From positions 1-64,000 of the forward strand of contig JAAFIM010000012.1 in the NCBI GenBank assembly GCA_013297745.1: a stretch of 64,000 bases of DNA, written 5' to 3'. The position numbers were made by a program, and so were the translations under genes. This stretch comes from Chitinophagales bacterium (GTDB taxonomy: Bacteria; Bacteroidota; Bacteroidia; Chitinophagales; Saprospiraceae). This document shows positions 1 to 64,000 of this stretch, piece after piece (position 1 is the stretch's first letter; every line of letters starts with the position of its first letter). The notes beneath the pieces are model-generated. The model saw nothing but the letters and a program-made list of their open reading frames with translations, made no database searches and had not been told where the DNA came from.

Positions 1-2619
1 TCTACGATTATTAGTCATTTGGACTTGAACGAGTGCGATAAAAATTTATACACGGCTACTTACGGACGGGGTGTGCATAGGTCTCCTGTGCTTGACTTTA
101 TTAGACCTTATGAGTTGAACAGAGATACTACTGTAGTAGCTGGCGTAACTTGGCATACTCCTAATGATATATTGGTTAAAGCAGGGAAAACATTGAGAGT
201 ATTGGGTACTATCAATATGGGTAAGAATACAAAAATAGTAATAGAACGCGGCGGCAAGTTGGAAATAGACGGCGGCACAATAACTAACCTTTGCGGGCAT
301 ACTTGGCAGGGTATAGAAGTAGGCGGTTCTTTATTATTTTCGCAAAGTCCAACAGGTGCTCAAGGATATTTAAACATTAAAAATAACGGTACGATTAGTT
401 ATGCTAAAATTGCTGTAAAAGTCGGTAGTGGTGGTATCGTACAAGGTACAAATGGGTATTTTACCAATAACTGGCGCAGTGTAGAATTTACAAGTTATAT
501 AAGAAATACGAGTCCGCAACCCAATAATGTTTCTTATTTTAAAGATTGTAGATTTACAATTAACAATAATTACAGAGATTTTAATAGCTTAAGTGTAGCT
601 TTTAGAGATTTTGTAAGTATGTGGGAAGTGGTAGGGGTAAAATTTCAAAATTGTTTTTTTGAGCATCAAGCTGCTAATACTGCCCCTTTATTCCAAAATA
701 GTGCCAATATGGGTAAGGGGATTTATAGCGAAGGCGCGAGCTATTTTGTAACAGATTGCACGTTTAGAAATATGCTGACTGGTATAGAAACAGGGGGTTC
801 AGGTAATGTGGTAAATGGTATATCAATAAAAGGTAGTAGATTTGAAGGTATGCATACTGGTATTATTAATAATGCTAACTTAGTTATGACTATTAGATAT
901 AGCGGTTTTGGGGTGGGTATGTATCCGCTCAACGATATATCAGCTACAAGATTTGCTCAAGAAGGGGTGGTACTCAACGGCACTACTAATTTTACGGTAC
1001 AAAATAATACTTTTACTGTGCCTAGCACGCGCAATCAACGATATTGGCAAATCGGCATAAGAGCAGTCAATACGGGTAGGGTGGATAAAACAATTTATAA
1101 AAATACTTTTAATGGCTTGGTGGCTGCCTGCCACGCACAAGGCAATAATGGCATCAATCAGAGCACAAGACGCTCTGGCTTGCAATATCAATGCAACAAC
1201 TTCAATAATAGTGTAGCCTATGATATAGTATTGGATGCTGGTATTAGTTCTGATTTAGCTCCTTCTCAAGGCTCACAAATCAAAGCAGCAGGCAATAAAT
1301 TTGTCGGCTCTCCCCTCTTGGCACAACTGCAATATGGGGCTGTTGGTAGTCCAGTTACACCTGTGAATTACTGGGCTTATCAGTTTAATACCATTGAACG
1401 TCCATCATTTGTAGTTAATACAAATGTCCAACTTACTGCTATTGCTAACACTTGTCCTGACTTGCGAATGAGTAGCTTACAAAATGGGAGACAAAATTTT
1501 AGAGCTGCTAAACAAGAGTATCAAGAATATAAAGAACAGTATAGGGCTTTGATAGATGGAGGTACAACAAATGCTTTAGCCAATAGAGTAAGACGTGCAA
1601 GAGCTAATAATGCCAATGTAGTAAGAAATGAAGTAGCATCTGTAGCTCCTTATCTATCAGCCGAAGTAGCTCAAGCTTTTATTTTAAATCCAGTATTTTC
1701 TAATAATGCGGTTAGAAATATGCTGTTAAACAATCCAGAATTAATGCAAATGGAGGATATGCGCAAATTTGTTATACAACAAAATCGCTTAAATGCCAAT
1801 CAGTTGGCTACTGTTATAGCCAATAGCGATACATCTTCAACTAATAGAGGTATTTTGGAAGCCAATATGCAAAACGCACATTTATATATGCAGTTGGCGG
1901 TTAATGAAATGACAGAATATTATTTAAATGATAGCGTAGAAGTAGATTACGATAGTGTGGCTATTTGGTTGTTGAGAAAAGAAACGTTAGTGGGCGCTTA
2001 TCAGTTGGTAGAATTGGATTGGCAACAGCGCAATTATAGCACAGCGTTCAATAAATTGGCTAGTATTCCATTGGATTATCAATTGGATAGCGTGGAGCAG
2101 TTGATTTATAACGATTATTTTGCTTTGCGCAACTTGATATTTTCTGCCCAATCACAAGGGCGAGATATAGATAATTTTAATATAGGCGAGCAAAATCAGC
2201 TTAAAAATATAGCTGAAAGACGCGCTTATTACCCCAATTTCCAAGCCAGAAGCATAGAAAACTTTTTTTATGATAAAAACTGGTTCACTGTTCCCAATTT
2301 GCCAAGTGGGCAAAATATACAAGCGCGTACAGTTCAACCTACAACTACAGAAAATATAGTAGCCGAAGGCAATTTTGACGATTGGGCTATCTATCCTAAC
2401 CCTGCACAAAGCACTGTTAATGTTAATTTACCCGCTTTGGAAACAGAAGCTAAATTAAGTATAGTTAATTTAGGCGGTCAAGTGATGCATAGCCAAATAA
2501 TAGGCGCAAATAGCAACCAATTGCAGCTTAATGTGGCTAATTTGCCTGCTGGTTTGTATGTCGTAACTATACAAAATGAAACCCAACGCTGGGCTAAAAA
2601 CTTAGTTATACAGCGTTAA
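1..2619 (+). CDS. T9SS-sorted surface protein, 5' partial (beta-helix region plus type A sorting domain)
   Basis: The reading frame is open from the first base, so the true start lies upstream; the TTG at 19 is not a credible start. The first residues (ending NLYTATYGRGVHRSPVLD) resemble the closing blade of BNR/sortilin-type propellers, so a propeller probably precedes it. Roughly residues 40-430 are Asn/Gly-rich with short recurring strands (CRFTINNN, CTFRNMLTGIETGG), typical of a right-handed parallel beta-helix. About residues 490-760 look helical. The last ~80 residues, from YPNPAQS to KNLVIQR, form a type A T9SS C-terminal domain, so the protein is exported by T9SS and attached to or released from the cell surface. 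The last 96 coding bases are identical to those of the short gene at 4276-4737. Ligand and function are unknown. Confidence 0.8.
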   Translation, partial: STIISHLDLNECDKNLYTATYGRGVHRSPVLDFIRPYELNRDTTVVAGVTWHTPNDILVKAGKTLRVLGTINMGKNTKIVIERGGKLEIDGGTITNLCGHTWQGIEVGGSLLFSQSPTGAQGYLNIKNNGTISYAKIAVKVGSGGIVQGTNGYFTNNWRSVEFTSYIRNTSPQPNNVSYFKDCRFTINNNYRDFNSLSVAFRDFVSMWEVVGVKFQNCFFEHQAANTAPLFQNSANMGKGIYSEGASYFVTDCTFRNMLTGIETGGSGNVVNGISIKGSRFEGMHTGIINNANLVMTIRYSGFGVGMYPLNDISATRFAQEGVVLNGTTNFTVQNNTFTVPSTRNQRYWQIGIRAVNTGRVDKTIYKNTFNGLVAACHAQGNNGINQSTRRSGLQYQCNNFNNSVAYDIVLDAGISSDLAPSQGSQIKAAGNKFVGSPLLAQLQYGAVGSPVTPVNYWAYQFNTIERPSFVVNTNVQLTAIANTCPDLRMSSLQNGRQNFRAAKQEYQEYKEQYRALIDGGTTNALANRVRRARANNANVVRNEVASVAPYLSAEVAQAFILNPVFSNNAVRNMLLNNPELMQMEDMRKFVIQQNRLNANQLATVIANSDTSSTNRGILEANMQNAHLYMQLAVNEMTEYYLNDSVEVDYDSVAIWLLRKETLVGAYQLVELDWQQRNYSTAFNKLASIPLDYQLDSVEQLIYNDYFALRNLIFSAQSQGRDIDNFNIGEQNQLKNIAERRAYYPNFQARSIENFFYDKNWFTVPNLPSGQNIQARTVQPTTTENIVAEGNFDDWAIYPNPAQSTVNVNLPALETEAKLSIVNLGGQVMHSQIIGANSNQLQLNVANLPAGLYVVTIQNETQRWAKNLVIQR

Positions 2620-2626
2620 TAACAAC

Positions 2627-2666
2627 AAAGGTATAAGCACCGTAATGCTTATACCTTATTTTATAA
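2627..2666 (+). terminator. Rho-independent terminator after the first T9SS gene
   Basis: A perfect 10-bp stem, GGTATAAGCA / TGCTTATACC, with a 6-base loop is followed by an AT-rich TTATTTTATAA tract. An ATG inside the 3' arm (2645) is in frame with the next gene but lies within the hairpin, which argues against it as a start. An identical copy lies at 4745-4784. Confidence 0.8.
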
Positions 2667-2689
2667 ATTTTCTAAAACGTATAAATAAT

Positions 2690-4234
2690 ATGAAAAAATA
2701 TATTTTATTGTTGTTGTTAGCTTTTGGCTCTTCCTTTTGTATGGCACAAAATATGCCTAATTTTAATCGTTGGTATAGATTTCCTAATACTTTAAGTACT
2801 TTTTATTACTCAGTTTTAGCTAAAAATAATGCTTATTATACAGCAGGTTGGACGTTAAAAAGAACAGCTGTTGGCAATAGTACAAGATTTATGGGTGAAA
2901 TAGCAAAAATAGACTTAAATGGCGACCCTATTTGGCATACAATTATAGGTAATGATAGCACAGAAGTACCTTTTGTATGTTCTAAAATTATTGAATATCA
3001 AGGTTTAATTTTTGCAGGGGGTGGATATTTTGATATTCCCAATAATTTACTTACCGCTTACGTGGCTGCATTTGATACTTTGAATGGGCAATTAGTTTGG
3101 GATAAAAAAGTTCGTACCTGCAATACTGGAAGTAACATTACATCTATATCAGCCACTAATGACCAATTATTAATATTGGCAAATTGTTTTATAGAAAATT
3201 CTTCTTGCTTGCATTTATTGGAATTAGATAGTAATAAAGATTCCATAAATAGTTTCTACAAAGAATTATTTAGACAAAATATATATGCTCCTAGTTCTGA
3301 TGTAGTAGTTACAACTAATAACGAATTATTTATAGCAGCTAAATCAAACAATAGAAATATTGCGCCTGATTGGTTTGAAAATACAATTCTTATAGCAGTT
3401 GATACCTCTCTTAATGAAATTAGAAGCCAAACAATACCGTTGAGGTTAGCATTGGACGGTGTATATGGTACAAAAATACAAAAGTGTAAGAATAGCAATG
3501 ATATATTTGTTGTTGCTGCTGAAGTGCCTAATCCGCGTTATCCAGATGAATTTTCGCCGTACGTATTTAAGGTTGACAGTAGTTTTAATTTGATGTGGCG
3601 AACACGATTAAGAGGCGATTGGCGGTCTGATTTATTTACTGCTAATGCGATTATAGAACACGATGATGAAAGCTTAACTGTTTTTGGCACAAATGGTTTT
3701 GCAGGACATAATGAACGTTGCGGTTTTATAGCAAAACTAACTAAAACTGGGGCAGTTCTTTGGATGCGCGGCATACATTACGACAATTTACTATACACCA
3801 CGCAAACCATAGCCAATGCTGCGCGCACTGCTGATAATGGCTTTATTATTTGTGGTGATGTATTAAGCGATAACACAGGCAACATACAAAGTGGCTGGCT
3901 GATGAAAATAGATAGCTTTGGCTGTGTGTTGCCCAACTGCCACTTGGCTACAGAAGAGGCTTTAGAAACTAAACAACCTGCTATGTTATTATATCCAAAC
4001 CCTGCTACTACCCATATCAATATACATATAGCTTTACCTGAAGGGGTGGAAATAACGCCCGCTTATATGGATTTGATTGATAACAAAGGGCGTGTCCTAG
4101 AAACGAATAAATTGCCTATGCAGGATATGAACTATGAGTTTTATCTGTATAATTATGTGCCCGGCAATTATTTTATCAGGATTAGACAAGGCAATAAGCA
4201 AGCGACTAAGCAGTTTGTGAAAGTGAGGGGGTAA
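2690..4234 (+). CDS. T9SS type A sorting domain protein, duplicated family member 1
   Basis: The start was chosen at ATG 2690, because it gives a clean signal peptide (MKKYILLLLLAFGSSFCMAQ) and avoids an in-frame ATG at 2645 inside the preceding terminator. The 514-residue protein has a central region of repeated beta-strand motifs (FGTNGFAGHNERCGFIAKL; DNGFIICGDVL), as in many propeller-like T9SS cargos. A GWLMKIDSFGCVLPNC segment precedes the ~80-residue sorting domain that starts at LLYPNP. It is a tandem paralogue of the gene at 4805-6283: signal peptide and last ~115 residues are almost identical, the middle is strongly diverged. Expected outside the outer membrane after T9SS export; ligand unknown. 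Confidence 0.8.
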   Translation: MKKYILLLLLAFGSSFCMAQNMPNFNRWYRFPNTLSTFYYSVLAKNNAYYTAGWTLKRTAVGNSTRFMGEIAKIDLNGDPIWHTIIGNDSTEVPFVCSKIIEYQGLIFAGGGYFDIPNNLLTAYVAAFDTLNGQLVWDKKVRTCNTGSNITSISATNDQLLILANCFIENSSCLHLLELDSNKDSINSFYKELFRQNIYAPSSDVVVTTNNELFIAAKSNNRNIAPDWFENTILIAVDTSLNEIRSQTIPLRLALDGVYGTKIQKCKNSNDIFVVAAEVPNPRYPDEFSPYVFKVDSSFNLMWRTRLRGDWRSDLFTANAIIEHDDESLTVFGTNGFAGHNERCGFIAKLTKTGAVLWMRGIHYDNLLYTTQTIANAARTADNGFIICGDVLSDNTGNIQSGWLMKIDSFGCVLPNCHLATEEALETKQPAMLLYPNPATTHINIHIALPEGVEITPAYMDLIDNKGRVLETNKLPMQDMNYEFYLYNYVPGNYFIRIRQGNKQATKQFVKVRG

Positions 4235-4275
4235 TTAGTTGTTAGTGATTAGTTAATTTTTAAAAAAAATGTGTT

Positions 4276-4737
4276 ATGAAAATTATTATCGCGTGTTTTT
4301 TGTGTTGTCTAATTAATTTGTGTTTAGCACAAGATAAATTGGATACTTTGTTTATTTATTATCACAATACAAGTATTTTAAACACACCAATTTTGCGTCA
4401 AAATGTTATTAGGCGGCTTACTATTCTACCACACGAGGCAAATAGAATTGATACGATTATTATCAATAACAAACAAGTTCAAACTTTGGATGATGAAAGT
4501 GAAGAATTCAGTTTTGAGTTGTTGGATAATGATTTGTTTATTAATTTACCTATTTTAGACGTAGCAGCTAAGTTGAACATCGTCAATCCTAACGGGCAAA
4601 TTGTTTACACTCAAATAGTTGGTATTAACAATCAACAGTTACAGCTTAATGTGGCTAATTTGCCTGCTGGTTTGTATGTCGTAACTATACAAAATGAAAC
4701 CCAACGCTGGGCTAAAAACTTAGTTATACAGCGTTAA
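4276..4737 (+). CDS. Short T9SS cargo, little more than a signal peptide and a sorting domain
   Basis: A 153-residue product with signal peptide MKIIIACFLCCLINLCLAQ, about 60 residues of unique sequence, then a type A sorting domain (AAKLNIVNPNGQIVY to KNLVIQR). The domain lacks the usual YPNP opening and instead enters at LFINLPILDVAAKL. The 3' end, including stop codon and terminator, is identical over 143 bp to the end of the gene at 1-2619. This suggests gene conversion, or that the gene is an internally deleted relative of that larger cargo. It may be a remnant rather than a working gene, but the frame is intact. A shorter remnant of the same 5' end occurs at 6358. Confidence 0.6.
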   Translation: MKIIIACFLCCLINLCLAQDKLDTLFIYYHNTSILNTPILRQNVIRRLTILPHEANRIDTIIINNKQVQTLDDESEEFSFELLDNDLFINLPILDVAAKLNIVNPNGQIVYTQIVGINNQQLQLNVANLPAGLYVVTIQNETQRWAKNLVIQR

Positions 4738-4744
4738 TAACAAC

Positions 4745-4784
4745 AAAGGTATAAGCACCGTAATGCTTATACCTTATTTTATAA
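4745..4784 (+). terminator. Rho-independent terminator, duplicate copy
   Basis: Same GGTATAAGCA / TGCTTATACC stem, 6-base loop and TTATTTTATAA tail as at 2627-2666. It lies within the 143-bp identical tract (4642-4784 against 2524-2666). Confidence 0.8.
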
Positions 4785-4804
4785 TTTTAAAATATACAAA
4801 TAAT

Positions 4805-6283
4805 ATGAAAAAATATATTTTATTGTTGTTCTTAGCTTTTGGCTCTTCCTTTTGTATGGCGCAAAATATGCCTAATTTTAATAAAAACTATAATTTTCCG
4901 CCTGATTATGCTTTAATTTTAACTGATATATTTCCTACTGATACAGGTTATTTTGCTGTTGGCACTATGGTGGATAGCCTTTATAGGGTTTGGGCAGGGA
5001 CATTTATTTGCACAGATTTAAATGGAAATGTTAAATACTTAAAAAAATACTCTAATAGGGATACTAGTGTTTATTTTACGAGTAATATTGTAAAAAACAA
5101 CGCTGGTTTTCTTTTAGGGGGAAGTTTTGGAATACGAGATACCTTAAATAGTTTTTTTGAATATAATTCTCTTTGGAATATAGATATTAAAGGGGATATT
5201 ATATGGCAAAAAACTCATTCGCATAGTAATTTAGCAACAGGAGTAGACGTTTTATTATTGACAAACGGTCAAATTTGGGCAAAAAAAGCAATATATGATG
5301 TTTATAGATTGGAACTATTAGATAGCCTTGGAGATACCATTAAAACACAAAATTTTCCAAATAATACTATATTCAACCTATACGGTTCAATTCAGCAATC
5401 TGGCGATAATATAATTTTAGCTTGTTCGGACTACAATACCCTGACAGATGAACAAAGACATTTTTATTATTCCAAAGATACAGCTTTTAATACCATAGAT
5501 AGTTTTTATATCTCGCAAAGGTATGGAAACTTAAAGTATTTGGATAAAATAAATGCGAATACTTTTGTGGCAAGTGGGCAAAGAATAGCTGTGAGTGGAA
5601 CTGATATTGGTTATCCACATATTTATGTATTGGATAGCAATCTAAATAGAACTATGAACTGCAACATTAGAGGAGATAATCCAGATGATTTATGTTCAGC
5701 AGTCCGCACTTTTGGCAATAGCGATGGCAGTTATACAGTATTAGGTACAAGTATATTGGAGCAACAAAATAGAGATATGGGCTTTATAGCGCGAGTAAGT
5801 GAAAATGGTCAGTTACTTTGGCAAAAAGGTTTGTATATGCCCCAACATTCGCATAGAATGTACAGCGCAGCCCAAACTGCGGACGGGGGATATGTAGTGT
5901 GTGGAGATATTTTGGGGCCTGTTACAGGCTATTATCAACAGGGCTGGCTGATGAAAATAGATAGTTTTGGCTGTGTATTGCCCAACTGCCACTTAGCTAC
6001 AGAAGAAGCATTAGAAACTAAACAACCTGCTATGTTATTATATCCAAACCCTGCTAGTACCCATATCAATATACATATAGCTTTACCTGAAGGGGTGGAA
6101 ATAACGCCCGCTTATATGGATTTGATTGATAACAAAGGGCGCGTCTTGGAAACGAATAAATTGCCTATGCAGGATATGAACTATGAGTTTTATCTGTATA
6201 ATTATGTGCCCGGCAATTATTTTATCAGGATTAGACAAGGGAATAAGCAAGCGACTAAGCAGTTTGTGAAAGTGAGGGGGTGA
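4805..6283 (+). CDS. T9SS type A sorting domain protein, duplicated family member 2
   Basis: Start at ATG 4805, giving 492 residues with signal peptide MKKYILLLFLAFGSSFCMAQ; the upstream in-frame ATG at 4763 again lies in the terminator. The organisation matches 2690-4234: a variable beta-rich middle, then GWLMKIDSFGCVLPNC and a sorting domain whose nucleotide sequence is nearly identical to that of member 1, with scattered single differences. The start-to-start distance of 2115 bp between the two marks the duplication period. The divergent middle between conserved ends suggests diversifying surface proteins, although no recombination machinery is visible nearby. Confidence 0.8.
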   Translation: MKKYILLLFLAFGSSFCMAQNMPNFNKNYNFPPDYALILTDIFPTDTGYFAVGTMVDSLYRVWAGTFICTDLNGNVKYLKKYSNRDTSVYFTSNIVKNNAGFLLGGSFGIRDTLNSFFEYNSLWNIDIKGDIIWQKTHSHSNLATGVDVLLLTNGQIWAKKAIYDVYRLELLDSLGDTIKTQNFPNNTIFNLYGSIQQSGDNIILACSDYNTLTDEQRHFYYSKDTAFNTIDSFYISQRYGNLKYLDKINANTFVASGQRIAVSGTDIGYPHIYVLDSNLNRTMNCNIRGDNPDDLCSAVRTFGNSDGSYTVLGTSILEQQNRDMGFIARVSENGQLLWQKGLYMPQHSHRMYSAAQTADGGYVVCGDILGPVTGYYQQGWLMKIDSFGCVLPNCHLATEEALETKQPAMLLYPNPASTHINIHIALPEGVEITPAYMDLIDNKGRVLETNKLPMQDMNYEFYLYNYVPGNYFIRIRQGNKQATKQFVKVRG

Positions 6284-6339
6284 GTGGGTAGTGAGAGGTG
6301 GAAAAGTGGGTGGTGAGGAAGTGAGAGGTGATTAGTTGG

Positions 6340-6452
6340 TTTTTAAAAAAATGTGTTATGAAAATTATTATCGCGTGTTTTTTGTGTTATTGCTGCCTTT
6401 TTTAAGATATTGGAAAATGTGGATACTTTGAACCCAATTGATATGAGAATGG
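6340..6452 (+). pseudogene. Decayed remnant of a third duplication unit (5' end of the short T9SS gene)
   Basis: The segment reproduces the start of the gene at 4276 (TTTTTAAAAAAATGTGTTATG, then codons for MKIIIACFLC), after which the frame stops at 6405. Short matches such as GTGGATACTTTG suggest that further decayed sequence follows. With the near-identical sorting domain just upstream, this marks the broken end of a tandem duplication. Confidence 0.6.
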
Positions 6453-6585
6453 TATAATTTTTAAAATTACGCTAAAAATGCGGGCTTATAAATTGCTAAT
6501 TCAAATAAAAAAAGTCCGTTAATTGAATAAAAATGGGGAAAAAGATAGTTTTTAGCCTTTTTTTAGCCTTTTTTAATAAAAAAAA

Positions 6586-6616
6586 TTTGCAGGTTGTAAA
6601 AGTCGCCTTACCTTTG
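6586..6616 (+). promoter_or_regulatory. Bacteroidota promoter of the SRP RNA
   Basis: TTTG at 6586-6589 and TACCTTTG at 6609-6616 (consensus TAnnTTTG) are separated by 19 bases, as in Bacteroidota primary sigma factor promoters. The -7 box ends 5 bases before the predicted RNA 5' end. Confidence 0.7.
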
Positions 6617-6621
6617 CACCC

Positions 6622-6715
6622 GAACAACAGGAACAGAGTCAGCTCCTGCCGAACCCCCCCAGGTGGGAAACCAAGCAAGGGTAGGTGGTCGTAGCGGCTG
6701 CTGGGCTTGTTGTTC
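6622..6715 (+). ncRNA. ffs: Signal recognition particle RNA, small bacterial type
   Basis: The ~94-nt transcript closes with GAACAACA at its 5' end pairing with TGTTGTTC at its 3' end. Its tip carries the SRP signature: CCAGG and AGCAAGG flank a stem capped by a GAAA tetraloop (TGG-GAAA-CCA). This is the Ffh-binding symmetric-loop arrangement, preceded by GAACCCCCC as in other Bacteroidota 4.5S-type RNAs. It lacks an Alu domain. A strong -7 box lies just upstream and a T-rich stretch directly downstream. With Ffh and FtsY it would guide inner-membrane proteins to the translocon. An ORF called on the opposite strand here is not considered real. Confidence 0.85.
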
Positions 6716-6766
6716 ATTTTTTTATATTCGAAATTGGAGAAAAAAGGTTTATAATACTAATGTTTT

Positions 6767-6810
6767 AACCCCTGTTTGGCGACAACCGAACAGGGGTTTT
6801 TAATTTTTTA
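6767..6810 (+). terminator. Rho-independent terminator
   Basis: A 10-bp stem AACCCCTGTT / AACAGGGGTT with a 12-base loop is followed by TTTTTAATTTTTT. It lies between the SRP RNA and the subtilase and overlaps a spurious upstream ATG (6776) of the subtilase frame. Confidence 0.75.
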
Positions 6811-6852
6811 TTCAAAAAGGCTATTTATTAGCTACAAGATTAAAAAAAAGGC

Positions 6853-6860
6853 TATCTTTG
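6853..6860 (+). promoter_or_regulatory. -7 promoter element of the subtilase gene
   Basis: TATCTTTG matches TAnnTTTG and lies 35 bases before the chosen start codon. A clear -33 TTTG was not found. Its position supports the ATG at 6896 over the one at 6776. Confidence 0.5.
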
Positions 6861-6895
6861 CGGGCATACAAGTCACTCAAAACTTTAAGCTCACA

Positions 6896-8569
6896 ATGTT
6901 TTATCCTTTTAGACCCGTTTGCTGCTATTTTAGCTGGATAGTAATCCTCATTTTTCTATTAAAACCCAACTTGCAAGCCCAACGCAATTATGATTTGCAT
7001 TGGATAGGATTTAGCGACAAACATAACAGCCAATATAGTTTATTTCACCCACAAGAATATCTTTCGGCGCGGGCGTTGGAACGAAGAGCAAAATACCACA
7101 TCCGCATAGATAGCAGCGATTTACCCGTTAGTAGCAATTATATTCAAAAAATAACCGCTTCTGGGGTAAAAATACACGCCCGTTCGCGCTGGATGAATGG
7201 GGTTTTGGCTGTATGCAGCGCAGAGACGGCTGATTCTATCCGCAAAGTGTTTAGTTTCGTGCGGGAAACGCGCCCTATTGGTTTTGCGAGAAGCCCACAA
7301 AAGCCATTGCCTCAAGAGAATATATTCCCAGATGCCGATTTTCGCAAAAACAGCGATTATTATGGCAACGGTAGCAATCAAACAAAAATGTTGAATACTC
7401 AATACGTCCATCAATTTGGTTTTCGCGGAAATGGGCTTTGGGTGGCTGTTTTTGATGGAGGATTTGTAGATTTTAGAGAAACTCCAGCTTTTGATAGTAT
7501 GCAGCTAAAAGGGCAATTGTTGGGAACGTTTGATTTTGTAGAAGGGGATAATTTTGTGTACGAATCGTCCGACCACGGCCGCGATGTCTTATCTACTATG
7601 GCTGCTAATGTGCCTTATTTGTTTGTAGGCACTGCCCCTGATGCCTCTTATTTTTTGTTCAAAACAGAAGATGAAGAGGGCGAATACACCTCTGAAGAGT
7701 ATTATTGGCTTGCTGCTGCCGAATTAGCGGATAGTTTGGGGATTGATGCCATCAACTCTTCATTGGGTTATTATGCTTTTGATGATAGGAAAATGAGCTA
7801 TGCCTATTCAGATTTTGATGGCAATACTACCGTTATTACCAAAGCTGCTGATTGGGCTGCCAAAAAAGGGATGTTAATTGTCACCTCTGCTGGCAATGAA
7901 GGCGCCGAAAAATGGAAATATATCACCGCCCCTGCTGATGCTGATAGCATTTTGTCGGTAGCTTCAGTAGATAGGGATGGCGTGCACTCTTCTTTTAGCT
8001 CTTATGGGTTCAAAAACAAAGCCAATTTTCGCCCCAATTTAGCCGCTCGGGGTAGCCAATCTATAGTCGCCTCAAAGGGGCGTTATGATACCAGATACAA
8101 CACAGGCACTTCTTTTGCCGCGCCCATCTTAGCTGGAGCGGCGGTTTCGCTGTGGCAATCTTGCCCCAATTTATCCAATATGGGGTTGATTTATGCGATG
8201 CAAAATTCAGCCAGCAAAGCCAACGAACCCAATAACGAAGTCGGTTATGGCGTTCCCAATCTGCTCAAATCATTTCAAGCGATTCACCAAAGCATTTTGG
8301 AGATTAGCAGCAACCAAAAAGAGATAAATTGGATAAAACACCAATCCTCAACCCGTTTGGATTTGCTTGTTAATAACCAACAAACGGCTGAAGTTGGGAT
8401 AAAATTATACAACGATTTGGGTGAATTGCTTTTTGAACAACAACTCAACTGCAAAAAAGGCGAAAACACCTACTGCCAAGTCAATAATTGGGCTCAATTA
8501 CCCGTTGGCAATTACTATTTATACGCCAAATTTGGAAAAAGCACCAAAAGATTTTATCTGATTAGATAA
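6896..8569 (+). CDS. Secreted subtilisin-like serine protease (peptidase family S8)
   Basis: The 557-residue protein has an N-terminal hydrophobic segment (SWIVILIFLLKP) ending near LQAQ, consistent with a signal peptide. The S8 catalytic triad is visible: Asp187 in VAVFDGGF, His227 in SSDHGRDVLS and Ser406 in NTGTSFAAP, with the oxyanion Asn in TSAGNEG around 334. The ~100 residues before the catalytic domain could act as a propeptide. The last ~90 residues form a beta-rich tail ending in GNYYLYAKFGKSTKRFYLIR, which resembles a T9SS sorting domain although no YPNP motif is present. The likely role is extracellular or surface proteolysis. The start was set after the -7 box and terminator that lie within the longer frame. 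Confidence 0.88.
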   Translation: MFYPFRPVCCYFSWIVILIFLLKPNLQAQRNYDLHWIGFSDKHNSQYSLFHPQEYLSARALERRAKYHIRIDSSDLPVSSNYIQKITASGVKIHARSRWMNGVLAVCSAETADSIRKVFSFVRETRPIGFARSPQKPLPQENIFPDADFRKNSDYYGNGSNQTKMLNTQYVHQFGFRGNGLWVAVFDGGFVDFRETPAFDSMQLKGQLLGTFDFVEGDNFVYESSDHGRDVLSTMAANVPYLFVGTAPDASYFLFKTEDEEGEYTSEEYYWLAAAELADSLGIDAINSSLGYYAFDDRKMSYAYSDFDGNTTVITKAADWAAKKGMLIVTSAGNEGAEKWKYITAPADADSILSVASVDRDGVHSSFSSYGFKNKANFRPNLAARGSQSIVASKGRYDTRYNTGTSFAAPILAGAAVSLWQSCPNLSNMGLIYAMQNSASKANEPNNEVGYGVPNLLKSFQAIHQSILEISSNQKEINWIKHQSSTRLDLLVNNQQTAEVGIKLYNDLGELLFEQQLNCKKGENTYCQVNNWAQLPVGNYYLYAKFGKSTKRFYLIR

Positions 8570-8608
8570 TATATCCTCTATTTTGCCCATACCCTACCCT
8601 GTTCAACC

Positions 8609-8917
8609 TTATTTGGTTGCGCTGCTGTCTATTTTGGGCTTAGTTGTTTGCTCTTTTTTGCCAAAAATACCCGTTCTTTCGCTGCGGTCGTCCCAATTAA
8701 TCCAACCCTTTTGGGTGCCATATATGGCAAAACCAGCCGTAAATGCTATAAACACCGCCCCAAATATCGAAAAACGCCAACCCCAGATATTACCCTGATA
8801 TTCTTTTCTATTTTTGCCAAAAATTTGGTCTAATACCTGCTCACGGCGTTCCTTAACGGATAAATTAGCGGTTTTTTCCCCTTTGGCAGAATTTTTTTCT
8901 GTGTTTTCTTGCTCCAT
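8609..8917 (-). CDS. Small single-pass membrane protein, function unknown
   Basis: The 102-residue product starts at ATG 8917; a longer frame to 8986 runs into the promoter. The first ~40 residues are charged and helical (KERREQVLDQIFGKNRKEY). A single membrane helix spans about residues 47-67 (GWRFSIFGAVFIAFTAGFAIY), followed by a polar tail. It is divergent from the HtrA gene, with 114 bp between the start codons. No family was recognised. Confidence 0.65.
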   Translation of the reverse strand: MEQENTEKNSAKGEKTANLSVKERREQVLDQIFGKNRKEYQGNIWGWRFSIFGAVFIAFTAGFAIYGTQKGWINWDDRSERTGIFGKKEQTTKPKIDSSATK

Positions 8918-8974
8918 ATTAAACTTTATATGTATTTTTGCGTATATTTTTATGTATTTAATACATATCGGGGG

Positions 8975-9006
8975 CAAAGTTAGCATTATTTTCTATCCCC
9001 TCCAAA
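8975..9006 (-). promoter_or_regulatory. Promoter of the small membrane protein gene
   Basis: On the minus strand TAACTTTG (8982 to 8975) matches TAnnTTTG, with TTTG at 9006-9003 placed 20 bases upstream. It lies 57 bases before the start codon at 8917. Confidence 0.6.
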
Positions 9007-9031
9007 TGTTATCACAAAAAATAATTCGTTT

Positions 9032-10489
9032 ATGAAAAACATTGCGCTTGCTTTCGTCGTTTCTGTGGTTAGCTGTGGGCTAACTATAGCCACTTATGAG
9101 TTTTATATCCGCCCCCAAACCCCACATAATGTGCGCGAGATTATCTACCGCGACCAAAATCCCAACGCTAAATATACCCGCCAACCCAACGGCACTGAAC
9201 TGTTCAACACCGAATCTTTTACCGAAGCCGCCCAATTATCTCGCCCTGCCGTTGTGCATATACAAAGCAAAAGCAACAGCGAATATGATATTTTTGATAT
9301 GGGTTCTGCCTCTGGCTCTGGGGTGATTATGACCGAAGACGGCTATATTATCACCAACAACCACGTTATAGAAGGCTCCAAAGAGGTAAAGGTTACCCTA
9401 AACGACCGCCGCAGTTTCTCTGCCAAAGTTATCGGCACCGACCCCTCTACCGATTTAGCCGTGATTAGGATAAAGGAAAGCGAGTTGAAGGGCAAAAAAT
9501 TAGCTACCTTGCAATGGGGTAATTCGGACGTTATGCAGGTTGGCGAATGGGTCTTAGCCGTAGGCAACCCCTTCAACCTCACCTCCACTGTCACGGCTGG
9601 CATCATCTCCGCCAAAGGGCGCAACATTGATATATTAGAGGGCAACTATTCTGTTGAGTCTTTTATCCAAACCGATGCTGCTGTCAATCCCGGCAATAGT
9701 GGCGGCGCGCTGGTGGATGTACGCGACGGCAAACTGATAGGCATCAATACCGCCATTATCACCAAATCTGGACGTTATGAAGGTTACTCTTTTGCCGTGC
9801 CTGCCAATTTGGTCAAAAAAGTAATGGCTGATTTGATAGAGTTTGGCGAGGTCAAACGGGGCTTCTTGGGCGTAACTATCAAAGATGTGGATGCCAAAAT
9901 AGCCGAAAATCAAAAAATGGACAATTTAGATGGTGTCTTTATAGAAAAAGTGAGCGACAACGGCGCGGCTGCATCTGGCGGGCTCAAAAAAGGGGATATT
10001 ATCGTCAAAGTCAATGGGGTAAAAGTTGCCTCTGCCCCCGAACTGCAAGAACAGGTCGCTTTGTTCCGCCCAGACAATAGCATCGCTATCGAATACATAC
10101 GCGAGGGCAAAATTTATGAGGCTGATATTGTGCTGAAAGCGGGTGCTAGCAATCTGGATATTAGCAACAACAGCAAAAAGAATGATAAAAAATTCAAAAA
10201 CAAATCCGCTTTATTGGATGACTTGGGGGTCAAAGCCGAAACCGTTAGCGCAGACTTGCAGAAGAAACTTAACATTAAAGGGGGCGTTTTGCTCAAGTCT
10301 ATCAACGAAAGTAGCCCCTTGCTGGAGACCAATATAGAAAACGCTTTTATCATCACTTCAGTCAATGAACAGCTTGTCGTTACCTTGCAGGACTTTATCG
10401 ACTTGGTTTTTGAAGCCGAAGGCGAAATTACTATAGCTGGTTTTTACGAAAAATACGAGGGCGAATACACTTATATATTTAGCAAATAA
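9032..10489 (+). CDS. Periplasmic serine protease/chaperone of the DegP/HtrA family
   Basis: The 485-residue protein has an N-terminal membrane or signal segment (MKNIALAFVVSVVSCGLTIA), then a trypsin-like domain with the triad His111 (ITNNHVIEG), Asp141 (STDLAVIRI) and Ser223 (NPGNSGGALV). A first PDZ domain covers about residues 255-365 (GFLGVTIKDVD; GLKKGDIIVKVNG), and a second, more divergent one about 395-485. This is the usual DegP/DegQ plan and length: it degrades or refolds misfolded envelope proteins and fits a cell exporting many large beta-rich proteins. DegP, DegQ and DegS-like assignments cannot be separated here; two PDZ domains argue against DegS. Confidence 0.93.
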   Translation: MKNIALAFVVSVVSCGLTIATYEFYIRPQTPHNVREIIYRDQNPNAKYTRQPNGTELFNTESFTEAAQLSRPAVVHIQSKSNSEYDIFDMGSASGSGVIMTEDGYIITNNHVIEGSKEVKVTLNDRRSFSAKVIGTDPSTDLAVIRIKESELKGKKLATLQWGNSDVMQVGEWVLAVGNPFNLTSTVTAGIISAKGRNIDILEGNYSVESFIQTDAAVNPGNSGGALVDVRDGKLIGINTAIITKSGRYEGYSFAVPANLVKKVMADLIEFGEVKRGFLGVTIKDVDAKIAENQKMDNLDGVFIEKVSDNGAAASGGLKKGDIIVKVNGVKVASAPELQEQVALFRPDNSIAIEYIREGKIYEADIVLKAGASNLDISNNSKKNDKKFKNKSALLDDLGVKAETVSADLQKKLNIKGGVLLKSINESSPLLETNIENAFIITSVNEQLVVTLQDFIDLVFEAEGEITIAGFYEKYEGEYTYIFSK

Positions 10490-10552
10490 CTTATATCCCC
10501 TTTTCTTTTATTTATAAACAATCAATTATCCACAACCACACACAATTAAATA

Positions 10553-11128
10553 ATGCCTAGCTTAGAACATATTAAAAATCACATCTTGTTGATGGATGAA
10601 CAGTTTGTGAAGTATGCCGACCGCAAAGAACTGCCCGAATTGGTGCGTTTGCTTGGTATGAACGAAACCATTGAGTACATTGTAGATGCCAACAGCGGCA
10701 GCTATGCGGGTTTGATTATCGGCACCAACCTTAGGCTGATGTTTGTTACCAAAACTTTGCAAGGGGTGGGTCAAACCGTTTTCAACTATGACCGTATCCT
10801 AAAAATAGAACAAGGTAGCGGCAACAGCAGCTTTGGTTCTTTACTCGTTACCGTCCCCAACGCCCGCAATCAACCCCATACGCATACCTTTGATTATATA
10901 GCCAAGAATACTATAGCCCACGTTTACAACTGGTTGCGTAGTAAGGCAGCCAACAACGCCAATTCTAAGCTGGAAGCACCCGTTATAGAAGCCCAACCGC
11001 AAGCGGTGGCTTTGATGCAGGACGAGTTGCTGGAAAAATTGGAGCGTTTGGCAAAACTTAAAGAGCTTGGCGTGCTGACCGATGAGGAGTTTTTAGCCCA
11101 AAAACAGCAGCTACTTTCGCCCAAATAG
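10553..11128 (+). CDS. PH-domain protein with C-terminal SHOCT motif
   Basis: The 191-residue cytoplasmic protein has a region from about residue 35 to 130 (YAGLIIGTNLRLMFVT; YDRILKIEQGSG) that follows the bacterial PH (YokE-like) pattern. A linker leads to a SHOCT-type short C-terminal helix pair (LLEKLERLAKLKELGVLTDE) at about 158-187. Such proteins are widespread and poorly characterised; a scaffolding or membrane-proximal role is inferred from the fold. A strong terminator follows directly, so the gene ends a transcript that may begin at htrA (63-bp gap). Confidence 0.75.
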   Translation: MPSLEHIKNHILLMDEQFVKYADRKELPELVRLLGMNETIEYIVDANSGSYAGLIIGTNLRLMFVTKTLQGVGQTVFNYDRILKIEQGSGNSSFGSLLVTVPNARNQPHTHTFDYIAKNTIAHVYNWLRSKAANNANSKLEAPVIEAQPQAVALMQDELLEKLERLAKLKELGVLTDEEFLAQKQQLLSPK

Positions 11129-11137
11129 TCCCGCTTA

Positions 11138-11199
11138 CCACCTATTCGCTAAACATTCTCGCTTTAAGCTTGTTTTGTGTCCGAATAGGTGGTTTTTTT
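11138..11199 (+). terminator. Rho-independent terminator with a long loop
   Basis: An 11-bp perfect stem CCACCTATTCG / CGAATAGGTGG encloses 33 bases and is followed by seven T residues. Confidence 0.75.
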
Positions 11200-11235
11200 A
11201 TGGCTATTTATCAACTGCAGCACTTTTTAACCTTT

Positions 11236-11420
11236 TATAACAAGGTTATTTAGCAATTATATTCTAAAATTATAAAAAATGGAACGCGGATTTCACAGAT
11301 TAAACGGATTTTTACAGATATTTTAACCCTAAAACAAGCAATTCAATCCGTGCGTATCTGTTTTATCCGTACTATTTGCGAGCCTAACTTTATTACTGAA
11401 TAAGTTTAACCTTATCACCT
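11236..11420. repeat. Degenerate dispersed palindromic element (ATCCGT-type)
   Basis: The segment carries opposed ATCCGT / ACGGAT words (AACGCGGATTTCACAG, ATCCGTGCGTATCTG, TTTTATCCGT), like the element at 30580-30781. Its outer edges, AAGGTTATTTAGCAA on the left and TTACTGAATAAGTTT on the right, look like eroded versions of the GTTGTTTAGTA termini that bound the better-preserved copies. No gene is seen between the PH protein and the ABC transporter. Confidence 0.45.
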
Positions 11421-11462
11421 GACCAAAATTTAGCATATCCACATTCATATTATACCAATTAT

Positions 11463-13247
11463 ATGCGTCATTTATTTGTACTCAATCGCTATCTCTGGCA
11501 ACATAAATATCGGTTGTTTTTTGGGCTGCTTTTTGTCGCCTTGTCTAACTATTTTCGCGTTTTGCAGCCTCAAACCATCCGCTACGCGATGGATACCATC
11601 ATTAACAATATTGGGCTTTATCACCTGTATGAAGGTACAGCCTTGCAGGTTGATGTCCGCAATTCAATAGCGTCCGACTTATTATATTTTGGTATGCTCA
11701 CTTTGGCATTTGCCTTATTGATGGGGATATTTATGTACTTTATGCGCCAAACGCTGATAGTAATGTCCCACCTTATCGTCTTTGACCTGCGCAATGATAT
11801 TTACAAACATTATCAAGCATTAGACACCTCTTTTTATAAAAGGAACAAAACTGGAGACTTAATGTCCCGCATAACCGAAGATATTAACAAAGTTCGCACC
11901 TATTTAGGTCCTGGGATTATGTACGCGGTCAATTTGTTGATTATGTTCGCTATGGTTATATACGCTATGGTCAGCGTTAATCCCACCCTTACCTTGTACT
12001 CCTTAATCCCTTTGCCCATTTTATCCGTTCTTATCTATTTTGTCAATCGCATTATCCACAAAAAGAGCGAGCGCATACAGCAGCAGCTATCCAAACTCAA
12101 CTCTTTAGCCCAAGAGGTTTATTCGGGGGTGCGGGTGGTAAAGGCTTATGCCCAAGAGGACGCTATGACCGCCCTTTTTGGCAAGGAATCGGACGAGTTC
12201 AAACAGCGTAGTTTGGCTTTGTCCCGCACCGATGCTTTTTTCCGCCCGCTAACTATGGCATTGATAGGCACAAGCACCATTGTTACCATTTACGTGGGTG
12301 GTTTGCTCACTATGTCGGGGCAAATCACGGCTGGCAATATAGCCGAGTTTGTGATTTATATCAATATGCTCACCTGGCCGATAATCTCTATAGGCTGGGT
12401 GGTGTCTTTGATACAACAGGCCGCAGCAAGTCAAAAGCGTATCAATGAATTTTTGTTGGAAACCCCCAGTTTAGCGCTTAATCCTACTGTTGCCGTCCAA
12501 CCCATACAGGGCGCGATTAGCTTTCGCGGGGTTAGTTTTACCTACAAAGACACCCAAATTTGCGCTTTGCAGAATATCAATTTAGAAATCAATAAAGGGG
12601 AAAAAATAGCTATAGTTGGGCGCACCGCTTCGGGCAAAACCACTTTAGCCGAGCTTATTTTGAGAATGTACGAGGTAGAAAAAGGGGAAATTTTGATAGA
12701 TAACGTTCCCATTGCCGACCATAATTTAGCCCATTTGCGCCAACGGATAGGCTATGTGCCTCAAGATGTGTTTTTATTCTCTGATTCTGTTTATAACAAT
12801 ATAGCTTTTGGCAAAAACGACGTAGATAATCCCACTATAGAACAGTACGCCAAAAACGCGGCTATTTATGACGAGATTATGGGCTTGGACAAAGGCTTCA
12901 GTACCGTTGTGGGCGAACGCGGGGTTACCCTTTCGGGGGGGCAAAAGCAGCGTATTTCTATAGCAAGGGCTTTGATTAAAACCCCTGAAATACTTATCTT
13001 TGACGATTGTCTTTCGGCTGTAGATGCGCGCACAGAAGCCCAAATTTCTGCCTATCTAAACGAAGCCTGCGCGGATAAAACCAGCATTGTTATCACCAAC
13101 CGTTTATACAATAGCTTGCGTTTTGATAAAATTATCGTATTGGATAAGGGCGAAATTACCCAAATGGGAACGCACGAGCAGCTTATAGAACAAAAAGGCT
13201 ATTATGCCGAGATATACGAACTGCAAAAAATGGCGCAGATGCAATAA
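11463..13247 (+). CDS. ABC exporter half-transporter (permease fused to ATPase), atypical switch residues
   Basis: The 594-residue protein has a type IV ABC exporter membrane domain (about residues 15-325, six predicted helices) fused to an ATPase domain (about 350-590). Walker A is GRTASGKT (386-393), the signature is LSGGQ (490-494), and Walker B is LIFDD. The residue after Walker B is Asp515 where most exporters have the catalytic Glu, and the switch His is replaced by Asn546 (VITNRLYN). The layout resembles the MdlB/YheH group, where such substitutions usually mark one half of a heterodimer, but no partner is adjacent. It would export a lipid, peptide or drug; the substrate is unknown. 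A terminator follows. Confidence 0.9.
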   Translation: MRHLFVLNRYLWQHKYRLFFGLLFVALSNYFRVLQPQTIRYAMDTIINNIGLYHLYEGTALQVDVRNSIASDLLYFGMLTLAFALLMGIFMYFMRQTLIVMSHLIVFDLRNDIYKHYQALDTSFYKRNKTGDLMSRITEDINKVRTYLGPGIMYAVNLLIMFAMVIYAMVSVNPTLTLYSLIPLPILSVLIYFVNRIIHKKSERIQQQLSKLNSLAQEVYSGVRVVKAYAQEDAMTALFGKESDEFKQRSLALSRTDAFFRPLTMALIGTSTIVTIYVGGLLTMSGQITAGNIAEFVIYINMLTWPIISIGWVVSLIQQAAASQKRINEFLLETPSLALNPTVAVQPIQGAISFRGVSFTYKDTQICALQNINLEINKGEKIAIVGRTASGKTTLAELILRMYEVEKGEILIDNVPIADHNLAHLRQRIGYVPQDVFLFSDSVYNNIAFGKNDVDNPTIEQYAKNAAIYDEIMGLDKGFSTVVGERGVTLSGGQKQRISIARALIKTPEILIFDDCLSAVDARTEAQISAYLNEACADKTSIVITNRLYNSLRFDKIIVLDKGEITQMGTHEQLIEQKGYYAEIYELQKMAQMQ

Positions 13248-13264
13248 ACCGCCGCTCATAATCA

Positions 13265-13293
13265 AACCACTTCTACCCAGAGGTGGTTTTTTT
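13265..13293 (+). terminator. Rho-independent terminator of the ABC exporter gene
   Basis: A 10-bp stem AACCACTTCT / AGAGGTGGTT (with one G-U pair), 4-base loop, then a run of T residues. Confidence 0.8.
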
Positions 13294-13400
13294 GTTTTGG
13301 GAATAAAGCCGCCCTTACCAAAATAGCCTTTTATAAGGTTGCGATATGGGTAAAATTACTCCGATAGCATTTTATTTTTAAAAAAACATTGTATATAAAC

Positions 13401-13790
13401 GCCATAGGCTTGTTTCCGTCGTTGGTAATTAACCTGTGGCGGTTATGGGATTGTTTGCGCGGTTGTAAATTAACCTGTGGCGGTTATGGGATTGTTTGCG
13501 CGGTTGTAAATTAGCCTGTGGCGGTTATGGGATTGTTTGCGCGGTTGTAAATTAGCCTGTGGCGGTTATGGGCTTGTTTGCGTGGTTGTAAATTAGCCTG
13601 TGGCGGTTATGGGCTTGTTTGCGTGGTTGTAAATTAGCCTGTGGCGGTTATGGGCTTGTTTGCGCAGTTGTAAATTAGCCTGTGGCAGTTATGGGATTAT
13701 TTGCGCGGTTGTAAATTAGCCTGTGGCGGTTATGGGCTTATTTGCGCGGTTGTAAATTATCCTGTGACAGTTATGGGCTTGTTTGCGGTC
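13401..13790. repeat. Minisatellite: nine copies of a 41-bp unit plus an eroded leading copy
   Basis: The word CCTGTG recurs at 13433, 13474, 13515, 13556, 13597, 13638, 13679, 13720 and 13761, an exact 41-bp spacing. Each unit reads approximately TTGTAAATTAGCCTGTGGCG, then GTTATGGG and TTGTTTGCGCGG, with one to three substitutions. A weaker copy precedes from 13401. The period is not a multiple of three and the frames contain stops, so it is non-coding. It ends about 90 bp before the next gene's -7 box. The rest of 13294-13941 shows only AT-rich sequence. Confidence 0.92.
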
Positions 13791-13882
13791 TAATTTATCA
13801 TATTATATTTTTATTGCTAACCTTTATAAAAAAAATATAGCTTATTTTCATAAAAAAAACACAATTATTGAAAATAAAAACG

Positions 13883-13890
13883 TATCTTTG
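13883..13890 (+). promoter_or_regulatory. -7 promoter element of the following hypothetical gene
   Basis: TATCTTTG (TAnnTTTG) lies 52 bases before ATG 13942. No convincing -33 box was found. It supports a start downstream of the TTG at 13783. Confidence 0.5.
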
Positions 13891-13941
13891 CCGCAGATTA
13901 TTATCATTTTTTTATTTGATAACCTTTTTAAAAAGAAGTAT

Positions 13942-14697
13942 ATGAAAAACAGCAGTTGGAGTTATTTGCGCAACCCTTTTAATGCGGTTACGCGCGGCAG
14001 TTTTAAGCTAATGAATAAAGTAGCTACTGACCATTTTGACAAACTAAACGCAGCTTTAGCCACCGATGCGCGTTTGGCGGATTTGCACGCTAATTTTAAA
14101 TCCCAATTTATGTCCTATCAGCAAATTTATACCGATGCTATAGTAAATAGCGGGGTGTATAAGTCCAAAACGCAGATAGTAGAAGGGTTATTTGCGGTCT
14201 TGACGGGGGAAAAGATACGCCGTTGGGATATATTGACCCAAGTAGAGTATGACGAAAAAAGCCCAGCTTATCAGGCTATATTCCCGCAAGGGCGCGAACC
14301 GTATCAAACGGGCGGGTATGAAAGTCGGATTATAGCGTTGAAAGCGTTGGCGGGCAGAATGGCATTGGCGCGTCCCCTGCAAGCGGTGGCGGCTGATGTG
14401 TTGGCTTATGCCGATGATTTGCAAGCAGCGCGACAAACCCAACAGAGTTTTGAACACAGCGCCAAAAACATAAGCGCGGATTTGGAAGCAGCACGGCAAG
14501 AGATGGCAAAAGCGTTGCAAGCTTCTTTTTTCTTTTTGGGGTATCTGTATATCAACAATTTGGTCAAAGTGGAAAGTTTCTTTGATTTGGAGCTTATCCG
14601 CAGCCGCGATAATAACAACAACGACGAAAAAGAACCATTAGACCCTTTGCAAACCGTGCTTGACGAAGCCGAAGATATGAACGAACCGTTGGAATAA
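13942..14697 (+). CDS. Hypothetical cytoplasmic alpha-helical protein
   Basis: The start at ATG 13942 gives 251 residues without signal peptide. The composition is Ala-rich and helical (DKLNAALATDARLADLHANF; AADVLAYADDLQAARQTQQS), with a short hydrophobic stretch near residue 200 (SFFFLGYLYINNLVKV) and a very acidic C-terminal tail (NNNNDEKEPLDPLQTVLDEA). No family was recognised. It stands alone between a minisatellite and a convergent gene. The earlier in-frame TTG at 13783 overlaps the repeat end and promoter and is unlikely. Confidence 0.65.
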   Translation: MKNSSWSYLRNPFNAVTRGSFKLMNKVATDHFDKLNAALATDARLADLHANFKSQFMSYQQIYTDAIVNSGVYKSKTQIVEGLFAVLTGEKIRRWDILTQVEYDEKSPAYQAIFPQGREPYQTGGYESRIIALKALAGRMALARPLQAVAADVLAYADDLQAARQTQQSFEHSAKNISADLEAARQEMAKALQASFFFLGYLYINNLVKVESFFDLELIRSRDNNNNDEKEPLDPLQTVLDEAEDMNEPLE

Positions 14698-14710
14698 GCA
14701 AATTTATACC

Positions 14711-14746
14711 CAAAAAAAACCCTCCTATCTGCAAGACGGGAGGGTT
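14711..14746 (-). terminator. Terminator of the FG-GAP protein gene
   Basis: An 8-bp stem AACCCTCC / GGAGGGTT is followed on the minus strand by a run of T residues (the A-run at 14712-14719). On the plus strand there is no T tract, so it serves mainly the minus-strand gene. Confidence 0.75.
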
Positions 14747-14782
14747 AATCTGTATAAAAAGGGGATAAAAGGATGGATTAGC

Positions 14783-17032
14783 TTATTGAACCACAATTTT
14801 ATACGTTTTGCGGGTTTGACTATCATCTATTTCCAACATATAAACCCCAGCTTGTAAGTTTTGGATATTTATGTTAGGATTGTTATCATAAGGGGCTATA
14901 AGCGCGGTTTGCATCAATTGTCCGATAGTATTATAGACATTGGCTACCCCCCCGTTGGGATTGTTCAAAAGGCAAGGGATATTCAGTTGCCCTGTGCTGT
15001 TGGGGTTGGGGAAAGGGGGGCGGAAGTCTAAATCTGCGCTAAAATCTATGATATTGATAGGAATACTGCGGCTGCGAGAGCTATAAAAGTTGAGCCCGCC
15101 CCTTGAGTTGCCCACGACCATATCGGGCAAGCTGTCATTATCCAAATCGCCAAAAGTAACGGCGGCATAAGCGCCAGAATAATGGTTGAGGAAATTGGTT
15201 TCCAACGTATCAAATTTGCCGCTAAGGTTATTGTCTATATTCCCCATTTTGATGATATTGCCAAAGTAATTGCCCAAATATAATTGGGTATTGCCCGCAC
15301 TATCGGGTTGGAAAAAGGGATAAGCGCGGAAAGAGCCGCTTACGTTAAGGCTAATTTGTCCCAAAAAAGGATTAGTGGGCGAATTGGTAAAAATAGGATT
15401 AGCGGCTGTGCCTGTATTTTCAAAATAATTAACCGTACCAGAGTTTTCGCCAACGGCAAGGTCATAATCGCCATCTTTATCCAAGTCAAAAAATTGAGGG
15501 GCTGCACTCGCCCCCACGCCGATACTGTTATAATTAGCTACAGGGTTTGGGTATAGAAAGGGCAGATTAGCCCCATTTTGGTTGATAAGCAAGGACAAAG
15601 TGCCGTCTTCAAACCCCACGATTAAATCCAAGCTACCGTCACCGTTAATATCGGCAAAATGGGGATAAGGGTTGTTTTTGTTGAGGCTGCTAATGTTGGC
15701 AAAATTGGTATTAGCAAGTTGAAAAACGGGGCTGGTGTCAGTGCCAACGTTTAGAAACAAGTACAAAGAGGCAGAACGGTTGCCATTTTGGCGCATAGCT
15801 ATCCGATTACCAACGATTAAATCAGGCAGACCGTCTGCATTGACATCGGCTATAGCAGGGTGCGCTTCATTGCCTACGTCTACGGTTTGGGCGTGGATAA
15901 AATCGCGGCTGTGCAAAGCAAAGTTGGAAAGTCCAGCCGTTGGGTTGTTTAAATATACCAAAGTGCTAGAATCGGTAGCATAACCAGTAGGACCAAGCGC
16001 GCCCTCGTTGTTGCCCACCAACATATCCTTGCTGCCGTTATTATCAATATCCAAAAAATAAGGCACGGGATAAGAGAACAGATTGATAGGAACGTTGTAA
16101 GCAGGGAATTGTGTGTCTTGATTAATGGTAACAAAGGTGTCGTTGATGATGACATTGGTTAATTCATTAACGGCGTTGATGCCCGCATCTGAAATGGTGA
16201 AGTCTTTGACCCCGTCGCCGTCAAAATCAAAACAGGATAAAGAACCACTTGCCCCGTGTCGGGGATTGCTACGCCAAAAAGGGTTGCCCCCGCAACTATC
16301 AGTCCGCCCGCTAGTGATAACGCTGTTGGTAACAGATATGGTATTTTTGGAGAATTGCCCCAAACAGTTGCTTTCTAACTCAAAGATAAGCGAGTCAGCC
16401 CCAAAACCGCGCTCAACGGATTGGTTTTCGTAATACATAATGTTGCCAGTAAAATCCAAGGTAAAGGCGGCTATATCCATATCCCCGTCCCCGTCTATAT
16501 CGTCTATAATCGGTATATCAGGATTGGCGATAAACACCTCTTCTTGTAGGTTAAACAGTCGGTTAAAGGAGGTTACCGAGTTGATAATTTGGGTAAATTG
16601 AAGCCTATTTTGCGCATCGTAACTCCCCCGCATCACCGCCAAAGCGGCAGGGGCGGTAAGTGATTGATAAATATAAAACAAGTCCGCTATATTATCCCCG
16701 TTGTAGTCCCTAGCCAGCATCATATTGGGCGAACCTTGCGGAAATATGGGCATATACTCGGGTGCGAATTGGTATTTAATCTCGTTGGTCAGCCCCACAT
16801 TCAGAAAAGTAAGCGCAATGCGCCCCACTCTGTCATAAACCAGCAAGTCAGCCCGTCCATCGCGGTTGAAATCAGCTTGTGAATACTGCGGGGCATCCAA
16901 GCCCCCTATATTAGCAAAAAGCAAAGAATCGGCTGCGGGCGAAAGGAAAAGATAATTAGCTGGGTTGAGTTGGGCAGATGCTGAACCGACGGCAAATAGC
17001 CAACAAAAGCTATACAATATATGTTTAATCAT
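14783..17032 (-). CDS. FG-GAP/VCBS repeat protein with T9SS sorting domain
   Basis: The 749-residue exported protein has signal peptide MIKHILYSFCWLFAVGSASAQ. At least nine Ca-binding FG-GAP/VCBS motifs of the form DxDxDGxxD are visible (DFNRDGRADLLV, DYNGDNIADL, DIDGDGDMDIAAF, DFDGDGVKDF, DIDNNGSKDM, DVNADGLPDL, DINGDGSLDL, DLDKDGDYDL, DLDNDSLPDM). They predict an integrin-alpha-like beta-propeller. The C-terminus (FPNPNSTGQLNIP to GVYMLEIDDSQTRKTYKIVV) is a type A T9SS sorting domain. The likely role is surface adhesion or ligand binding; the ligand is unknown. Confidence 0.9.
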   Translation of the reverse strand: MIKHILYSFCWLFAVGSASAQLNPANYLFLSPAADSLLFANIGGLDAPQYSQADFNRDGRADLLVYDRVGRIALTFLNVGLTNEIKYQFAPEYMPIFPQGSPNMMLARDYNGDNIADLFYIYQSLTAPAALAVMRGSYDAQNRLQFTQIINSVTSFNRLFNLQEEVFIANPDIPIIDDIDGDGDMDIAAFTLDFTGNIMYYENQSVERGFGADSLIFELESNCLGQFSKNTISVTNSVITSGRTDSCGGNPFWRSNPRHGASGSLSCFDFDGDGVKDFTISDAGINAVNELTNVIINDTFVTINQDTQFPAYNVPINLFSYPVPYFLDIDNNGSKDMLVGNNEGALGPTGYATDSSTLVYLNNPTAGLSNFALHSRDFIHAQTVDVGNEAHPAIADVNADGLPDLIVGNRIAMRQNGNRSASLYLFLNVGTDTSPVFQLANTNFANISSLNKNNPYPHFADINGDGSLDLIVGFEDGTLSLLINQNGANLPFLYPNPVANYNSIGVGASAAPQFFDLDKDGDYDLAVGENSGTVNYFENTGTAANPIFTNSPTNPFLGQISLNVSGSFRAYPFFQPDSAGNTQLYLGNYFGNIIKMGNIDNNLSGKFDTLETNFLNHYSGAYAAVTFGDLDNDSLPDMVVGNSRGGLNFYSSRSRSIPINIIDFSADLDFRPPFPNPNSTGQLNIPCLLNNPNGGVANVYNTIGQLMQTALIAPYDNNPNINIQNLQAGVYMLEIDDSQTRKTYKIVVQ

Positions 17033-17053
17033 AAAAAGCTAGATTTAAAGGTT

Positions 17054-17098
17054 AAAAAAAGGGTTGCGAAAGGGGTTTTTGTCCAATTTCGCAACCCC
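17054..17098 (-). terminator. Terminator of the tandem secreted paralogue operon
   Basis: An 11-bp perfect stem GGGTTGCGAAA / TTTCGCAACCC with a 15-base loop is followed on the minus strand by seven T residues (17060-17054). Confidence 0.8.
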
Positions 17099-17115
17099 AT
17101 AAAAGGCGGTATAGA

Positions 17116-18081
17116 TTAGCTTTTAAAAACTTTCTGCTGGGGGCGGGGCGTATGGCGTTGCAACAACTCTATACGCGCCTGCTGATACTCGTTGAGTTTG
17201 ACAGCGGAAACATTATTAACTTTGTCTATATTTTTATTGAATAAATCTACCTTTTCGTTGATGATTTGCCCCTTTTTATCGAAAGCAGAAAGCATTTGAG
17301 GATAGAATTTTTCCACACATTGCTCGTAATGGTTGAGTAATCCAGATACTTTGTTGATACAATTGGCATCTTCTGTGATGCGTTTGACTGTGGAGAAGCG
17401 GGATTTGGCTTCGTTGTAAGCTGTACGCAGTTTTTTCACCTCTTTTTCTGCCGTACTGATGTCGTTGGCGTTAAGCGCGTTGATAATTTTGTCGTTGGCA
17501 TATTGCAGCTGAAGCACCACAAGGTTTAGTTCGCGCAGATAATCGCTAACCTTATTAAATTTTTCTATAGCTATATCCCCCTCATCTTTGCCAGAAAGCA
17601 TTTTAATCTCATTCGCTTTGGCAAATTCATCTATACTTTTAGACATTTTATTGAAAGCCTTATCTAGCTCTTTGCCATCTTTTTTGATAAGCTCATTTTC
17701 ATACAATTCTGCTTCAAAGCAGTCTGTACATTTTACCTTTTTCTTAACCGCCTCGCTATAGTCTGCGTCGGAAAGCGCTTTGACCTCGTTGATGGTTTTT
17801 ATCGCATTTTGGCGCAAGCCGTTGTCTTTGGCAAAAGGAGCAACCGCGTTAAATTTAGCTTGAGCGTTATCAACAGCCGTTTTGAGTTTATTTCTTGCCT
17901 CATCTACCTCTTCGCCCTCCAAATGGATAGCAGCGGACATATAATCCATTTGAAACTGTTGTAGTCCAGCAAACTCTTGGTTAAAATAGTTCAAATAATC
18001 TACCGCATCGGTAAAAGTTTGGGCTTTAAGCGAATAAAAAGCTGATAAAGCCACGAAAGAAACAGTGAATAATTTTTTCAT
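17116..18081 (-). CDS. Exported helical protein of unknown function, paralogue 1
   Basis: The 321-residue product has signal peptide MKKLFTVSFVALSAFYSLKAQ and is then almost entirely helical with heptad-like stretches. A conserved CTDCFEAELYENEL segment carries a CxxC pair, shared with the neighbour upstream (CTECFERVLYEREF). Further shared features are a start like DYxNxFxxEF and a late Cys (YEQCVEKFYPQMLSAFD versus YQTQCVEKYFPQILSCFD). The two genes are 9 bp apart and look co-transcribed. It faintly recalls exported proteins sometimes annotated as LIC11966-type surface proteins; this is a low-confidence guess. The CxxC could form a disulfide or bind metal. Confidence 0.75.
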   Translation of the reverse strand: MKKLFTVSFVALSAFYSLKAQTFTDAVDYLNYFNQEFAGLQQFQMDYMSAAIHLEGEEVDEARNKLKTAVDNAQAKFNAVAPFAKDNGLRQNAIKTINEVKALSDADYSEAVKKKVKCTDCFEAELYENELIKKDGKELDKAFNKMSKSIDEFAKANEIKMLSGKDEGDIAIEKFNKVSDYLRELNLVVLQLQYANDKIINALNANDISTAEKEVKKLRTAYNEAKSRFSTVKRITEDANCINKVSGLLNHYEQCVEKFYPQMLSAFDKKGQIINEKVDLFNKNIDKVNNVSAVKLNEYQQARIELLQRHTPRPQQKVFKS

Positions 18082-18090
18082 AAAAAGGTA

Positions 18091-19113
18091 TTATTTTTGA
18101 GTGGAAGAATTTTTTTCATTAGGCAATGGTTTTAATTCTGGTTTTTTTTGTAAATCTTGGCTTACAACAGCCTGAATTAGGTTATTGTGAGCATCTACAT
18201 AAGCACCATGCACGCTATTAAACTGCTCAACAATTTTAGCTGATACATTATTATAACCTTTAATTTTGCTATCTATGATTTGATTATTGGCATCAAAACA
18301 GGATAGAATTTGTGGGAAATACTTTTCCACACATTGGGTTTGATAAGCCAAAAAAGCCGCAACAGCAGCTATTAGGGTTTGAGAGCTATTATTATCTTCT
18401 GTTATTTTTTTAATAGTTGCTAATCTGTTTTGAGCTTTGGTTAGGGCAATTTTTAGCTTTTCCACATTTTTTCGGCAGGCATCTATTTGCTCGTCTTTCA
18501 ACGAGTTGTAAGCTGCTTCCCAATCATATTCTACTTGTGCGACTACCAGTTTCAAGTCTTCGGAATAAGCGTGTGCACGATTTATGCGCTGCACCTGCAC
18601 TGAAAAACTATCGGCTTCTAAATTAGTGTTTTCTTTAAGATTGTTGGCCACTTGAAATTTATGGCTAACATCGTTTATTTTTTGGGTGGCAGCATTTACT
18701 TGTTTCCATTCTTCTTTGTTAAACTCTCGTTCATACAATACCCGCTCAAAACATTCAGTACAACCAGCTTTTTTTATAGCTTCTTGTTTATAATCCGAAG
18801 CGATAGCCTCTTTAAACTCTTGCATAGCTTGTATCACACTAAGCCTAAAACCTTGGTCTTGAGGCATAATGCTTACTTTATCATACTTTTTGAGGGCAAG
18901 GTCTATAGCTTTTTGCAAATTTTGTCGCGATTTTACAATTTCCTCATCCACTCCGTACACACAAATAGCAGTATATTGCACATTTAGTTTTTGGATATTA
19001 TTAAATTCAATGATAAAAAAATTATGATAATCCGAAACTTTGTCGAATTTTTGCGCCCAAAGCGAAACAAACCCAAAACAGCTAAAAAAAGTATACAATA
19101 AAATAGTTTTCAT
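18091..19113 (-). CDS. Exported helical protein of unknown function, paralogue 2
   Basis: The start at ATG 19113 (not the TTG at 19125) gives 340 residues with signal peptide MKTILLYTFFSCFGFVSLWAQ. It is a diverged tandem paralogue of the gene at 17116-18081, with the same helical layout, CTECFE motif and late CVEKYFPQILSCFD segment. The C-terminus differs and is Lys/Pro-rich (KPELKPLPNEKN). The UbiA-like gene lies 34 bp upstream on the same strand, so all three may form one transcript. Function unknown. Confidence 0.75.
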   Translation of the reverse strand: MKTILLYTFFSCFGFVSLWAQKFDKVSDYHNFFIIEFNNIQKLNVQYTAICVYGVDEEIVKSRQNLQKAIDLALKKYDKVSIMPQDQGFRLSVIQAMQEFKEAIASDYKQEAIKKAGCTECFERVLYEREFNKEEWKQVNAATQKINDVSHKFQVANNLKENTNLEADSFSVQVQRINRAHAYSEDLKLVVAQVEYDWEAAYNSLKDEQIDACRKNVEKLKIALTKAQNRLATIKKITEDNNSSQTLIAAVAAFLAYQTQCVEKYFPQILSCFDANNQIIDSKIKGYNNVSAKIVEQFNSVHGAYVDAHNNLIQAVVSQDLQKKPELKPLPNEKNSSTQK

Positions 19114-19147
19114 CAATTTATTCAAATTTAATTAAAAGATAATTTAT

Positions 19148-19990
19148 TCAAAATCCTATAGCCCAAAGCGCGTCCAGCAAACCCAGATACAATCTTTCGT
19201 TTGGCTGCTGCAATCGCGGGATAAAAATCAATTGTAACAAACAAATCACCATAAGTCGGGAACATAAGCTATAAATATCCTCGTGGCAAAGATACGATAA
19301 AATAATAAATATACAGCAAAAAAGGTTTAAAATTTGCAAAAAAAGTTTAAAATATCTTTCTGACCAGCTGTTGAAAAAGATATAAAGCTGATTTTTGCCA
19401 TCTATTTCTTTATCTCTATAATCAAACAAAGCAGCTATGATAAAAATAAGCGTGGCTCTATACAACAACCAAAAGAAATTGGTTTTGTCAATAAACCCCC
19501 AAACCCAAATGGGTAAAAAAGCGGTAATAAACCACCAATGAGCCGCTACATAAAAGGTTTTGCAAGCCAATTTGGCGCGCAAAGGCGCAAAGATAAAATG
19601 GTTAATTTTGGGCGCTGAATAAAAAAAAGTGGTTAAAATCAGCCCTAAAAGCCAACCCCAAAGGGTATAAATTCGTAAAAAGAAATAAAAAGAAAAAATT
19701 AGCCCGATTATAAACCCCAAGGAGATAAAAATTCTATTTTTGCGCTGCCATTCAGCCCTTTCGCCATATTGTGCCGCTCCTAAAGGCAGCCCATAATGAA
19801 AATTGTAACTTGCTAAAGTGGCAAAAAAAACAAAAAAGGTATAGTTTTGCGCCTGCAAATCAACGATATTTTGGGATAAACATAAACCCCAAACGCTAAA
19901 AGCGGCTATAAAAGCTATCCAAAGGTTGGAAAAAACCAAGCCGTCTATAAAACGGGCTATTAGAAGTTTTGTGCTACACAAAATCATCAA
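19148..19990 (-). CDS. UbiA-like polytopic membrane protein
   Basis: The 280-residue protein has about eight predicted membrane helices. The segment LFDYRDKEIDGKNQ fits the second Asp-rich motif of UbiA-family prenyltransferases (DxxxD), which binds the Mg-diphosphate of the prenyl donor. The first motif, normally NDxxDxxxD, is not evident; the corresponding loop reads SYNFHYGLPL. Similar divergent UbiA-like proteins occur in Bacteroidota without known substrate, so enzymatic activity is uncertain. It starts 48 bp from the divergent recD2-like gene and is followed by two exported proteins on the same strand. Confidence 0.65.
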   Translation of the reverse strand: MMILCSTKLLIARFIDGLVFSNLWIAFIAAFSVWGLCLSQNIVDLQAQNYTFFVFFATLASYNFHYGLPLGAAQYGERAEWQRKNRIFISLGFIIGLIFSFYFFLRIYTLWGWLLGLILTTFFYSAPKINHFIFAPLRAKLACKTFYVAAHWWFITAFLPIWVWGFIDKTNFFWLLYRATLIFIIAALFDYRDKEIDGKNQLYIFFNSWSERYFKLFLQILNLFCCIFIILSYLCHEDIYSLCSRLMVICLLQLIFIPRLQQPNERLYLGLLDALWAIGF

Positions 19991-20038
19991 TTATTTAACT
20001 GCAATCAATTCTATTTTTTTATAAAAAAGGTTTAAATT

Positions 20039-22291
20039 ATGCCCGAAATAGAGGGAGAAGTTACCGGCGTGCTGTTTAAAAACGAAGAAAACGGTTATGC
20101 AGTCATCCAACTCAAACAAAACCAGCAACTGCTAAACACCACCATTACCGGCATTTTGCCCAATATACGCTTAGGCGAACTATTGCGATGTGAGGGGGAA
20201 TGGCGCGAGCACAAAAAATTTGGTACACAGTTTGAAGTCAAACAGTTTGAGGTAAAAATGCCCACTTCTAGCAAGGGAATTTTAAATTATCTGGCTAGCG
20301 GGTTATTCGCTGGGGTCAAAAAACGCACAGCGGAAAAAATAGTGGCTACTTTCGGGTTGGATACGTTTGACATAATAGCCAATCAGCCCGAAAGGTTGAA
20401 AGAGGTAAAAGGGCTAAACCGAACCCAAATACAATCGCTGGTAGATGCCTGGGCAGAACAAACCCAAGCGCGGCAAATTATGATTTTTTTGCAAGAACAC
20501 AGCATAAGCACCCATTTTGCGCAAAAAATTTATAAACAATACGGGGAAAAAAGTGTGCTGATGCTGAAAAAAAATCCCTACTGTTTGGCTGAAGATATTA
20601 TAGGATTGGGGTTTTTGAAAGCGGACGAAGTAGCCCAAGCTATGGGCATAGCCATCAATTCCCCATTTAGGCTACAATCTGGTTTGGTATTTATGCTCAA
20701 AGAACTATCCAAACAAGAGGGACACAGTTGCTTCCCCCTTGATGAGCTCAACCAGCGCGCGGTTAATTTTCTAAAGATAGAAACTGCTGAAGTAGAAAAT
20801 TGTTTGGCTCAATTATTGCGTTTAAAGAAAATAAACATAAGCAATCTGGTTTTGATGGGCAAAAGCTGCCCTTTTGTATGGCTTAGAAGTCTTTACAAAC
20901 AAGAATTGCATATAGCAGACCAACTAAAACGGATTAATTCTAGCCCAAGTTTTGCGGTGGGAAATGTAGGCTCAAAAATCAAACAGGTATTGTCCCAGCT
21001 CAAATTGGAACTTGCCCCCCAACAAGCTCAAGCTATAGAAAAAGGTTTGACGGATAAATTTCACATCATCACCGGCGGCGCAGGCACGGGCAAAAGTACG
21101 ATTATCAATGTGCTGATAAAAGTTTTTCAGCAATATACGGATAAAATTGCTTTGGCTGCCCCCACAGGCCGCGCTGCCAAGCGTATGAACGAGATAACGG
21201 GCGAAAATGCCAGCACTTTACATTTATTATTATCCGTCAATCAACAACACGAACAAGCTGATTATCAACCCGATAAGCTAACCGCACAGGTGGTCATTGT
21301 CGATGAAGCGTCTATGGTAGATACGGGACTGATGTCTATTTTATTGAGGGCTTTACCTGACGATTGTAGGCTTATCTTGGTGGGGGATGCAGACCAGTTG
21401 CCCAGCGTAGGGGCAGGCAATGTGTTGGCGGACTTAATCCAAGCCTTTCCCGATAAGGTAACCGCCTTAACCGAAATTTTTCGCCAATCTGCACAATCAC
21501 AAATTATCACTTATGCCCACGCGGTCAAAAAGGGTGAAATGCCCGCTTTTGAACAGGTTAAAGTTGGTGATTTTTTCTTTTTGGAGCAGCAAAAACCAGC
21601 GGAGTTATTGGATTTGGTGCGAGACCTTTACCAACAACGATTGCCCAAAGCCTATAAATTAGACTGGAAAAAAGATATACAATTAATTAGCCCTATGAAT
21701 AAAGGTGATTTGGGTACAAAAGCTATCAATGAATATATCCAAGCAAATTGCAACCCAGAAAGAACGGCAGAAAATGGGCTTTTATTTTTCAAAACTTGGT
21801 TTTGTTTGCACGATAAAGTAATCCAAACCCGCAACGACTACGATAAGGGAGTTTTTAACGGCGATATTGGTTTTATCAGTTATATCAACAAAAAAGACAA
21901 TACGTTAAAAATACTTTTTGACCAACGCGAGATAGAATATAGCCTCCAGCAATGTATAGATTTAGATTTGGCTTATGCCATTTCTGTGCATAAATTTCAA
22001 GGTAGTGAATGTCCAGCCGTGCTTATTATTTTACACGAAAGCCATTATAAGCTACTGTACAGAAAATTACTTTACACGGCACTAACCCGCGGAAAAAAAT
22101 TGGTGGTGGTGGCTGGCAGCAAACGCGCTTTTGCCATAGCGGTAGAAAACAAAAATTCTCAACCTCGTTATACCGGACTTTTGCAGCGATTGGATAGCAA
22201 AAATTATACCAAGTTGCCCCCTATCCGATATTTACCCATATTAGGCAGTGCAGATTACCGCGATTTTTTGCGCAAAAATAAATTAGACTAG
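20039..22291 (+). CDS. recD2: RecD2-like SF1B DNA helicase
   Basis: The 750-residue protein opens with an OB-like domain (EIEGEVTGVLFKNEENGYAV), followed by helix-hairpin-helix segments (about 80-200) and then a superfamily 1B helicase core. Walker A is GGAGTGKST (346-354), Walker B VIVDEASMVD (about 419-428) and motif III GDADQLPSVGAG (449-460). The C-terminal UvrD-like portion has AYAISVHKFQGSE and YTALTRGKK (motifs V and VI). This N-terminal extension and length fit RecD2 rather than the RecBCD subunit RecD, and no recB or recC is nearby. The role is a 5'-3' helicase in repair or replication. A terminator follows. Confidence 0.9.
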   Translation: MPEIEGEVTGVLFKNEENGYAVIQLKQNQQLLNTTITGILPNIRLGELLRCEGEWREHKKFGTQFEVKQFEVKMPTSSKGILNYLASGLFAGVKKRTAEKIVATFGLDTFDIIANQPERLKEVKGLNRTQIQSLVDAWAEQTQARQIMIFLQEHSISTHFAQKIYKQYGEKSVLMLKKNPYCLAEDIIGLGFLKADEVAQAMGIAINSPFRLQSGLVFMLKELSKQEGHSCFPLDELNQRAVNFLKIETAEVENCLAQLLRLKKINISNLVLMGKSCPFVWLRSLYKQELHIADQLKRINSSPSFAVGNVGSKIKQVLSQLKLELAPQQAQAIEKGLTDKFHIITGGAGTGKSTIINVLIKVFQQYTDKIALAAPTGRAAKRMNEITGENASTLHLLLSVNQQHEQADYQPDKLTAQVVIVDEASMVDTGLMSILLRALPDDCRLILVGDADQLPSVGAGNVLADLIQAFPDKVTALTEIFRQSAQSQIITYAHAVKKGEMPAFEQVKVGDFFFLEQQKPAELLDLVRDLYQQRLPKAYKLDWKKDIQLISPMNKGDLGTKAINEYIQANCNPERTAENGLLFFKTWFCLHDKVIQTRNDYDKGVFNGDIGFISYINKKDNTLKILFDQREIEYSLQQCIDLDLAYAISVHKFQGSECPAVLIILHESHYKLLYRKLLYTALTRGKKLVVVAGSKRAFAIAVENKNSQPRYTGLLQRLDSKNYTKLPPIRYLPILGSADYRDFLRKNKLD

Positions 22292-22304
22292 CAATAAACA
22301 CAAA

Positions 22305-22340
22305 AACCAACCTCCAAATAAAGGAAGTTGGTTTTTTTTA
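22305..22340 (+). terminator. Terminator of the RecD2-like gene
   Basis: Stem AACCAACCTCC / GGAAGTTGGTT with one mismatch, 7-base loop, followed by a T-run. Confidence 0.75.
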
Positions 22341-22375
22341 TACGCTCCATCAATAGCGGAAAAAGAGTATTAGGC

Positions 22376-22984
22376 TTAGATAAGCTCTTCGTCATCTTCA
22401 AACCCCTCAGCATCAGGCTTAAATTCAACCTCTGGCTCTGCTTCAGTTTGACCCGCAAAGTTAGCCGTTACGATTTTTTCTATAAACTCTACCGCATCTT
22501 CTGCCAATATATGAAAAGAAGTGGGTGTAGCCAAATAAATCCGTTCAATTCTATCTTTAGCCAACCAAACCCCAACCACATTTTCATCCTTGCCCCCCCA
22601 ATAACTACCCTGTTTTAGCGCTAAATGTGCCTCTTTGGGGTAATTCTCTAAAATAATAGCATAATCTTCAGCCTCCAGGTCAGCAGGGTCATAATCATAA
22701 GCTGTTTCACCCACAAAAACGTGCTGTTGTTCCGAACTATTGAATAAAGAACGGGCAAAAGGATATTCCAGTTGCGCATCCACCCGCTCTATGAATAAGA
22801 TAGGCTTTACCTTGCGCAAAGCTGTATACAGATATTCAAAAGGGCTATAACGGCTAGCATTTAGTAAATTCAGTATATCTTTGACCCGCTGCGTTTCTAT
22901 TTTTGCCCAGCGAGCAATTTGCAAAATTTGCTCATCAATGAGCGGTTTGAAGTTGTACGCTTTGCTACGTTCTGACAAATCCAT
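22376..22984 (-). CDS. Hypothetical protein with acidic C-terminus
   Basis: The 202-residue cytoplasmic protein has an N-terminal helical part (IDEQILQIARWAKIETQRVK), a mixed alpha/beta middle and a strongly acidic tail (QTEAEPEVEFKPDAEGFEDD). No domain was recognised. It lies 44 bp downstream of the T9SS cargo gene at 23029-24978 on the same strand and may share its transcript. It faces the recD2-like gene tail to tail. Confidence 0.65.
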   Translation of the reverse strand: MDLSERSKAYNFKPLIDEQILQIARWAKIETQRVKDILNLLNASRYSPFEYLYTALRKVKPILFIERVDAQLEYPFARSLFNSSEQQHVFVGETAYDYDPADLEAEDYAIILENYPKEAHLALKQGSYWGGKDENVVGVWLAKDRIERIYLATPTSFHILAEDAVEFIEKIVTANFAGQTEAEPEVEFKPDAEGFEDDEELI

Positions 22985-23028
22985 TTGAATTGATAAAAGT
23001 TTAAATTTTTAATGGGATGGGAATAAGG

Positions 23029-24978
23029 TTATTGTTTGATAAATGGCTGTTGGCTGCTATAGCCGCCCTCGTAATCTAACCGCAACCAATATAAAGAATT
23101 GGGCAAATTGCTTATATTAATTTGAGGGTTGTAGGCTTGTGACTGTATTAACTGCCCCAATTGATTATAAATTTCTATTTTTTGCGGGCTGTTGTTACAA
23201 TCGATACAATCGTGTAAGTTTATATGCAAAATATCATTGGCAGGGTTGGGATATAAACCAAAATTGGCAGTTTTTTGCCCATTTTTGCTTACGGCAGGCA
23301 ATTTGTCTACAGCCACTATATCATAGTCAGGGCTCATAGATAACAATGGGCGGATTAATATAGCCCCCTCAATGCCTATATTTTGCCAGCTGCCGTTAAT
23401 ATACATAAAAGTACGCTGCTCGGCATTATTGTTGCGGTCAAATCCCACTGGGACAGGAATGCTGGAAGATTGCTGCCAACCAACATAAAAATCTGTATTG
23501 GCGGGGATATAAACTGGGGTTAGCGAATCGGCAAAATCTGCTAACTCAAAATAATAGAAGCCGTTGAAGCCCCCAACATATCTCAATCTATAAATATCGC
23601 GCGAAAACACTTGGTTGTTGTTGCCCAAACTAGACAACCAAACTTGTATGTTGATAAAATCCAACTCTGAATTTCTATTGGTAAAATAAGGCAAATGGAA
23701 ATAAATCCCGCGCAAGGTGTCTTCCAATACCGTCCTAAACCCAACCGCTACTTGTGTGCCTATCCCCTGCGCTATCAACCTAGCTTCAGCTGTACCGTCA
23801 TCATAAGCAAAATAATTGTTGATTTTGGTCTGTTTATAAACGGTGTCATTAGCCGCAAAAAGAGGATTGTTTTGAAAATCGCTAGGATTAAGAATTGTAT
23901 AAGTAGATAATAAAGTGGTGGTATCAACAGGCGCAAAAGGGGAAAAGCTAGCCAAAAAATTAGTACCCAACACATCGTTATTATTAGGGCTTGGGCTATA
24001 AGTGACCGCAGGAATGGCAGCATTTAGCAAACTTGCCCCGTTCAAATCCCTAACGGTGTACACTCTATCCAAAGTACCACTTAAAGCGGATAAATTCTGG
24101 CAATTCATCTCCAAAGTATCATTAAATAAAGTATCAGAAAAATGCCGCAAAGGCAAAGCAGAATAATACTTGATAGGGCTTACCGGCAACCCGTTGAACG
24201 CCACATCTGGATATGTGGAATTATTGGGGCTTCTATTTTGGTCTAAATATACATAATCTATATTCCAGTGGTCGTTATTGCCCGTGATAGAAGCCAAATT
24301 TCTAAATCTAAACTGAAAATCTGGGTGAAAAAAAGCTGTATCTTGCAAAAAAATAAACTGTTGTGCAAACGGCAAAATGGTAAGGGTAGAAACAGTAGGC
24401 GCTACCCCCGCTTGTGACCAAATATGCAACCAGTCCCCTGCCCTATTTTTAAACTCCAAAATCAAACTATCCCCTTCTTCTGGCCGGTCGCCCAAACCTT
24501 GCGGTTGCGCATAAAAACTAAAATAAACGTTGTTATTTGCTGTTCTACCTTGCAAATTGATAGGCTGTGAAGTCAATGTATCCGCAGGGGAAGAAACGGC
24601 TGGGCTAGCGTTGTTTTGATGTGGCTGGCCGTATTGGTTAAGTCCGTCTAAAGTAGCAGTGCCTATAGTAGGGGGCAAATACGCATAATTAGCATTTATA
24701 AATGCTTGATTATCAACCCAATGAGTACATTTTGGATAAAAACTATCCACTTTGGCAAAATCATCAAAAAAGGGTAAATTAAGCGTTTGCAAAGGACAAA
24801 CTTGCGCATTTCTATAAAAAAAATTGCCTGCTGCTCTTTTTTGGCTTATATAATCTAAAATTTGCTGGTTATTTTCCAACGGTTGTAGACTCACTTGGGC
24901 AAAAGCAGATAACTGCATCAAAGATAAAAGTCCTAGCAACGTAGCATTTTTTTTACCTATAAAGGGGGAAATTATCAT
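23029..24978 (-). CDS. Secreted protein with T9SS type A sorting domain
   Basis: The 649-residue protein has an N-terminal signal segment (TLLGLLSLMQLSAFAQ). The body is beta-rich and contains LNLPFFDDFAK and CTHWVDNQAFINANYAYLPP near the start and a MAM/jellyroll-like RFRNLASITGNNDHWNIDYV region. These patterns are common in large T9SS cargos of unknown function. The end, from FGLYPNPANDILHINLHDC to the C-terminal KQ, is a type A sorting domain. A -7 box lies 50 bp upstream. Location is the cell surface or medium; no enzymatic motif seen. Confidence 0.85.
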   Translation of the reverse strand: MIISPFIGKKNATLLGLLSLMQLSAFAQVSLQPLENNQQILDYISQKRAAGNFFYRNAQVCPLQTLNLPFFDDFAKVDSFYPKCTHWVDNQAFINANYAYLPPTIGTATLDGLNQYGQPHQNNASPAVSSPADTLTSQPINLQGRTANNNVYFSFYAQPQGLGDRPEEGDSLILEFKNRAGDWLHIWSQAGVAPTVSTLTILPFAQQFIFLQDTAFFHPDFQFRFRNLASITGNNDHWNIDYVYLDQNRSPNNSTYPDVAFNGLPVSPIKYYSALPLRHFSDTLFNDTLEMNCQNLSALSGTLDRVYTVRDLNGASLLNAAIPAVTYSPSPNNNDVLGTNFLASFSPFAPVDTTTLLSTYTILNPSDFQNNPLFAANDTVYKQTKINNYFAYDDGTAEARLIAQGIGTQVAVGFRTVLEDTLRGIYFHLPYFTNRNSELDFINIQVWLSSLGNNNQVFSRDIYRLRYVGGFNGFYYFELADFADSLTPVYIPANTDFYVGWQQSSSIPVPVGFDRNNNAEQRTFMYINGSWQNIGIEGAILIRPLLSMSPDYDIVAVDKLPAVSKNGQKTANFGLYPNPANDILHINLHDCIDCNNSPQKIEIYNQLGQLIQSQAYNPQINISNLPNSLYWLRLDYEGGYSSQQPFIKQ

Positions 24979-25027
24979 AACAGAATTTTTAAGCGACTAT
25001 TTTTTGTAAATAATATCGCTAATAACG

Positions 25028-25035
25028 CAAATATA
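25028..25035 (-). promoter_or_regulatory. -7 promoter element of the T9SS cargo gene
   Basis: TATATTTG on the minus strand (TAnnTTTG), 50 bases before start codon 24978. No clear -33 element. Confidence 0.45.
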
Positions 25036-25118
25036 AGCAATAATGTGGGGATAAAATGTAAATTTTGCTAAAAATAAAAAAATAAGCTAAAATTTTAACC
25101 CGCTGGCATAAAAATAGG

Positions 25119-25817
25119 TTAAACCAAGCTGCCATCTTTTTTTATCGCTTGTGTCATTTCCCGCTTGCCTTTTGGCCCAGGCAATGCATTGACCTCAAAA
25201 CCCAAGCCCCGCAACATACGCTTAAAACTACCTTTGGCGCAATAAGTGGTCAAAACCGCTTGAGGGCGCATAGCTTTATAAAGTTGTGCAAATAAGTCTT
25301 CTGTCCATAATTCGGGCTGGGCAGTGGGCGCGAAAGCATCATAATAAACCACATCATAGATATTAGACAATGAGGCGGGCTCAAATTGGGCTATATGTTT
25401 GCAAAAATCAAAATTGGGGGATAATTGTTGCCATTCGTGGCTAGGGCAAAGATGCATTTGTTCAAAAATAGCCCTTTTGTCTTCAGCATTAAACAAATGA
25501 GGATAATTAAGCTCATTTACTTGTGCTATAGTTATCGGATAAGCCTCAAAAGTGGTATATTTAAAACAAACTTGAGGATAATTGGCAGCTAATAAATAAG
25601 TCATTAACGCGTTTAATCCAGTGCCAAAGCCCATTTCTAAAATATGGATAGACTCTGGTTGGGCAAGATTAATGTAAGACAACAAGCCCGCATCTATAAA
25701 GATGGTTTGGGACTCTTGTATAGCCCCATATTTAGAATGATAAGTAACGCCCAATGACTGGTGCAATAGCGTGTGGGAGCCGTCTTCGGTGAGGATAAAT
25801 TGGTGTTTATCGTCCAT
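25119..25817 (-). CDS. mnmD: tRNA 5-methylaminomethyl-2-thiouridine methyltransferase (stand-alone MnmD)
   Basis: The 232-residue protein (ATG 25817; the longer frame begins with TTG) opens with FILTEDGSHTLLH and an SxxxGxxQES segment. It has the SAM-binding motif EMGFGTGLNAL (about 61-71) and the family-specific YDAFAPTAQPELWTED loop, followed by TYCAKGSFKRMLRGLGFEV. This is the methyltransferase half of bifunctional MnmC, without the FAD oxidase domain, as is usual in Bacteroidota. It would complete the mnm5s2U34 wobble modification of tRNAs for Lys, Glu and Gln. It stands alone, separated from upstream genes by a repeat element. Confidence 0.92.
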   Translation of the reverse strand: MDDKHQFILTEDGSHTLLHQSLGVTYHSKYGAIQESQTIFIDAGLLSYINLAQPESIHILEMGFGTGLNALMTYLLAANYPQVCFKYTTFEAYPITIAQVNELNYPHLFNAEDKRAIFEQMHLCPSHEWQQLSPNFDFCKHIAQFEPASLSNIYDVVYYDAFAPTAQPELWTEDLFAQLYKAMRPQAVLTTYCAKGSFKRMLRGLGFEVNALPGPKGKREMTQAIKKDGSLV

Positions 25818-25875
25818 TGGAATAATCAAAGAGTAGAGTTTGGAAATTAGGTTATAAATGGGTTAAAATAAAGAA

Positions 25876-26093
25876 CCTGTTTAGTAATTAAAATTTGTAA
25901 ACCATTTGCGCTCAGCGTGGGGTTTTACACCCCACGCGGTAATAAACGACAATTAAATTTTAATAAAACATATTGTTTTTTTCATATTTTGTGCGTGGGG
26001 TGTAAATCGGTAGAACCGCGAAGCGAAACCCCACGCTATTGATACGCACACAGTTATTTTTTTACTAGGCAAATTTAATTACTAAACAACTTC
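25876..26093. repeat. Dispersed element with GTTTAGTA inverted termini and GCGTGGGG palindromes
   Basis: The left edge reads CTGTTTAGTAATTAAAATTT, and the right edge AAATTTAATTACTAAACAAC then TTC: inverted repeats of about 20 bp. Inside are one simple palindrome around 25915-25938 (GCGTGGGG...CCCCACGC) and a second at 25993-26036 in which a ~20-bp insert (26007-26026, TCGGTAGAACCGCGAAGCGA) separates the two arms. It fills the gap between mnmD and the coiled-coil lipoprotein. No coding potential. Confidence 0.8.
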
Positions 26094-26119
26094 AAATACA
26101 AAAAGGGCAAAAAAACAAA

Positions 26120-27067
26120 TTATTCTTTCTCTTTTACCAAAATAACCACCTTATCTGAAGCCCAAAAAAGTTTGGCATTTTTAATCAGCAATTTGCTCCC
26201 CTGTATTTGGTAGGAACTAGGGTCGCGGCGGGGCAAAACATCAGCGATATTGCCGCCTACATTGCCACATTCAAACTCACTATTTTCAAAAAAACTAACT
26301 TTTGTGCCTTTGGCTATGGCATTTTTTTTGTAATCGTTGGTTAATTTATACATCAAATCTTGGATGATATTTGCTTTGCGCAATTGTCCTTTGGTGCCAC
26401 AAACGATATAAGCCTGCGCTTGTTCGTCTATAAAAGCATTTTTGCCCTGCAATTCGGTGATAGTAGCTTGCAATCTAGCGTTAGTATTAGCCAAATTATC
26501 GCGTTCAGCTTTAAGCTCGGCATAAGTGGTATTTAGTTCGCCCGTGGTTTGCAACAATTGCCCCTCCATTTGGTTGAGCGCATTGCGCATATCACCAATT
26601 ACGGCGGTTTGTTCTTGGATTTGTTGTTCTTTTTCCACAATTTTAGCTTCAGCAGAAGCTATCATTTTGCGCAATTGTTCATTTTGGATTTGAAGCCCTT
26701 TCACCTTGCTTTGAGCCGCTTTGGCTTCTGCGTTAGATTTTTCGTTGGCTTGTTTGAGCGCATCCAATTTTTCCAATATATTTTGGCGTTGGGAAAGATT
26801 GCCAGAAAACTCTTTGCTTTGGCTTAGTTTTTGAATCTCTTTTTCGCGCTCGGCTATGCTGCGCAAGGTATCCTCAATCGCATTGAGGGTTTCTATAGCG
26901 TTGGAATACTCGCCCCTCACCAATTTATCCTCTTCGGACAACCCGTTAAGTTTTTGATTAAGCGCAGCATTTTCAGCCACCATTTTATCGTATTCAGCTT
27001 TATAGCTGTTGCAACCCACCACAAAAAACAAAGTAGTGGCAAGAGAGACATATTTGAATAATTTCAT
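26120..27067 (-). CDS. Lipoprotein with long coiled coil
   Basis: The start at ATG 27067 gives 315 residues with a lipoprotein signal (MKLFKYVSLATTLFFVVGC), lipidation expected at the Cys of VVGCN. Residues ~25-230 are almost uninterrupted heptads (ALNQKLNGLSEEDKLVRGEY; IVEKEQQIQEQTAVIGDMRN). A smaller globular C-terminal part follows (ANIIQDLMYKLTNDYKKNAI to KVVILVKEKE). Similar Bacteroidota proteins are sometimes labelled Cbp1-type adhesins, but nothing here proves collagen binding. It is the last gene of an apparent three-gene unit with the lipoprotein at 27111 and the PlsB-like gene. Confidence 0.75.
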   Translation of the reverse strand: MKLFKYVSLATTLFFVVGCNSYKAEYDKMVAENAALNQKLNGLSEEDKLVRGEYSNAIETLNAIEDTLRSIAEREKEIQKLSQSKEFSGNLSQRQNILEKLDALKQANEKSNAEAKAAQSKVKGLQIQNEQLRKMIASAEAKIVEKEQQIQEQTAVIGDMRNALNQMEGQLLQTTGELNTTYAELKAERDNLANTNARLQATITELQGKNAFIDEQAQAYIVCGTKGQLRKANIIQDLMYKLTNDYKKNAIAKGTKVSFFENSEFECGNVGGNIADVLPRRDPSSYQIQGSKLLIKNAKLFWASDKVVILVKEKE

Positions 27068-27110
27068 TTTGAATATAATTAAATTTTTGTGGTATAAAAT
27101 ACGATATAGG

Positions 27111-27749
27111 TTATAAATCACAGCGCACCCGCCAAAATTGGTTTAAATCGGTAGATTCTATCCAAATTTGCTTGTCGCGGATATAAGCGCGGGCTGAACT
27201 CAATCCCAAAATAGGCTCTTGACCATTTTCTTCAAAAGATAGGCTCATTTTAGTTTTATCAATGCTACCCAATAAATTTTTGCGCGCATCGGTAATGTTA
27301 ATATTCGCTTCAAATCGAATAGTAGCCGCTTCTTCTATTTTCACAAATCGCATAGACAGCACTTGTATCTCGCGCCCGCTTAGGCTGATTTTCCCCACAA
27401 AATTTTGGGTCGTTAGCGCCGCTAAAGTGATATTATCTAAAGGAATAGAATCAATTTTGGCTTGCACCAACTCGTTATATTTGCCTGCGGGATAAATTTT
27501 TTGATAATTTCTGTAACCAAATTCAGTATTATCGTTAAGAGCAGATTGCCAAATAAAATCCTCTTTTTTCTGCAAGGCAGCTTCTTTATAACCAGAATTT
27601 GGATATTTTAGCAAAAAAGAGTCTATAGCGTCTTGCGAGGGGCTACTCATCACCGCTTGCCAAGCGCGGGCATCATCTCCAGCGCCACAAGATAACAAAA
27701 ATAGCGCACAAAAACCAAAAGCCAAGGATAATTTCTTAACAAAAATCAT
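27111..27749 (-). CDS. Lipoprotein with TPR-like N-terminal part, function unknown
   Basis: The 212-residue product has a lipobox LLSC at about residues 18-21. The segment ARAWQAVMSSPSQDAIDSFL followed by LKYPNSGYKEAALQK is a TPR/Sel1-like pair typical of envelope lipoproteins. The rest is beta-rich and ends in FWRVRCDL. It lies 36 bp downstream of the PlsB-like gene and 43 bp upstream of the coiled-coil lipoprotein on the same strand. No specific function could be assigned. Confidence 0.7.
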   Translation of the reverse strand: MIFVKKLSLAFGFCALFLLSCGAGDDARAWQAVMSSPSQDAIDSFLLKYPNSGYKEAALQKKEDFIWQSALNDNTEFGYRNYQKIYPAGKYNELVQAKIDSIPLDNITLAALTTQNFVGKISLSGREIQVLSMRFVKIEEAATIRFEANINITDARKNLLGSIDKTKMSLSFEENGQEPILGLSSARAYIRDKQIWIESTDLNQFWRVRCDL

Positions 27750-27785
27750 AACTTTTAATAAAAGGGGTTAAAAAGGGATATAAAA

Positions 27786-29498
27786 TTATTTAATCGCTTC
27801 TACCTGCAAATACTGGGATAGTTTGTACCCCTCCAGTCGGTTGCGATAATAATACAACAGGTTCATATCTTCTGTGGTAATATCACCATTTTTATCCTTT
27901 TTCAAGGCTTTTTTGACATGGAAAGTACCCACATTATCCAATCCGTGCTGCACAAGCTGTTCCACTGTACCGAAGCGTACAATTTCTGACAATTGAACCT
28001 GTCCATTATCAGCCATTTCTATCAATTTTTGGCGTAAAATTTGCACATTTTTATAAAAATGTGCCTTGGCTATAACCGCATCAGCAGCAGGCAATCTAAA
28101 TATGCTATAAAAATCCAAGCTAGGATATTGTTTTCTAAACATTTCAAAAGCTATATAAGCGATTAATTGGCTAGAAAGGACTATATTTTCTATATAATAT
28201 CGTTTTACCAATTTGGTAGCAAATCGTTTGGTGTATTCTTCATTGCGCTGGTGGTCTAATTTTAATTCGCCATCAGAGATAAAATAATCGCGTACATCTA
28301 CAGGCTTGCCCTGCGCATCATAACTTTGTCCGTTTTCGTCCACGAAATTTCCGAGTACATCCATAGGACGGCCATAATTTACGACCATTTCTGAAGTAGA
28401 AGACAAAAATTTCCAGACAAATTTAAGCAAATTCCAAGCCCCACCAAAAGCCTTTTTTTCCACCATATACAGCTCTTTGCCCGTTTGTTCCAAAAATTGG
28501 TCGATAAGACTTTTGGCCTCCAGCACGAAGTGATAATTTAACACTAAAGGCACCACAAATATCTTGCGATTTTCTCCCCTTTGATAATGCGCACATTGAG
28601 CATCTATCATCGTACCCAACAAGCCCATTTTTAGTTTGGTTTCCAACTGCCCAGAACGAGAGCGAGTACCTCCAGGAAAAAACAAACTATGCACACCCCG
28701 TTCGATAGAAAGTTGAGAAAATGACTTGAGTATTTCCAAATAAACGTGATTTTTTTTCCGTCTATCCAAAGCATAAGCACCCAAACGATTGAACAAATAC
28801 CCCAAAATAGCCGTGTTGTATAAATTTAGCCCAGCACCATAAGAAAAAGCGGGCAAGCCTATCCTATCCGCCGACCAACCTATCAACAGCGAATCCAAGT
28901 TGCTAAAATGGGTAGGAACCAATACTATCGTGCCCTCTTCTGATAGTTTTCTCACCGTTTGTATATGCCCCACAATTTGCAACTTTTTGGTCAAATTGCG
29001 TTGTCCGCCCAACAGCCTAAACATAAGACTACCATTAGCCGCGTTGAGTATCAAATCAAAAGCTACAGGCAACACCCGCCGCGCCAACCGATAAGTAGCA
29101 GGTTGAAAATTACTCATCATTTCGCGCAAATAACGCCACAAAATACGATTTAATTGCTCTTTATAAATAGCTTCACTTTCTTCCGTGTTGGGATTATTGG
29201 CTTGGCGGATAAGGGTTTCTTTGATATCAGACCAAAAATCCATCTCATCTGGCGGGTCTACTTTCCAAGGCGTTTCTATCAAACGGGTGCGTTCTGCGTA
29301 CAGAATACGCGCCAATTGTTCGCGCAAGCTACCTTCTCGCTTATTGGACAGAATCCGCTCTAAAGCAAACTCAAAAACTTGCTGCATAAACTCCTCTTTT
29401 TCAACGCTCAATGTATTGATAGCCCAATCTTTTATTTCGGGCACTACATAAGGGAAAGGGTAAGTTTTTTGCTCATCAGGGGGATTTTTTCCGTTCAT
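27786..29498 (-). CDS. PlsB-like glycerol-3-phosphate / lysophospholipid acyltransferase
   Basis: The 570-residue protein contains the PlsC/PlsB acyltransferase domain at about residues 175-400. The catalytic HX4D motif is HFSNLD (197-202), and block III is FPGGTRSRSG (274-283). The ~170 residues before and ~170 after the domain match the large PlsB-like layout rather than a 250-residue PlsC. It would transfer a fatty acyl group onto glycerol-3-phosphate or a lysophospholipid at the inner membrane. sn-1 and sn-2 specificity cannot be decided from sequence. A divergent prmA lies 198 bp away. Confidence 0.85.
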   Translation of the reverse strand: MNGKNPPDEQKTYPFPYVVPEIKDWAINTLSVEKEEFMQQVFEFALERILSNKREGSLREQLARILYAERTRLIETPWKVDPPDEMDFWSDIKETLIRQANNPNTEESEAIYKEQLNRILWRYLREMMSNFQPATYRLARRVLPVAFDLILNAANGSLMFRLLGGQRNLTKKLQIVGHIQTVRKLSEEGTIVLVPTHFSNLDSLLIGWSADRIGLPAFSYGAGLNLYNTAILGYLFNRLGAYALDRRKKNHVYLEILKSFSQLSIERGVHSLFFPGGTRSRSGQLETKLKMGLLGTMIDAQCAHYQRGENRKIFVVPLVLNYHFVLEAKSLIDQFLEQTGKELYMVEKKAFGGAWNLLKFVWKFLSSTSEMVVNYGRPMDVLGNFVDENGQSYDAQGKPVDVRDYFISDGELKLDHQRNEEYTKRFATKLVKRYYIENIVLSSQLIAYIAFEMFRKQYPSLDFYSIFRLPAADAVIAKAHFYKNVQILRQKLIEMADNGQVQLSEIVRFGTVEQLVQHGLDNVGTFHVKKALKKDKNGDITTEDMNLLYYYRNRLEGYKLSQYLQVEAIK

Positions 29499-29526
29499 AA
29501 TACGCTCTATATTTAGAAAAACGGGG

Positions 29527-29555
29527 CAAAATTAGCTTTTTTATTGAATAGCCAA
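29527..29555 (-). promoter_or_regulatory. Promoter of the PlsB-like operon
   Basis: TAATTTTG on the minus strand (29534 to 29527) matches TAnnTTTG, with TTG at 29555-29553 placed 18 bases upstream. It lies 29 bases before the start codon. Confidence 0.5.
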
Positions 29556-29629
29556 GTTGATTTTTATTTTTTTTCAATATTTTTTTATCCACAGCTTAGC
29601 ATTTTTAAAGATAAGATATAGTTTTTTGC

Positions 29630-29637
29630 TATATTTG
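29630..29637 (+). promoter_or_regulatory. -7 promoter element of prmA
   Basis: TATATTTG followed by CGCC, 60 bases before the start codon 29697. No clear -33 box. Confidence 0.5.
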
Positions 29638-29696
29638 CGCCACTTTTCATCCATTTCAACCCAATTCATTATCTATTTTTCAATTTAAAAAAGAAT

Positions 29697-30533
29697 ATGT
29701 ACACAAAATTAGATTTTAGCTGCCTTCAGCCCGAAATGTCTAGTGTTTTGATAGAATTATTATCTACGCGACCCGAATTTGTAGGATTTGAAGAGTTGGA
29801 AAATGGGCAAATAAGCAGCCATATAGCAGCAGAAGATTTTAGCCCAACTTTGGAGCAGTTTATCAACGAACAACAACAATGGTTGGATTTTAGCTGGCAA
29901 CACAGTTCAGTAGCAGCCCAAAACTGGAACGCGGTTTGGGAGTCCAACTATGACCCCGTAGAAGTAAGCAATTTTTGCCGCATTTATGCCCACTTTCACC
30001 CCATTAAAAGCGGTTTTACCCACGAAATTTTGATTACCCCCAAAATGTCTTTTGGCACAGGACACCATTCTACCACTTATTCGGTTATAGAACTAATGGA
30101 AGGGGTTGATTTTGCCCAAACCAGCGTATTGGATTATGGTTCTGGTACGGGTATATTAGCCATTTTGGCGGCAAAAATGGGCGCGGCGGAAATAGTAGCC
30201 GTAGATATTGAAGATTGGGCTTATCACAACTGCATAGAAAACGCAGAAATGAACAATTGTAGCCATATCAAAACCCTGCAAGGGGATATTTTTGCTGTTG
30301 ATAACCGAAAATTTGAACGGATTGTAGCCAATATCAACCGCAATGTGCTATTGGACACCTTGTCCGAAATTAACGCCCGACTTAGCCCGCAAGGAATACT
30401 GATTTTATCTGGGTTTTATATGCTCAAAGATGCGGAAATGCTTATATCCAAAGCCGCCGAATTTGGTTTGATTTGTACCCAACAGCGCCAAAAAGAAGGT
30501 TGGGCTGCGCTTTTGTTTGAAAGAAAAGATTAA
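29697..30533 (+). CDS. prmA: Ribosomal protein L11 methyltransferase
   Basis: The 278-residue protein has an N-terminal alpha/beta substrate-recognition part (about 1-75) and then a class I SAM methyltransferase domain. Motif I is VLDYGSGTGILA (144-155), preceded by the PrmA-specific MSFGTGHHSTT (117-127) and followed by IVAVDIEDWAYHN. The post-motif IVANINRNVL replaces the NPPF typical of other enzymes, as expected for PrmA (NIL/NIN type). It methylates amino groups of ribosomal protein L11. It is a single gene, followed by a repeat element. Confidence 0.93.
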   Translation: MYTKLDFSCLQPEMSSVLIELLSTRPEFVGFEELENGQISSHIAAEDFSPTLEQFINEQQQWLDFSWQHSSVAAQNWNAVWESNYDPVEVSNFCRIYAHFHPIKSGFTHEILITPKMSFGTGHHSTTYSVIELMEGVDFAQTSVLDYGSGTGILAILAAKMGAAEIVAVDIEDWAYHNCIENAEMNNCSHIKTLQGDIFAVDNRKFERIVANINRNVLLDTLSEINARLSPQGILILSGFYMLKDAEMLISKAAEFGLICTQQRQKEGWAALLFERKD

Positions 30534-30579
30534 AATTTATCCCCTTTGGTACAATTTTATTATGATAAACTTCAACTAG

Positions 30580-30781
30580 AAGTTGTTTAGTATTCAAAAA
30601 ACACAAAAAAATAGCTCACGGATTTAACGGATAAAACAGGTTAACACCGATTTTTTTTATAGAACAATTCCAATTTTACGGATTTAAAACGAAAAATAAA
30701 TCCGTGCATATCTGTAAAAACCAAGTTCCGCGTAAGCGCATCCGTCAAATCCGTGAGCTAACCTTAATACTAAACAACTTC
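30580..30781. repeat. Dispersed element with GTTTAGTA inverted termini and ATCCGT palindromes
   Basis: The edges are AGTTGTTTAGTATT on the left and AATACTAAACAACTT on the right. Inside, GCTCACGGATTTAACGGAT (from about 30613) pairs with ATCCGTCAAATCCGTGAGC (from about 30741) with one mismatch, and further ATCCGTG / CACGGAT words lie between. It fills the ~300-bp gap between prmA and the giant exported protein. Confidence 0.8.
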
Positions 30782-30833
30782 CTATTTAAAATCCACCATT
30801 TATAGACATTTTTAAAGCAAATTATAAGCGCAA

Positions 30834-33800
30834 ATGAAACAAATCCTATCATTACTAATTGCTGTTTTTACCCCTATATGGGTAGGATTGGCAGCACAAG
30901 TGGATATGGCTCCCTTACCAGAGCAGCCACCAAAACTATATGAAGAAATTAGCACCATTCTGAGCTATCAAAACCAGCAAGAATCGCTAGAAATTTTGGA
31001 ATTATTCAAAAAAAATGTCAAAGAAAGGCGGGTTACAGACCAACACAACGCAGGGCTGGTAAAATTGGGGAATGAAATGATAGCCCGCAAGATGAAAAGA
31101 TATAGTTTTTTCAAATACATCATAGCCACAATCAACGGTTTTGCAGCAGACGATGAAAAAACCAATAAGTATTTTGACACTTGGGTGGATATTTCTATAC
31201 GCTTGTTGGCTGACCAACCTGAAGGCAAAACAGCAGCCTACGAAAATTATCTAAAATTTGCCACCTATTTTTGGATAGAAGGCAATGTGTACCAAAGTAG
31301 TTTTAATGGTGGTGGTCACAGTTGGAAAGCGATTTCCAAAGACTTTGTGATGAAATACAATAATCAAGAATTAGCCATTCGTTACGAAAATACAGATTTA
31401 TATGGCTTTAATAAATCCGACTCGGTAATTATTGAAAATGTGCGAGGAACTTATTATCCCTTAGCAGAAAATTTTAATATCGAACGCGCAAGAGCCAACT
31501 GGAATCAAGACGGCGCAATGGACGCTTATGCGGATTTGAAAAATTTCAACATTTCTACCCGCAACACAGAAGTAAAATGTGAAAATGCCGTACTGACCTA
31601 CCCTTCTGTGTTTAAAAAACAAATTGAGGGTAAGTTCAACGACCGCATCACCAAGCGCAAAACAACGGGAATGAGCTATCCCCAATTTGAGTCCAAAAGC
31701 CGCGATATTCAATTAGAGGATATAGGTGAAGGGGTCAATTATGTGGGGGGATTTTTTCTAAAAGGTGCATTAGTGCGCGGTTATGGCGATGCTGAGGGTA
31801 AATCTACCATCTATATTAATGATAGAACCAATAAGCGGATTATAAAAGCTATAGCTTCGGATTTTGACATCACAAAAGGCGAAAAAGTTATATCAGACGA
31901 CGCTGAAGTTTCTGTCTATATGACCACCCAAAAAGGCTTAGATTCTATATATCACCCCAATATACGCATTACCTACAATATCAAAACCCGTGAAGTAGAA
32001 CTTACTAGAGGAGCTAATCAAGCCTCTCGCGTACCTTTTACCAACTCTTACCTACAAGGCGAGATGAATACGGCTATTATACGCTGGAAAATAGACAGTA
32101 CAAATATGCGTATAGGCAATGATGCAGAAGACGTGAGTTTTGACTCAGAGGCGTTTTTCAACCCCATTTTGTACGAAAGATACCAGCCCCATACAGGGTA
32201 TAACTACATCAACTTGTTCAGCTCTTATTCTGATAAATTGGCTCAATACAAACAAGAGACTTTAGATAAAAAATGCACTACCAGTCAGCAAAATGCGCAA
32301 ACAAATGTTGATAATAGCTTTTGCCAATTTTATCCCGAAGAGTGTACAAATGACCCCGAAACTGGTAAATTAGTGCCTAAAGCTCGTCTAGAAGAGCCGC
32401 AAGTAGACCCCAATGCTAGCAAAAACGATGTGAACGACATCAATAATCTAAACCCGTTAGATATTCATGGCAATGTGTTGGCGCGCCTGCTTGACAAGCG
32501 AATAGAGGGCAAAACCTTTATGACTCCTTGCGAAATACAGAAAAAGCGAGAAGAATTTCAGGAAAAACTAGGACCTAATTATACAAAAACCCCTAATTAT
32601 AAAAATTTTATAAAAACAGTGGTTGATGTCACTTTAGTAGAATTGATTACCACCAAACCCGCCCCCAGCCACGATATTAGCAACACCTTGCGCTTATATT
32701 TGGATATGGTAGCCGACGGTTTTGTGGTGTATAATGCAGCCGATACTATAGTGTCTTTACGCCCAAAAATGTCCCATTATCACAAATCTACCAACACCAA
32801 GAACAAAGACAACCACGACTACGACAATATGCGGATAAAATCCATCCGCGGCGACCAACAAAAGTCGCCCCAAAACGCAACTATGGATATGACCACAGGC
32901 AATATAGATGTGGGTAAAGTGCAAAAGTTTATATTAAGCGAATCCAAAAATGTTTACGCCCAATTGGATGCAGGCGGCAATAGTGTAACGCTCAAAGAAG
33001 GGCGAGATATGGATTTTGCTGGGGATGTTTATGCGGGATTTTTCCAATTTGCAGGGCGAGGCTTTCACTTCAATTATCGCGACTTTTTGATAGATATGGA
33101 TAGCATAGACGCTATTTTTATCCGCGTGTACAAACGTTTTCGCTTTGACGAAATCTACGACGAAAGTGAGATTAAACCTGAAGAAAAATACAGGTTTACC
33201 AACCTTCGTTATTACGACTTAGAAGATGATGGCACCAAAAAATACTCCCAAGAGAAAATAATGCTCAATAACCACATAGCCAACACTTCAGGGCAGCTCA
33301 AAATAGATGTATCCAATAATAAATCAGGCAGGGGAAAAAGCCGCTCCGACTTACCCGACTTTGACTGTGGGGGCAAACCAGGCGGATTTGTATACTATAA
33401 TGGCAGACAAAACTTACAAGGTGAGAATGTATACCCCAAAGAAACTTTTTATTACGAACTAAAGCCGTTTGTAAAAGACTCTTTAAACGACTTTTTGCCT
33501 GAAAAATGGAAATTGGATGGACGTTTCGTTTCTGCGGATATTTTACCCGAAGTCAAAGAACCATTAAGAATAATGTTTCACGATTTATCTTTGGGATTTG
33601 AAATGTCTACCCCCAAAAAAGGCTTCAATATCTATTTGCGCGACGACAAAGACAAAGGTAAAGGCGATTTTACTGGAGTTTTTGGGGTTTCCAACGAAGG
33701 GCTACTTGGCAAAGGAAACATCAATTATTTGGGCGCTCAAATCGAGTCTGATTATATAGTATTTTTACCCGAACGCTTTAGGGCAGAGAATGTGGACAGC

Positions 33801-35885
33801 TTTAATCTAGAAAAATCAACCAAGGACGGGGTAGAATTTCCCAAAGTAGCGGGTACAGATGTGGAAATAGATTGGGCTCCTTATAGCGATAGTATGTATA
33901 TCAGTTCAAATGTTACGGATGGTATTCCTTTCAAAATGTTTGATAGTGGCGAATATACCCTAGATGGGGGCTTAATTTTAACCCCAGAAGGTTTATTGGG
34001 GCGGGGTACTTTTGATTGGGAAGAAGGTACTTTAACCTCTAACCCAGGAGGCGACTTTGTATTTGGCTCCAATTCGGTAAAATCAGCTTCTACTGCTGCA
34101 ATTATCAAATCTACAGGCTTGCAGCAATTTGCTTTTCAAAACGATAACGTAGAAGCCAATGTAGACTTCACCGCGCGTATAGGCGATTTTATATCCAACG
34201 AAAAAGACCTTTCAACCGACCTCCCTTACAATAATTATAAAACCTCGCTTGACCGTTTCCACTGGGAAATGGACAACAAGAAAATTTTGATAGAGTCAAC
34301 CCAAGGTAAAGCTGGATTTTTCTTATCTACAGAACAAACTCAAGATTCTTTGTTCTTTTTGGGCGAAAAAGCAGATTATGACCTCAACACGGGGCTTTTG
34401 CGTATTGACGGGGTGGATTATATCCGTGTAGCGGACGCATTCATTTATCCAAAAGATAGACACGTAGAGATAGAAGAAAGAGCACACATGCGCACGCTTA
34501 CAGATTCCAAAGTGGTAGCCGATACTTCCAACCAAAACCACGTTATACAGCGCGCGGTCATCAACATACTTTCTCGCCGCGAATACAACGCCGACGGTTA
34601 TCTAGAGTTTAATGTGGAAGGGCACAAAAATCAAGAAATAAAATTTGACAACGTCCGAGTAGAACAAGACCCAGCCAATCCAAGCAGTTTCGTTACCAAA
34701 GGTAGCGGTTCGGTAGCAGATTCCGCCAATTTTTATCTGGATAAAAAAACCCGATTTAGAGGCGATGTAGCCCTAAGTGCGGATTCCAAAGACTTGATAT
34801 TTAAAGGTTACTCCAAACTGACTTCTAGCGCCTTGGCTAGGCAAGAATGGTTTGCTATTGATTCCCGCATAGATAAAAAAGATGTAGCCATTTCCTATAA
34901 TGAACCTCAAAATCCAGAAGGGGTAACTTTGTACACAGGGATTTATTTAAGTCAAGATTCAGGCAGCTTGTACCCTGCTATTATGGCGCCCAAAGGGAGT
35001 ATGTCAGACCGAAGTGTGTTTTCGGCTACAGGTGTATTGCATTATGATGTAAAAGAAGATGCTTATATGTTTGGTGACAGTGCCAAAGTTATGGGAGATA
35101 GTGCTGTAGTGGGCAAAAAAATGGTTGTGTATGAAAAAAATAGCAAAGTAACCGCAGAAGGCAAATTTGATTTCCAACAGGGCTTTATCAAACAAGGTTA
35201 TCCATTTATTGGGGTAAGCACGGTGGGAGATTTTAGCTTCTTTTTGAATAAAAAATCTGAATATAGATTTGATATGGCTATGAATATAGAATTTCCTTTG
35301 CCCAAATCGGTGATAGACTTTGTCAATTCAGAACTCAACTCTGCCCCTGATGTGATAGACCCCATTTTATACGCCAGTGTAAGCAACGCCAAACTTCCCC
35401 GTAATTTGTTAGAAATTTTAAATCAACCTAAAAATTTTGATAAAATCTGGGCGCGAGCTGAGGCAGACAACCGCTTAAATTTGCCCGATGATTATGCCCA
35501 CACCTTCTTTTTATCCAAAGTTACTATGGTTTGGTCGGAAAAAACCCAATCATTTATTTCTGATGGTATGATTCAGTTGGCTTCTTTTTCGGGCAAACAC
35601 GTGGGTCAAAATATACAAGGCGGGTTGGAAATTATACCGAATGATGCAAATGGTGATATTTTAAATTTCTATTTCAACGCTCCCAATGGCGAATGGTTAT
35701 TTTTCACCTACAATAAAGGCGTTTTGCGCGCTTGCGCTTCCAAAAGCGATTTGACAACTATCATCACCACGCTAAAGAAAAAAGATAAAAAGCTAAAAAC
35801 TTCCAATGGCGAAATGTTGGAAATAGATATTAGCAACGCTGGTGAATATGGCGCGGTCAAAAATCGGATTAGTAATGGTCGATAG
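30834..35885 (+). CDS. Very large exported protein of unknown function (1683 residues)
   Basis: The N-terminus MKQILSLLIAVFTPIWVGLAAQ is a signal peptide. About residues 30-150 are helical; from ~150 to the end the protein is strand-rich with many short charged turns, and a cluster around 500-560 is low-complexity and Cys-containing (NSFCQFYPEECTN). Recurring phrases of the form KGxFxWxxG/TFDWEEGTL and ADSANFYLDKKTRFRGDV recall OstA/LptA- or AsmA-like repeating beta structures, but I could not assign a family. No T9SS sorting domain is visible at the end (GEYGAVKNRISNGR), so periplasmic or outer-membrane-associated location is more likely. It has its own terminator. Conservation across Bacteroidota is suspected, not shown. 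Confidence 0.7.
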   Translation: MKQILSLLIAVFTPIWVGLAAQVDMAPLPEQPPKLYEEISTILSYQNQQESLEILELFKKNVKERRVTDQHNAGLVKLGNEMIARKMKRYSFFKYIIATINGFAADDEKTNKYFDTWVDISIRLLADQPEGKTAAYENYLKFATYFWIEGNVYQSSFNGGGHSWKAISKDFVMKYNNQELAIRYENTDLYGFNKSDSVIIENVRGTYYPLAENFNIERARANWNQDGAMDAYADLKNFNISTRNTEVKCENAVLTYPSVFKKQIEGKFNDRITKRKTTGMSYPQFESKSRDIQLEDIGEGVNYVGGFFLKGALVRGYGDAEGKSTIYINDRTNKRIIKAIASDFDITKGEKVISDDAEVSVYMTTQKGLDSIYHPNIRITYNIKTREVELTRGANQASRVPFTNSYLQGEMNTAIIRWKIDSTNMRIGNDAEDVSFDSEAFFNPILYERYQPHTGYNYINLFSSYSDKLAQYKQETLDKKCTTSQQNAQTNVDNSFCQFYPEECTNDPETGKLVPKARLEEPQVDPNASKNDVNDINNLNPLDIHGNVLARLLDKRIEGKTFMTPCEIQKKREEFQEKLGPNYTKTPNYKNFIKTVVDVTLVELITTKPAPSHDISNTLRLYLDMVADGFVVYNAADTIVSLRPKMSHYHKSTNTKNKDNHDYDNMRIKSIRGDQQKSPQNATMDMTTGNIDVGKVQKFILSESKNVYAQLDAGGNSVTLKEGRDMDFAGDVYAGFFQFAGRGFHFNYRDFLIDMDSIDAIFIRVYKRFRFDEIYDESEIKPEEKYRFTNLRYYDLEDDGTKKYSQEKIMLNNHIANTSGQLKIDVSNNKSGRGKSRSDLPDFDCGGKPGGFVYYNGRQNLQGENVYPKETFYYELKPFVKDSLNDFLPEKWKLDGRFVSADILPEVKEPLRIMFHDLSLGFEMSTPKKGFNIYLRDDKDKGKGDFTGVFGVSNEGLLGKGNINYLGAQIESDYIVFLPERFRAENVDSFNLEKSTKDGVEFPKVAGTDVEIDWAPYSDSMYISSNVTDGIPFKMFDSGEYTLDGGLILTPEGLLGRGTFDWEEGTLTSNPGGDFVFGSNSVKSASTAAIIKSTGLQQFAFQNDNVEANVDFTARIGDFISNEKDLSTDLPYNNYKTSLDRFHWEMDNKKILIESTQGKAGFFLSTEQTQDSLFFLGEKADYDLNTGLLRIDGVDYIRVADAFIYPKDRHVEIEERAHMRTLTDSKVVADTSNQNHVIQRAVINILSRREYNADGYLEFNVEGHKNQEIKFDNVRVEQDPANPSSFVTKGSGSVADSANFYLDKKTRFRGDVALSADSKDLIFKGYSKLTSSALARQEWFAIDSRIDKKDVAISYNEPQNPEGVTLYTGIYLSQDSGSLYPAIMAPKGSMSDRSVFSATGVLHYDVKEDAYMFGDSAKVMGDSAVVGKKMVVYEKNSKVTAEGKFDFQQGFIKQGYPFIGVSTVGDFSFFLNKKSEYRFDMAMNIEFPLPKSVIDFVNSELNSAPDVIDPILYASVSNAKLPRNLLEILNQPKNFDKIWARAEADNRLNLPDDYAHTFFLSKVTMVWSEKTQSFISDGMIQLASFSGKHVGQNIQGGLEIIPNDANGDILNFYFNAPNGEWLFFTYNKGVLRACASKSDLTTIITTLKKKDKKLKTSNGEMLEIDISNAGEYGAVKNRISNGR

Positions 35886-35914
35886 ATAATTGATAAAATT
35901 ATTTTTTATTATCA

Positions 35915-35950
35915 AAATCCTCTTAGCTGGTTGGCTGAGGGGATTTTTTT
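35915..35950 (+). terminator. Terminator of the giant exported protein gene
   Basis: A 12-bp stem AAATCCTCTTAG / CTGAGGGGATTT with two G-U pairs, 8-base loop, then T residues. Confidence 0.8.
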
Positions 35951-35986
35951 GTGTTGAAATTTTTTAGTTGGAGATTTTTTACATTG

Positions 35987-36180
35987 AAGCTGTTTAGTAG
36001 GAGATTTTTTACATTTTCAATTAAGAAAAATAACCATTTACGTATTTTAAGCAACAGACTAAAGTCTGTTGTAATCGTTTTTTGTCCTTCAACGGGTTAA
36101 AACCCGTTGGTATTGATTTATAAAATGCGCGGGAGTTCGCTTCTCGATTCTTCGAAGCAGTCCTGTGCTTACGTTTTCCC
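35987..36180. repeat. Partial dispersed element with CAACAGAC and CAACGGGT palindromes
   Basis: The left edge is GCTGTTTAGTAGGAGA; the GGAGATTTTTTACATT beside it is also present one copy earlier (35970). The palindromes CAACAGACTAAAGTCTGTTG (~36052) and CAACGGGTTAAAACCCGTTG (~36098) are followed by a GCGCGGGAGTTCGCTTCTCG segment. The same order occurs in reverse at 40855-40975 and forward at 52400-52500. No matching right terminus was found. Confidence 0.7.
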
Positions 36181-36185
36181 TCTTT

Positions 36186-36540
36186 CTTATACTAAATTTA
36201 AAAAGTAAGTGTATAACAGCAGCATAAATTATTTAAAATATTGGAGTTACGAGAGTATAGATTTTTTACAATAGCACGGGGTTTTATACCCCGTGCGGTA
36301 AATAAAAAAACCTTATTAGTGTTGGGTTTTACACCCAACACAACAAAAATATATTTCATAAAACTTTATTCTTGCGTGGGGTATAAATCGGTAGAACCGC
36401 GAAGCGAAACCCAACGCTAATAAGATTTTTGCATCGCGTGGGGTATAAATCGGTAGAACCGCGAAGCGAAACCCCACGCTCTCACTTATTTTTATAATCA
36501 TAGCTTTTATTACACACTTACTTTTTAAATTCTGTATTAT
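36186..36540. repeat. Element with a second kind of inverted termini and GTGGGG palindromes
   Basis: The left end (from 36190, ACTAAATTTAAAAAGTAAGT) and the right end (to about 36535, ACTTACTTTTTAAATTCTGT) are inverted copies over about 25 bp. Inside are CACGGGGTTTTATACCCCGTG-like and GTGTTGGGTTTTACACCCAAC-like hairpins. Two further palindromes (36374-36417 and 36436-36479) are split by the same ~20-bp insert as at 26007-26026. 36541-36825 is AT-rich with no feature seen. Confidence 0.7.
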
Positions 36541-36830
36541 TTTTTCTTATCCTATATATTTCTCATAATAAAATTTATTGTAAAACTAAATAGCTAACTG
36601 TATTTAATACTAATTTTTTATAACATTTTTTATATCAACTGTACGATTCAAGTTTTGAAAAAAAGGCAAAAAAACAAAGCAAAACTTGCACAAGCCAAAA
36701 AAAAGCCGTTTATTTGTAAATATAAAGCAAATACAGCGATTTTTAAGCATTTTTGGTTTAAAAAGGGCAATATAAAAATAGCCAATAAGATTATTTTGTA
36801 AAGAAAAAGCCTATTTTTACAGAAAAAAGC

Positions 36831-36838
36831 TAACTTTG
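36831..36838 (+). promoter_or_regulatory. -7 promoter element of the helical-repeat gene
   Basis: TAACTTTG followed by CGGGC, 88 bases before ATG 36926. It overlaps the ATG at 36836, which is therefore unlikely as a start. Confidence 0.5.
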
Positions 36839-36925
36839 CGGGCTAAATTTAAGCCTATTTTACACGATTTTCTTTTCAACTGTACGATTCAAACCATTAT
36901 TTCAAACCCAAAAACTTGCAGCTAT

Positions 36926-38467
36926 ATGAAATTTTCAACAGATTTGTACGATTTGGTACAAGCACTCACACAAGCCGAAAAACGCTATATTAAAATTTTT
37001 ATGCAAGCTTTTAGCAGCAAAGGCTCAGAAACCCAAGTTGAATTGTTTGATTCATTGTCCAAACAACGCAATTATGATGAAGAAGCGATACGCAAACAAA
37101 TGGCGGGCAAAATTAGCGGCAACAATTTCCACGTTTCCAAAAATCGGCTTTACCAACTTATTTTGCGAGGGCTATATTTATTCCATTCAGCCAATTCAGA
37201 GCAAGAAAAACTAAACCAAAAAGTTTTTCAGGCCAATCTATTGCGCAAAAAAGGGCTTTACAAACAATCTTTGGAATTGTACGACAAAGCTATAGAATTA
37301 GCCCAACAGTTAGAATCTTTTATCCACTTGCCTCAAGCACTAAGCGGACAAGCCAGAACTTGGCAACAACAGCGAAACGCCCCCCAAATTGCAGCTTATG
37401 TAGAACAAAATCTACAAGCTGAAAACGCCGCTATAGAAAAATATCAAGGCGAGTTGGTTTTCCAACATTTGGAAATGCGTTTGCTACACATCAGCCACAA
37501 AAATCCCAACGCCCGCACAGAAGCCCAACTTAAAGCGGTCAAAGAAATACAAACTCACCCTTTTTTGCAGGACGAAACCGCAGCCCGTGCGATTTCCAAA
37601 CGCGCGCTTTGGTATTTTCGCTTTCTCAACGGCTTTATAGCCCGATATGAGGGCGATTATGGCAAAGCTGCCGATTGTTGGTCGCATTTTGTGGCAGATA
37701 TGGAACAAGACCCCAAAAATTTGCCCGCCCAAATTGTGGAATTTATCTCCAATCTCAACAACTTGATGTTTTTGCAGCTTGAAGCTGGCCGTTTTGAAGC
37801 CTCTTGGGAAACAGCCAATAAATTAGATAATTTGCTCCAACACGAAACAGTTAATCAGGACTTATACCTAATTATGAAAATTCGCGAGCGGGTGATAGAA
37901 TTCAAACTAACCTGGTTTTTGCGCAATAATCAATACACAGAAGGTTTGGCTTATTGGAAAAACGAAGTGGAAAAAGATTGGGAGTTGGATTGGAGGGGTC
38001 AAGTGGGCGATTTCCGCCGCCTGTTGATAGAATACTTGGTCACTTGCTTATACTTAGCCAATGGAAATGCACAAGCAGCCAGCCAAATGAGCGAAAGACT
38101 TTGGGACAACAAAGCCATCAAAGACCACGATTATCTTTATGCCTCCGTCCTTATCACCAACCTAATCATACATTTTGATTTGGGCAACTTCCAACTACTG
38201 GAATCTATTTCTCTCAATACTTATCGCGTTTTGTACAAAAAACAACTCTTGCACGGCACAGAAAAATTGGTGTTCAAATATCTACGCCGTTATATGCGGG
38301 CTATGAGCCAAAAAGAAATGCTGCTATCGTTTAGAGAGTTGCAAGAAGAACTTTCCAAGCTACAAGAAGATAAATTTGAGCATATTTTATTGGATAATCT
38401 CAATCTAAAAGTTTGGATAGAAAGCAAAATACGCAAAACCTCTATGTTTTTGTTGGCTAAAAGATAA
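36926..38467 (+). CDS. Cytoplasmic helical-repeat (TPR-like) protein, function unknown
   Basis: The start at ATG 36926 gives 513 residues, no signal peptide. The first ~90 residues (LYDLVQALTQAEKRYIKIFM; NRLYQLILRGLYLFHS) form a conserved N-terminal helical module found in many Bacteroidota proteins of this length. The rest is TPR-like helical hairpins (LLRKKGLYKQSLELYDKAIE; ANLQAENAAIEKY region). Function is not established in the family to my knowledge. It has its own terminator and stands alone between two repeat-bearing gaps. A protein-protein interaction role is inferred from the fold only. Confidence 0.75.
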   Translation: MKFSTDLYDLVQALTQAEKRYIKIFMQAFSSKGSETQVELFDSLSKQRNYDEEAIRKQMAGKISGNNFHVSKNRLYQLILRGLYLFHSANSEQEKLNQKVFQANLLRKKGLYKQSLELYDKAIELAQQLESFIHLPQALSGQARTWQQQRNAPQIAAYVEQNLQAENAAIEKYQGELVFQHLEMRLLHISHKNPNARTEAQLKAVKEIQTHPFLQDETAARAISKRALWYFRFLNGFIARYEGDYGKAADCWSHFVADMEQDPKNLPAQIVEFISNLNNLMFLQLEAGRFEASWETANKLDNLLQHETVNQDLYLIMKIRERVIEFKLTWFLRNNQYTEGLAYWKNEVEKDWELDWRGQVGDFRRLLIEYLVTCLYLANGNAQAASQMSERLWDNKAIKDHDYLYASVLITNLIIHFDLGNFQLLESISLNTYRVLYKKQLLHGTEKLVFKYLRRYMRAMSQKEMLLSFRELQEELSKLQEDKFEHILLDNLNLKVWIESKIRKTSMFLLAKR

Positions 38468-38510
38468 TTTTTTTAGTGTTTTTGATAAAAAAATAAATTA
38501 AAACGTCCTA

Positions 38511-38548
38511 AAAATGAACTTCTTGGTAAAAAGAGGTTCATTTTTTTC
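38511..38548 (+). terminator. Terminator of the helical-repeat gene
   Basis: A 13-bp stem AAATGAACTTCTT / AAGAGGTTCATTT with one G-U pair, 6-base loop, followed by TTTTCTTTTT. Confidence 0.8.
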
Positions 38549-38573
38549 TTTTTATTAAACTTTTTTGGAAAAA

Positions 38574-38606
38574 TACTGTAGCGCATCAAAAAAAAGCCTA
38601 CCTTTG
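38574..38606 (+). promoter_or_regulatory. Promoter of the small exported protein gene
   Basis: TTTG at 38574-38577 and TACCTTTG at 38599-38606 (TAnnTTTG) are 21 bases apart, 53 bases before ATG 38660. Confidence 0.6.
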
Positions 38607-38659
38607 TATTACCATTTTCAACCACTCTAATTTTTGGTGGTCAATTGGGGATTATTGCT

Positions 38660-39043
38660 ATGAAGAATATACTTTGGCTCATTACAATTTTGGCAAGTTT
38701 AGCACTACTTTTGTCTTTACAGACAAAGGCAGACACGCTATCTTTGCAGATAAGCCAAACCAATGATTCTTTTGTAGCCGAAAATCCAATCAGCCCAGCT
38801 TTTGAATTTAACCCCAACAGCAATTACCAATTGCCTGAATGGGTAGAAATAGAAAGCGAAGAGGTCAAAGAGCAAAAAGAACAAAATAGCCAAAGTATTA
38901 GCCCCAAGTCTAAACTAAAAGCGGCTATTTTTTATAAAAATTATCTCCCCGATAATTTAAACCCGTTGAATGGCAACCAATGCCAAGCTTTTGTAGCAAG
39001 CGGACTGTATTTATTATTCCATTCTTTAGTATTATACGAATAA
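38660..39043 (+). CDS. Small exported or membrane-anchored protein, function unknown
   Basis: The start at ATG 38660 (rather than TTG 38645) gives 127 residues. The hydrophobic N-terminus MKNILWLITILASLALLLSL could be a signal peptide or anchor. The middle is acidic with a charged stretch EIESEEVKEQKEQNSQSISP. The end is moderately hydrophobic (CQAFVASGLYLLFHSLVLYE), a second possible membrane segment. A good promoter precedes it. No family recognised. Confidence 0.6.
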   Translation: MKNILWLITILASLALLLSLQTKADTLSLQISQTNDSFVAENPISPAFEFNPNSNYQLPEWVEIESEEVKEQKEQNSQSISPKSKLKAAIFYKNYLPDNLNPLNGNQCQAFVASGLYLLFHSLVLYE

Positions 39044-39149
39044 TTTTTTAAAAAAAAATTTAGCATTTTTAACCTGATATTCATTCACTGATTTAGCGAA
39101 TGAAGTCTAATTGTGTTGCTTTTTTTTAACAATTATTCGATTTATTAAT

Positions 39150-40238
39150 ATGTATTTTTCTAATTTATTGCTAGATTCTGGCTTATCGGTTGTATTAGAC
39201 AACTTTGCGCACGCGCCCGTATTATTCTTTTTTTTGGGCTTATTGGCAGTTTTTTTTAAATCTGACCTTGACGTACCCGAACCTATAGCCAAATTTTTGG
39301 GGCTTTATTTGTTATTTCACATTGGTATAGATGGGGGTAGAGAATTGGCGCACAGTGGTTTTAGCGGTCAATTATTTTTGATAATGGGTTCTTGTATGTT
39401 GGTTTCTTTTGGAATCCCTTTTATCTTGTTTAAGATATTAAAATTGAAGCTCAATGCTTACGATGCTGGGGCAATAGCGGCTACTTATGGTTCGGTGAGT
39501 GCGGTTACGTTTGCTACGGCTAGCTCTTTTTTGCAATCTATGGGGATAAAATTTGGTGGTTATATGGTGGCTAGTATGGCGTTGATGGAATCGCCTGCTA
39601 TCATTGCGGGGCTAATACTGGTGCGTTTGTACGCCAAAAAGAATGATAATAAAGAGGTAGAATTAACCAAAGCCACTCCTGTGAGCAATCGCAGCCATAA
39701 TTGGGGCAAAGTGATACACGAAGCCTTATTTAATGGTTCTGTGTTTTTGTTATTGGGTAGCTTGGCTATAGGTTTTATCATCTGCAGCAGCAAAACAGGG
39801 GAAAAAGAAATACTGCCTTTTGTTGATGATATATTTAAAGGTATGTTGAGTTTGTATATGTTGGATATGGGCTTATTGGCGGCTCGCCGATTGGGAGAAT
39901 TGCGCAAAACTGGAGCATTTTTGATACTATTTGCGCTTTTATACCCTTTGGCAGGGGCAGCGTTGGGGATTGGCACCGCCTACGTTTTGGATTTGCATCA
40001 CGGCGATGCTTTGTTGATGACCGTATTATTTGCTAGCGCTTCGTATATTGCCGTACCCACAGCTATGCGTATGTCTGTGCCAGAAGCTAATGTCAGCTTG
40101 ATGTTGCCTATGGCGCTGGGGATAACTTTCACCTTCAATATATCAATAGGTATACCAATTTATCATTCTATTTTAGAACATTTGGGGTTTGTGATAGATG
40201 TAGCCGAACCCATAATAGCTGGTGGGGCTGTACATTAA
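39150..40238 (+). CDS. SbtA-family sodium-dependent bicarbonate transporter
   Basis: The start at ATG 39150 gives 362 residues with about ten membrane helices. The features match the SbtA (DUF897) family: the early SDLDVPEPIAKFLGLYLLF segment, then FHIGIDGGRELAHSG, and the paired Ser/Thr-Gly loop AIAATYGSVSAVTFATA; the second inverted repeat has ASASYIAVPTAMRMSVPEA. SbtA proteins carry out Na-coupled bicarbonate uptake at the inner membrane. In heterotrophs the substrate could differ. The usual PII-like partner SbtB is not adjacent. A terminator lies 115 bp downstream. Confidence 0.88.
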   Translation: MYFSNLLLDSGLSVVLDNFAHAPVLFFFLGLLAVFFKSDLDVPEPIAKFLGLYLLFHIGIDGGRELAHSGFSGQLFLIMGSCMLVSFGIPFILFKILKLKLNAYDAGAIAATYGSVSAVTFATASSFLQSMGIKFGGYMVASMALMESPAIIAGLILVRLYAKKNDNKEVELTKATPVSNRSHNWGKVIHEALFNGSVFLLLGSLAIGFIICSSKTGEKEILPFVDDIFKGMLSLYMLDMGLLAARRLGELRKTGAFLILFALLYPLAGAALGIGTAYVLDLHHGDALLMTVLFASASYIAVPTAMRMSVPEANVSLMLPMALGITFTFNISIGIPIYHSILEHLGFVIDVAEPIIAGGAVH

Positions 40239-40352
40239 AAAAAAGGGGAAACTTGCTAAGAAAAGACTATTTGTTTATTTTTGATTACTTGTATCATTTT
40301 TGATTTGTTAAAAATTATCGCTTATATTCTTTATAATATGAGCTGGGTATAA

Positions 40353-40390
40353 AACGCAGTTAGTTGAGCAAACTAATTGCGTTTTTTTTA
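40353..40390 (+). terminator. Terminator of the SbtA-like gene
   Basis: A 12-bp stem AACGCAGTTAGT / ACTAATTGCGTT with one G-U or mismatch position, followed by eight T residues. Confidence 0.8.
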
Positions 40391-40454
40391 TGATTGGTTT
40401 TTATACCCTAAAAAGCGGTTTTTATTACTCCGTCAAGGTTTTTTTTGAATACAG

Positions 40455-40707
40455 ATACCCCGAGTGTTAAATTGAATTGAGATAGTGTTAAATTGAATTA
40501 AGCAAATATGAAGTTGGATTAAGCAAATATGAAGTTGGATTAAGCAAATATGAAGTTGGATTAAGCAAATATGAAGTTGGATTAAGCAAATATGAAATTG
40601 GATTAAGCAAATATGAAGTTGGATTAAGCAAATATGAAGTTGGGTTAGAATAGTATGAAGTTGGGTTAGAATAGTATGAAGTTGGGTTAAGATAATACGA
40701 ACTTAGA
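40455..40707. repeat. Minisatellite of ~12 copies of a 21-bp unit
   Basis: ATTAAGCAAATATGA recurs at 40497, 40518, 40539, 40560, 40581, 40602 and 40623. Variants GTTAGAATAGTATGA at 40644 and 40665 and GTTAAGATAATACGA at 40686 continue the exact 21-bp step, and two eroded units precede. The unit contains GAAGTTGG(G/A)TTA, and the array directly abuts the GAAGTTGTTTAGTATG terminus of the next element. Although the period is a multiple of three, no start or plausible ORF is present. Confidence 0.9.
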
Positions 40708-41003
40708 CTGAAGTTGTTTAGTATGCTTTTTTATTTTTTAATTTCTCTGTATTGTGCGGGAAAAACCGAAGAGGCAGCAAAGCTGCATCAAGCTGCGCGT
40801 AAGCGAAAGTCCCAGCACAATTGAGATTTAGGATTTTTTTGCGCTTTTGGGACTACTTCGAAGAACCGCGAAGCGAACTCCCGCGCGTTATATAGTTTTA
40901 TCAATCAATACCAACGGGTTTTAACCCGTTGAGAGACAAAAAAACGATTACAACAGACTTTAGTCTGTTGCTTAAAGTACATAAATGGTTATTTTTTTTA
41001 AAA

Positions 41004-41202
41004 GGTGTTTAGTAAGGTTTTAAAAGCTAAAACAAGCAACAATAACATAAGGCGCGCTCAATAGCGTGGGGTTTTACACCCCACGCGGCAATAAAAATTT
41101 TATCAAAATATATCATTTTTTTATTTGATTTCGTGCGTGGGGTATAAAACCCCACGCTATTGAGCGCGCAAATTGTACACAGTTTTTCTTACTAAACATC
41201 TG
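41004..41202. repeat. Nested element with GTTTAGTAAG termini and a 35-bp inverted repeat
   Basis: The edges are AGGTGTTTAGTAAG and CTTACTAAACATCT. Inside, 41052-41086 and 41135-41169 are inverted copies over 35 bp (GCGCGCTCAATAGCGTGGGG... / ...CCCCACGCTATTGAGCGCGC), each itself holding a GCGTGGGG-CCCCACGC palindrome. The whole could extrude as a large cruciform or fold into a cloverleaf. Confidence 0.8.
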
Positions 41203-41216
41203 TTTAATTAAAAATC

Positions 41217-41672
41217 TGGAGTTACGCTTGAGGTTTAATTTTAGTACAAAATAGCTATAAGTTAAATCGGGTAGAAATTTTTTTTAACGGCTTGCGCCTA
41301 AAAAATTTATTTTTGTGCGCTGGCGCGGAGGGCTTCGCCGTTCCGTACTTTTTTAATGGCAAAAAAGTACCAAAAAAGCCAACGCCAACGGCGAAGCCCT
41401 CCCGTAAGGAAAAAGGCGTTTCCTTCGGGAGGGCTTCGCCGTGTTGCTTATTTTGCTTCATTTCATTGCGCAAAAAGTGCAAAACCGTCGCTACAAGCCG
41501 ACGTTTCCTTCGGGAGGGCTTCGCCGTGTTTGCGTTGCAAAAAAGCTACTGCCCTCGCTGCGCTCGGTTGGTCGTCTTTCCGCGACATACGCTGGTTTTG
41601 GCGTCGCACGGCGAAAATTTAGCTTTTGTACTTAACTTTTAAAAATCAAATGATAGAAGCGTAACTCCAGTA
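41217..41672. repeat. GC-rich inserted repeat with CTGGAGTTACG termini
   Basis: CTGGAGTTACGCTT at the left and AAGCGTAACTCCAG at the right are exact inverse copies of 14 bases. The interior is markedly GC-richer than its surroundings and repeats GGAGGGCTTCGCCGT in both orientations (about 41328, inverted at about 41389, direct at about 41434 and 41512). No stable gene is evident; the overlapping open frames come from the repeats. Confidence 0.65.
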
Positions 41673-41790
41673 AAAATGTAGAAAAATTCTTACTAAACAA
41701 CTTCGATTAAAACGTACGTCTTTGCAACGATATTTTCATTTTTTTTCTCACTTATTATTTTATTTTTAGCGGAATACTAAAAAAAAGGCT

Positions 41791-41798
41791 TATCTTTG
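41791..41798 (+). promoter_or_regulatory. -7 promoter element of the TonB-dependent receptor gene
   Basis: TATCTTTG followed by CAAG, 26 bases before ATG 41824. Confidence 0.5.
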
Positions 41799-41823
41799 CA
41801 AGATTAAAACAAGACTTTTGCTT

Positions 41824-44325
41824 ATGCGATACTTTTATATACTCATTTTTTTATCAAACGCTGTATTTGTATTGGGACAAACTGATACAAATAGCACCAC
41901 AAGCATATCTGGGCATATTTACGACCAAATTTCTAAAAAAGAGTTGGAAAATGCTACTATAGAATTGCTTAATTTTATCCCCAGAAAAATATCCCAAACC
42001 AATTCACAAGGAGAATTTGAAATTAAACAAATTCCTTTTGGGCGGCATAAGTTATTGATAAGCAAAATGGGGTATGAAAATAAGGTAATTTCTGATATTA
42101 TTATCGGCGCAGGCAATGCTTTTCATTTAGAAGTGGAATTGGAACAAGCCAAAACAAATGGGCAGGCAACTTCGTCCAGTTCAAATGAAGACCCTCAAGC
42201 CAACTATTTCAAAAACGATAAAGACCAACCCAATAATTCCTTATCTAGCATCAATGCAGAACCTTTTACGCTGGAAGAAGTGGTGCGTTATGCAGGTGCG
42301 CGGATGGATTTGGGGCGGCTTACCAACAATTTGGCGGGGGTGACCAACAACTACGACGCGCGAAACGATATTGTAGTGCGGGGAATTTCACCCGCTTTTA
42401 CCGCTTGGCAGTTGGAAGAATTACCAATTGACAATCCTAATCATTTTGGTTTTATGGGTTCGTCAGGTGGTACTAATTCTATAATAAATATATTTGCGTT
42501 GGGCAAAGCTGATTTTAATAAAAGCAGCAGCAATTCTCAATTTGGCAATAGCATATCTGGCATATTTGACCTTTCTTTGCGCAAAGGCAATTCTAAAACA
42601 TTGCAATTTATGGGGGTTGTTGGCACGCAAAGGGCTGAATTTTTGATAGAAAGTCCTTTTTCCAAAAAACTGCGTCATTCTTCTATATTGCTAAGCGTGC
42701 GCCACTCTACGGGCAACTATCTTTTTGGGCAAATAGCCAAATTGATAAATAATAACCCAGAACGCGCCTTGACTATTAGAGATTGGGCAGACCCCCGACA
42801 TACAGATTTTAATCTAAAAATTGATTTGGGTAAAATGGGTAAAAATAATGTGGAGATTTTTGGCATTGGCAGTTATATGAAGTTATTTTTGCCCTACAAC
42901 AACCGCAGCTTGCGCGACGAAATTAGGTACATTATATTTGAAAATGAAGAATTTACAGCAAAATTTTCTTCGGGTCTATTAGGCATTAAGCATAGTTATC
43001 GTCCTAATGCCAATTTGTTGTTTAGAAATATAATTGGCGCTAATTATCAATATCAACAAGTCAATTATATTTTCAACCTAATTAATAGTATAGATGAAAC
43101 AGAAGATTTATTCACTTCTTACATACAAAACGCGTATAAAATTAACTACACTTGGCATTCTTATCTACAAAACAAAAGCAAAAAAACTTTATCGAGAGTA
43201 GGTTTTATAGCAAATGTATATGATATAAATGCGCGTGGTAATTATATTTTATTCAATTATTTGGATGTTTTATTTGATAACGTTTTCACCCACTCCCAAT
43301 TTTATGCCCAAACTCGCTGGGATATTAACCATAAATTTAGTTTATTTGCTGGGGTCAATGTTATGTATTCAAGCCTTGCCAATCAAATAGCCCCCTCGCC
43401 GCAACTCAATTTGCAATACCAAATCAATAATCAACATAATCTATCTTTAAGTGCTGGTCTTTATCATCAAACTCAACATTTACAAAGTCTGATAGCTATT
43501 CCTTATTTAGGTTTTGATTCTTTGGAGAATAACATTTATGATTTTGGAGAACGTAAAGGTAAAATGTTGTCTTCTCGACAGCTTAATTTTGAGTACAATT
43601 GGCTTATTTCCAAAAACTGGCGATTAAAATTGCAAGCTTATTATTATCTTATCAATAATGTCAGAATTAATGGAGACAGCACTTATTACTCTGGGTTAAA
43701 TACCAACTATTCGTTTTTTGATACTAATTATGACCCTACTACCACAACAGGCAAGGGCAAAAATAAAGGTATTGAGTTGTCTGTAGAAAAATTTTTCCAC
43801 CAAGGCTGGTATTTGCTCGCCAATGGGACTTTGTACGATGCCAAAGTGTTGAGTTCAGACGGGATTTGGCGCAATTCTATCTTCAATAATCGTTTTATAG
43901 CCAACTTATTGATAGGGCGCGAATTTCAATTTGGTTATGCCCGCCAACACGTATTTTTTGCAGACCTGCGCTTTTCTACCCACGGCGGACGCCCTTATAC
44001 CCCTATAGATGAAGAGGCTACGTTCCAAAACGGATTACAAAATTTAGGTACAGAAGGGGTTTTAATAGACAGTTTGTACAACACACCTTTTACCCCCAAT
44101 TTTTACCAAATTGATATAAAATTAGGTGCTAGATTTAACTCGTTAAAAACCAAAACCACCCACACCATACGCCTTGATTTATTCAATGCTTTCAACTTTA
44201 AAAACATATATGATTATCGATACTCCAACAATTTTGACCCTTTTGGCAATCCTGTGCGGGGTGAGGTAATACCCGTTTATCAGCGCGGTTTTATCCCAGA
44301 TTTGACCTATATGATACAGTTTTAA
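41824..44325 (+). CDS. TonB-dependent outer-membrane receptor with carboxypeptidase-like N-terminal domain
   Basis: The start at ATG 41824 gives 833 residues with signal peptide MRYFYILIFLSNAVFVLGQ. A carboxypeptidase-regulatory-like domain (SISGHIYDQISKKELENATI; GEFEIKQIPFGRHKLLISKM) covers about residues 25-105. A Ser/Asn-rich linker precedes a plug domain (ARNDIVVRGISPAFTAWQLE) and a 22-strand-type barrel ending in an aromatic residue (PDLTYMIQF), as needed for BAM insertion. It would import a large nutrient or siderophore with TonB energy. No SusD partner is adjacent, so it is probably not a polysaccharide-utilisation SusC. Substrate unknown. Confidence 0.88.
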   Translation: MRYFYILIFLSNAVFVLGQTDTNSTTSISGHIYDQISKKELENATIELLNFIPRKISQTNSQGEFEIKQIPFGRHKLLISKMGYENKVISDIIIGAGNAFHLEVELEQAKTNGQATSSSSNEDPQANYFKNDKDQPNNSLSSINAEPFTLEEVVRYAGARMDLGRLTNNLAGVTNNYDARNDIVVRGISPAFTAWQLEELPIDNPNHFGFMGSSGGTNSIINIFALGKADFNKSSSNSQFGNSISGIFDLSLRKGNSKTLQFMGVVGTQRAEFLIESPFSKKLRHSSILLSVRHSTGNYLFGQIAKLINNNPERALTIRDWADPRHTDFNLKIDLGKMGKNNVEIFGIGSYMKLFLPYNNRSLRDEIRYIIFENEEFTAKFSSGLLGIKHSYRPNANLLFRNIIGANYQYQQVNYIFNLINSIDETEDLFTSYIQNAYKINYTWHSYLQNKSKKTLSRVGFIANVYDINARGNYILFNYLDVLFDNVFTHSQFYAQTRWDINHKFSLFAGVNVMYSSLANQIAPSPQLNLQYQINNQHNLSLSAGLYHQTQHLQSLIAIPYLGFDSLENNIYDFGERKGKMLSSRQLNFEYNWLISKNWRLKLQAYYYLINNVRINGDSTYYSGLNTNYSFFDTNYDPTTTTGKGKNKGIELSVEKFFHQGWYLLANGTLYDAKVLSSDGIWRNSIFNNRFIANLLIGREFQFGYARQHVFFADLRFSTHGGRPYTPIDEEATFQNGLQNLGTEGVLIDSLYNTPFTPNFYQIDIKLGARFNSLKTKTTHTIRLDLFNAFNFKNIYDYRYSNNFDPFGNPVRGEVIPVYQRGFIPDLTYMIQF

Positions 44326-44338
44326 ACCCTGTTATAAA

Positions 44339-44381
44339 CAAAAAAAGCAACTTGTCCGAGTGGATAAGTTGCTTTTTTTTA
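44339..44381. terminator. Bidirectional terminator between convergent genes
   Basis: A 9-bp stem AAGCAACTT / AAGTTGCTT with A residues before and T residues after, suitable for both the TonB receptor gene (+) and the endonuclease-fold gene (-). Confidence 0.85.
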
Positions 44382-44391
44382 TTGGGATTGA

Positions 44392-45597
44392 TTATTTTTT
44401 CTCCGTTTCCTCAGCTTTATACCACAAATCCACGTACACGGGCAAGTGGTCACTAAATCCGTCTATAAACCTTGGCCCCGCATAAGTGCGATAAGGCTGC
44501 AAACCGTAATAACGTTTGTCCTCTTCCATTAAAAATCGTCCTGTAAATATCTCAGCTTGAGTAGCATACAAATGCCCTACCCTTTGCCCTTTAAACAAAG
44601 GTGCGGATACAATAATATGGTCTAATGTTCCCCAATGTCCTTGATATTTATGCGTGCCAATTTTTTCATCTTTGATAAACTTAGCCATATAATTGTATAA
44701 ATCTGCATCGCCTACTGTAGTGGAGTCTGTTTTGGCGCGCAAGGTTTGCAATACGGATTTATCTGTAGGATAATCGTTTAAATCCCCCATAATCAACACG
44801 TTAGCATTGGGCGAAACTACTAATAAAGAGTCAATTTTTTTCCGTATCAACTCGGCTGCTGCCACTCTACGCGGTTCTGATTTGGCTTGCCCGCCCCTAC
44901 GCGATGGCCAGTGATTGACAAAAACGTGTAAAGTGTCCTTGCCCAATACCCGCCCTTGTACGTACAGAATATCCCTTGTTTTGGCTTTGGGGTCAAAGGG
45001 AAAAACTAACCTAATCGCTTCGTGTTTGATGTATTTGAACTTATCTTTTCTATAAATCAAACCCACATCTATACCCCTCGCATCGGGCGAATTTTCGTGC
45101 ACAATCCCATAATTATGCTTTTTCATAGGGGTGCGGCGCAATAAATCCTCCAACACGCGTTTGTTTTCAATCTCGCAAAAGCCCACAATTTCGGGCATTT
45201 CCCAACCCCCAACGGCGGTAATTACCCTGTAAATGTTGTTCAATTTGATTTGATAGCGTTTTTGCGTCCAACCTTTGACCCCGTCAGGCAAAAACTCTTC
45301 ATCGTTAATTAACGAATCATTTTCTGTATCAAACAAATTTTCTACATTATACCACATTGCGCGAATGCCTTTTTTGCTGCGAGGCGCGTCATTAAAATTA
45401 GCCATACCCATTTTAATAACTGCTTCATCCAACTGGATTTTATCCATAGCCAGCTTCTTTTTGGCGTCAGTTACGGGAATTGTATCCACTGCGCTGTTGT
45501 CATCGCCATCGTCGTCTTGCGCCCAACTAAATATAGGGCTGCAAAAAGCTGTTAGTATTGCTAAACAGCAACTTAGAATGTTTTTATTGAATATCAT
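44392..45597 (-). CDS. Exported endonuclease/exonuclease/phosphatase-fold protein
   Basis: The 401-residue protein has signal peptide MIFNKNILSCCLAILTAFCS and an EEP (DNase I-like) domain. Hallmarks in order are WYNVENLFD, IVGFCEIENK (metal-binding Glu), VNHWPSRRGG (catalytic His), MGDLNDYPTD (Asp and Asn), DHIIVS, and FSDHLPVYVD (final Asp-His). It is a typical secreted or periplasmic Bacteroidota member that may hydrolyse DNA or phosphoesters such as inositol phosphates. Substrate specificity cannot be assigned. Confidence 0.88.
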   Translation of the reverse strand: MIFNKNILSCCLAILTAFCSPIFSWAQDDDGDDNSAVDTIPVTDAKKKLAMDKIQLDEAVIKMGMANFNDAPRSKKGIRAMWYNVENLFDTENDSLINDEEFLPDGVKGWTQKRYQIKLNNIYRVITAVGGWEMPEIVGFCEIENKRVLEDLLRRTPMKKHNYGIVHENSPDARGIDVGLIYRKDKFKYIKHEAIRLVFPFDPKAKTRDILYVQGRVLGKDTLHVFVNHWPSRRGGQAKSEPRRVAAAELIRKKIDSLLVVSPNANVLIMGDLNDYPTDKSVLQTLRAKTDSTTVGDADLYNYMAKFIKDEKIGTHKYQGHWGTLDHIIVSAPLFKGQRVGHLYATQAEIFTGRFLMEEDKRYYGLQPYRTYAGPRFIDGFSDHLPVYVDLWYKAEETEKK

Positions 45598-45698
45598 TTT
45601 TTAAAACTATTATTTTTTAAAATTTATACTATTTTTGCAAATTATTTACGCTTTTATACCCCCACACAAACAATAATAGAACGTACAAAACATAACCT

Positions 45699-46145
45699 AT
45701 GAGCACTTATACCCAAATTTTATACCAGCTTATTTTCAGCACAAAATATAGAAATCCAACCTTGTTAAAAGAAAACAGAGCGGATTTATACAATTATATG
45801 CATCAAATACTATTAAATAAAGATTGTTTTGTGCATCAAATTGGGGGAATAGAAGACCATACGCACATCGTTTTTGCGCTTCATCCCAGCGTAGCTTTGG
45901 CTGATTTGGTTAGAGACATCAAATTAAGCACCAATGCTTTTATCAAAGAAAAAGCAATTTTTCCCCATTTTGAAGGTTGGCAAAGTGGATATGGTGCGTT
46001 TACTTATAGCGTGGCTGCTAAAAAAAATCTGATTGCTTATGTCAAAAATCAAGAAGAGCATCATAAAACACAAAATTCTACGGATGAGCTAAAAGAGATA
46101 TTGAAGGAGTTTCAAATTGAATATGACGAAAGATATTTTTTCTAA
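45699..46145 (+). CDS. REP-associated / IS200-like Y1 HUH transposase 1
   Basis: The 148-residue protein has the Y1 transposase layout: HUH motif HTH at 54-56 (IEDHTHIVFAL) and catalytic Tyr114 (LIAYVKNQEEHH). It begins MSTYTQILYQLIFSTKYRNP and ends in EYDERYF. IS200/IS605 TnpA enzymes cut and join single-stranded DNA at hairpins, and RAYTs are their single-copy, REP-linked relatives. The adjacent palindrome array supports a RAYT reading. About 104 of 148 residues match the second copy at 48602 by hand alignment. It lacks a TnpB partner. Confidence 0.88.
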   Translation: MSTYTQILYQLIFSTKYRNPTLLKENRADLYNYMHQILLNKDCFVHQIGGIEDHTHIVFALHPSVALADLVRDIKLSTNAFIKEKAIFPHFEGWQSGYGAFTYSVAAKKNLIAYVKNQEEHHKTQNSTDELKEILKEFQIEYDERYFF

Positions 46146-46179
46146 TCGTTTATATTTTCCACACTTTGCATTTTCTTTT

Positions 46180-46683
46180 CCCCACGCGGCGGCGTGGGGC
46201 TACCATTGTTCAAGGAGGGCTTACGCCGTTCAACCCCTTCGGGGTTGCTTTTTGCATTTTATTTTTCTTTTCCCCACGCGGCGGCGTGGGGCTACCATTG
46301 TTCAAGGAGGGCTTACGCCGTTCAACCCCTTCGGGGTTGCTTTTTGCATTTTATTTTTCTTTTCCCCACGCGGCGGCGTGGGGCTACCATTGTTCAAGGA
46401 GGGCTTACGCCGTTCAACCCCTTCGGGGTTGCTTTTTGCATTTTATTTTTCTTTTCCCCACGCGGCGGCGTGGGGTTTTATTTTTCTTTTCCCCACGCGG
46501 CGGCGTGGGGCTACCATTGTTCAAGGAGGGCTTACGCCGTTCAACCCCTTCGGGGTTGCTTTTTGCATTTTATTTTTCTTTTCCCCACGCGGCGGCGTGG
46601 GGACAACAATGCAACGTAATTTTCCACACTCAAGAGAACCCCAACGGGGTTCAATAGCGGTAACCCCACGCCGCCGCGTGGGG
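46180..46683. repeat. Array 1: REP-like palindromes, 92-bp period
   Basis: CCCCACGCGGCGGCGTGGGG (8-bp stem, GGCG loop) starts at 46180, 46272, 46364, 46456, 46491 and 46583. The step is exactly 92 bp except for a shortened 35-bp unit at 46456-46491. Each full unit also holds a second hairpin, CAACCCCTTCGGGGTTG. The last unit (46664-46683) is inverted and has the complementary GAACCCCAACGGGGTTC partner. Because 92 is not a multiple of three, all frames are similarly open, producing artefactual ORFs. 46146-46795 holds no gene. Confidence 0.93.
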
Positions 46684-46795
46684 ACAACAATGCAACGTAT
46701 TTTTCTATACACAAACAATAACAGAACGTATTTTTTTGCATCTTTCCCGCAAAGATAAGCATTTTCTCACCATTTCTAACCTTTTTTTTATTTTT

Positions 46796-48532
46796 ATGAG
46801 CAAAAAATTCTCTCAAACCACCCCCCCACAGTTTATTCCCTACGATAAAGAGATAGCGCAACAGTTGCAAACCGCGTTAAAAATACAACCCGTTTTCTGT
46901 CAATTATTGGCGCAAAGGGGTATAAATAGTTTTGATACGGCTAAGAATTTCTTTCGCCCTCAACTAAGCCAACTACACGACCCTTTTTTAATGCTGGATA
47001 TGGATAAGGCTGTGCGCCGTTTGGAAAAAGCGTTGATTAAGCGTGAAAAGATACTTGTTTATGGCGATTATGATGTAGATGGCACAACCAGCGCAGCTTT
47101 ATTGGTGAGTTTTTTGCGAGATTATAGCCCAACTGTAGATTTTTACATCCCAGACCGCCACGATGAGGGTTATGGGATTAGTCAAAAGGGGGTAGAATGG
47201 GCAAAAGGGCAAGGTTTTAATCTGATTATAGCTTTGGATTGTGGAATTAGCGCAGTAGAGCGGGTGGCTTGGGCTAAAACTCAAGGGATTGATTTTATCA
47301 TTTGCGACCATCACCTACCCGCCGAGATTTTGCCCGATGCTGTGGCTATTCTCAACCCCAAACAAGCCAATTGCAACTATCCTTTTAAAGAATTATGCGG
47401 CTGTGCTATAGGGTTTAAACTGCTACAGGCTTTTGTGATTAACAACGATATTGAACCGAGCAAATTATGGGCGCAGTTGGATTTGGTCGCTTTGGCGTTG
47501 GCTTGCGATTATGTGGATTTATACGGTGAGAATAGAATTTTAGCTTATTACGGGTTAAAACAATTAAACGAAAATCCCCGCTTAGGTTTGGATACGCTCA
47601 AGGCTTTATTGATTAGCCCAGAGGAAAATCCAGAGTTGGATATACACAGTTTAGTGTTCAAATTTGGTCCTATTATCAACGCAGCAGGGCGCATAGAACA
47701 CGCCCGCGAAGCCGTGCAGTTGTTTTTATCCACTAGCGAAATCATCTGCAATTTGCACGCCAACCGCCTGTTTGAACTGAACGAAGAACGCCGCGCCTTA
47801 GAAAAAGAAACCGCCTCTCAAGCTCGAGCGCAGTTGTTGGCTATAGAAAATTGGCAAGAAGCTCCCATATTTATACTCTATCAATCCGATTGGCACAAGG
47901 GCGTTTTGGGCATAGTGGCGGCGCGTATTGTGGAGGAATTTTCCCGCCCTGCTATCATTTTGACCCAATCCAACGGGCTTTGGGTGGGTTCGGCTCGCAG
48001 CGTGGGCGGTTTTGATATACATAAAAGTTTAGAACATTGCGCCGATTATCTTAACGCTTACGGTGGGCATCGTTCTGCTGCTGGAATGAGTATTGCGCCT
48101 GACCAGTTAGATAATTTTGTACAAACAATACAAGCTTACGCTCAAGAAAATTTCAACCCTGTTACTGATATTGAAAGTTTAAAAATAGATGCAACTATAG
48201 AATTATCACAAATAAACGATAAATTTTGGCAATTGTTGGCTCAATTCGCCCCTTTTGCTCCCGCTAATATGCGCCCTGTGTTTTATGCCCAAAATGTGCG
48301 AGCAGTAGGTTTGCCCAAATTGCTAAAAGATACCCATTTAAAATTTCAAGTAGCTACCGATGCGCAACCTTTAGATGTGATTGGGTTTAATTTAAGCGAG
48401 CATTTAGATACCGTACAATTGGGACAAAGTTTTAATATGGCTTTTGTTGTGCAAGAAAATTATTTTAAAGGACAACGCCGTTTGCAGTTGGAGGCGAGAT
48501 TTATTAGTGATTTCATAATCCCCGCGTTGTAA
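46796..48532 (+). CDS. recJ: Single-stranded-DNA exonuclease RecJ
   Basis: The start at ATG 46796 gives 578 residues. DHH-family motifs are clear: VYGDYDVDGTTSAALL (motif I), DIPDRHDEGYG-like segment (FYIPDRHDEGYG), ALDCGIS, CDHHLP (motif III), INAAGRIEHA, and the DHHA1 part with SVGGFDIHKSLEHC and GGHRSAAGMS. The C-terminal OB-like portion follows. The length matches bacterial RecJ. It degrades ssDNA 5'-3' in recombination and mismatch repair. It sits between two RAYT modules and so is a housekeeping gene inside a repeat-rich interval. Confidence 0.95.
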   Translation: MSKKFSQTTPPQFIPYDKEIAQQLQTALKIQPVFCQLLAQRGINSFDTAKNFFRPQLSQLHDPFLMLDMDKAVRRLEKALIKREKILVYGDYDVDGTTSAALLVSFLRDYSPTVDFYIPDRHDEGYGISQKGVEWAKGQGFNLIIALDCGISAVERVAWAKTQGIDFIICDHHLPAEILPDAVAILNPKQANCNYPFKELCGCAIGFKLLQAFVINNDIEPSKLWAQLDLVALALACDYVDLYGENRILAYYGLKQLNENPRLGLDTLKALLISPEENPELDIHSLVFKFGPIINAAGRIEHAREAVQLFLSTSEIICNLHANRLFELNEERRALEKETASQARAQLLAIENWQEAPIFILYQSDWHKGVLGIVAARIVEEFSRPAIILTQSNGLWVGSARSVGGFDIHKSLEHCADYLNAYGGHRSAAGMSIAPDQLDNFVQTIQAYAQENFNPVTDIESLKIDATIELSQINDKFWQLLAQFAPFAPANMRPVFYAQNVRAVGLPKLLKDTHLKFQVATDAQPLDVIGFNLSEHLDTVQLGQSFNMAFVVQENYFKGQRRLQLEARFISDFIIPAL

Positions 48533-48601
48533 TCTCAACCCCAACGAGGTTAGAATATGGATTTATTTTTGTTGATTGCATTTCAAAATCAAAAAAGCAT
48601 T

Positions 48602-49048
48602 ATGAGTACTTACACCCAAATTTTATACCAATTGGTATTTTGTACTAAGTATAGAAATCCCATTTTGTTAAAACCTTATCGCGAAAATTTATACGCTTGT
48701 ATGTCCCAAATTATAAACAACAAACTTTGTTTTTCTTATGAGATTGGGGGTATAGAAGACCATTTACATTTTATTTTCTCTTTACACCCAAGCATTGCTT
48801 TGGCGGATTTGGTTAAATCTATTAAATTGGGAAGTGCAAACTATATCAAAGAAAAAAATCTTTTTCCCGATTTTGAAGGTTGGCAAACAGGTTATGCTGC
48901 TTTTACTTACAGTTTTTCTGCAAAAGATAATTTGATTACTTACGTCAAAAATCAAGAACAGCATCACCAATCCCAAAATTCCACCGATGAGCTAAAAGAA
49001 TTATTAAAAGAGTTTGAGATTGCTTACGATGAGCGATATTTTATTTAA
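48602..49048 (+). CDS. REP-associated / IS200-like Y1 HUH transposase 2
   Basis: The start at ATG 48602 (the ORF from 48557 adds 15 unlikely residues) gives 148 residues, the same length as copy 1. HUH is HLH at 54-56 and Tyr114 lies in LITYVKNQEQHH. Roughly 70 percent of residues are identical to copy 1, so they are old paralogues rather than a recent insertion pair. The 48533-48601 leader resembles the array-2 unit (TCTCAACCCCAACGAGGTTA then ATGGATTTATTTTTG), so the gene appears embedded in its own array. No TnpB. Confidence 0.88.
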   Translation: MSTYTQILYQLVFCTKYRNPILLKPYRENLYACMSQIINNKLCFSYEIGGIEDHLHFIFSLHPSIALADLVKSIKLGSANYIKEKNLFPDFEGWQTGYAAFTYSFSAKDNLITYVKNQEQHHQSQNSTDELKELLKEFEIAYDERYFI

Positions 49049-49070
49049 TTTTTATTGCGTTTTCTATAAT

Positions 49071-49768
49071 CCCCGCGTTGTAACGCGGGGCTATTTCTGT
49101 TCAACCCCATTGGGGTTAGGATTTGGATTTGTTTTTTATAATTTACGTTTTTTCTATAATCCCCGCGTTGTAACGCGGGGCTATTTCTGTTCAACCCTGT
49201 TGGGGTTGTAATTTGGATTTGTTTTTTATAATTTACGTTTTTCCTATAATCCTCGCGTTGTAACGCGAGGCTATTTCTGTTCAACCCCGTTGGGGTTGGA
49301 ATTTGGATTTGTTTTTTATAATTTACGTTTTTCCTATAATCCTCGCGTTGTAACGCGAGGCTATTTCTGTTCAACCCCGTTGGGGTTGTAATTTGGATTT
49401 GTTTTTATTTTTATGTTTTGCGTATATTTTTTGTAATTTGCGTTCTTTATAATCTCAACCCTGTTGGGGTTGTAATTTGGATTTGTTTTTTATAATTTAC
49501 GTTTTTCCTATAATCCTCGCGTTGTAACGCGAGGCTATTTCTGTTCAACCCCGTTGGGGTTGGAATTTGGATTTGTTTTTTATAATTTACGTTTTTCCTA
49601 TAATCCTCGCGTTGTAACGCGAGGCTATTTCTGTTCAATCCCGTTGGGGTTGGAATTTGGATTTGTTTTTATTTTTATGTTTTGCGTATATTTTTTGTAA
49701 TTTGCGTTCTTTATAATCTCAACCCCAACGGGGTTGAACAGTAATTGCCCCGTGTTACAACACGGGGG
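49071..49768. repeat. Array 2: REP-like palindromes, 90-bp period with covarying stems
   Basis: CCCCGCGTTGTAACGCGGGG at 49071 and 49161, then CCTCGCGTTGTAACGCGAGG at 49251, 49341, 49515 and 49605, form 9-bp stems with a GT loop in 90-bp steps. A spacer of TTTATTTTTATGTTTTGCG separates the two blocks of units and recurs near the end. Each unit also holds a second hairpin near CAACCCCGTTGGGGTTG. The terminal copy, CCCCGTGTTACAACACGGGG (49749), is inverted. The 90-bp period creates minus-strand ORFs with a 30-residue repeat, rejected as genes. 49769-49946 shows no gene. Confidence 0.93.
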
Positions 49769-49946
49769 CGCAAGTTGTTTGTTATAAATAATAAGCGACC
49801 CATATCGTAGCCGTTTTGAACTAATTTTTTTTTGTAACCATTTTTTTATTTGACGTTATATTTTTTAAAATAAACACATTAATTTTTACATTGAATTTGT
49901 TTTTGGGCAAACACATAGGTTTGCCCCTACTAACTAACCATTATTT

Positions 49947-52331
49947 ATGAAAATTTATTTGATACTAATTTTATTCTTAGCAAGTTGCGCGAGTGTAAGC
50001 GAAGAAAAAGACGTCCAGCCCAAAGTTGCGGTTGATAATCCCGTTTTTTTCAACTATTTGAAAAAACATTACACCTATATAATCAATGAAAATAGTTTGG
50101 ACGCATCCGATGCGGACAATTTAGCTGTTTTAGACATAGATAAACAAGGTTCAAATTTGATAAAAGGAGAGATTGATTTAAGCCCTTTTCAAAATTTGCG
50201 GGAGTTTACAATCAGCAACTCGCAAATTATGCGGGTAAAAAACATACCAAAAACGATAGAGGTTTTAATCTGTAATAATAACCAAATAGATAGCTTGGAT
50301 ATAAGCCATTTGACCGGGTTAAAACGTCTGGAATGTGCTAATAATCAAATTAGACATTTAGATTTTAGCAAAAATAGCAGCTTAGAAGTGGTTATTTATA
50401 CCAATAATCCGATTAAAAACCAATTAGATAGCTTACCAAAAGGGTTAAAAGTTTGGAAATGTAGCAATACCAACTTAAAAATAAGCGATAATTTAGCTGA
50501 AAATATAAGTTTTCATCAAGAATTATCAATTTGGGAATGCGATAGTAACCAATTAATAGCTTTGCCTGAGAAATTGCCCGCAAAATTAAACTATCTATCT
50601 TGTGAAAATAACCTATTGACTGCCATTGATAATATACCTCCTCGTTTGGATAGTTTAAACTGCTCACATAATCAAATTAGTGTGTTGGGAAATATGCCTC
50701 ACACATTACAAGTGTTGAATTGCGCTTATAATCAGCTAACAACTTTCCCCGAGTTTGAAGTTATGGTAAGAGATGATGATGGGCGTCAATATAATAGTCT
50801 TCAATATCTAAACTGCTCACATAATCAAATTGATAGCATATCAAAACTACCAAATGCAAATAAATTACAAAATTTAGACTGTAGTTATAACCAAATTAGA
50901 AATTTGCCTGTTATTGTTCTTAAAAATTTAACCATTTTAGATTGTAGTTATAATCAAATTAGCAGCTTGCCAGAGTATTTGCCGTTGAGTTTATCCCATT
51001 TTAAAGCAAATAACAACCAAATTAGCCGCTTAGATTATTTGCCCTGTCAGATTAAAAATATAAATTTGGATAGTAATCAACTCGCGCATATAGGCGATTT
51101 GCCCCCAAGTGTGGTTCAGTTTAGTTTTAACCACAACCCTATTTATAATGAGCAAAAATTACTAGAGTTGGGTTGGTCAAAAAACGCTAATAATCAATGG
51201 GATAAGCCCCGAAAGGGTTATGATTGCGTGTTAAACTATATAATAAAAGCCAACTGTTCCGATTGTGCAAAAGGTTATCAACTCACTCCAGCAGCTTATC
51301 AGTTGGAAAAATTAGATTTAAGTTTAGCCCATAATTTAATAAGTGAAGAGATTGGCTCTAATTTTTTGGATTTATCCGCTTTCAACAATTTGCGGGTATT
51401 AAACGCTCACGGAGTACATTGGCGTATTGATAAGTTAATTTTACCCAAAAGTTTGCGCATTGTGGACGCTTCAGGCTTAGATACAATAGAGGGCTTAGGG
51501 GAAAATTTGTTGTATCTAAAAACGGATGTACAAGTAGATTGGGCAAAAGTTAGCCGATTAAAATGGTTAATTATAGGCTCTGGCAAATCCCATAAAGATA
51601 CTATTTATACCCTACCAAAAAGTTTAAAAAGGTTGGAAATATATGAAAAAGATATACACATTAGCGATACGATAAGTTGGTCTAATATGCTTACTTATGT
51701 TCATTTGGAAAGTCATCCCCCTTTGAGTTTATTTAATTCGCTACCTGCTGATATAAAATACCTACACATTAGGAATTTTCAGGGGCAAGAACTCCCCCCG
51801 ATTATAAACCAATTGAAAAAACTCACTTATTTTGGTTGTGATTATTGCAATAAATTGGTAAATATAAACAATTTGCCCCCAAATTTGGATACGTTGGTAC
51901 TACATAGTTCGCTATCCAATACCAACACAATAACCCAGCTTAATTTTAATAAAAAGCTAAAATATGCAAATTTATCATTTAGTAATTTTAAAAAATTAAC
52001 GTCTGTAAAAGGTTTAGGGTTAAAAAAGTTGCGTTTGCGCTATTCTGGTATGCCCAAACTACCCAATTTTAACACCCCAAATCTGACAGAATTGGATATT
52101 TCATACAGCAATTTTGACGAAATTCCCAGCAATTGGCCTGCCTCTGTGCGCGAATTGGATATATCCAGGCTGCTTATGGAAGAAAACACTTCTCGATTTG
52201 ATTGGACAAAACTGCCCTGTAGTTATTGGAAAGGGTTAAAAGTGGTAAAATTAGAACCTCAAGAATACGAAGAATTGAAAGAAAGCATAGCTTGTGCAAG
52301 AAGTAAAGGCACAAGATTTATCTATTGGTAA
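49947..52331 (+). CDS. Leucine-rich-repeat lipoprotein
   Basis: The 794-residue protein has a lipoprotein signal (MKIYLILILFLASC, lipidation Cys14). Residues ~80-400 carry many LRRs of the short ~20-residue type, LxxLxCxxNxIxxL (LKRLECANNQIRHLDFSKN; LNYLSCENNLLTAIDNIPP; LQVLNCAYNQLTTFPEF), with Cys or Ser at the ladder position. A Cys pair (CSDCAKG) interrupts around residue 440, then a second, more degenerate LRR block follows to the end. Such proteins act as surface receptors or adhesins. It lies between array 2 and another repeat element. No T9SS domain. Confidence 0.85.
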   Translation: MKIYLILILFLASCASVSEEKDVQPKVAVDNPVFFNYLKKHYTYIINENSLDASDADNLAVLDIDKQGSNLIKGEIDLSPFQNLREFTISNSQIMRVKNIPKTIEVLICNNNQIDSLDISHLTGLKRLECANNQIRHLDFSKNSSLEVVIYTNNPIKNQLDSLPKGLKVWKCSNTNLKISDNLAENISFHQELSIWECDSNQLIALPEKLPAKLNYLSCENNLLTAIDNIPPRLDSLNCSHNQISVLGNMPHTLQVLNCAYNQLTTFPEFEVMVRDDDGRQYNSLQYLNCSHNQIDSISKLPNANKLQNLDCSYNQIRNLPVIVLKNLTILDCSYNQISSLPEYLPLSLSHFKANNNQISRLDYLPCQIKNINLDSNQLAHIGDLPPSVVQFSFNHNPIYNEQKLLELGWSKNANNQWDKPRKGYDCVLNYIIKANCSDCAKGYQLTPAAYQLEKLDLSLAHNLISEEIGSNFLDLSAFNNLRVLNAHGVHWRIDKLILPKSLRIVDASGLDTIEGLGENLLYLKTDVQVDWAKVSRLKWLIIGSGKSHKDTIYTLPKSLKRLEIYEKDIHISDTISWSNMLTYVHLESHPPLSLFNSLPADIKYLHIRNFQGQELPPIINQLKKLTYFGCDYCNKLVNINNLPPNLDTLVLHSSLSNTNTITQLNFNKKLKYANLSFSNFKKLTSVKGLGLKKLRLRYSGMPKLPNFNTPNLTELDISYSNFDEIPSNWPASVRELDISRLLMEENTSRFDWTKLPCSYWKGLKVVKLEPQEYEELKESIACARSKGTRFIYW

Positions 52332-52332
52332 G

Positions 52333-52594
52333 AGATGTTTAGTAAGAATTTTTTTACATTTTCAATCAAGAAAAATAACTGTTTATGCCTTTTAAGCAAC
52401 AGACTAAAGTCTGTTGCAATTGTTTTTTTGTCCTTCAACGGGTTAAAACCCGTTGGTATTGACCGATAAAAGTATAAAACGCGCGGGGCTTCAGCCCCAA
52501 AAGCGCGAAAAAATCCTAAATATCAATTGTGCTGGGACTTTAGTCCCGCACAACATAGAGAAATTAAAAGATAAAAATCATACTAAACAACTCC
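52333..52594. repeat. Dispersed element with GTTTAGTA termini and CAACAGAC/CAACGGGT palindromes
   Basis: The left edge is AGATGTTTAGTAAGAA and the right edge CATACTAAACAACTCC. Inside, in order: CAACAGACTAAAGTCTGTTG, CAACGGGTTAAAACCCGTTG, a GCGCGGGGCTTCAGCCCC hairpin and GTGCTGGGACTTTAGTCCCG. The same order reversed occupies 40711-41003. It fills the gap between the LRR gene and the OmpA-type gene. Confidence 0.8.
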
Positions 52595-52600
52595 GTAATA

Positions 52601-52636
52601 AAAAAAGCCTTCCCCATAACGGAGAAGGCTTTTTTA
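52601..52636 (-). terminator. Terminator of the OmpA-type gene
   Basis: An 8-bp stem AAGCCTTC / GAAGGCTT with an A-run on its plus-strand left, giving a T-run after the hairpin on the minus strand. Confidence 0.8.
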
Positions 52637-52655
52637 TTTTGTGTGAATATACGAT

Positions 52656-55391
52656 TTAGTTCTTTTTTTCGTCAATAACGCGCGGGGCGTTGTCGTCGTA
52701 GCGAACTTTTATATACTCAGCTTCATCAAATTTGGTAACAAAAACTTCAGTGCGGCGGTTGCGTTGGTGTTCAAACTCAGAACATTCTACCCCGTCGTTG
52801 CAATTATTGCGGGTTTTGGACTCGCCATAACCTACAGCTTTGATACGGGTGGAAGAAATGCCCTTTTTCACCAAGTACTCTTTCGCGTTTTTGGCGCGAT
52901 TGGCGGATAAAGTTTTGTTGTATTGAGTACTACCGCGCGAGTCTGTGTGCGAAGATAATTCAATTTCCATACTTGGGAAGCGGGTAAGCAGCGCGTACAA
53001 TTCGTCCAAATCTTGAGAAGCATCCGTGCGGATATAATACTTATCAAAATCGTAAAAAATGTTTTTCAACTCTATCAAATCCCCCTCTTTTATCGAGTTG
53101 TTGATGGTATTGCCCCCGATAACGATAGGTTCGCCCAATTTATCAAAGCCTGGAGTCATCGGCAACTCAATAGGGATGAGTTTTTGGCAATTGCGTTTGT
53201 CGGATAAACTGATGATTTTGTTAGCACCGATAAATTTATCCTTGGTCGCTTTCAACACATAATCACAGCCACATTCCAGCTCGTAGTTGATAATCCCACT
53301 TTCGCCCACAATCACCTCTTTTTCCTCTCCCGTGCAACGGTTAAGAATGGTTACTTTGGTATTGGGCAAGGGGCGGTTATAATCTTTATTAAACACAAAA
53401 GCGGATAATTGCGGATTATTATCGGGAACGTTCAAAATATCTGGAGGCAGATTGTAAGGATTATTGGGGTCGGGGGGAACTTTGGTGTAATTGGGATTTT
53501 TCGGCTCGTTGGGATTGTTGGAGAAGTTGGGATTGCTCACCACCGCCCCATTTGTCCACAACTTATCGGGATAAGGTAGATTATTGCCGTTGGGATTATT
53601 CGGGTCGTTATTCGCCATTTTGCCATCGCCTTTGGTCAAGGGGATGCAAAACTCGGTCAAATCCCCGTTGAAATCCTTGAGCGACAAAGTATAGGTTTGA
53701 GTAGCCAATTCATACCCACTTTTCAACACCTCAAAAACATACTCTTCGCCCGCAGGCAGATAATGTTGGCAAGTCCCTTTCTTATCTGTAGTCATAGATA
53801 CAAACCCGTTGTTGGCTGCGCTGCTGTTGTTGCCGTTGCCATTGGATAATTTCAACACGTACTCATCCGAACCCTCTTTTATCGGGCTTAGATTGATAGT
53901 AATCCCATTCTGTAGATTGTTCAGGTTGATATTTGCGTTGTTATTAGCCAAAGGGTTGCTACTTGCTGGGCGTATGCGCACTTGTGCATCGGCTATGCGT
54001 TTGGAAGTGGCCACATCATACACACAAATCGTCATCGGGCGGGTGGGACGGGGCAACACTCTATCCAAGTTGGGGGTAGCTTTAAAACTGTAAATATCAT
54101 CTCCGCCCTGTCCGCCCTCTCTATTGGAGGTAAAATAGCCCTCTGTCCCCTCAGGGTTGAGGATAAAACCGAAATCATCCACGCTGCTGTTGAACGGTGA
54201 GCCCACATTGAGGGGAAAGCCCCAAAGTGAATCGCGCTCTGTTCCCATTTTATCCGCCAAAAACACATCTAAACCACCAAGTCCAGCTAAGCCGTTGGAA
54301 GAAAAGAACAAAGTGCCGTCGTCGTGAATGTAGGGGAAAACCTCATTGCCTGCTGTGTTGATATTTGGTCCTAAATTGCGCGGAGCTGTCCATTTACTCC
54401 CCAATTGGAAAGACACGTACAAATCCATCCCCCCGTAACCATCGTTACCGCTGGTGCGAGAGAATACAAACACTTTCCCATCTTTGCTCAAGGCTGGGTG
54501 GCAAACATCAATTTCGCTGCTATTAAACCAAAGGTCGCGCACTTCATCCCAACGGTCATTGACTTTGCGCGCAGAGTAGATTTTCAACTTGGTAACTCTA
54601 TCCTTGCTAAAACCTTTCTTCCCCTGCATATAATTATTGCGGGTAAAAAACAGGGTTTGTTCCCCATCCGCAAAACTTACAGGACCTTCGTGGTATTTGC
54701 TGTTGATGTCTTTATCAAAATTTTCTGGATTTTCCAAACTACCAGAAGAGTTATTGGCAGGCGCATAGTACAAATCCATAAACTTATCATTTATCCATTT
54801 GTCTGTAAACCCCTTTTTCATCTGCCCGCGGGTAGAAACGAACACAATCCCGTCTTTGTAATACATAGGGCTAAAATCCAAACGGGCAGAGTTAATCCCT
54901 TTTTCGTTGCGAATTTTCACCTCACCAACAGCTTTGAACTGCGAAATGCGGTCGCAAGCTTGCGCATAGACTTTGCCCGCACCATTATAAAGTTTGGTTT
55001 CGCTGCTGTTTTTGGTGGCAATTTTATCGTATAAAAGGAAGTAGTTTTTAGCCTCGCGATATTTCATATTGCTTTGCAAGGCTTGAGCATAGTACAAATA
55101 ATGTTCTGGGCGTTCAGATTCGTTCTCTACCAACATTCCATACACTATTTCAGCGTTTTTGGAATCTCCCGTTTTGCGATAAGCAGTCCCCATACGGTCT
55201 AAAACAGAAACGTTATAATCCATTATCTCGCCCTGCCCGCGCAATTCTGCGTATTTGGCATAACCTAAATTATCAAATACTTTCTCCGTGTTTTTGTCCT
55301 TGCCAGAAGGAGCAGTTTGCGCCGACAACGATGCTACAAAGCAAAGCAGCGCGCAGTTTATATAAAAACTTTTCATTGATTGGGTATTCAT
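52656..55391 (-). CDS. OmpA-family protein with TPR, PD40-type propeller and regulatory-like domains (PorE-like)
   Basis: The 911-residue exported protein may start at ATG 55391 or 55376 (MKSFYINCALLCFVASLSAQ); both keep the signal peptide. Residues ~25-150 are TPR-like. PD40/WD40-like blades follow (LSKDGKVFVFSRTSGNDGYG; IHDDGTLFFSSNGLAGLGG; EGYFTSNREGGQGGDDIY). Carboxypeptidase-regulatory-like segments surround an Asn/Pro-rich linker. The OmpA C-terminal peptidoglycan-binding domain closes the protein (FYDFDKYYIRTDASQDLDEL; HTDSRGSTQYN; RAKNAKEYLVKKGI; RNRRTEVFV). This order matches PorE of the T9SS. Here it sits just downstream of a SprF-like gene, as in many SprB-type loci, so it probably anchors a surface adhesin assembly to the cell wall. 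Confidence 0.85.
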   Translation of the reverse strand: MNTQSMKSFYINCALLCFVASLSAQTAPSGKDKNTEKVFDNLGYAKYAELRGQGEIMDYNVSVLDRMGTAYRKTGDSKNAEIVYGMLVENESERPEHYLYYAQALQSNMKYREAKNYFLLYDKIATKNSSETKLYNGAGKVYAQACDRISQFKAVGEVKIRNEKGINSARLDFSPMYYKDGIVFVSTRGQMKKGFTDKWINDKFMDLYYAPANNSSGSLENPENFDKDINSKYHEGPVSFADGEQTLFFTRNNYMQGKKGFSKDRVTKLKIYSARKVNDRWDEVRDLWFNSSEIDVCHPALSKDGKVFVFSRTSGNDGYGGMDLYVSFQLGSKWTAPRNLGPNINTAGNEVFPYIHDDGTLFFSSNGLAGLGGLDVFLADKMGTERDSLWGFPLNVGSPFNSSVDDFGFILNPEGTEGYFTSNREGGQGGDDIYSFKATPNLDRVLPRPTRPMTICVYDVATSKRIADAQVRIRPASSNPLANNNANINLNNLQNGITINLSPIKEGSDEYVLKLSNGNGNNSSAANNGFVSMTTDKKGTCQHYLPAGEEYVFEVLKSGYELATQTYTLSLKDFNGDLTEFCIPLTKGDGKMANNDPNNPNGNNLPYPDKLWTNGAVVSNPNFSNNPNEPKNPNYTKVPPDPNNPYNLPPDILNVPDNNPQLSAFVFNKDYNRPLPNTKVTILNRCTGEEKEVIVGESGIINYELECGCDYVLKATKDKFIGANKIISLSDKRNCQKLIPIELPMTPGFDKLGEPIVIGGNTINNSIKEGDLIELKNIFYDFDKYYIRTDASQDLDELYALLTRFPSMEIELSSHTDSRGSTQYNKTLSANRAKNAKEYLVKKGISSTRIKAVGYGESKTRNNCNDGVECSEFEHQRNRRTEVFVTKFDEAEYIKVRYDDNAPRVIDEKKN

Positions 55392-55399
55392 CGTTTAGA

Positions 55400-56326
55400 T
55401 TAAAAAAAGCGGGGGTTATGCAAACGGTCTGTGCGCGGTGCTACACAGTATTCCAACGAAACCTCCAAAGTGCCCGAGTTGTAATTTTGCAAGCGGGTAG
55501 TGGCATAATCGTAAGAGAAACCCATTTTAAAGTTAGGCGCGAAAGCGTACTGGATAAGCGCGTGTACTGAATTGTTGAGGCGGTAGCCAGCCCCAGCCCA
55601 AAATTTATCCAAAAAGATAAAATTAGCGTTAAAATCCACACTCAAGGGCGCGTTGGCGGTAAATTTCATCATTGCAGAAGGATAAAATTTCACCTGTTTG
55701 TTGATATTCAAAATCCCCCCACCCATAATAAAATAGTGGCGTTGGAGGCGCGCTTCTAACGCTGAAGTGTTATTCTCTCTAAAATCTATCTTAGTTTGGA
55801 ATAGATGCGGGATAGAAAGCCCCACAAAGTATTTGGGCGTTTCATAATACAACCCCACCCCGAAATTGGGATAAGTTTTATTATTGTTGGAAGTGGCGAT
55901 GGTGTTGTCCATCACTTGGGTAGCATCAGCATCAGCCCAGCGAAAGCGCATAAAATTAACCGAAGTGCGCAAACCTATACTCAAGGCTGCATCTTTGGGC
56001 ATTTGTATCCGATAAGCATAACTGCCCTCTACGTTCCACAGTTGGGTTAAACCGATTTGGTCGTTGGCTACTGCTAAGCCCAAACCCAATTTATCGTTCA
56101 AAACCGTGCCGTGGGCGGTGAGATTGGCTGTAGTAGGCGCACCATTTAGCCCCAACCATTGTTTTCGGTAGTTGGCTGTGGCGCAAAACATACACTTGTT
56201 GCCAGCATAAGCGGGGTTGAAGTATAGTTTATTGAATAGATATTGGGTGAATTGAGCGTCTTGTTGCGCAGAAAGTTTGGCTGCAAAAAGCGATAGCAAC
56301 AAAGCCCAGATATAAAAATGTTTCAT
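55400..56326 (-). CDS. PorP/SprF-family type IX secretion outer-membrane protein
   Basis: The start at ATG 56326 gives 308 residues with signal peptide MKHFYIWALLLSLFAAKLSA. The family hallmarks are near the start: QDAQFTQYLFNKLYFNPAYA, followed by NYRKQWLGLNGAPTTANLTA. The rest is beta-barrel-like and ends in an RTDRLHNPRFF-type tail. PorP/SprF proteins bind the type B sorting domain of large T9SS adhesins at the outer membrane; SprF is needed for SprB display in Flavobacterium. It lies directly between the giant type B cargo gene and the OmpA-type gene, the expected partner order. Confidence 0.9.
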   Translation of the reverse strand: MKHFYIWALLLSLFAAKLSAQQDAQFTQYLFNKLYFNPAYAGNKCMFCATANYRKQWLGLNGAPTTANLTAHGTVLNDKLGLGLAVANDQIGLTQLWNVEGSYAYRIQMPKDAALSIGLRTSVNFMRFRWADADATQVMDNTIATSNNNKTYPNFGVGLYYETPKYFVGLSIPHLFQTKIDFRENNTSALEARLQRHYFIMGGGILNINKQVKFYPSAMMKFTANAPLSVDFNANFIFLDKFWAGAGYRLNNSVHALIQYAFAPNFKMGFSYDYATTRLQNYNSGTLEVSLEYCVAPRTDRLHNPRFF

Positions 56327-56364
56327 TGTTAGAATTATGTTTTGTAATGGAACAAAAAGATAAA

Positions 56365-56393
56365 AAGGGGTGAGCGTTTTACCCACCCCTTGG
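56365..56393 (-). terminator. Hairpin between adhesin and sprF-like gene, possible partial terminator
   Basis: A stem of AAGGGGTG / CACCCCTT is followed on the minus strand by TTTTTATCTTTTT. Located just after the adhesin stop, it could attenuate transcription into the sprF-like and OmpA-type genes. Confidence 0.65.
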
Positions 56394-56399
56394 GCTAGG

Positions 56400-59300
56400 T
56401 TATCTTCTCAACTCAACAAAGCCTTGGAATACTTGCTGCGGGCTGGTGGTGAGAATGTAGAAATATGTTCCGTCGGGCAAAGGCTCGTTTCTGAAAGTGC
56501 CTTGCCAATCATTTTGGTAGTTATCGCTCTCATAAACCACATCCCCCCAACGGTTGAAAATCACAATTTTACTGTTGGGATAGTTGGATAAACAAGGAAT
56601 AATCAGCGCATCGTTTGTACCGTCTTGATTAGGGGTGAATATGTTGGGAACGTCGCAGTTCAAACCACCATCAATCAATAAGGTAACTGTAGTCGTGTCG
56701 CAGAACTCTGCTGGGCAGTTGGTGTTGCAAACGGTATAAGTGAAAGTTTCTGTGCCTAAGAAGTTGGTCAAAACCACCCCAAAACTACCGTCGTTATTGT
56801 TGGTAACAATCCCGTTAGCGGGGGGCGCAACCAAACTAACCGACCAGTTATTGGTCAAACTGTCGTTCAATACCACGTTCACATTCGTGCCGTTGTTGTT
56901 GTAAATCACTCTAAAGCTGTCTCTGTTCGCTTCGGGGCGTTCATCTACAGTTACAAATAAAGTATCAACAGAGTAGTTTCTACACGCGCCATTGGTCAAA
57001 CTCCAAATTAGGATATTTTCCCCGTTCACGAGGTTCAAAACTTCAGTGCGCAAAGCGGTTGGGGTGATAATAGTGGCGTTGGTTGGGCTTGTCCAAAGTC
57101 CTGTACCTTGCGAAGGCGTGGTCGCTTCCACAAAAATAGAACCCGTACCACAGAACACCAAATCATCCCCAGCATTCGCCACATCATTAGGCAAGCGGCT
57201 AACTGTAACCGTTATCGTATCTACGTCAAAATCAGCGCAAACCGAGTTGGATAAACTCCACATAAACACATAACTTTGATTAGGGCGCAAATTGCCGATA
57301 ATCGCGTTAGGGCTGTTGGGGTTGGTAATCGTTACGCTGTCGCCCGCTTGAGCTACAGATTGAGACCAACGCCCTGTAGAGTTAGTGGTTGGGCTTGCAT
57401 TGAGGGTCAAAGTACTACTATCGCAAACGTTCAAATCCAAACCAGCATTGGCAAAATCTGTAGTCGGCGGGGCGGAAATCACCACCATAGAATCTGAAGA
57501 GAAGTTTTGACAAACGCCATTGGATAAAGTCCAATAGAATACGCTAGTGCCTGCGGGAACATTCACTACTACAGAACGCGCATCGCTTGGGTTGATGATA
57601 ACGGCGGACGAGTTGGTTGTCCAGCTACCAGAACCCAATTGAGGGGCTATAGCGTTGAGGTTGAAAGTGCTTGAATTGCATAAAGTCGTATCCAATCCCG
57701 CATAAGCGCGCTCTTGTGGGATGGCGTTGATGTTATAAGTAACTTGGTCGGTAGAGAAATTGGGACAACCCGCTGTAGACAAAGTCCAAGTGAAGGTATA
57801 ACTATTGCCTGGGCGCAAGTTTCTAACCGTTGCATTGGGAGCGGTTGGGTTTACGATAAACACCCCCGCGCTTTGTTGTCCTGATGATTGTGTCCAACGT
57901 CCCGTACTGGTCAAAGGCACATCGGCATTTAATTGTATAGAATCGCTGCTGCAAAGGGTTTGGTCTAATCCCGCGAAAGCAATATCAGTGCTTGCTTGTA
58001 CCAAAACCACCCGCACCGTATCGGCGGAGTAATCGCGGCAAACGCCATTGGATAAAGTCCAAACGTAGAAAGAAGTATCTTGTTGGATATTAAACACTTC
58101 AGTAGTATCTAAGTTGGGATTTACTATGGTAGCGATGTTGGCAGTTGTCCAAAGTCCTGTACCAACCAAAGGTTGGCGAGCGCGTAATCTAACCGCATTA
58201 CCCCCGCAAAGTACGGTGTCGTTGCCCGCAAAGGCTGCGCTATTGGGTAAAGCATCAATTCTGATATTTACGTTATCAGTAGAATAATTCACACAACCCC
58301 CATTAGAGAAAGTCCAAGTGAAGGTGTAAAGATTGCCCGCTGTCAAACCTGTAACACTAGGCGTGTTGGCCGTAACGTTGCTAATCACAACCCCCGTACC
58401 CGCTTGCGCTGCAGTTTGAGTCCAAGTTCCCACCCCGCCTACAGCACTTGGCGTATTACCGTTTAGGGTAACAGTTGAAGCGTTGCAATAGGTAGAATCG
58501 CGACCTGCGTTGGCTACATCGTTGGAAGGTTGGGTTACGTTGATAATTACGCTATCAAAATCATAATTCACACAACTGCCACTGGATAAAGTCCATACAA
58601 ACACACTTTGTCCCATAGGCAAGTTGGTGATTTGAGAGCTAGGGCTTACAGGATTTACGATTGTAGCGGTTGAAGTGCTCGTCCAACGCCCTGTAGCTGC
58701 TGCTGGGCTTGCTGCTTGTAGGGAAGTAACGTTTGTACCGCAAAGGTTAATATCATTCCCCGCAAAGGCGCGGTCTGGAGGTACGTTGGTAATGTTAATC
58801 GTGGTTACATCTGAAGAGTAATTGATACAGCTACCATTAGACAAAGTCCAAGTGAATGTGTAAATACTACCACCGACCAAACCTGTAACTTGAGTAGTTG
58901 CAGAAGTTGGATTGACAATAACCACCCCTTGATTGGCTTGAGCTGCTGATTGTGACCAGCGACCACCGCCCACACTTGGCACTGTAGCTGATAAACTGAT
59001 GTTATTCACACTACACAACACCTGCCCTGCGCCCGCTTCTGCTATATCATTGGCAGAAGAAACGATAACTAACATTGTATCGCGGGAGTAATTCAAACAA
59101 GTTCCGTTGGAAAGTGTCCAAACAAAACGGGTTGTATCACTCGGCAAGTTCGCCACAAAAGTAGCGGGTTGGGTTGGGTCAATAATCAAACCGCCCCCGT
59201 TGGCTATAGTCCAACGCCCTGTGCCATACTGAGAAGGCAACGCGGTTAAAGTGGTTGAGTTATTATTACAAATGCGAATATCCATACCCGCAAAAGCGTT

Positions 59301-62300
59301 ATCTGGAGGCGATGCGCTCACGTTGATATTCACTTGGTCGGTAGAATAATCCACACAATTACCATTAGACAACGTCCAAGTAAAGGTGTAATTTCTTCCC
59401 CCTTGCAAGCCGCTGATGCTTGGGCTGCTGGCGGTAATGTTGCTAATAGTAACCCCCGCGCTAGACTGCGCTACTGGCTGTGTCCAACGACCTGAAGAAA
59501 TACTCGGGCTGGTGGCTGTAAGCTGTACAGGAGTTGTACCACAAACGTTAATATCCGTTCCCGCATTGGCTAAATCTGAACTTGATGGGGTTACACTCAC
59601 CACCATCGTATCGCGACTATAGTCTAAACAAGAACCATTGGATAAAGTCCAAATGAACGTATTCTGTCCCGCCGCAAGGTTATAAACGGCAGAATTGGGC
59701 ATATTCGGATTGGCAATAACCGCAGCACCTGTAGTTGTCCATTTTCCTGCGCCTATACTTGGCATAGTTGCGGATAAGTTGGTAGTAAACTGGTTACAAA
59801 GGGCTATATCTGTTCCCGCGAAAGCGGCAGTACTTGGTATATCGTTGATAATCACATTAGTAGGGGTAGAATTACCACTATTACAACCGTTTAGGGTTGC
59901 CACTACATAATAATTACCCGCTTGGCTGATACTAACACTTGGGATAGAAAGCGTTTGTCCCGAACCTATCGCCATACCGTTGGCAGCGTTAAACCATTGA
60001 TAAGTAGCCCCAACTGCTGAAGTAGAAGCCACTAAGTTAAGCGTTTGTCCCGCGCAAATAGGCGCATTGCTGGAAGCTATTGCTATGCTTGGTTTAGGAT
60101 TAACCGTAACAGTTACGCTACTAATCGGCGAAGCACAACCAAAACTATCAATAACTTGTAGATTGTATGCGCCCGCGTGTACGGCGTTAGCGTTGCTAAT
60201 AGCGACTGGATTTTGTAGGTTAGAATTAAACCCATTCACACCGTTCCAAATATACTGAGCGGTCAAAGTGCTGCTGGTTAGAACGATATTATCGCCCTCG
60301 CAAACAACAAAATTCGCGGGTACATTCGGCGCGGCTGGATTGGGTCTTACCCGTATCACAAAACTTACTGGAGTAGTCGTGCAGCCGTTTCTAGCCATTT
60401 GCAAGTAAACGGTGCTATCTGCGGTGAGGTTATTAACGGTCAAATTTTGGCTTGTACCAATCACTTGAGTTAAAGCTGCGTTTCCGTACCAAGTATAAGT
60501 GGCATTGGCGATAAAATTGGTGGTCAATTGCGCGCTGCTATTTCTACAAACGGGCGAATTGGACACAATCATCGGCGCACTCGGTAAAGTTTCTATAGTA
60601 ACAATATGCGCGTTGGAAACTAAAGAAGTACAACCTGCCGCATTTACCGTTCTCAACGACCAACTACCAGAGCGGTAGAAGTTCGCACTATTCGGCAATA
60701 CGGTCAAAGGATTAGCTGTAGAAGCCGTATCCAAACTATTAGGTGCTGTCCAAATATAGCTAACGGCTGGCAAATTGCTGGTCAAAATCAAATTTGTACC
60801 CGCGCAAATTGGGCTATTACTGGTCAAAACGGGAGTGGTTGGGCGGCGATTTACACCCACGGTAACCATTGTATCTAAAGACACACAACCGAATTGGTCG
60901 GTAATTCTCAAGAAATAATCCCCTGAATCAACCGGACTAGCGTTCATTATCACCGTTGGGTTGCGTTGGGTAGAATTAAACCCGTTCACGCCCGTCCATT
61001 GGTAAGCAGAAACACCCGTAAAGGTAGAAGTGGTCAAAGTTATCGGACTTCCCTCGCAAACGGCGAAGTTAGCGGGCACATTCGGTTTGGCTGGGCGTGG
61101 GCGAACTGTTACGCGAGTGCTACCCAAAGCAGAGCGGCAACCGTTTACGGTAATATCCACGTAGAAAGTGCTGTCTCTAGTTAAGTTTAGAATGGTCGGA
61201 TTGGCAGAAGTAGCCACCAAAACCGTTCTCAAACTATCCGCATACCAAGCATAAGTAGCTCCTGAAACTGTAGCTGTATTCAATTGTACACTTTGACCCG
61301 CACAAATTGGGCTGTTGTTGAAAGCAGCAGGGCGGGTTGGTACGGGTTTAATCTCAATATCTATAGTATTAGAGCGAGAGCGGCAACCTGTAACCGTATC
61401 AATGCATATCATATACCAATTCCCACCAATATAATTTGAGTTGGTACTGGGTATGCTGGTGCTGCTGCCGCTATGCCAAAGCACATTTGTAGCAGATGGC
61501 GTTCCTAAAACTGCCGCACCGTTCCCATAAGGGCTAATCCATTGGCTTTGTCCGCAAGTATTGCCCGAACTAATCCGCAAAGTATCCCCAAAACATAGTG
61601 GGCTGTTTGCAAAAATGGTAGGAACTGGCGGTTTAGGATTAACTGTTACACGGGTAGCACTATCCAAAGAGCGGCAACCGAACTGATTTTCTACAAATAA
61701 GCGATAAACTCCACTATCGCCCAACACCGCGTTTCTAATCGTAGGTTGGGGTATGTTAGAACTAAACCCATTAGGTCCTGTCCAATAGTAATTAAGCACG
61801 TTGGTGGTGTCAGTAGTAGTTATTAACCTGATACTATCCCCCTCGCAAACGGTAAAGTTAGCGGGTACATTGGGGCGTGCTGGGATTGGGTATAATCTAA
61901 TCACCTCTTCAGCAGGTAAAGATACGCAACCATCCACGATAACAAATAGTTGGTATAAACCCGTATCCGCTAAAGTAGTAGTGTTATAAACATAATTAGG
62001 CACTTGAGTAGTGTCTCTAACCCCGTTTGGTCTTGTCCAAACAAAATCCACATCAACCCCATAATAAGGTTGGGTTCTCAAGGTCAAGTTTGTACCCACA
62101 CAGAAAGGCGCATTATGGCTAATTGTTGGTGTGGGCGGTTTGGGAAAAATTTCCACCTCTACTGTAGAACGCGCTTGACAACCGTTCACATCTGTAATCG
62201 TTACCACATAACTTCCCGCGTTGTTGGGGTGAGTGTTGGGTATAATCGGATTTTGCAAGTGAGAGGTAAAGCCCAAAGGACCTGACCACCAATAACTCGC

Positions 62301-64000
62301 AGCGGTAGCGTTTGTTCTCAAGAATAAAGTATCAAAAGTACAAATTCTAAAATAACTTGGTGCTGGTGTTATGGGATTTGCAAAAATCGTAACCTGAGTA
62401 CTGTCCATATTAGATACGCAACCATTTAATAAAGCCTCCACATAGAAAGTGCGGTTGGTGGTTACATTCGGCACTGTAGTACTTCTGTCATTTGCTAATA
62501 AAACCGTTCTGTTGCTATCCGCCCACCAGTTGTAAGTAGCGTTGGGGATAAACGATGAAGTTAATTGAATATCACTTCCCGCACAGTAAGGTCCTCCGTT
62601 GAAAGCAGAGATAAACGGACGCTGTTTAATCTCCACGCTGAAGCTGTTGGAAACAGCCCCGCAAGAAGTTGCAGCATCTTGGCAAACTAATCTCCACAAA
62701 CCAGCCACATATTGCGGGCTATTGCTAGCTACTGCCAAACGCAAACTGTTGGTTCTTACCAAAGTATCCCCTGCTGGATTTATCCAAAGGGCGCGACTGC
62801 AGCTGTAGTTGGTTGTTAATATAATGCTATCGCCAAAGCAGATGGAATTATTACCTGCTATAGTTGGTGTGGGCGGAACTGCATTAACCACCACTCTTAT
62901 CGTCGTATCGCGAGAAAAACAGCCGTTAATATCTACAGTTCTTAACCTGTAAACACCAGAATCTTGCAACATTACCGGATTGCGCGCTGCTGGCGTGGGC
63001 GAAGTGGAACTAAACCCGTTAGGTCCCGTCCATTGATAACCCAAAGCTGAAGTAGATGTGCTTAAAATCAAAGCATTGCCTTGACAAACTGGAGTATTGG
63101 CAGCAATTTGAGGGGCAGCGGTTTGATTAAACACACGCACACGAACAGGAGTAACCGCAGACACACAATTTCCATTGCTGGATTGTATAAATACTGTAGT
63201 ATCTCTTTGCACGTTAAAAATGGTCAAATCGGGCTGTGCGCCAACTATTGTTGTTCTTAAACTATCTCTGTACCAAAGATAAGATAAACCCGCTTGCGGA
63301 CTAACCGAAACGGTAGCATCTGTACCTACACACACGAAAGGATTATTGCTAATCACGGGCGCGTTGGGAACGGATAAAATGTTGATATTGTAAGTTCTCG
63401 GGGCAGAAACGCAACCCGTAACCGTATCCACGCATATACCTTGCCAGTTGCCAGCTTGATACAAGCGGTTATTTGCAGCTATAGCTATTCTACCATTATT
63501 AGAAACTAAAGTATCCCCAAAAGGACTTATCCATATATTTCTATGGCATACAATATTGGAAACAATTCTAATACTATCCCCAGCGCAAACGTTCTGATTT
63601 CCAGACAATACGGGCGTAGCGGGTATATTACTCACCACCACTCTTATCGCCGTATCGCGGGAAACACAACCATTCGCATAGGTAACATTTAATCTATAAA
63701 TACCAGAATGAATGCCGATAGCGGGCATACGAGGGGCAGGATTTTGTAGGTTAGAAACAAACCCAGCAGGCCCTGTCCAATTATAGCTGCTGGCAACTGT
63801 ATTAGTGAATAAAACTATAGCATCACCAGCACAAACTGTAGTATCAGCCGCTTGTATATTGGGCGCAGCCGCTTGAGGCACAACCCGCACAAGGGTAGAA
63901 CCAGCGGGAGAAGTACAGCCGCTTGTTTGTACGGTTAGATAGAAAATTGTATCTCTTGTAATGTTGTTAATCGTAGGTGTGGCTGTAGTAGCGATTAAGT
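56400..64000 (-). CDS. Giant gliding-motility-type adhesin, SprB-like, 5' partial
   Basis: The frame stays open to the window edge (upstream codons read NITRDTIFYLTV, continuing the repeat pattern), so the GTG at 63890 is not the start. At least ~2530 residues are present. The N-terminal half visible here is a higher-order repeat of three Ig-like types (YxWxGPNGFxS; W-INPAGDTLV with Cys; ATYxWYxDSxRTVLVA, each ~85-90 residues). It is followed by eleven alternating A/B repeats starting xFAGxDxxLC or xANAGxDxxxC. A cadherin-like VVLNDSLTNNWSV domain precedes the gliding-motility type B C-terminal domain (FTPNQDGTNDALIIPC; IFNRWGDVVYESDNYQNDW; FVELRR). It would be exported by T9SS and held by the SprF-like partner, mediating adhesion or gliding. 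Confidence 0.92.
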   Translation of the reverse strand, partial: LIATTATPTINNITRDTIFYLTVQTSGCTSPAGSTLVRVVPQAAAPNIQAADTTVCAGDAIVLFTNTVASSYNWTGPAGFVSNLQNPAPRMPAIGIHSGIYRLNVTYANGCVSRDTAIRVVVSNIPATPVLSGNQNVCAGDSIRIVSNIVCHRNIWISPFGDTLVSNNGRIAIAANNRLYQAGNWQGICVDTVTGCVSAPRTYNINILSVPNAPVISNNPFVCVGTDATVSVSPQAGLSYLWYRDSLRTTIVGAQPDLTIFNVQRDTTVFIQSSNGNCVSAVTPVRVRVFNQTAAPQIAANTPVCQGNALILSTSTSALGYQWTGPNGFSSTSPTPAARNPVMLQDSGVYRLRTVDINGCFSRDTTIRVVVNAVPPTPTIAGNNSICFGDSIILTTNYSCSRALWINPAGDTLVRTNSLRLAVASNSPQYVAGLWRLVCQDAATSCGAVSNSFSVEIKQRPFISAFNGGPYCAGSDIQLTSSFIPNATYNWWADSNRTVLLANDRSTTVPNVTTNRTFYVEALLNGCVSNMDSTQVTIFANPITPAPSYFRICTFDTLFLRTNATAASYWWSGPLGFTSHLQNPIIPNTHPNNAGSYVVTITDVNGCQARSTVEVEIFPKPPTPTISHNAPFCVGTNLTLRTQPYYGVDVDFVWTRPNGVRDTTQVPNYVYNTTTLADTGLYQLFVIVDGCVSLPAEEVIRLYPIPARPNVPANFTVCEGDSIRLITTTDTTNVLNYYWTGPNGFSSNIPQPTIRNAVLGDSGVYRLFVENQFGCRSLDSATRVTVNPKPPVPTIFANSPLCFGDTLRISSGNTCGQSQWISPYGNGAAVLGTPSATNVLWHSGSSTSIPSTNSNYIGGNWYMICIDTVTGCRSRSNTIDIEIKPVPTRPAAFNNSPICAGQSVQLNTATVSGATYAWYADSLRTVLVATSANPTILNLTRDSTFYVDITVNGCRSALGSTRVTVRPRPAKPNVPANFAVCEGSPITLTTSTFTGVSAYQWTGVNGFNSTQRNPTVIMNASPVDSGDYFLRITDQFGCVSLDTMVTVGVNRRPTTPVLTSNSPICAGTNLILTSNLPAVSYIWTAPNSLDTASTANPLTVLPNSANFYRSGSWSLRTVNAAGCTSLVSNAHIVTIETLPSAPMIVSNSPVCRNSSAQLTTNFIANATYTWYGNAALTQVIGTSQNLTVNNLTADSTVYLQMARNGCTTTPVSFVIRVRPNPAAPNVPANFVVCEGDNIVLTSSTLTAQYIWNGVNGFNSNLQNPVAISNANAVHAGAYNLQVIDSFGCASPISSVTVTVNPKPSIAIASSNAPICAGQTLNLVASTSAVGATYQWFNAANGMAIGSGQTLSIPSVSISQAGNYYVVATLNGCNSGNSTPTNVIINDIPSTAAFAGTDIALCNQFTTNLSATMPSIGAGKWTTTGAAVIANPNMPNSAVYNLAAGQNTFIWTLSNGSCLDYSRDTMVVSVTPSSSDLANAGTDINVCGTTPVQLTATSPSISSGRWTQPVAQSSAGVTISNITASSPSISGLQGGRNYTFTWTLSNGNCVDYSTDQVNINVSASPPDNAFAGMDIRICNNNSTTLTALPSQYGTGRWTIANGGGLIIDPTQPATFVANLPSDTTRFVWTLSNGTCLNYSRDTMLVIVSSANDIAEAGAGQVLCSVNNISLSATVPSVGGGRWSQSAAQANQGVVIVNPTSATTQVTGLVGGSIYTFTWTLSNGSCINYSSDVTTINITNVPPDRAFAGNDINLCGTNVTSLQAASPAAATGRWTSTSTATIVNPVSPSSQITNLPMGQSVFVWTLSSGSCVNYDFDSVIINVTQPSNDVANAGRDSTYCNASTVTLNGNTPSAVGGVGTWTQTAAQAGTGVVISNVTANTPSVTGLTAGNLYTFTWTFSNGGCVNYSTDNVNIRIDALPNSAAFAGNDTVLCGGNAVRLRARQPLVGTGLWTTANIATIVNPNLDTTEVFNIQQDTSFYVWTLSNGVCRDYSADTVRVVLVQASTDIAFAGLDQTLCSSDSIQLNADVPLTSTGRWTQSSGQQSAGVFIVNPTAPNATVRNLRPGNSYTFTWTLSTAGCPNFSTDQVTYNINAIPQERAYAGLDTTLCNSSTFNLNAIAPQLGSGSWTTNSSAVIINPSDARSVVVNVPAGTSVFYWTLSNGVCQNFSSDSMVVISAPPTTDFANAGLDLNVCDSSTLTLNASPTTNSTGRWSQSVAQAGDSVTITNPNSPNAIIGNLRPNQSYVFMWSLSNSVCADFDVDTITVTVSRLPNDVANAGDDLVFCGTGSIFVEATTPSQGTGLWTSPTNATIITPTALRTEVLNLVNGENILIWSLTNGACRNYSVDTLFVTVDERPEANRDSFRVIYNNNGTNVNVVLNDSLTNNWSVSLVAPPANGIVTNNNDGSFGVVLTNFLGTETFTYTVCNTNCPAEFCDTTTVTLLIDGGLNCDVPNIFTPNQDGTNDALIIPCLSNYPNSKIVIFNRWGDVVYESDNYQNDWQGTFRNEPLPDGTYFYILTTSPQQVFQGFVELRR

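Follow-up and report, generated by a model that had tools for sequence, protein, structure and literature searches.

Two related genes for Y1 HUH transposases lie on either side of recJ in a Chitinophagales bacterium of the family Saprospiraceae (contig JAAFIM010000012.1), each directly upstream of its own tandem array of hairpins, and the locus raises the question of what kind of transposases these are, whether the palindromes are theirs, and how the arrays have grown. The stretch analysed, called the window below, comprises positions 1 to 64,000 of the contig; the features of the locus are collected in the table. An initial annotation had described two 148-residue Y1 HUH transposases about 70% identical to each other, and this holds: the two proteins are 71% identical and flank recJ, which is placed between their genes. 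Gene 2 has an extra in-frame ATG 45 bp upstream of the start given here, which is where homology begins (48602). At the 3' end of recJ, the final codons and the stop (48515-48532) form a half palindrome of the array-2 type, CCCCGCGTTGTAA, as if a unit of that type had cut into the gene.

Table. Features of the two transposase-array pairs and of recJ (positions are those of the window)
Feature	Position	Strand	Details
Y1 HUH transposase 1	45699..46145	+	148 aa; subclass 1.2 type; DHTH, WQ, YVKNQEEHH
Array 1, tandem two-hairpin units	46171..46602	+	period 92; one 35-bp shortened unit
Array 1 PAL1	46180, 46272, 46364, 46456, 46491, 46583	+	CCCCACGCGGCGGCGTGGGG
Array 1 PAL1 followed by CTACCATTGTTCAA and PAL2			PAL2 CAACCCCTTCGGGGTTG; in 4/6 copies
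Inverted end unit of array 1	46637..46683	-	AACCCCAACGGGGTT ... CCCCACGCCGCCGCGTGGGG
recJ, single-strand-specific exonuclease	46736..48532	+	TIGR00644, 7e-153
Remnant unit 5' of transposase gene 2	48517..48551	+	half of array-2 PAL1 and second hairpin; AACCCCAACGAGGTT
Y1 HUH transposase 2	48602..49048	+	148 aa; subclass 1.2 type; DHLH, WQ, YVKNQEQHH
Array 2, tandem two-hairpin units	49060..49718	+	period 90
Array 2 PAL1, first form	49071, 49161	+	CCCCGCGTTGTAACGCGGGG
Array 2 PAL1, second form	49251, 49341, 49515, 49605	+	CCTCGCGTTGTAACGCGAGG
Array 2 PAL1 followed by CTATTTCTGTTCAA and PAL2			
Inverted end unit of array 2	49715..49767	-	PAL1 CCCCGTGTTACAACACGGGG

Both enzymes had been labelled RAYTs, a label that gives way to another on closer examination. 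The RAYT model NF047646 gives protein 2 a score of 22.2 against a cut-off of 80 and has no match to protein 1, and the Y motif of the window proteins is YVKNQ, with no class 2 motif YxxxNP; by contrast, both proteins pass the cut-off of the IS200 model NF033573. They have the features of subclass 1.2, the YxxxQxxHH TnpA proteins of Quentin et al. 2018 (PMC6006769), namely Y---Q--HH, WQ and a length of 148 aa, as well as the low and diverged copy number (the genome has four such genes, and the others share 30-71% identity with the query). Y114, Q118, H121 and H122 are invariant in 26 relatives together with the HxH histidines, and the HuH motifs of the window proteins (DHLH and DHTH) have a middle residue unlike that of the published consensus DH[IV]H. 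An AlphaFold (AF2) model of transposase 2 (mean pLDDT 90.6) matches structures of the ISDra2 and IS608 TnpA proteins, many of them bound to an end hairpin, with E values of 1e-8 to 1e-9, and the E. coli RAYT-REP structure 4er8 more weakly (6e-6). HMM, motif and fold agree, and the window enzymes fit an IS200-like TnpA of subclass 1.2, for which Table 1 of the survey by Quentin et al. lists 'no' under associated REPs.

An array of two-hairpin units does adjoin each gene, with the periods of 92 and 90 bp first reported; the first base of array 1 lies 26 bp past the stop codon of gene 1, and that of array 2 lies 12 bp past the stop codon of gene 2. The order within a unit is the same in both: a GC-rich hairpin (PAL1), CTA..GTTCAA, a second hairpin (PAL2, CAACCCC..GGGGTTG) and an AT-rich spacer. 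That the arrays share their architecture and not their stems, as the initial annotation had it, is correct for PAL1, which differs between them, but not for PAL2, which is nearly identical in both. Array 1 contains 3.3 copies at 100% identity (TRF, 46171-46475), with three units identical; beyond 46475 come the shortened piece of 35 bp, one further unit and the inverted end unit, which reaches 46683. In array 1 CCCCACGCGGCGGCGTGGGG occurs six times and its reverse-complement form once. Array 2 contains 6.9 copies (49060-49670) and a higher-order repeat, the 264-bp blocks at 49191-49454 and 49455-49718 being identical at 262/264 positions. In four of its six PAL1 copies a C-G stem pair is replaced by T-A on both arms (CCCCGCG/CGCGGGG to CCTCGCG/CGCGAGG). 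Each array terminates in one inverted unit, a correction to the earlier description, and the inverted unit of array 2 belongs to the type that forms the right half of the dispersed doublets considered below. Folded as single-stranded DNA, the units reach z scores of -3.7 (array 1) and -5.8 to -6.4 (array 2) against shuffled sequence, and because they fold far better than the shuffles, the arrays are not chance products. Two other readings were rejected: CRISPR arrays, as there are no spacers, and simple terminators, as hairpins lie on both sides of the genes.

The association of gene and palindrome can be followed across relatives, for which 79 loci of the transposase clade were taken from species genomes. 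In intergenic DNA, hairpins with stems of at least 7 bp number 5.2/kb up to 500 bp from the gene versus 1.06/kb beyond 1.5 kb, and the raw 500-bp flanks of 78 loci hold 271 hairpins versus 4 in dinucleotide shuffles. At least one near-gene hairpin is present in 67/78 loci, and hairpins on both sides in 35/78, so that the transposase-palindrome link drawn from this single locus is strong across relatives. Tandem arrays (counted from a period of 40 upward) reach 0.258/kb within 1 kb of the gene and 0.008/kb farther away in the same loci, a density ratio of about 33, and lie near the gene in 24/78 relatives; tandem amplification beside the enzyme, suspected from the window, is therefore real and recurrent. 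A frequent layout, read outward from the stop codon, is PAL3, some 25 nt, PAL1 (8-bp stem, triloop), CTATTCA and PAL2. A more distant branch of the subclass has series of hairpins downstream of the gene in several loci (L073, L074, L076). In one Siphonobacter genome (L082) the order of the hairpins relative to the gene is reversed, which counts against the reading reached below, and in Chryseobacterium piscicola (L127) a 71-bp two-hairpin unit is repeated in 12.6 tandem copies, 594-1487 bases from the gene start.

Read on the other strand, the frequent unit consists of GAATAG, a stem and a GNA loop. The tag marks 33/236 near-gene hairpins versus 1/77 far ones (p=0.001), and a tag-like sequence stands at the hairpin foot in 44/93 loci, by a regular expression that also lets in a few weak matches. 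The near-gene triloops are GNA or its complement in 136 of 179 cases (76%), and the 24 tagged hairpins whose loop is TTC, TGC or GAA have the GNA form on the strand of the 5'-GAATAG in 22 cases. In the window the tag, on the strand opposite the gene, reads GGTAG for array 1 and AATAG for array 2, so that the foot tetranucleotides are GTAG and ATAG respectively, where relatives mostly have GAATAG. Such an asymmetry of tag and loop between strands is what would be expected if one single strand were recognised. The 5' tag, 8-bp stem and 3-nt loop of the relatives resemble the REP of S. maltophilia (PMC8266576), which has an 8-bp stem, a 3-nt loop and a tetranucleotide, and whose loop is read by its TnpAREP.

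The window's genome holds more of these systems than the window itself. Four YxxxQxxHH genes were found, the two described and two others at C84 and C114, and each has a distinct array downstream; at the C84 and C114 genes, too, two-hairpin units with other stems are repeated in tandem immediately downstream. The proposal of co-resident, diverged transposase-array pairs is upheld in that several pairs share one genome, with the amendment that they are four and not two. A whole-genome search also overturns the idea of purely local palindromes, as related units are dispersed throughout: about 46, 60, 82 and 49 matching stretches were found for the four repeat types, their own arrays counted in. 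The C84 type forms some 30 inverted pairs roughly 80 bp apart across the genome, and the window types form 23 doublets of a constant length of 102-104 bp, which lie in several unrelated flank contexts. A low-copy gene, flanking palindromes and genome-wide dispersal, often as inverted doublets, make up the arrangement of a REPtron. The window contains C84-type palindromes (AATAGCGTGGGGTTTTACACCCCACGC) at 25914-26037, 36273-36480 and 41052-41169, the last a clean inverted doublet. Also present are a non-palindromic tandem repeat with a period of 41 bp and about nine copies (13404-13787; unit with ATTAGCCTGTGGCGGTTATGGG) and a 21-bp tandem repeat (GTTGGATTAAGCAAATATGAA, 40469-40700) that stops just before a hairpin-rich repeat with a AGTTGTTTAGTA end.

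Dispersal extends to relatives. Among 34 gene-bearing genomes the pattern CCNNNGGTTNCACCNNNGGYTA has about 200 matches versus 2 for its reversed control, 38 of them in Algoriphagus boritolerans; many of the sites are inverted pairs 100-140 bp apart, and the examples fetched are complete doublets, some in tandem. At the 84 listed sites outside Algoriphagus the three free stem positions are fully complementary in 56, where chance would give 1/64. Across a class-wide sample of 395 genomes, with a close homologue defined by a cut at about 130 bits, 9/24 gene-bearing genomes and 20/371 others are positive (Fisher p=1e-5). The 20 positive genomes in which no close homologue was detected count against the reading we prefer, and 15 of the 24 gene-bearing genomes are negative for the pattern, which is limited to stems with GGT at their end. 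In 299 genomes of the order an initial tag pattern, GGYTATTCANRTTSAA, gave 67 listed sites, only moderately above its reversed control, and therefore indicates a modest dispersal of that exact form within the order. In the Algoriphagus doublets (L187-L190, L193) the hairpin at one end pairs perfectly, whereas that at the other retains a mismatch in its third stem position (CCACGGGT...ACCCGCGG), an inequality reminiscent of unequal left and right ends.

From the anatomy of the arrays, the co-occurrence of palindromes and gene in relatives, the tag, the asymmetry of the loop and the dispersed inverted doublets, we conclude that the two pairs in the window probably belong to a set of four REPtron-like loci in this genome, each of them operated by a Y1 HUH transposase of subclass 1.2. 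The enzyme would most likely bind the palindrome as single-stranded DNA through the hairpin and the short tag just 5' of its foot, use its tyrosine to nick it, and carry inverted pairs of hairpin units to new sites. Such movement would spread REPIN-like doublets and keep copies at the gene's own flanks, and slippage or unequal recombination would be the main cause of lengthening and homogenisation in the gene-side tandem arrays.

Whether the enzymes move the palindromes at all is the point at which the most serious rival differs, according to which the palindromes are passive, being parts of ordinary MITEs or of 3'-end and terminator hairpins, spread by an unrelated transposase that recognises terminal inverted repeats, and the subclass 1.2 genes merely sit in repeat-rich intergenic DNA. 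Many doublets of the genome are indeed embedded in larger repeats with inverted ends of their own, so another transposase may have spread them; in the window, similar elements with terminal inverted repeats at 35988-36537, 40712-41001 and 52333-52592 are long repeats bounded by AGTTGTTTAGTA- and TACTAAACAACT-like ends; they contain several hairpins resembling those of the C114 gene, and have about 40 related stretches across the genome. Also counting against our own reading, a search of the carrier copies found no clean empty site, and in two of them a single hairpin stands in the doublet's place. Against this rival, hairpins and arrays are concentrated at the gene across genera and fade with distance, their presence on both sides of it in 35/78 loci is unlike terminators, the tag and loop asymmetry points to recognition of a single strand, and the 102-104-bp doublet recurs in unrelated contexts. 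We therefore regard passive palindromes as unlikely.

A second alternative, which treats every locus as an ordinary IS200-like insertion sequence in which tandem duplication has multiplied the subterminal hairpins, leaving IS ends and MITEs and no REP-like population, appears to us quite unlikely. It draws on the passing of the IS200 HMM cut-off and on gene-less doublets in two genomes (L191, L195) that are laid out like the two sides of the gene (PAL2-tag-PAL1-PAL3 ... PAL3-PAL1-tag-PAL2), which is what internal deletion of an IS would produce; however, the genes are low in copy and diverged within the genome, the doublets of L187-L190 have the opposite layout, and they occur as separate units, as REPtron-like repeats would. 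No near-identical copies, such as mark a mobile IS200/IS605 element, were found in the window's own genome, and the ends are not defined. Two identical copies in Siphonobacter were considered as a guide to element ends and set aside, as they belong to a single inverted duplication of 16 kb or result from misassembly. That a class 2 RAYT mobilises the dispersed palindromes, with the subclass 1.2 enzymes as bystanders, is very improbable: a class-2-like Y1 gene (motif YIINNP) is present at C70 and the opposite-strand GTAG of array 1 is the classical RAYT guide, but within about 1 kb of that gene there is just a single hairpin, which is unrelated in type, all four subclass 1.2 genes have arrays directly downstream, and the association in relatives is with subclass 1.2 genes.

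Within the REPtron-like reading, the initial annotation had each enzyme possibly amplifying its own REP, and an exclusive pairing of enzyme and stem finds no support: PAL2 is common to both arrays, a hybrid doublet (L021:1889-1992) carries one end of each window type, and stems do not track proteins, stem distance and protein distance being uncorrelated in a Mantel test of 44 loci (r=0.06, p=0.2), a lack of covariation that counts against the REPtron-like reading as well. Stems differ by 1.5 mismatches in 8 positions within a locus versus 3.8 between loci, and the agreement within loci fits local homogenisation. The arrays of the window look homogenised by recombination or slippage because the 264-bp block is duplicated almost without change and units of array 1 are identical. 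Of the suggestion that each enzyme may amplify its own REP locally, the tandem growth is real, but slippage or recombination explains it at least as well as the transposase; judged from the sequences, such growth is suggested for the arrays.

Taken together, our results suggest that a little-studied transposase family usually neighbours tagged palindromes, some of them dispersed through genomes. We lean slightly towards a broader view, that subclass 1.2 is a separate, Bacteroidota-wide REP-like lineage which arose beside IS200 independently of the class 2 RAYTs, with a recognition code of its own (5'-GAATAG, 8-bp stem, GNA triloop on one strand) and the capacity to house several differently keyed systems in a single genome. 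The job of subclass 1.2 has been unknown, because its classification left it as a relative of IS200 without IS properties and without REPs. The likeness of the present proteins to that subclass (PMC6006769) is close: 148 aa, WQ, Y---Q--HH, low and diverged copy number, a Bacteroidetes host and IS200 TnpA as the closest relative. The difference is that no REPs were recorded there, whereas in the present clade most genes have flanking hairpins, which often carry a tag and often form tandem arrays. The main texts of the open-access literature yielded no mention of REP-like repeats in subclass 1.2; on our best reading the novelty is that a subclass listed as having no REPs shows a REPtron-like arrangement, as judged from one survey table (PMC6006769) and the open-access literature. 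The tagged hairpins provide a concrete candidate substrate for subclass 1.2, with strand, tag, stem length and loop all predicted, and the four co-resident systems together with cultured hosts (Algoriphagus, Belliella, Chryseobacterium) make REP specificity and the growth of tandem arrays testable.

Three known systems invite comparison. De Nocera et al. 2013 (PMC3733652) described palindromic repeats tagged CGTC or GTAG, and TIRYTs, with the CGTC type reported in Bacteroidetes and having no dedicated transposase, and the GTAG type not listed for Bacteroidetes; our repeats are likewise tagged palindromes that form dimers and tandem clusters, but their tag is (GA)ATAG or GTAG and they lie beside a gene. 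With IS200/IS605 elements (IS608, ISDra2) and their MITEs they share the HUH Y1 fold, the YxxxQ motif and hairpin ends with a 5' guide sequence; they differ in that the window's genome has no near-identical mobile copies, the flanking modules are mutually inverted and often multiplied, and the dispersed units are without a gene. The class 2 REPtrons (TnpAREP/RAYT with REP, BIME or REPIN; PMC2817692, PMC3116915, PMC6006769) resemble the present loci in their low-copy gene flanked by palindromes, their genome-wide inverted doublets and the short tag 5' of the hairpin, whereas here the protein belongs to class 1 and is without YxxxNP, the tag is mostly GAATAG and not GT[AG]G, each half contains two or three hairpins, and gene-side tandem arrays are frequent; if the broader view is true, it would point to more than one origin of REP-like systems from IS200-type transposases.
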